IMG/VR virus record: IMGVR_UViG_3300010148_000156
Span: 1-21,240 of that record
Direction: 5' to 3' (one strand)
Source of the DNA: a virus
DNA: 21,240 nt
Shown here piece after piece: positions 1 through 21,240 of this stretch; positions within the stretch are counted from its first letter, which is position 1, and the number at the start of each line of letters is the position of its first letter. A program made the position numbers and the translations under genes. A model generated the notes under the pieces. The model had not been told where the DNA came from. It ran no database searches and was given only the letters and a program-made list of their open reading frames with translations.

Positions 1-708
1 ACCTGCAAAGTTCATATCTTCTACATTACCTAAATTATCAGCATTAGTTCTTACTTGGTATTCATATTTAGAAGATTCTGTTGAATCAACTCCATATCCT
101 TGTTTTATACCATAAGCTGTAGGTCCTCCTGCTCTATTTAAATGTAATCCTGAAAAATTAACAAGTGTTTGTGATAAGGTATTTATACCTAAGGGATTAT
201 ATATTCTACTTCTTCCCCCTAAATTTACACCAAATAAGCTTATTGGTTCTTCCTCTGTTTTAGGGTTTGTTCTTTGTAGTCCTGTTTGAGTAAGTAACCA
301 TGCCGGTCCTTCTGGTCCATCAAATGCCCATTTTCCTATTCTTAAAGCATCTTGTGCTGATCTTTTTATTTGAGTTAATAATCCTCCTCTAATAAGCCCG
401 TCAGTAGCACTATCTACAAAATCTCCTACTTGATTTAATAAACCTGAATCTGCAGGATTAGGAACATCAGGTAATTGATCTGCAGATAGTAATCCACTAT
501 ATAAATAAGGTTCTTTACTATAATCACCAAACGGTCTATCTGTTGCGCTTCCTTCTCCAAATTTAAAAGATGTTTGTCTAAATACTCTTTCAAATACAGG
601 TGTGTAAGACTTACCATAATTATAACCTCCCGCATCTGAAGGTGTGTTATGGTTAGGGTAAGCATTTACCCCAACAGTTAAATCTGTAAGGAGTTTTTTT
701 AAAGCCAT
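1..708 (-). CDS. Unrecognised phage structural-region protein, C-terminal part outside window
   Basis: An open frame of 236 codons runs from an ATG at 706-708 off the left edge without a stop, so only the N-terminal part is seen. It begins MALKKLLTDLTVGVNAYPNH. It has no signal peptide or membrane segment. A feature to search with is the stretch near residues 160-180 with the motif RIYNPLGINTLSQ, and a WLLTQTGLQRTNP motif near residues 137-149. I do not recognise the family. It lies 11 bases downstream of the repeat protein 720-1391, with no promoter core in the gap, so the two are probably co-transcribed. Position after the tape measure suggests a tail or baseplate component, which is inference from context only. 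The start is chosen because it is the first ATG of the frame after the upstream stop; there is no clear Shine-Dalgarno sequence. Confidence 0.8.
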   Translation of the reverse strand, partial: MALKKLLTDLTVGVNAYPNHNTPSDAGGYNYGKSYTPVFERVFRQTSFKFGEGSATDRPFGDYSKEPYLYSGLLSADQLPDVPNPADSGLLNQVGDFVDSATDGLIRGGLLTQIKRSAQDALRIGKWAFDGPEGPAWLLTQTGLQRTNPKTEEEPISLFGVNLGGRSRIYNPLGINTLSQTLVNFSGLHLNRAGGPTAYGIKQGYGVDSTESSKYEYQVRTNADNLGNVEDMNFAG

Positions 709-719
709 TTTATCTTATT

Positions 720-1391
720 TTAGTCTGGTAAATTGCTTAAGTATTCACCACTATTTGGTAGTCCACCATTTAAATCATGTACACTAGCGTTTACTGTTGT
801 TTCTCCAGTACCTAAACTTGGATAAGTATAATTTTCTGTAAGCATAGCTACGTGTAAATCTTGTCCACCTAATTGTTTTCCTGCTCCACCCTCATCACCA
901 AAACTAGGATTATTTGCTAATCCATCTAAGTCTTGATAAGGTGAATTTTGTGAACCACCTGGTACTAAAGATAATGAACTTTCATGTACTTGAGAAGCTA
1001 AATCTTTAGATTGTTGAAATTGTGGTCCTTGTAAACCATCTAAGTCTTGAAAAGGTGAACTACTATCACCACCAGGTACTGGTCCTACTACTTCAGTTGA
1101 ATCACCATGAGTATATGTAGATTGTTGTGTTAATGAATCTATATGTTTTTGTGATGCTTGAGCTGTTGGTAATTGAAATTGTGGTCCTTGATTTCCATCT
1201 AAATCTTGATAAGGTGAATTTTGTGAACCACCAGGTACTTCTTGTAAAGAGTCTACATGTGCCTGTGAAGCTTCATCTGTTGGTTTTTGGAAATTAGATG
1301 GATTAAAACTATCCATTTCTCCTAATGTTCCTCCTTGATTACCAAAACCCCCTAGTAAGTCTAAATTTGATTTTAAGTCTTTTAATCCCAT
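720..1391 (-). CDS. Repeat-containing hypothetical structural protein
   Basis: A 223-residue protein of unknown function. It starts MGLKDLKSNLDLLGG, resembling the short K/L-rich start of the next gene (MALKKLLTDL). The middle, about residues 34-158, is three imperfect copies of a unit with the pattern FQ-x-P-ASQ-x-H-DSL, then VPGG-SQNSPYQDLDG and QGPQ. The 14-residue string PGGSQNSPYQDLDG is identical in copies one and three. The second copy carries an insertion of about 17 residues. The protein is rich in Q, S, G, D and P, has no cysteine and no hydrophobic segment, and is probably extended or partly disordered between short binding motifs. It follows the tape measure gene by 30 bases, with a promoter-like core in that gap. 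A tail or virion-associated role is inferred from position; I cannot name a family. Confidence 0.85.
   Translation of the reverse strand: MGLKDLKSNLDLLGGFGNQGGTLGEMDSFNPSNFQKPTDEASQAHVDSLQEVPGGSQNSPYQDLDGNQGPQFQLPTAQASQKHIDSLTQQSTYTHGDSTEVVGPVPGGDSSSPFQDLDGLQGPQFQQSKDLASQVHESSLSLVPGGSQNSPYQDLDGLANNPSFGDEGGAGKQLGGQDLHVAMLTENYTYPSLGTGETTVNASVHDLNGGLPNSGEYLSNLPD
918..1292 (-). repeat. Three in-frame repeats inside the 223-residue protein
   Basis: Three coding repeats of about 34 to 53 residues with the shared core VPGG...SPYQDLDG or SPFQDLDG. At DNA level, about 1196-1230 and 922-960 are almost identical. That suggests recent duplication or strong constraint on the peptide. Confidence 0.75.
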
Positions 1392-1401
1392 AATTGTATT
1401 A

Positions 1402-1420
1402 TTTTATTATAAATATAAAT
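1402..1420 (-). promoter_or_regulatory. Candidate late promoter core upstream of the repeat protein
   Basis: The plus strand shows TATAAATATA at 1408-1417, so the minus strand reads TATATTTATA. It lies about 17-26 bases before the ATG at 1391 and directly after the tape measure stop codon. It shares 15 of 16 positions with the copy upstream of the tail tube gene (5488-5503). Promoter function is inferred from recurrence in intergenic gaps. Confidence 0.45.
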
Positions 1421-1421
1421 T

Positions 1422-3815
1422 TTATTCAAATCTTGTTTTAAAGTTTTCGTTTCTTGATTGATATTGTGCGTCATTTAATCCATACGGAGAAGCTACTATT
1501 ACACCAGGTTTATTTTCTACTACTACTTTAGTAACTCCTTGATTACCTGATCCTACTTCTCCTCCTTCTTGTGCTCTTCCTCCTCCACTAACTATTCCTC
1601 CTCCTTTATTCATAGCATATAAGTTACCTAATCCTACATTTTGTACTCCTTTTCGGCTCATAATAAATTCACCTTGTTCTGCTTCAATAAGAGTGCCTCC
1701 TTGAGAATGTCTTTTCCCTCCTATAAATCCCCCTTTTTCTGCTTTTCTTTTTGATAAACCATATACTAAACTAGCCATTCCAATAATAGCAGCTATTGCT
1801 ACTGGTATACCTAAACCAAATGGTATTTTAGCAAGTGAACCAAATATTTTAGCAGATGCTAAAGCTACATTCATACCTAACCTAGAACCTAATCCTCTTA
1901 CGGAACTTTTTGAAGCTTTATTTGAAGCTATATCAAATCCTAAACCTATAGCTTTAGCTACATTAGTAGCTACTGTTATTCCTTTAATAAGCATTGCACG
2001 TGCTTTAATAGTTAAGAAAATTGCTGCTACACTTCCTAATAAGGATTCCATAAAGGTTAATTCTTTTCTATTTTCTCCAAAAAGAGAAAGTATTCCTGAT
2101 AATCCTGTCATCATAATGTTAATAGGTTCTAAAGCTAAAGTTAATATGTTTAGAAATTCACCTAAAGGACCACCTACTAAATCAACAAATATTCCTTTCA
2201 TTTTTGCTACAGCATCATTAAAACTTTCTTGGACATTTCTTTGTTCTAATCTGTCTGCTAATTCGTCTTTACCTGCTGCTCTTAATTCTTCAACAGTTTT
2301 GCCTTGAGCTTCTTGTTTCATTAACATTTCAGATAATTCATCTGACGACATTCCAAATGATTTAGCTAAAGCATTTTGTTGTAAAACATTCATTTTACTA
2401 AATTCAGTAAAATTACCCGCTTGGCTTGCTACTTCTTCAGCTAATGCTGCATAGTCACCTTGTAATGCTAATGCTCTTGCTCTTTCTAAATTAAGTTGTT
2501 TACCTGTTAGTAATTCTGCTTCTAACTCTGCTTCTATAGACTGTTCAAAATTAAGTAATGCTGATCCTGCTTTTGCTACTTGTTCTAATTCTAATCCAAA
2601 TTCTTTAGCTTTCATTACAGCTTTTGCTATTGCCTCTGGATTAGCACCTAATTGTGCTTTAATCTGACCGGTAGTGTTACCTACTTTTTCTAATATTTCT
2701 TGATGACTAAATGATAAACCTGTTTGTTCTTTTTGTTTTTCTACAATTACCCCTATATCTTTTCTTGTCTCTTCTAAAGTTTTACCCGTTATTAAAGAAG
2801 ATTGTGCCATACCCCCAATGGCTTTTTCAGACATGCCAAATAATTCTGACATTTTTGCAGCTTCTATAGACATTTCTGAAGAAAAACCAGCTGCAAATCC
2901 AATTTGACTTTGTAAAATTCCTAAACCTTTTTGAATTCTTTCTGTATTAACAAATAAATCATTACTTGAGGCTGCTGCTATAGTCATTTCCTGTCTAAAG
3001 GCCATGGCTTCTCCACGAGATAATGCCATTCCTTTTTCAAGATTAGTAAGTTGTTTATCAAAAGTAAGACCTGCTTTAAGAGCTGCTATAGCTATTGTTA
3101 GTGGGTCTAATGCTCCTTTTATAACATCTTGGACGGCAGATTTTAAACCAACCATCATAGTTTGCATTTTACTTGCTCCCTCAGCTGCTGCCTTATTCAT
3201 CTTTTTTAAGGCTTCTTTAGAATCTATAAATTGACCTACTATAGGGATTTTACCTATTCCTTCTATAAGTTTACCTGAGGCTCCTACAGTGTCTTTAATT
3301 TTTCTAGCTATATTTTCTTGTTTATCTAATTCTAAAGCATTTTCTTTATTAGCAGTTACTTGTTCTTCATATAATTTTACAGCATCTGCTATTTCACTAT
3401 TAATACCTTGATGTTTTTCAACTAACATTTCAGTTAATCCAAAAGATGTTCCTAAATTAGCTGATATATCTTTTTGAGATACTCCTGCTTTTGATAGAAG
3501 TTGTTCTATTTCTCTATCTAAGCCTATTTGAGACTGTTTGTTTTTAGCTATGTCTTTTTGGATGTCATTTAAAGATAATTCTCCTTCTAATAATTTTTCA
3601 GCATTATCTACTAAGTTTTGAGATACACTTGCTGTGTCTTTAAATGCTTTTTTAAAGGATGCTGCTTCTATAGAATTCATTCCTAAAGATTTAGCTAAAT
3701 CTGCTGCCTCTGATGCTATATCTCTAGAAACAAATAAAACTTCTTGTAATTGTTCTCTTAAATCTCCAGCTTTATCAGCTGCTCCTTCTATTTCTTTTTC
3801 TGGATTGTCTGCCAT
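1422..3815 (-). CDS. Tail tape measure protein
   Basis: A 797-residue protein that would lie inside the tail tube and set tail length; at about 1.5 angstrom per residue (helical) it predicts a tail of roughly 120 nm. T4 gp29, the equivalent, is about 590 residues. The first 220 or so residues are charged, helical and coiled-coil-like. Hydrophobic stretches lie near residues 545-579, 593-603 and 664-686, as expected for a protein that may contact the host membrane during DNA entry. Near 694-728 is a motif common at tape measure C-termini: GGFIGG, HSQGGT, IEAEQGEFIMSRKGVQNVG. A Gly-rich segment follows. It sits after the gp26-like overlapping pair, the usual slot for this gene. A terminator and a promoter core lie immediately upstream, so it may be an independent transcription unit. 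No Shine-Dalgarno sequence precedes the ATG. Confidence 0.85.
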   Translation of the reverse strand: MADNPEKEIEGAADKAGDLREQLQEVLFVSRDIASEAADLAKSLGMNSIEAASFKKAFKDTASVSQNLVDNAEKLLEGELSLNDIQKDIAKNKQSQIGLDREIEQLLSKAGVSQKDISANLGTSFGLTEMLVEKHQGINSEIADAVKLYEEQVTANKENALELDKQENIARKIKDTVGASGKLIEGIGKIPIVGQFIDSKEALKKMNKAAAEGASKMQTMMVGLKSAVQDVIKGALDPLTIAIAALKAGLTFDKQLTNLEKGMALSRGEAMAFRQEMTIAAASSNDLFVNTERIQKGLGILQSQIGFAAGFSSEMSIEAAKMSELFGMSEKAIGGMAQSSLITGKTLEETRKDIGVIVEKQKEQTGLSFSHQEILEKVGNTTGQIKAQLGANPEAIAKAVMKAKEFGLELEQVAKAGSALLNFEQSIEAELEAELLTGKQLNLERARALALQGDYAALAEEVASQAGNFTEFSKMNVLQQNALAKSFGMSSDELSEMLMKQEAQGKTVEELRAAGKDELADRLEQRNVQESFNDAVAKMKGIFVDLVGGPLGEFLNILTLALEPINIMMTGLSGILSLFGENRKELTFMESLLGSVAAIFLTIKARAMLIKGITVATNVAKAIGLGFDIASNKASKSSVRGLGSRLGMNVALASAKIFGSLAKIPFGLGIPVAIAAIIGMASLVYGLSKRKAEKGGFIGGKRHSQGGTLIEAEQGEFIMSRKGVQNVGLGNLYAMNKGGGIVSGGGRAQEGGEVGSGNQGVTKVVVENKPGVIVASPYGLNDAQYQSRNENFKTRFE

Positions 3816-3827
3816 TATATAAAGTTA

Positions 3828-3843
3828 TTCGGGTATAAATATG
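3828..3843 (-). promoter_or_regulatory. Candidate late promoter core upstream of the tape measure
   Basis: Plus-strand TTCGGGTATAAATATG matches the copies before gp26-like (4911-4926), the coiled-coil gene (8916-8931) and sheath (8537-8551). On the minus strand it reads CATATTTATACCCGAA, about 13-28 bases before the ATG. It abuts the T-rich tail of the terminator at 3844-3870. That placement supports a role in starting a new transcript. Confidence 0.5.
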
Positions 3844-3870
3844 AAAAAAGAAAAGGTGCTTGCGCACCTT
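3844..3870 (-). terminator. Rho-independent terminator after the gp26-like pair
   Basis: On the minus strand a perfect 7-bp stem AAGGTGC / GCACCTT with loop GCAA (3853-3870) is followed by TTCTTTTTTC. It starts three bases after the stop of the small ORF 3873-4142. The plus strand lacks a following T-tract, so it should act only on leftward transcripts. Confidence 0.85.
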
Positions 3871-3872
3871 AT

Positions 3873-4142
3873 CTATTTATTAAAATAAAACATTGAAGGA
3901 TCTACATTAGGTCTTGATATGTCTCCATCACCTATGTTAGAACGTCCTTGTATTTTTTCTAATTCTTCATTTTGTTTTTTATTAAATTCGTTGATTCGGT
4001 CTATATGATACCTCCTCATCCAAACTGGCATGTTATATACTTCTGAGTGTATGAAACCACCGCCGCCATGGTACACTAGATCGTGGATCTCAGTATATAA
4101 TAATTGTCTATAATTCGGCGTCAGGCCAAAAAAACGAGGCAT
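3873..4142 (-). CDS. Small ORF overlapping the gp26-like gene; candidate T-like half of a tail assembly chaperone
   Basis: An 89-residue ORF starting MPRFFGLTPNYRQLLYTEIH. It contains a VYHGGGGFIHSEVYNMPVWM stretch followed by RRYHIDRINEF and a charged helical segment (NKKQNEELEKIQG). This motif set is familiar from small proteins next to gp26 in T4-like phages, but I cannot assign a named family. The ATG lies inside the end of the gp26-like gene, 35 bases of overlap, in a different frame, with no Shine-Dalgarno sequence. It could be made by re-initiation, or as the end of a frameshift fusion of about 336 residues, or both. Its place between tail tube and tape measure is where lambda has gpT and P2 has E'. 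The role is inferred from context. A strong terminator follows. Confidence 0.75.
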   Translation of the reverse strand: MPRFFGLTPNYRQLLYTEIHDLVYHGGGGFIHSEVYNMPVWMRRYHIDRINEFNKKQNEELEKIQGRSNIGDGDISRPNVDPSMFYFNK

Positions 4143-4157
4143 TGATAGGAATAGTTA
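4108..4157 (-). other. Candidate programmed frameshift window
   Basis: In the small ORF's frame, the last upstream stop is the TAA at 4155-4157; the gp26-like frame closes with the TAG at 4108-4110. Within that window lies a run of seven T (minus strand, 4128-4134), read as TCG TTT TTT TGG in the gp26-like frame and CGT TTT TTT GGC in the other. Slippage by +1 or -2 on the T-run would join the two proteins. Lambda G-GT uses -1, so the direction here would be unusual. Confidence 0.4.
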
Positions 4158-4884
4158 CATTTTCTTGAATATGCCCATCTTCAAATTCAATATTAAACTC
4201 TAAATCAATGTCTGGTTGTATTGATCTAACATATTCTCTAAGAGCTCTTGCGTCTCTTGCTAATAAGTTATTATCAACAAATTCTCTGATTGTTTTCTTT
4301 TCATAATCTCCATTTACAGACTGTATTAAGTATTTTAATCTAGTAGTTAATTCTGGAGAAGCCTTTTTATTAATCTTTTTTAAACCTTTTAACTCATTAT
4401 TAATCTTTTTTTCATCTTCTTGAGTTAATAATTTAAAAGTTAAATTAATTTTAGTTGTAGGTAAATTAAATTCAAATTCATTTTTACCTTTTATCATTAT
4501 ACTTTCATCAATATATCTATCTTCTGCCTTTGTTAAATCAACAGATACTACTTCCATTTCACCTGTTTTAGGATGAGGTAACTTAAATGAATATTCTGCT
4601 CCGTAACCTAAAATTCTAGATGCTACTAATACAGCATTTTTATCTCCTATTAGTAAATCATTATAATTAATATCAGTTATAATTAGAGATTGTAGTAATT
4701 TATCAATTACTGTGCCATTTTCTATGTAGTTTTGGTTTGTAAGAATATCTTCTTCACGAGCTGTCATATACTTCATTTCTATGACTCCACTTCTTAGTGG
4801 GGATCCTTCAGGATAAAGTAAACCTTTTGAAGGTAATGTTACTTCTTCGGAAGGAAATTGGGGTTTTTGTTGTGTTTGTTCCAT
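4108..4884 (-). CDS. 26: T4 gp26-like baseplate hub / tail assembly protein (T4_baseplate family)
   Basis: A 258-residue protein. The N-terminal half carries the hallmark block of the T4 gp26 family: LPSKGLLYPEGSPLRSG, then MKYMTAREEDILTNQNYIENG, then LLQSLIITDIN (about residues 18-73). The second half is charged and helical and ends with DLEFNIEFEDGHIQENVTIP before FFWPDAEL. T4 gp26 (208 residues) is needed to assemble the baseplate hub. The position just downstream of the tube gene and upstream of the tape measure is that of tail assembly chaperones such as lambda gpG, so the protein may help load the tape measure. Its last 35 bases overlap the next ORF, with a T7 run in the overlap. A promoter core lies 24-42 bases upstream of the ATG, preceded by a terminator. 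Confidence 0.8.
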   Translation of the reverse strand: MEQTQQKPQFPSEEVTLPSKGLLYPEGSPLRSGVIEMKYMTAREEDILTNQNYIENGTVIDKLLQSLIITDINYNDLLIGDKNAVLVASRILGYGAEYSFKLPHPKTGEMEVVSVDLTKAEDRYIDESIMIKGKNEFEFNLPTTKINLTFKLLTQEDEKKINNELKGLKKINKKASPELTTRLKYLIQSVNGDYEKKTIREFVDNNLLARDARALREYVRSIQPDIDLEFNIEFEDGHIQENVTIPINASFFWPDAEL

Positions 4885-4907
4885 AACGTTATTATTTATT
4901 TAAAACT

Positions 4908-4926
4908 AGTTCGGATATACATATAT
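4908..4926 (-). promoter_or_regulatory. Candidate late promoter core upstream of the gp26-like gene
   Basis: Minus strand ATATATGTATATCCGAACT, 19 bases identical to the copy at 8913-8931 before the coiled-coil gene. Such identity between two gaps 4 kb apart, in otherwise different flanks, is the best evidence that the element is a real signal. It lies directly after the T-tract of the terminator at 4928-4960. Confidence 0.6.
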
Positions 4927-4927
4927 T

Positions 4928-4960
4928 TAAGAAAAAAGAAAGCGCCAAAAAGGCGCTTTT
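4928..4960 (-). terminator. Rho-independent terminator after the tail tube gene
   Basis: Stem AAAGCGCC / GGCGCTTT (4939-4946 and 4952-4959) with a 5-base loop. On the minus strand it is followed by CTTTTTTCTT. A T-rich run also follows it on the plus strand (TTTTTCTTT), so it could act in both directions. Confidence 0.85.
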
Positions 4961-4981
4961 TCTTTATATAAATTATTACTA

Positions 4982-5467
4982 TTAGTAATTTAAGATGGCA
5001 TAATCCATTCTAATTGTAATATTGATGTTCATTGGTGTGTCTGAAGTCCAATCAGCATCTCCAAAGTTAGCTGCTTTACAGTAAGCACCTTTACAGATCC
5101 ATTCTTCAACTACATCACCTACAGGACCCAATGCGTTAAATCTAATGTCTTTTTTATAGAAATCAGAATAACCATCTCTACCTGTAACTGACTCATGTGA
5201 CAAACGAACCCACTCCATTACTGCTTGTGCACCTGATGGTGTTACTGGATCATAAAGATCAGCTGTAATGTCTTGCCAATCTGCTTTTCCTTTAATTTTT
5301 CTTTTCACATTAATGTGATCAAGAGTAACATCGTTAAATGAGATGTTTGGTCTTCCTACTTTTTTAACTAGGAATGCTGGAATTCCGTCGATGTACATTA
5401 TAAACCTATTTTGTAATTTAGGTTCAAATGCTGTGAACATCATTTCGTTTGTGTTTAATATCGCCAT
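4982..5467 (-). CDS. 19: Tail tube protein (T4 gp19-like)
   Basis: A 161-residue protein, close to T4 gp19 (163 residues). It polymerises as the inner tube through which DNA passes, surrounded by the sheath. The family pattern is visible from start to end: an N-terminal FEPKLQNRFIMYIDGIPAFLVKKVGRP, a central RKIKGKADWQDITADLYDPV, the helix AQAVMEWVRLSHESVTGRDG, and a C-terminal beta strand NINITIRMDYAILNY. It follows the sheath gene by 51 bases, the standard order. A promoter core lies in that gap, and a strong terminator follows, so it may be made from a short monocistronic transcript in addition to read-through from sheath. This would suit its high copy number. Two cysteines (WICKGAYCK) are present; no metal-binding role is claimed. 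Confidence 0.93.
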   Translation of the reverse strand: MAILNTNEMMFTAFEPKLQNRFIMYIDGIPAFLVKKVGRPNISFNDVTLDHINVKRKIKGKADWQDITADLYDPVTPSGAQAVMEWVRLSHESVTGRDGYSDFYKKDIRFNALGPVGDVVEEWICKGAYCKAANFGDADWTSDTPMNINITIRMDYAILNY

Positions 5468-5487
5468 CTTTTTATTTTATTTTATTG

Positions 5488-5503
5488 TTCTATTATAAAT
5501 ATA
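5488..5503 (-). promoter_or_regulatory. Candidate late promoter core upstream of the tail tube gene
   Basis: Plus-strand TTCTATTATAAATATA; the minus strand reads TATATTTATAATAGAA, about 21-36 bases before the ATG at 5467. It matches the copy at 1402-1417 at 15 of 16 positions. There is no terminator between sheath and this site. Confidence 0.5.
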
Positions 5504-5518
5504 AGCTTTTTCTTTTTT

Positions 5519-8494
5519 TTAGTAGCCTCCGCCACCTCCTCCTCCAGTAGCTCCTCCACCGCCACCTCCATTATCGAATGTAGCTCCTGTAGGTAGTACG
5601 TTGAAGTCAAGTACTATAAATTCTGCTGTTTTAGTTGGTTGTAAATAAATTGCACCAATTAATCTATTTCTATCTATTTCTGCTGGTGTATTATTTGTTT
5701 CATCCATTACAACTCTAAAGGCAAATAATCCTTGTCTTTGTTGTACTGACTCTAAGTATGGGTTTACTATATTTAAGAATCTGTTTCTAGTTTGAATTGT
5801 ATTTTGTTCAAATACTAAGAATCTAGAAGAACTTGCAATAAACTTCTTAACTGCTATTAGTAATCTTCTAACATTAATTCTATCAAGTGCTGTTGGACGT
5901 GTTTGAAGTGTTTTCTGACCCCATATACATACTCCTGTTTGAGGGAATGTGGCAATTGGGTTTACTTTTCCTTCATATAATTGATCTCTTTCAGCTTGAT
6001 TTAATCTAATTTTAGCTTCTAATACAGCTCCTAATACACCTCTATTTAAACCTGCTGGTGCAAACCATTCAGCAGCAATGTTATCTGACGCAGCTATTGC
6101 ACCAGGCACTATAACTGATGGTGGAACAAATACTGGTTTGTTAATCGAAGTGTCTAGCACTTTTACCCATGGATAATACACTGCAGCATAATTACTATCT
6201 AATGAAGCTGCTTCATTTACTGCTGTAGTTACTTTATCATTAACTGTTGTTAAATCCATTACATAAAATGCATCTCCTCTATCTTCTACCATTGTAGTAG
6301 CAGCATCTGTTACAGAAGCATGTATTCTTTTTATTACACCTGGTAATACTAACATATTCATATCATATTCATCCTGATTTGAAAGAATATCTATTGCTTT
6401 TTTATATGCTGAAAAACCAGTAGCGCTCGTAGAGCTTAAATCCATACCTTGCATATTATCTGTTGCTATAAATTCACCTGTTTTAAATGTTTGTGATGTT
6501 TTATATCCATCATAACCACCTTGCATAGGTACTGTAAATTTAAGTTGTGAAGATGCTGGTCCTGTTGCTCCTGTTGAATCTACTGATGCACTTAATGAAC
6601 CATCCCATAATCCCGAACCTGAATGTCCAAAATGATTTTCAACATTGAAATCACCAGATACATTAGCTACTGAATTTTCAGGTAATGGTTTAAGGAAATT
6701 CATATTATCTGCTTCAATATCAGCAAAATTAAATCCTAAAAATGCTTTAGCATCATATGAAGTTCCTAAAGTTTGATGTTGTTTATATGAAGCTGATGGG
6801 TGTGTTACAGCTGGTGCAAATACTGATACATTTACTGGATCATGTACTGCTCTAAATCCTTTTGGTGATAATTTAGGAGAATATGATTTATCTGTAACTG
6901 CTTGAGCTACTTCAACTCTAACAAACTGTGATTGGTTTGGATAATCACCTTCTGTAATTACTTTATTAAATAAAGTACTATAAGTTGCTCTTCTATCTCC
7001 GATTACTCTACAAATATAATTTACACTGTCTGGGTTTAGATTAACATTATTATATTGTTCTAATATAACAGGCGATTTATCTTTATCACTACAACTTCTA
7101 ACTAATACATTAAATGTACTATATTGTTCTACTCCATCTATGTCCGCTGGTTCTCTAAGTCCAGCTATTGAGATTTTATATTGTGTATTACAATCTGCAC
7201 CATCATTTAAACAATGGAATTTAAATAAATTTTTAACTACTCCACTTTGGAAACCTGATGTAATAAATGGTGTAGAAGCTTGTTTATACCCTTCAGCATT
7301 TGAACTAGTATATTGCATAGCTGCTGATTGAGAAACTAATATTATTTCTCTGTCTGCATGTACTCCTTTATATCCAAAAACATCTAATCCTTGAGTAGTT
7401 ACAGATATAGAAGCTGTACCTGCTAAGTATGTGTTAGTAATGTCAAATACAGATCCTGCTTCATCAGCTGTAATAGTTACTACATTAGTATTTGGTGTAG
7501 TTCCCACAGAAGCTGTAAATCCTGTTATTGCATTTATTCCTGTCATGAACTGACTTGCTAAATTACTTGCAGATATATTTCCGTCTGATTCTACTAATGT
7601 TAAAGTTATTTCTGAATTTGAACCTGAAACACCGTCTGTAGGTGCTGTTAATTCAGTTGTGTTGAAATTTACAGTGTGATCACTAGATGTACATGCTGCA
7701 TCACTTGTTTGTAAGTAAAATGCACCGGAAGCTGCTAATGTAACATTTTGTAAACTAGCTGTTGGTATAACATCACCTTCAGATGCTAGGAAAGTAACTG
7801 TTGTTACTTCTTTAGTAGTTGCATTTGATATTAATGTTTGCAATGATTTAAAGTTAGTATAAATATGAGCAGAAGCTTCAAAGCTATTTGCTCCAGTTTT
7901 ACTATTATTTGGATTTTCTCCTATTACTTTTGTTATATAATCAGCCTTTGTTGGTTTTAATGAAGCAGAAAATTGTTTGTAAGATGTAAAACCAGAACCA
8001 CTAAATTCTAAATTAAAAGTTGTAGATATATCATCAGCTAATGAGCTCGTTCCTACTGTATTACCTGGATCAGTAGCTGTATTATTTAGTACTGATAGGT
8101 CTAAACCAATAGTAGAATCATTTTGTGATGGAAAGAATGTAGCTAATAACGTATTTTCACATGATCCACTAACAGCTAAACCAACTACACCCGTAGGAGT
8201 TGCTGCTGTTGGGTCTAATTTTTGACCACCTCCACCTAAAACTCTTACTACTGTAACAGTTCCTGCGTTTTTTAAATATTCTCTAACGGTTTGTGGTACA
8301 TAAGTTATTGGAGATAGTCCTCCAAATTTATTTTCAAATTCACTAAATCCTCTTCGTATTACAGTTGGAACAAAAGCTGGTCCTTTTCTTGTTGGTCCTA
8401 CAACAGCTGCTCCAATAGCGCCAATTCCTTGAGGTAAAAATGATAGGTCGTTTTCTCTAGTAAATACACCTGGTGATACAATATTTTCTGCCAT
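5519..8494 (-). CDS. 18: Contractile tail sheath protein (T4 gp18-like)
   Basis: A 991-residue sheath subunit; T4 gp18 is 659. The conserved ends are clear. The N-terminus has IVSPGVFTREND, then VVGPTRKGPAFVP and FENKFGG (residues 5-58), the part that links subunits. The C-terminal domain (about 780-970) has the characteristic GVLGAVLEAKIRLNQAERDQL, INPIATFP-like NPIATFPQTGVCIWGQKTLQ, LDRINVRRLL, and LIGAIYLQPTKTAEFIVLDF. The middle, roughly residues 95-400, is S/T/A-rich and poorly conserved in appearance and probably forms surface domains that enlarge the protein. The protein ends in an unusual glycine tail (976-991, 13 of 16 residues glycine). It is placed before tube, and a promoter core lies 42-58 bases upstream of the ATG, where there is no Shine-Dalgarno sequence. 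Confidence 0.93.
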   Translation of the reverse strand: MAENIVSPGVFTRENDLSFLPQGIGAIGAAVVGPTRKGPAFVPTVIRRGFSEFENKFGGLSPITYVPQTVREYLKNAGTVTVVRVLGGGGQKLDPTAATPTGVVGLAVSGSCENTLLATFFPSQNDSTIGLDLSVLNNTATDPGNTVGTSSLADDISTTFNLEFSGSGFTSYKQFSASLKPTKADYITKVIGENPNNSKTGANSFEASAHIYTNFKSLQTLISNATTKEVTTVTFLASEGDVIPTASLQNVTLAASGAFYLQTSDAACTSSDHTVNFNTTELTAPTDGVSGSNSEITLTLVESDGNISASNLASQFMTGINAITGFTASVGTTPNTNVVTITADEAGSVFDITNTYLAGTASISVTTQGLDVFGYKGVHADREIILVSQSAAMQYTSSNAEGYKQASTPFITSGFQSGVVKNLFKFHCLNDGADCNTQYKISIAGLREPADIDGVEQYSTFNVLVRSCSDKDKSPVILEQYNNVNLNPDSVNYICRVIGDRRATYSTLFNKVITEGDYPNQSQFVRVEVAQAVTDKSYSPKLSPKGFRAVHDPVNVSVFAPAVTHPSASYKQHQTLGTSYDAKAFLGFNFADIEADNMNFLKPLPENSVANVSGDFNVENHFGHSGSGLWDGSLSASVDSTGATGPASSQLKFTVPMQGGYDGYKTSQTFKTGEFIATDNMQGMDLSSTSATGFSAYKKAIDILSNQDEYDMNMLVLPGVIKRIHASVTDAATTMVEDRGDAFYVMDLTTVNDKVTTAVNEAASLDSNYAAVYYPWVKVLDTSINKPVFVPPSVIVPGAIAASDNIAAEWFAPAGLNRGVLGAVLEAKIRLNQAERDQLYEGKVNPIATFPQTGVCIWGQKTLQTRPTALDRINVRRLLIAVKKFIASSSRFLVFEQNTIQTRNRFLNIVNPYLESVQQRQGLFAFRVVMDETNNTPAEIDRNRLIGAIYLQPTKTAEFIVLDFNVLPTGATFDNGGGGGGATGGGGGGGY

Positions 8495-8535
8495 CTTATT
8501 AAATTTTTTATTTGTTTGCTATGTTATATAACGTT

Positions 8536-8551
8536 GTCTGGATATAAATAT
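8536..8551 (-). promoter_or_regulatory. Candidate late promoter core upstream of the sheath gene
   Basis: Plus-strand GTCTGGATATAAATAT; the minus strand reads ATATTTATATCCAGAC. It is related to the copies at 4908-4926 and 8913-8931 and sits about 42-57 bases before the sheath ATG, in a 138-base gap, downstream of the hairpin at 8582-8606. Confidence 0.5.
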
Positions 8552-8581
8552 AAAATAAAATTATAAACCGAAACTAATTTA

Positions 8582-8606
8582 GGCGATTGCTTTTTAAACA
8601 ATCGCC
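8582..8606 (-). terminator. Hairpin, probable terminator after the coiled-coil gene
   Basis: A perfect 8-bp stem GGCGATTG / CAATCGCC with a 9-base A/T loop, 26 bases after the stop of the 86-residue ORF. On the minus strand the following bases (TAAATTAGTTTCGG) are only weakly T-rich. Termination may therefore be partial, or the hairpin may serve mRNA stability. Confidence 0.55.
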
Positions 8607-8632
8607 AATAAATATCTAAGTAAATTTAAGAC

Positions 8633-8893
8633 CTAATCTGCTGGGTTAAATTCGTTAGTTGCTAAATCAAAAGTACCTTTACCATACTTGTCTGATAAAG
8701 TTTTTGCTAAATTTTGTTCTTTTACTTTTAATTTAGTTAATTGTTCTTTTACTAAAATTTCTTGTGAGTTAAGAGCTTCTCTATTAATAGAAATTTGACC
8801 AAATTTAATTATAACTTGATCCATTTCTGTTTGGATCTCTTGTAATGAATTAATCTCTTCTTCTGTGAATTTTTGTGTTTTTTTAACTGCCAT
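8633..8893 (-). CDS. Small coiled-coil hypothetical protein
   Basis: An 86-residue charged protein, starting MAVKKTQKFTEEEINSLQ. From about residue 10 to 70 it is almost continuous helix-forming sequence rich in E, K, Q, L and I with heptad-like spacing, so a coiled coil is likely. No membrane segment, no cysteine. Small proteins of this type occur near the sheath gene in several marine T4-like phages, as I recall, but none has a function I can name. It has its own candidate promoter (8913-8931) and a hairpin after its stop, so it may be a separate transcription unit between fibre and sheath genes. It could be an assembly or chaperone factor; that is a guess. Confidence 0.8.
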   Translation of the reverse strand: MAVKKTQKFTEEEINSLQEIQTEMDQVIIKFGQISINREALNSQEILVKEQLTKLKVKEQNLAKTLSDKYGKGTFDLATNEFNPAD

Positions 8894-8912
8894 AACTTTT
8901 ATTTTTTAATTA

Positions 8913-8931
8913 AGTTCGGATATACATATAT
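8913..8931 (-). promoter_or_regulatory. Candidate late promoter core upstream of the coiled-coil gene
   Basis: Minus strand ATATATGTATATCCGAACT, identical over 19 bases to 4908-4926. It lies 20-38 bases before the ATG at 8893, in the 43-base gap after the 696-residue fibre gene. No terminator is seen in that gap. Confidence 0.6.
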
Positions 8932-8936
8932 GTAAA

Positions 8937-11027
8937 TTAGAAAAACCCACCATTTATTGTAATAATATTTGAAGAAAGAGCTGTTATTGTTCCACTTGCA
9001 CTTATATTTCCAACTACTTCTAGTTTTTCTCCTGGTGAATTTGTTCCAATACCAACCTTATCGTTTCCTGCATCTGTAAATAATAAATTAGTATCTGTGT
9101 CTCCTTCTATTCTAACATCAATATCTGCATGACTTTCATTAAAAGTTATTTCTCTTGTGTCACCACCACCATCACCATCATAAGTAAGATCTATTGCAGT
9201 TTTACCAGCGACTGTAAGATTTATATCGTCAGTATCGAATGTTATTTTAGTATTAGAGTCTCCTATATGGGTTAGAGTACTACCAACAACAATAGTATCG
9301 GCTGATAATTCGCCACTTACACTTATATTTGAACCTGTTATATTACCTAAATTTTGTAATGAACTTGAAATAGTTCCTGCTGGTATAGTAGCTGTAGCTG
9401 TTACATTAGTTAATCCACTACCATCTCCTGAAAAAAATGAAGCTGAAATAAATCCACTTGAGCTTATATCTCCTTCTACTTGTAATGCAACTGTTGGGTC
9501 TTGTGTATTAATTCCTAAAAATGTACCTGTGGTTCCTGTTCCTGATGTACCTGCTATAAATGATTTTCCTTTTGCTGATATTTGAACTTTTTGTGTTCCA
9601 TCATCATGAAGAAGCATTCTTCCTATTTTTAAATCAGCTGCATTTGATCCTACTCTAAAAAATCCTCCTTGTAAGTTACCAGTTGTTCCAAACATTTTAA
9701 TACCTGCAGAAACAGAGTCGGTTCCTCCTACATTTAATGAACCTGATAATTGATGTTCATCACCAGCATCTATTACCATTCTTTGAACTGAAGTACCTGT
9801 TTTATCTGCTACATTAAATACTAAGTCTCCTCTAACTCCTGTACTGTCTATACTGTGTACTTTTGCTTGGATTGATGCTGCTTCTCCAGATACCCTTTCT
9901 CTAAAATCACCTACTGAACCTGATTCTGCTACCCATCTAATAGTTCCCATTACATCATCTGTAGCTGGTGGTGTAATAAAACCAGTTTTTTCTCCTTTAT
10001 CTAAAGCACTAATTTGAACGTCTTGGGGTTGATCTTCAAAAAATGCTTGTGCATCAGCATCATCACTAAAAGATGTCTCAAATATACTATTAATAAATTC
10101 TGTGTTTAAAGTTATTCCTCTAGAGTATTTTAATATAAATTCACTACCGGTGGCTGCTGTGTCTGCATTTTTATCAAAACTTTCAATATTTCCTTCTGTA
10201 TTAATTTTTAAACCTCTTCTTTCTGATTTTCTTTGAATTTGAAATTCGTTTGCTCTAATATCTACATCTGTTAAAGGGTCTTTTGTGTCTATTCCTATTC
10301 TACCTGATGCTGATGAGTATAAAAGTATTTTTTCTTCTCCTCCAGCATGTGCAAAAGAAGATGTACCAACAGAAAATTGATAAGAATCTTTATCTAATGG
10401 ATCTTTTTTAAGAGATAAAGAAGATGAATCTGTATTATATATATAAGGTTCTACAAAATTTAAAGCACCAGATCCTGTTTGTATATAATTAAAGGATAAA
10501 CTGTTATCATCTATAGAAGCAGAATGTATTGTAGGAGTAGCAAAGGCACCACTTCTAAAGAAAGTAAATGTTATAGAATCATTTGAATTTAAACTTGCAC
10601 TGTAAGCTCTATTATAGAAAAGAGAACCTGTTATAGTGTTGTATGTTTTAGTAGCTACTGTAGTACCATTATCTGTAGATAATATAGGAATATTTCTATA
10701 TTTTGCTCTACTATTTGAAGAAGTAAAAAATAAAGATGATGAAAACCCAAAAGCTGAACTATCTAAATTAATACTAGCTGTGTGGTACCTGTATATTTCA
10801 ATTGCATCATTATTATCGAAAACATTGCTACTACTTAAAACAGTTATAATAAAAAAAGGATTTAATTCATTTGAATGAACTAATTGATTACCTGTAGAAG
10901 ATGCTGTAATAGTAAATATTTGAGCTTTAGAGGATAAACCTTGTAAAGGATTAAAATTAGACCCCGAAGGGATAAAATGTATCCCATCATTATCTGTATA
11001 AACTGTATTAAAATTGTTTTGTGGCAT
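8937..11027 (-). CDS. Fibre-like structural protein without C-terminal chaperone
   Basis: A 696-residue protein, probably a tail fibre or baseplate appendage that contacts the host surface. Residues 1-250 form an apparently unique head (MPQNNFNTVYTDNDGIHFIP...). After that come beta-rich modules of the kind found in trimeric phage fibres: GRIGIDTKDPLTDVDIRANE (about 240), FLGINTQDPTVALQVEGDIS (about 500), GDGSGLTNVT, and near the end KVGIGTNSPGEKLEVVGNIS. The VGIGTxxP-LxVxGxISASG pattern also occurs in the 3043-residue protein. Unlike that protein it lacks Peptidase_S74 and ends shortly after ISASGTITA. The ATG is 12 bases beyond the stop of the 209-residue ORF, without promoter core, so it is probably on the same transcript. 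A host-recognition role is inferred. Confidence 0.75.
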   Translation of the reverse strand: MPQNNFNTVYTDNDGIHFIPSGSNFNPLQGLSSKAQIFTITASSTGNQLVHSNELNPFFIITVLSSSNVFDNNDAIEIYRYHTASINLDSSAFGFSSSLFFTSSNSRAKYRNIPILSTDNGTTVATKTYNTITGSLFYNRAYSASLNSNDSITFTFFRSGAFATPTIHSASIDDNSLSFNYIQTGSGALNFVEPYIYNTDSSSLSLKKDPLDKDSYQFSVGTSSFAHAGGEEKILLYSSASGRIGIDTKDPLTDVDIRANEFQIQRKSERRGLKINTEGNIESFDKNADTAATGSEFILKYSRGITLNTEFINSIFETSFSDDADAQAFFEDQPQDVQISALDKGEKTGFITPPATDDVMGTIRWVAESGSVGDFRERVSGEAASIQAKVHSIDSTGVRGDLVFNVADKTGTSVQRMVIDAGDEHQLSGSLNVGGTDSVSAGIKMFGTTGNLQGGFFRVGSNAADLKIGRMLLHDDGTQKVQISAKGKSFIAGTSGTGTTGTFLGINTQDPTVALQVEGDISSSGFISASFFSGDGSGLTNVTATATIPAGTISSSLQNLGNITGSNISVSGELSADTIVVGSTLTHIGDSNTKITFDTDDINLTVAGKTAIDLTYDGDGGGDTREITFNESHADIDVRIEGDTDTNLLFTDAGNDKVGIGTNSPGEKLEVVGNISASGTITALSSNIITINGGFF

Positions 11028-11039
11028 ATTCTATTTTTT

Positions 11040-11669
11040 TTAAAGTCCTGCTGATGGACCAATTGATATAGGAGAAAAATCTGTATTACCATATGGTTTT
11101 AGTATTTCTATTCTTCTTGCTTGGCTTTGACCACCAAATTGATTATAAACTACTCCATAACCACGATTACGTCCTCCAACACCAAATGTACTCATTTCAC
11201 AAGGACCTGTTGGGTCTCCGGCATTTGGGTTTGGATTTCCTTGTGCATTAAAAGTTGGAAATCTAAATTCAGGTTGACCCGAATATGTAGTTCCAGCTGA
11301 ATCTGTATGAGAAGAATCATGATCATATTTAGCATATGCAGTTCCTAATACAGTAACAACAACATTAATTTCTAACCACCTAGCTTGTCCGTGTTTAGTT
11401 ATTAAAGATGATTCTCCCATACCATCGCCAAAGGAATCATCTATTTGTTGTTGAGTTACACTACTATTAAGTGTATTATTTCCATTATTATCTTGAGTAA
11501 TAAATAAAAATGGTAAATTAATTCCCGGAATTCCCCAAGAACCTGCAGGTGAAAATGATTGGTTATGACCAGAGATGAAAAGATAATTTATGTCACTTAT
11601 CTGATAACTTTGGGGGCCCCTTAAAAGACAATTTATACTTCTAGTATAATGAGGATGGAAACTTGACAT
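11040..11669 (-). CDS. Unrecognised protein encoded between the two fibre genes
   Basis: A 209-residue protein with no family I recognise. The ATG (11667-11669) lies 2 bases after the stop of the 3043-residue gene, which points to translational coupling. Visible features are an aromatic and Gly-rich N-terminal half (SWGIPGINLPFLFITQDN), a hydrophobic strand LEINVVVTVLGTAYAKYD near residue 100, an Asn/Pro/Gly-rich loop (NAQGNPNPNAGDPTGPCEM) near 143-161, and Gly/Arg/Tyr-rich GVGGRNRGYGVVYNQFGG near 166-183. There is no signal peptide or membrane helix. Composition suggests a beta-rich folded domain. From its place it could be a fibre tip, a connector between fibre and baseplate, or a fibre assembly factor; nothing in the sequence decides between these. 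Confidence 0.75.
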   Translation of the reverse strand: MSSFHPHYTRSINCLLRGPQSYQISDINYLFISGHNQSFSPAGSWGIPGINLPFLFITQDNNGNNTLNSSVTQQQIDDSFGDGMGESSLITKHGQARWLEINVVVTVLGTAYAKYDHDSSHTDSAGTTYSGQPEFRFPTFNAQGNPNPNAGDPTGPCEMSTFGVGGRNRGYGVVYNQFGGQSQARRIEILKPYGNTDFSPISIGPSAGL

Positions 11670-11671
11670 AT

Positions 11672-14600
11672 TTATTTATTTAACTTGTTTACTAATTCTT
11701 TTAATTCGTCTATTTGTTTTTGTTGTTCTTTTATACCTTCAATTAATAAAGGAACTAATTTTTCATATTTTACTGCTTTATATCCATTTTTTCTTGTTGT
11801 TACTATTTCTGGTAAAACTTCTTCTATTTCTTGTGCTATAATTCCAACATCATGTCCCTTATAAATATCTTGATTTTCATTCCAATCAAACTCATACCCA
11901 CCTATTTTTAATATTTTTTTAAGTGGAGAACCAATTGGTACAATATTATCTTTTAAACGTTTGTCAGAACTCATAAACGCTATAATATCTCCGTCTGCTT
12001 GTATAACGCCTGCTTCACTTGTAGAAGAACCATCAGGAGTTCCAGCTAGTACTTGGAAGTTTCCTGTGTAAGCACCTTTCATAGCGTAACGAATACTTCT
12101 TCCATTTACACCAGTGTCTGATGTTGTTATTGCTATACCATTACTAGCTGTAATATTGAAGTCTGCTTTTTGTGTACCAAGAGCTGAATCATCTACTTTA
12201 CTACTACCATTGTGTTGACCCTGAAAAGTTGCTCCAAAGTTAAATTCAACTTCATCAACAATATTCAATCCTGTAAGGTGATCATTGTCAACATCTTCAA
12301 GTTTTACTGTGTTTGTTTTTGTACCAACACCACCGTCCATTATAACAAATCTATCAGTGGCAAGTAAAGAACTATTATTCTGTTGCGCAACTAAAGCAAA
12401 ATTAGTTGAAATATTAATTATATTTGATGAAGGGTTTGATGTTACTATACCCTCACTTCCTGAAAGAACAAAAGAAGCTACCCCAGCATTGTCTATTACA
12501 TTATTACCATCATCTGTAGTAAACGTAACTGATGTAATATCACCACTGTTGTTTGTAAAAGGTAAATCTGATATAAAACCTTTCTTAACAGTATTATCAC
12601 TTGCATCGTGATAAGCTATAGTATCACCTGTTGAAATAGCAGTTCCTTCAAGGTTAGTGGCACCATCAATAAAGTTATCTGTTCCTATATAATCTATTTG
12701 TACACTTACTGTACCACTTGTTCCACCCCCAGTTATACCTGTACCTGCAGTTACCCCCAGTATATCACCAGTAGGACCAGTAGCAACAGCAGTAACATGT
12801 CCTCGGGCATCTACTGTTATATTGTCTATTTTTTGTCCATTTGATGCATTACCATAAGATCCGGCGGCTAATACTCCAGCATCATGGTTTATTGTTACAG
12901 TGTCAGTAGCTCCAACTGTAGTTGATATGTTTGTTCCACCAGCAATAGTTAATGTATTACCAGCTGTTATAGTTTGGTCTGTACCAGCATCTGCAGTTAC
13001 ATCAAAGTCACCTCCACCCCCACCACCACCTATAAATGCTGTAGAACTAGTTATATGAAGTTTACCAGTAGAGTCATCATATGTAACTAATTTTTGTAGT
13101 CCCGTTTGAGTACTTAAACCTGCAAATAAAGCTCCACTTGCACTTATTTCTCCTAATACTTCTAGTTCTTTTCCTGGGAATGGTGTTCCTATACCAAATG
13201 CAGCACCTGCACCAAATATATAAGAAGGTCCAGGTCCGGCAGTAAATTCTGCTTGTATAGATCCACCTGCTCTAAGAATTAGTCTACCCCTATCATCATT
13301 AGGAGGTCCTCCCACTCTTGCAAGCGCTGCTATATTATTACCTGATGAGTCTTGTAAAGCTATAAAACCACCTAAAGATGCATCTTTAGCTATATGTTTT
13401 AATCCAACAATTTCCGCACTAGAACTTATGTCTCCTTCTACATGGAGTTGTGCTGCTGGAGATGTTGTATTTATACCAACATTAGTAGTAGAATTTTCAA
13501 GATATAAAGTATCACCACCACCACCAGCAACATCTAAAAATCTTAATCCCCCCGTTGTACCATTTGTTAAAACTGACCATTGATTTGTCCCTGATCTTGC
13601 AAACTGAAGTATAGGATCATCAGTACTAACACCACCACTATCTAAACGAACTACAACATCTCCATTACCCCCACCACTAGGTCCAATGTGAAGTTCAATA
13701 GGAGAAGGGGCTAATTTATTAATTCCTACTGTACCGCTTCCTGACACAATAAAAATAGCGTCCGAAGATAAGTCTTGATTTTGACCTATTATAAATGCAG
13801 TATCACTCTGCGCATTAATACCATCAATACCCGCAAAGAAAGTACCCTTATTGTTTGTATATTGAATATTTGAATTATTAGATGTGGTTCTATGAATGTG
13901 AATAGGAGAAGGATTTGTAGTATGTACAAATAATTGTTCATCACTACCTGATAATGTAAGTGAACCTGTTATAGCTGAATCTCCATTTCTTTGGCCTGTT
14001 GCTTTAAAAGTATCGAAACTACTTGCAAAACCAACACTTGAAGTATGGTAAAAACGTCCTGTACTGGGGTCATAAGTAGCTATATCAAAATTTCCTTCTG
14101 AAGCAGAAGCAAATAAAAGTCCACTTGCTGTTATATTACCTGAGGCTGTTACAGCACCTACAAATTCAGTTTGACCAGTAATTGTATGTATATCAAACTG
14201 AGCTGAATTTCCAAGTATAACACTATTAGTATGAGTTAAGAGTGTTCCATTTACTTTAAAAAGATCAAATCCAGGTCCAGCAATCTTAAATTCATCTCCA
14301 AGCACAGTTCCACTTGCACTTATATTACTTGCACTTATATTACCTGAGGCTGTGAGGTTACCATCAATAAGCCCATCACCTGTTCGTACACCTGTATTTT
14401 TAAAGGTATCTAATCCCTCACTTAGTCCTGCGCTTGAAGTTACATAAAATCTACCTGTAGTTGAATCATGAACTACTACATCTGAAAAATTTCCTTCTGA
14501 AGCAGAAGCGAATAAAAGTCCACTTGCACTTATATTACCTGAAGCTGTTACGTGTTGGTCTGTAGCTGCTCCTAATTCTATTGTTTTTCCTCTTAATCTA

Positions 14601-17600
14601 AGATTTTGGTTTGTTTGACCAAATACTATTTTTGTAGAAGCAGCAAGATAATTTATAGCTATTTTGCCTTCTATTTGATAGTCAAGGGCTTTAATTGTAC
14701 TACTTGCACTTATATTATTAAATTGTACGTCATCTGTTATTTCTAAACCAGAAGCTGTAGCTGATAATTGTCCACCTGCTAGATTAAGATCAATGCCTGT
14801 TTGTCCCGTTCCATCATCTATTGATGTTACTAAACCACCACCTCCAGCAGCTCCATAACTTCCTGTACGGAAGAATTTACCTGTTGATTCATCATAAACT
14901 AGTACTTTAAAAGATGAATCATTATTGTCAGAAACATCAGCAAATAAATTTCCACTTGCACTTACAATACCTGAGGCTGTTATTTCTCCATCAATAAATA
15001 TTTTAGAAGTATTTGGGTTATCATTTGATAATTCAATCGTATTAGAATCATCTGTTATCTTAATTCTAGTACCATCAGTATCAAAATCTCCAATTTCTAA
15101 TGTTGTTTCTGTAGAACCCGAAACAAATCTTCTATTGTTTATAAAATATCCATCATTGGTTATTCCTGACTGAATAACATTAATTTTTGGTGTTATAATT
15201 TCTCCACTTGCACTTATATTTCCTGATGAAGTTATATGGCTACCAAAGAATGATTCTCCTGTTACTGATAAATTTCCACTTGCACTTACATTACCTGAGG
15301 CTGTTAAATTTCCATCTATAAAACCGTCTCCTGTTCTTACACCTGTTTGTTTAAATGTACTTAATCCTGTACTTAAACCTGCACTTGAAGTTGTATAAAA
15401 TCTACCATCAGTACTATCATAAACTACAAGATCTGAGAAATTTCCTTCTGAGGCTGAAGCGAATAAAAGTCCACTTGCTGTTATATTACCTGAAGATGTT
15501 ATATGATTTCCTGCTATTAAACTTCCACTAGCTTCTATATATCCTGTAGCTACTACATTAGCTGCTGAGTTTGCTCCTGCGCCTCCTCCTTTTACTTCTA
15601 TATGACCACCTAAAAGTATATCTCCTGTGTCTCCATCTACAAAGATATGATTAGTTCTATGGTCGGTTGTTATAGATAAACTATTTTTAGTAGCTCCTCC
15701 ACCCGTTAAATCAACAACAGCTTCAACATTTTTCTGTGTTATAGAGATTGATTCAGGTCCTGTTAAGTCTTTTATTATTAGGGCAGGGTTTATATCGTTA
15801 CTTAAAGTTAAAGAACCGGTTATACCAGAAGAACCACTTCTTTGTCCCGTTGCTTTAAATGTATTAGATGCATTATTACCTATAGTATCTACTATAGATT
15901 GACTTAAATTAGTTATATCAATAGCTATTGATGCACTTGTTTGACCTACAGAACCTGAAATATCTGAGGCTATTTGAAGGGATGAAGAAAGTAATCCTGG
16001 ATTTTCAAAAGTATGAAATTCTCCTGTTATTAAGTCTTGTACAACTATATGAGTTAAAGCATTAGTTGTAGATGAACTTGCAAATAATAAACCACTTGCA
16101 CTTATATTACCAGAAGCTGATATATGACCTATAGTACCTGCAACAGGGTTTCCTGCTGATATACTACCAGCTGTTATTATACTATTAAAAGCAACATCAT
16201 CCGTTTGTTCTAATCCATTAACTACTGCTGATAAATTATTACTTAATAGTTGTAAGGTTATACCTGTTTGTCCTGTAGTATTTGAAACTGTTTGTAACAA
16301 ACCACCACCACTACCACCAGCTCCATAACTTCCTGTGTGGAATACTTTTCCTGTAGATTCATCATAAACTAAAGTTTTTAAATTTGAATCATCATTTAAA
16401 GATGAACTAAAAAATAATTCTCCACTTCCACTTATATTTCCTGAAGCCGTTACATGAGTTGTATTAACATTAGATATTGTCCCTCCTACTGTTATATTAT
16501 TATCTATTGTTATGTTTTCGGCAAACATGTCTCCTCCACTTGCACTTATATCACCTGAAGCTGTTAAATGTACTTCTTCACCTGCTTTACCAATTAAAAG
16601 TAAAGATCCTGTTATTACTGAGTCTCCTTCTCTATGACCCGTTCCTTTAAAAGTATTTAATCCTGAACTTAATCCAAAACTTGAAGTTGTATAAAATCTA
16701 CCATCAGTACTATCATAAACTACAACATCTGAAAAATTCCCTTCTGAAGCTGAAGCATGAAGTGCTACACTTGCACTTACTTTTGTACCTGTTATTGAAA
16801 GTTTTCTAGAACCCGATGTAGCACCTCCTACTCTAAAAGTTATTGCTGAGTTTTCAGGATTACCTGAATGGGTTCCTGTTGATAAAAAAGCTTCTACATT
16901 ACTAAAATCAGGAGAAATTTTACTTACCCCCATACTTAAACCTAAATTTTGAGCTTTTATTACTACAGCAGGTACATCATTATCTACTACATTTTTTATA
17001 CCAAAAGGTACTCCTTTACCTCCAAAAGGATTTGCTTGGTTAAAGTTATCTCCACCAATTGTTAAACTTCCTGATTTTTGTTCTCCCGTTAAATTTATTA
17101 AAGGAATAGCTTCACCTGATATTACTCGTGATATATTTAAACCTGGAAATGAACCTTGTTGTTCTGATTCTACAAAATTATATTCTCTGTTTGATGTTTT
17201 TAAAGAAATAAGATCAGTTTCAGTAGTACTGCTTTCAACATTTACATGGTGAAATGACCCTGTAAATCCTATAATATCACCACTTGCGGTTACATCACCT
17301 GATGCCGTAAGATTAGAAGGTATACCACTTAATTCGGATAAGTTTAAATCACCTTGTATTTCGGAGTCTCCTTCTCTAAATCCTGTGTTTTTAAAAGTTT
17401 GTACTAAAGACTGATTTATATTTAAAGCGCCAAAGGATGCTGTACCTGAAGCTGATATATCTCCATTTGCAAATACTGTAAATCGAGGATTATAGTCTGC
17501 TGTTTTTGATTGAAATAATATATTTTCTTTAAAACCTTTATTACTACCATATGTGTGACCCTCCCAGTTATCTATAATACTCATACTTGTATCACTATGA

Positions 17601-20600
17601 ACATTTTTAACAGTGTGTATTTCATAGTAATTAGGATTAACCCTATGTATCGCATTACTTTGACTAAAGTCTTGATCAGCTGCAGGAGTAAAAAATATTT
17701 GATCATGTGATCCTAGCCCTGTTGATATTTTTCTTATTGTATCTACTGTATGATAAGAACCAGTACTTGTATTACTACCACTAGTAATTAAGATTATATC
17801 TCCCGTTTTAACCTGTTTGTGTGTTCCACTAAAACCTGATCCTCCTATTACATTGAATGAACTTGTAATTATTGATGCTGTAGAACTACCAATAGAACCA
17901 GAATAAAGTCCTTCTAAAGTTACTATAGTACCAAAACCTTGTACTTTTATAGCATCCCCTCTACTCATTGAAGTAAAGTGTGTGCTTGAACCCGTTAATT
18001 GATTTGAACCAGATGCTGTTTGTATAAGATGATTTGATAAACTCATCGATATATTTACAGGATCAGTAGTTCTAAAATTGTCTGCTTGGACTGATTGAGT
18101 AACGTGTAAAGATGAAGAAGGAGACATTATTCCTATACCTACTTCCCCTATCCTTCTAAAATCAGAAATACCTTTTACTGTTAAAGCTGCTGTTCCAAGT
18201 TCGCCTGTTGGTTCTCCCCCAAAGTATTGCTTTCCGTCTCCTCCTATTACTAATTGTATATTATTTGCCCCCTTAAAATGTCCTACTGCGGATCCTGATA
18301 TATTAAAAGGATAAGGCATATTTTCAAAGTGTGCCTCTTCATGAACTCCCCTACTTTCTATATAAAGAGAAGCAGAATGTTGTTTTTTAAAAAGAGTATA
18401 TCGAGAAGAAGCTCTATCAGAAACTAATCCTACTTCACTTTTAAATTCTCCTGGTTCTGTAAAATCTATATATGGTCTTTCTTTTCTTCTAGAGGCAGCT
18501 CCAACATGGTTTAAACTTATTCTAGCATCACTTCCTGATTTTGCTCTTATATCTAATAAAGCTATTGGAGCATCCTCATTACCAAAGTTACCAATTCCTA
18601 CTCTACCTGATGCTTCAATAGCAAATAAACCCATTTTATCATTATAGAAATTATAAAGTAAATTACTATCATTTCCTGGGTAACCAGTTATCCATCTTTT
18701 TCCTTGTCCAAAAATATTTGCAAACCCTGGTGGTTGACCCCCGAAAGATTGACTTAAACCAGCATTAGATTGAGAATAGGCAAATTCATTATCATCGGCA
18801 ACATGAAATTGCATTCCTGAATATCTTGCTACACCAGGTACATTATTAATACCCTCAAGTGGAGTAGTTAAACACACTTCTCCTTCTATAGTTAAAGGAA
18901 TTTGCGTAGATCCAAGAACAGTAGCAGCACTTTCATGTGATCCTACTTCTTCTCTTCCTAAAATTCTAGGAGCAAAACTAGCTCCCACATAAGGACTTCC
19001 TTTTTGTATAAATAAACCAGATCCTGATAATATACTAAAAGTTTCTAATGTTCCCATAGGAGGGCCTACAAATAAACCATTAAATTTATTATTAAAATCC
19101 TCTCCTCTTGTATTTATATGAAGTTTTGCAACGGAACCTGTTATTGCCCCTACGGTAGGATCTAAAACTACAACAGGCACATCACTATTTTTACATTCAT
19201 TAAAATTAGGAGTTATACCTAATCCAGATGAGTTTATACCATTTAATATATGTAAAGCTTCAGGAGTGTGTCTAAGTGTTCCAGCTATTGAACCTGAAGC
19301 ATGAATAAAAATAACATTTTCACCACCTCCATGTTCTTTTATAAAAAATCCTGTAGTTCCTGCATCTACTAATCCTATAGATACTTTTGCTTTAGCTCCC
19401 CCCGTAGATGTTGTTGATAAAGGACCTTCAAAACCTATATCTGCTATATCATCTGTAAGTCCTGTTGAAGCTGATATATGAATATCATGAGCTAATAGTG
19501 TTGTATTTCCTCCTAAAGATGAGTCTTTAAAATTTCCTATCCCTAATTGTCTATCTATTAATACTATATTTGAAGACGATATATAAGTAGGTGTCCCATC
19601 GTACCATAAACTTCCTGTGTCTGCATCTATTGTTACAGTTATATCATTACCCGCATTAGTAACATTTACTGCGTCTCCTACAAAATCAAAACTTTCTGCT
19701 GATGAAACTAATTGTGATCCTTCATTTAATACAGCAATGTCTGTTCCAGAACTACCTCCTCCTCCTCCTAAAGCATTTGCAGACGTAAAGTGTACATTTT
19801 GGTTTTTTATAGTTAAAACTGTAAAATTACTAGTTGTGGGGTGTTCTGTAGCTCCTCTTATTAATAAATGTTGAAAAGAACCTGTATTGCCCGCTTTTAT
19901 ATTGTTTGATGCTGTTACATTTGTACTTGAATCAAGATTAGACACTTCTAAGTTTCCTGTAATAGCTGAGTCTCCAGCTCTTTGTCCTGTTAATTTAAAT
20001 GTGGTTCCTGAAAAACTTCCTGTTTTATAAACCCTACCATCATTATCATCTACAACTAACATACTAGTACCTGTAGATTGACTAACTGCTGGAACTCCAT
20101 TTGTACCTGGAATATAAAGATCAAAGGGGTCATTTACTGTAAGTCTGTCAGGGGTTATAGTTGTTATACTATTACCGTCTGAAAATAGATCTATAGTGTC
20201 TATTGTGAAAGTTAATTTTGTATCTATGTTACCCCTATGAATTAAAGAATCATGAATGTAAGCATTGGTTCCATATAAATCTATATCAGCTATTACATCT
20301 TCAAAAGAATGTACTGTTCCACTAGCAGTAATATGACCTGGATGACCTGCAGAACCATTAGCATTTGGGATAGAACCTGTTGTAAATATATTTCCAAATA
20401 CCTGAAAAGCTGGATTAACTTCAGCATCTAATAAATTACAAGAAGAAGGTAAGTGTTCTCCTACTCTTACGGATCCTGAAAACGTTGTTAAGGTTTCAGC
20501 TCCTACATGAAATTCATTTTTACATCCACAAGTAGCTGAAGCCAATATAAATCTAAACTGGTCTGTACCAGCCATGATTTTTTCGCCTGAGCTATCATTT

Positions 20601-20803
20601 ATAAGGATTTGTTGGTTTGTAGTTTGACCGGGGAATACTACTAAATCGAAGTCATCTGGTGTACCTCTAATTTGAAATAAATCTCTTCCTCTTTTATAAA
20701 ATATAGTACCTGTACTTACATTTAAGACTATATCTTTAGAAGAAAAAGAAGCCGCTACTGGATCTCTAAACTTAATTAATAATTTTCCTCCTTGTTTAGC
20801 CAT
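11672..20803 (-). CDS. Giant modular fibre-like protein with C-terminal Peptidase_S74 chaperone
   Basis: A 3043-residue protein taking 43% of the window. The N-terminal part (about 1-260) is unique and probably anchors it to the tail; it has a CGCKNEF motif near residue 90. A long shaft follows, made of beta-rich modules: repeated ITASGNISASG strings, seven FK-x-TG-x-R-GD-type motifs (near residues 269, 1136, 1384, 1648, 1816, 2134, 2265), and YDSTDGRFYTTSS or YDESTGK links. VGIN/VGIG-x-x-SP-LHV-G modules lie near 2400-2560. A glycine run (near 2592-2598) leads into a different section with ITVDARGHVTAVATG. The last 98 residues are Peptidase_S74, starting SDKRLKDNI; Ser2946 and Lys2951 are the likely catalytic pair for self-cleavage. 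In other fibres this domain drives trimer folding and is then released. Host recognition is the probable role. Confidence 0.88.
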   Translation of the reverse strand: MAKQGGKLLIKFRDPVAASFSSKDIVLNVSTGTIFYKRGRDLFQIRGTPDDFDLVVFPGQTTNQQILINDSSGEKIMAGTDQFRFILASATCGCKNEFHVGAETLTTFSGSVRVGEHLPSSCNLLDAEVNPAFQVFGNIFTTGSIPNANGSAGHPGHITASGTVHSFEDVIADIDLYGTNAYIHDSLIHRGNIDTKLTFTIDTIDLFSDGNSITTITPDRLTVNDPFDLYIPGTNGVPAVSQSTGTSMLVVDDNDGRVYKTGSFSGTTFKLTGQRAGDSAITGNLEVSNLDSSTNVTASNNIKAGNTGSFQHLLIRGATEHPTTSNFTVLTIKNQNVHFTSANALGGGGGSSGTDIAVLNEGSQLVSSAESFDFVGDAVNVTNAGNDITVTIDADTGSLWYDGTPTYISSSNIVLIDRQLGIGNFKDSSLGGNTTLLAHDIHISASTGLTDDIADIGFEGPLSTTSTGGAKAKVSIGLVDAGTTGFFIKEHGGGENVIFIHASGSIAGTLRHTPEALHILNGINSSGLGITPNFNECKNSDVPVVVLDPTVGAITGSVAKLHINTRGEDFNNKFNGLFVGPPMGTLETFSILSGSGLFIQKGSPYVGASFAPRILGREEVGSHESAATVLGSTQIPLTIEGEVCLTTPLEGINNVPGVARYSGMQFHVADDNEFAYSQSNAGLSQSFGGQPPGFANIFGQGKRWITGYPGNDSNLLYNFYNDKMGLFAIEASGRVGIGNFGNEDAPIALLDIRAKSGSDARISLNHVGAASRRKERPYIDFTEPGEFKSEVGLVSDRASSRYTLFKKQHSASLYIESRGVHEEAHFENMPYPFNISGSAVGHFKGANNIQLVIGGDGKQYFGGEPTGELGTAALTVKGISDFRRIGEVGIGIMSPSSSLHVTQSVQADNFRTTDPVNISMSLSNHLIQTASGSNQLTGSSTHFTSMSRGDAIKVQGFGTIVTLEGLYSGSIGSSTASIITSSFNVIGGSGFSGTHKQVKTGDIILITSGSNTSTGSYHTVDTIRKISTGLGSHDQIFFTPAADQDFSQSNAIHRVNPNYYEIHTVKNVHSDTSMSIIDNWEGHTYGSNKGFKENILFQSKTADYNPRFTVFANGDISASGTASFGALNINQSLVQTFKNTGFREGDSEIQGDLNLSELSGIPSNLTASGDVTASGDIIGFTGSFHHVNVESSTTETDLISLKTSNREYNFVESEQQGSFPGLNISRVISGEAIPLINLTGEQKSGSLTIGGDNFNQANPFGGKGVPFGIKNVVDNDVPAVVIKAQNLGLSMGVSKISPDFSNVEAFLSTGTHSGNPENSAITFRVGGATSGSRKLSITGTKVSASVALHASASEGNFSDVVVYDSTDGRFYTTSSFGLSSGLNTFKGTGHREGDSVITGSLLLIGKAGEEVHLTASGDISASGGDMFAENITIDNNITVGGTISNVNTTHVTASGNISGSGELFFSSSLNDDSNLKTLVYDESTGKVFHTGSYGAGGSGGGLLQTVSNTTGQTGITLQLLSNNLSAVVNGLEQTDDVAFNSIITAGSISAGNPVAGTIGHISASGNISASGLLFASSSTTNALTHIVVQDLITGEFHTFENPGLLSSSLQIASDISGSVGQTSASIAIDITNLSQSIVDTIGNNASNTFKATGQRSGSSGITGSLTLSNDINPALIIKDLTGPESISITQKNVEAVVDLTGGGATKNSLSITTDHRTNHIFVDGDTGDILLGGHIEVKGGGAGANSAANVVATGYIEASGSLIAGNHITSSGNITASGLLFASASEGNFSDLVVYDSTDGRFYTTSSAGLSTGLSTFKQTGVRTGDGFIDGNLTASGNVSASGNLSVTGESFFGSHITSSGNISASGEIITPKINVIQSGITNDGYFINNRRFVSGSTETTLEIGDFDTDGTRIKITDDSNTIELSNDNPNTSKIFIDGEITASGIVSASGNLFADVSDNNDSSFKVLVYDESTGKFFRTGSYGAAGGGGLVTSIDDGTGQTGIDLNLAGGQLSATASGLEITDDVQFNNISASSTIKALDYQIEGKIAINYLAASTKIVFGQTNQNLRLRGKTIELGAATDQHVTASGNISASGLLFASASEGNFSDVVVHDSTTGRFYVTSSAGLSEGLDTFKNTGVRTGDGLIDGNLTASGNISASNISASGTVLGDEFKIAGPGFDLFKVNGTLLTHTNSVILGNSAQFDIHTITGQTEFVGAVTASGNITASGLLFASASEGNFDIATYDPSTGRFYHTSSVGFASSFDTFKATGQRNGDSAITGSLTLSGSDEQLFVHTTNPSPIHIHRTTSNNSNIQYTNNKGTFFAGIDGINAQSDTAFIIGQNQDLSSDAIFIVSGSGTVGINKLAPSPIELHIGPSGGGNGDVVVRLDSGGVSTDDPILQFARSGTNQWSVLTNGTTGGLRFLDVAGGGGDTLYLENSTTNVGINTTSPAAQLHVEGDISSSAEIVGLKHIAKDASLGGFIALQDSSGNNIAALARVGGPPNDDRGRLILRAGGSIQAEFTAGPGPSYIFGAGAAFGIGTPFPGKELEVLGEISASGALFAGLSTQTGLQKLVTYDDSTGKLHITSSTAFIGGGGGGGDFDVTADAGTDQTITAGNTLTIAGGTNISTTVGATDTVTINHDAGVLAAGSYGNASNGQKIDNITVDARGHVTAVATGPTGDILGVTAGTGITGGGTSGTVSVQIDYIGTDNFIDGATNLEGTAISTGDTIAYHDASDNTVKKGFISDLPFTNNSGDITSVTFTTDDGNNVIDNAGVASFVLSGSEGIVTSNPSSNIINISTNFALVAQQNNSSLLATDRFVIMDGGVGTKTNTVKLEDVDNDHLTGLNIVDEVEFNFGATFQGQHNGSSKVDDSALGTQKADFNITASNGIAITTSDTGVNGRSIRYAMKGAYTGNFQVLAGTPDGSSTSEAGVIQADGDIIAFMSSDKRLKDNIVPIGSPLKKILKIGGYEFDWNENQDIYKGHDVGIIAQEIEEVLPEIVTTRKNGYKAVKYEKLVPLLIEGIKEQQKQIDELKELVNKLNK
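14722..14918 (-). repeat. Module copy A: VYDESTGK to TDDVQFN block
   Basis: Codes for a block running from VLVYDESTGKFFRTGSYGA through a Gly-rich linker and TGQTGIDLNL to GLEITDDVQFN. It is paired with the copy at about 16190-16388. Order and spacing of all elements are conserved. Confidence 0.75.
16190..16388 (-). repeat. Module copy B: VYDESTGK to TDDVAFN block
   Basis: Codes for TLVYDESTGKVFHTGSYGA, a Gly-rich linker, TGQTGITLQL and GLEQTDDVAFN. Counterpart of 14722-14918, about 1.47 kb away, which indicates duplication of a larger unit containing several smaller repeats. Confidence 0.75.
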
Positions 20804-20994
20804 TATATGTTATATTATTCTTTTTCATTAATAAATTATTAATCTACATTTATCCTGTGCGGACATTTACTTTAATATTTTTTATTGATTTTATCCTGGA
20901 TCTTTTTAGAGATCTTTCATTTAGTAGTTTTTGTTTATAAATATAAACCTCTACGACAAGGCTAACTTCTTTATAGAAGTAGTAAGTTTTATCG
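20804..20994 (-). other. 191-base non-coding leader of the giant fibre gene
   Basis: The longest gene-free stretch in the window. It holds a promoter-like core (20936-20945), a 6-bp hairpin ACTTCT-TTAT-AGAAGT (20965-20980) just after the upstream gene's stop, a direct repeat TTTATCCTG (20849-20857 and 20890-20898), an inverted repeat ATTAAT/ATTAAT (20827-20843), and GCGGACATTTAC (20860-20871), a weak relative of the CGGATATACAT element. No ORF or RNA gene is apparent. The hairpin lacks a T-tract on the minus strand, so termination there is uncertain. Confidence 0.5.
20936..20945 (-). promoter_or_regulatory. Candidate late promoter core upstream of the giant fibre gene
   Basis: Plus-strand TATAAATATA, the same ten bases as at 1408-1417 and 5494-5503; the minus strand reads TATATTTATA. 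It lies 133 bases before the ATG, farther than the other copies, and lacks the CCGAA extension. Confidence 0.4.
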
Positions 20995-21240
20995 TTAGGA
21001 GTCTAAATTATAAATATATGGGGTGCTTTCTATTTCTTCTATTGTTACTCCAGTTTCATCTCCTACCCAATCTGAGGAGTTATTAAAAGTATATTGTGAA
21101 CAAGCATTAATATTTTCAAAACTTTCTATAGTTTCATTTACTGTACTTATAGTTGATATTAATCTTTTAGTATTATTAATATTTTTTAAACAAAATGATA
21201 TATTATCTTTTGTTAAAGTATTAAATATTTCTTCTGTTAT
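20995..21240 (-). CDS. Unrecognised protein, C-terminal end only
   Basis: The last 81 codons of a frame that enters from the right edge and ends with TAA at 20995-20997. No methionine occurs in the visible part, so the start lies outside. The sequence is Asn/Ile/Thr/Glu-rich and helical at first (ITEEIFNTLTKDNISFCLKN), with a short acidic end (DWVGDETGVTIEEIESTPYI). I do not recognise it. Its AT-rich codon use matches the neighbouring genes. It precedes the giant fibre gene in the direction of transcription. Confidence 0.65.
   Translation of the reverse strand: MTEEIFNTLTKDNISFCLKNINNTKRLISTISTVNETIESFENINACSQYTFNNSSDWVGDETGVTIEEIESTPYIYNLDS

Follow-up and report, generated by a model that had tools for sequence, protein, structure and literature searches.

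A predicted, conserved +1 frameshift site joining a T4 gp26-like protein to a DUF6760-like part in the tail-chaperone slot of contractile-tailed phages

The DNA analysed here, referred to below as the window, is a stretch of 21,240 nucleotides from IMG/VR virus record IMGVR_UViG_3300010148_000156, and its source is a marine, contractile-tailed phage; among named phages, Flavobacterium phage immuto is its nearest relative. Between the tail tube and tape measure genes lie a gp26-like ORF (4884..4108, minus strand, 258 amino acids) and a small ORF (4142..3873, minus strand, 89 amino acids), and hundreds of distant relatives share this arrangement. The features of the locus, in 5' to 3' order on the coding strand, are as follows.

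4982..5467, minus strand: tail tube protein, upstream neighbour (PHROG 4542 tail tube, E 2.5e-27)
4939..4959, minus strand: terminator-like hairpin with T tail between the tail tube gene and the gp26-like gene (z -3.7)
4108..4884, minus strand: gp26-like ORF, the G part or TAC-N, 258 amino acids, stop TAG at 4108-4110 (PF12322, PHROG 150)
4155..4157, minus strand: TAA closing the T frame, seven codons 5' of the slip site (sequence)
4140..4142, minus strand: ATG of the 89-residue ORF, called mechanically and unlikely to be a functional start (ATG missing in 138 of 177 relatives)
4128..4134, minus strand: predicted slip site, TTT (4134-4132) TTT (4131-4129) followed by TGG (4128-4126) (sequence and conservation)
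4125..4128, minus strand: predicted +1 slip, with T4128 skipped and reading resumed at GGC (4127-4125) (sequence)
3873..4127, minus strand: predicted T part after the shift, GLTPNYRQ...YFNK, 84 residues, stop at 3873-3875 (PF20546, conservation, model)
3853..3870, minus strand: terminator-like hairpin with T tail between T and the tape measure gene (z -6.3)
1422..3815, minus strand: probable tape measure protein, 797 amino acids, downstream neighbour (position and length)

The tail tube gene was assigned by its PHROG match and the tape measure gene by its position; neither Pfam nor PHROG gave a significant match for the latter candidate, and in Flavobacterium phage immuto the gene in this slot is annotated as a tail tape measure protein. 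Terminator-like hairpins with T tails bound the G-T unit on both sides, four being found against 0.6 expected, and a terminator is annotated at the corresponding position in Bacillus phage SP-15, ahead of the gp26-like gene. Elsewhere in the window, a 3043-residue ORF on the minus strand (11672-20803) contains many repeated segments (FKATGQRxGDSxITGSL..., SASGNISASGLLFASASEG...) and looks to be a giant tail fibre, with C-terminal residues (SDKRLKDNI...) that presumably resemble a chaperone-type intramolecular domain.

The first-pass annotation had proposed a programmed frameshift between the two ORFs, and all of its coordinates proved correct: the ORFs overlap by 35 nucleotides (4108-4142), both frames are open together only across 4111-4154, with the TAA at 4155-4157 closing the T frame upstream, and a run of seven T lies on the coding strand at 4128-4134. 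As it had also claimed, TTT TTT is read across this run in both frames, namely as TCG TTT TTT TGG in the gp26 frame and as CGT TTT TTT GGC in the frame of the small ORF, which is the gp26 frame +1. A fusion of about 336 residues had been expected from a shift of +1 or -2; the computed +1 product has 336 residues, with the junction ...PINASFF-GLTPNYRQ..., and variant sites in relatives favour +1. The heptamer of -1 frameshifting (X XXY YYZ) is absent from this phage's site, T being in the +1 frame and G preceding TTT TTT.

Sequence profiles bear out the label of the first protein. G matches Pfam PF12322 (T4_baseplate) over residues 30-253 with 29.9 bits, above the gathering cut-off of 24.5, and matches PHROG 150 'baseplate hub' at E 1e-14. 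Because T4 gp26 and T4 gp51 are both strong PF12322 matches and both members of the G family, the label 'gp26-like' is correct. G and T were modelled as separate chains by AlphaFold. The model of G has a pLDDT of 90.7, and its top match among 704 PDB chains is 2ob9, the HK97 tail assembly chaperone; this match is weak (Z 4.8, 81 residues, rmsd 4.1), and the next unrelated chain follows at Z 3.4.

The T part scores 25.8 bits against Pfam PF20546 (DUF6760) over residues 12-63 (E 1.1e-5), where the gathering cut-off is 27. Judged by this match, T is a relative of DUF6760 that falls just under the cut-off, and not a filed member; a literature search returned no paper on DUF6760. The model of T consists of three helices, with a core pLDDT above 90, and gave no convincing match in the PDB, while comparison with viral models gave weak matches only, such as gp51 of phage ZZ1 at E 4. 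Among 41-50 aligned relatives, T is conserved onward from the FFGL junction. The C-terminus of T4 gp51 was considered as a T homologue and rejected: the alignment of its approximately 48 extra C-terminal residues with T is weak, though in register (hhalign P 0.003, probability 10%), and the HMM score for T4 itself is not above that of shuffled controls. A weak tblastn match of the T domain of locus L171 (NC_073954.1, 2814-3071, E 0.003, 30% identity) lies within the replicase gene of an ssRNA phage and is probably due to chance.

Relatives were collected twice, once with T as the query and once with G alone, the second search making no reliance on T. The resulting sets comprise 144 distinct loci found by G alone, 177 loci under 95% identity and 61 families under 60% identity; three G matches (L016, L050, L106) were dropped as tblastn artefacts near terminators. 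The T module lies in the +1 frame in 143 of the 144 G-only loci and in the -1 frame in one (L212). A script that takes the longest frame gives 141 versus 3, as it scores L222 and L232 as -1 though their T module, FFGLRAEDKPAIHDQIF..., lies in +1. No relatives were found on plasmids.

The T frame of these relatives contains no ATG before the site in 113 of the 144 G-only loci, and no ATG, GTG or TTG up to the site in 58/144 of them and in 24 of the 61 families. A T-frame stop is present within eight codons 5' of the site in 82 of the 144 G-only loci, and 38% of the 61 families under 60% identity have it exactly four codons 5' of the site. T-frame residues 5' of the Phe pair are not conserved, and those 3' of it are (FFGL 85-97%). 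This pattern, with start codons often missing, nearby stops and conservation only past the Phe pair, is that expected of a coding region entered solely by frameshift. Furthermore, since the frame relation, the Phe codons and the T run recur in 143 of the 144 G-only loci, the arrangement is more than chance. The check that the first-pass annotation had suggested in homologous gp26-like loci thus gave a positive answer, the overlap, the frame relation and the T run being kept while flanking third-codon positions drift. Its assignment of the gp26-like protein as the G part and the 89-residue ORF as the T part is likewise supported by the +1 loci, the conservation of the slip codons and the missing start codons.

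Conservation at the slip site extends to silent positions. Third-codon positions carry 0-0.2 bit of information in upstream G codons versus 1.7-1.8 bits at the two slip codons. Among the 177 loci, all 162 with Phe at the second slip codon use TTT there, whereas TTC makes up 21% of the Phe codons elsewhere in these genes (p 3e-17), and the 61 families under 60% identity give a similar result (TTT in 56/56 Phe cases versus 29% TTC elsewhere in the gene). Variant sites include TTT CTT TGG, TTC TTT TGG, TTC TTT CGT, TTT TTT CAC, TTT CTA TGG and TTT TTT AGT, among others. Cognate re-pairing of tRNA-Phe one base forward (UUU/UUY) is possible at 177 of 177 sites, and re-pairing two bases back is impossible at 23 of them (TTC TTT, TTT CTT and TTT CTA types); therefore, +1 is favoured over -2. 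A simple +1 model leaves one feature unexplained: the base preceding the site is G or C in 161/177 loci, against 24% G/C (76% A/T) at third positions generally. Before the +1 site, A is avoided as well as T, and avoidance of -1 slippage would account for the missing T but not for the missing A.

Other readings of the locus have to be weighed against these observations. A -2 shift, known in phage Mu (PMC5009743), would reach the same frame while adding one residue (FFF-GL, with the junction ...ASFFFGLTPNYR versus ...ASFFGLTPNYR for +1), and the seven-T run permits it here and in 154 of the 177 relatives. We nevertheless regard it as unlikely, because the other 23 relatives (TTC TTT Y, TTT CTT/CTA) cannot re-pair two bases back and all can re-pair one forward, and because codon 2 is never TTC, which is required by +1 and not by -2. 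RNA polymerase slippage on the T run, in place of ribosome slippage, would yield an identical fusion if one U of the seven were dropped. However, broken runs (TTTCTTT, TTCTTTC, TTCTTTT) retain both the frame relation and the T module, such short T runs are not known to provoke polymerase slippage, and this explanation appears highly improbable.

The locus could also encode two separate proteins, the small ORF being started at the ATG at 4140-4142 by coupling or re-initiation. That ATG is present in this phage, and both LR756511 and the eCIS locus L285 have an ATG for T at the stop of G. The first-pass annotation had pointed out that the small ORF's ATG has no Shine-Dalgarno sequence; the absence is real but worthless as evidence, since none of ten checked genes of the window is preceded by such a sequence, A/T-rich leaders being present instead, as in Bacteroidota phages, and it is therefore no argument against an own start in this phage. 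What makes separate synthesis very unlikely is the record of the relatives, in which 138/177 have no ATG and 63/177 have no ATG, GTG or TTG ahead of the conserved FFGL junction, while the T frame before the site is free to vary and the slip codons are kept at silent positions. Finally, no point was found in favour of a chance overlap or an assembly error, and its probability is close to nil; the same arrangement recurs throughout the set of 177 loci and also in cultured phages, and this conservation refutes it.

The reading that we prefer, and consider very probable on comparative grounds, is that the locus is one tail-assembly-chaperone gene, read as a short G and as a +1-frameshifted G-T fusion. 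The majority of ribosomes would stop at the TAG and release the 258-residue short form (G, TAC-N). A minority would slip +1 at the Phe codons UUU UUU U(GG). With a slow codon, in most cases UGG, in the A site, the P-site tRNA-Phe would let go of UUU and pair with the UUY codon that overlaps it, and +1-frame translation past the slip would yield the 336-residue G-T fusion (TAC-NC). If the two parts act as in lambda G/GT, the tape measure protein would be coated by G, and T would deliver tail tube subunits to it. We infer the slippage itself, its rate or short-to-long ratio, and UGG as the pause from the sequences, and the chaperone role from gene order, family and the lambda analogy. As for stimulators, downstream RNA folding gave no clear signal (set mean z -0.78 versus -0.45 in a control region; z -0.66 and -1.4 at this phage's own site), and a search upstream for a Shine-Dalgarno-like element revealed no fixed element across relatives, only scattered cases.

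Several relatives appear to reach the two forms by other means. The jumbo phages PA5oct (site at about 3654; L186) and Atu_ph07 (about 3274; L185) and a third locus (L267) carry T in the -1 frame. Their site is at the same Phe-Phe pair and is preceded by the base T, so that it reads T_TTT_TTC, a classic -1 heptamer. By the evidence of these sequences, the direction of frameshifting is switched between +1 and -1 within one family. The one G-only locus with T in the -1 frame, L212, is near +1 relatives, yet has TTC TTC at the site (about 3648), and its A_AAT_TTC, a possible -1 heptamer, probably qualifies as one.

In contractile-injection loci from bacterial genomes of two phyla (L183, L184, L287), G and DUF6760 form one in-frame ORF, and these ORFs support the frameshift fusion being a real protein. 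In the distant megaphage LR756511, T starts with an ATG of its own within a TAATG overlap; this is a separate T gene, the kind of counterexample that the first-pass annotation had named, but it does not weaken the case for this phage's group. In three further injection-system loci (L182, L284, L285), a short G of 118-123 amino acids is directly followed by DUF6760 in the -1 frame; the DUF6760 frame of L182 contains no ATG, GTG or TTG (GGGGGAATCATAG), and L285 has TGATG. Synthesis of T in these three loci may depend on a -1 slip on the G run or on translational coupling. T in some injection-system loci may start at the G stop. The own ATG of T in LR756511 and these possible starts indicate that the G-T fusion is not universal.

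The same +1 arrangement is found in Bacillus phage SP-15, Listeria phage LIS04, Streptococcus phage GXN1, Rhodothermus phage RM378, Flavobacterium phage immuto and Microcystis phage Mel-JY01, and in the Streptomyces phages LuckySocke, BRock and GiJojo. The Streptomyces phages have Leu, not Phe, before the slip codon (ILF; TTT then C), so that in these phages only the second UUU is shared with the other sites. In the GenBank tables of these named phages, T is absent or is called a small hypothetical protein, and in the Streptomyces phages the annotated small CDS begins inside the T domain; none of the GenBank stretches checked marks a joined (frameshifted) CDS. The prediction is therefore of a missing protein in published genomes, including SP-15, LIS04, immuto, LuckySocke and others, where a T frame with no start codon is misannotated or unannotated.

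Overall, we lean towards a widespread, unannotated +1 class in the gp26-type chaperones of contractile phages (Bacteroidota, Bacillota, Streptomyces, cyanobacteria and others), with UUU UUY kept at the Phe-Phe pair over great distances, and towards four routes to short and long forms: +1 frameshifting, -1 frameshifting at the same codons, duplication, as in T4 gp26/gp51, and, in injection systems, in-frame fusion. Few +1 shifts have a slip site that is both defined and conserved. Which codons work can be read from the natural variants, so that the mechanism is open to direct test, and the +1/-1 switch at these two codons offers a natural experiment on the determinants of frameshift direction. 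A function is also suggested for DUF6760-like proteins.

Among known systems, P2 E/E' is a chaperone pair in the same slot, with a short form and a minor form extended by -1 frameshifting. Lambda G/GT likewise lies between tail tube and tape measure and comprises a short form and a minor -1 frameshifted form (PMC5009743). The present locus resembles both in its slot and in having a short form and a predicted frameshift-extended form, but it differs in that the shift is +1 and that the proteins are a PF12322 member (T4 gp26 family) and a DUF6760-like part. Frameshifted tail chaperones are already known, with -1, -2 and +1 examples (PMC5009743; PMC10885494; PMC12846349). The literature searched, with Vladimirov et al. 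(2022) outside its reach, yielded no mention of a +1 site in the T4-gp26 family or of how widely it occurs; the conserved +1 site in this family appears to be new, and frameshifted chaperones, including +1, are known.

T4 gp26/gp51 were proposed as the tail-assembly chaperones of T4-like phages by Vladimirov et al. (2022), as cited in PMC10885494 and PMC12846349. The link that the first-pass annotation drew from T4-type gp26 to the general tail-chaperone system thus gains comparative evidence, which ties the gp26/gp51 family to that system, but going by these citations its novelty is partial. Some T4-like phages have separate short and long genes in place of frameshifting (PMC10885494, citing Vladimirov et al., 2022); here, in contrast, there is one gene with a frameshift, PF12322 being common to both. 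The +1 direction is shared with the chaperone of myovirus HSTV-2, which has a +1 shift, and with those of actinobacteriophages, which have forward shifts (PMC5009743; PMC10885494), a likeness by description and not by sequence. The chaperones of Vandenendeviridae/Andersonviridae have a -1 frameshift with a conserved GTTTTT motif (PMC12846349). Also compared by description, they are similar in the poly-T slip near the TAC-N end, the contractile phages and the T part annotated as 'hypothetical', and they differ in shifting -1 and in belonging to other phage families. Finally, T matches the DUF6760 of contractile injection systems, where a gp26-like protein adjoins or is fused to DUF6760; the two are fused or separate there, and here they are joined by the predicted +1 frameshift.
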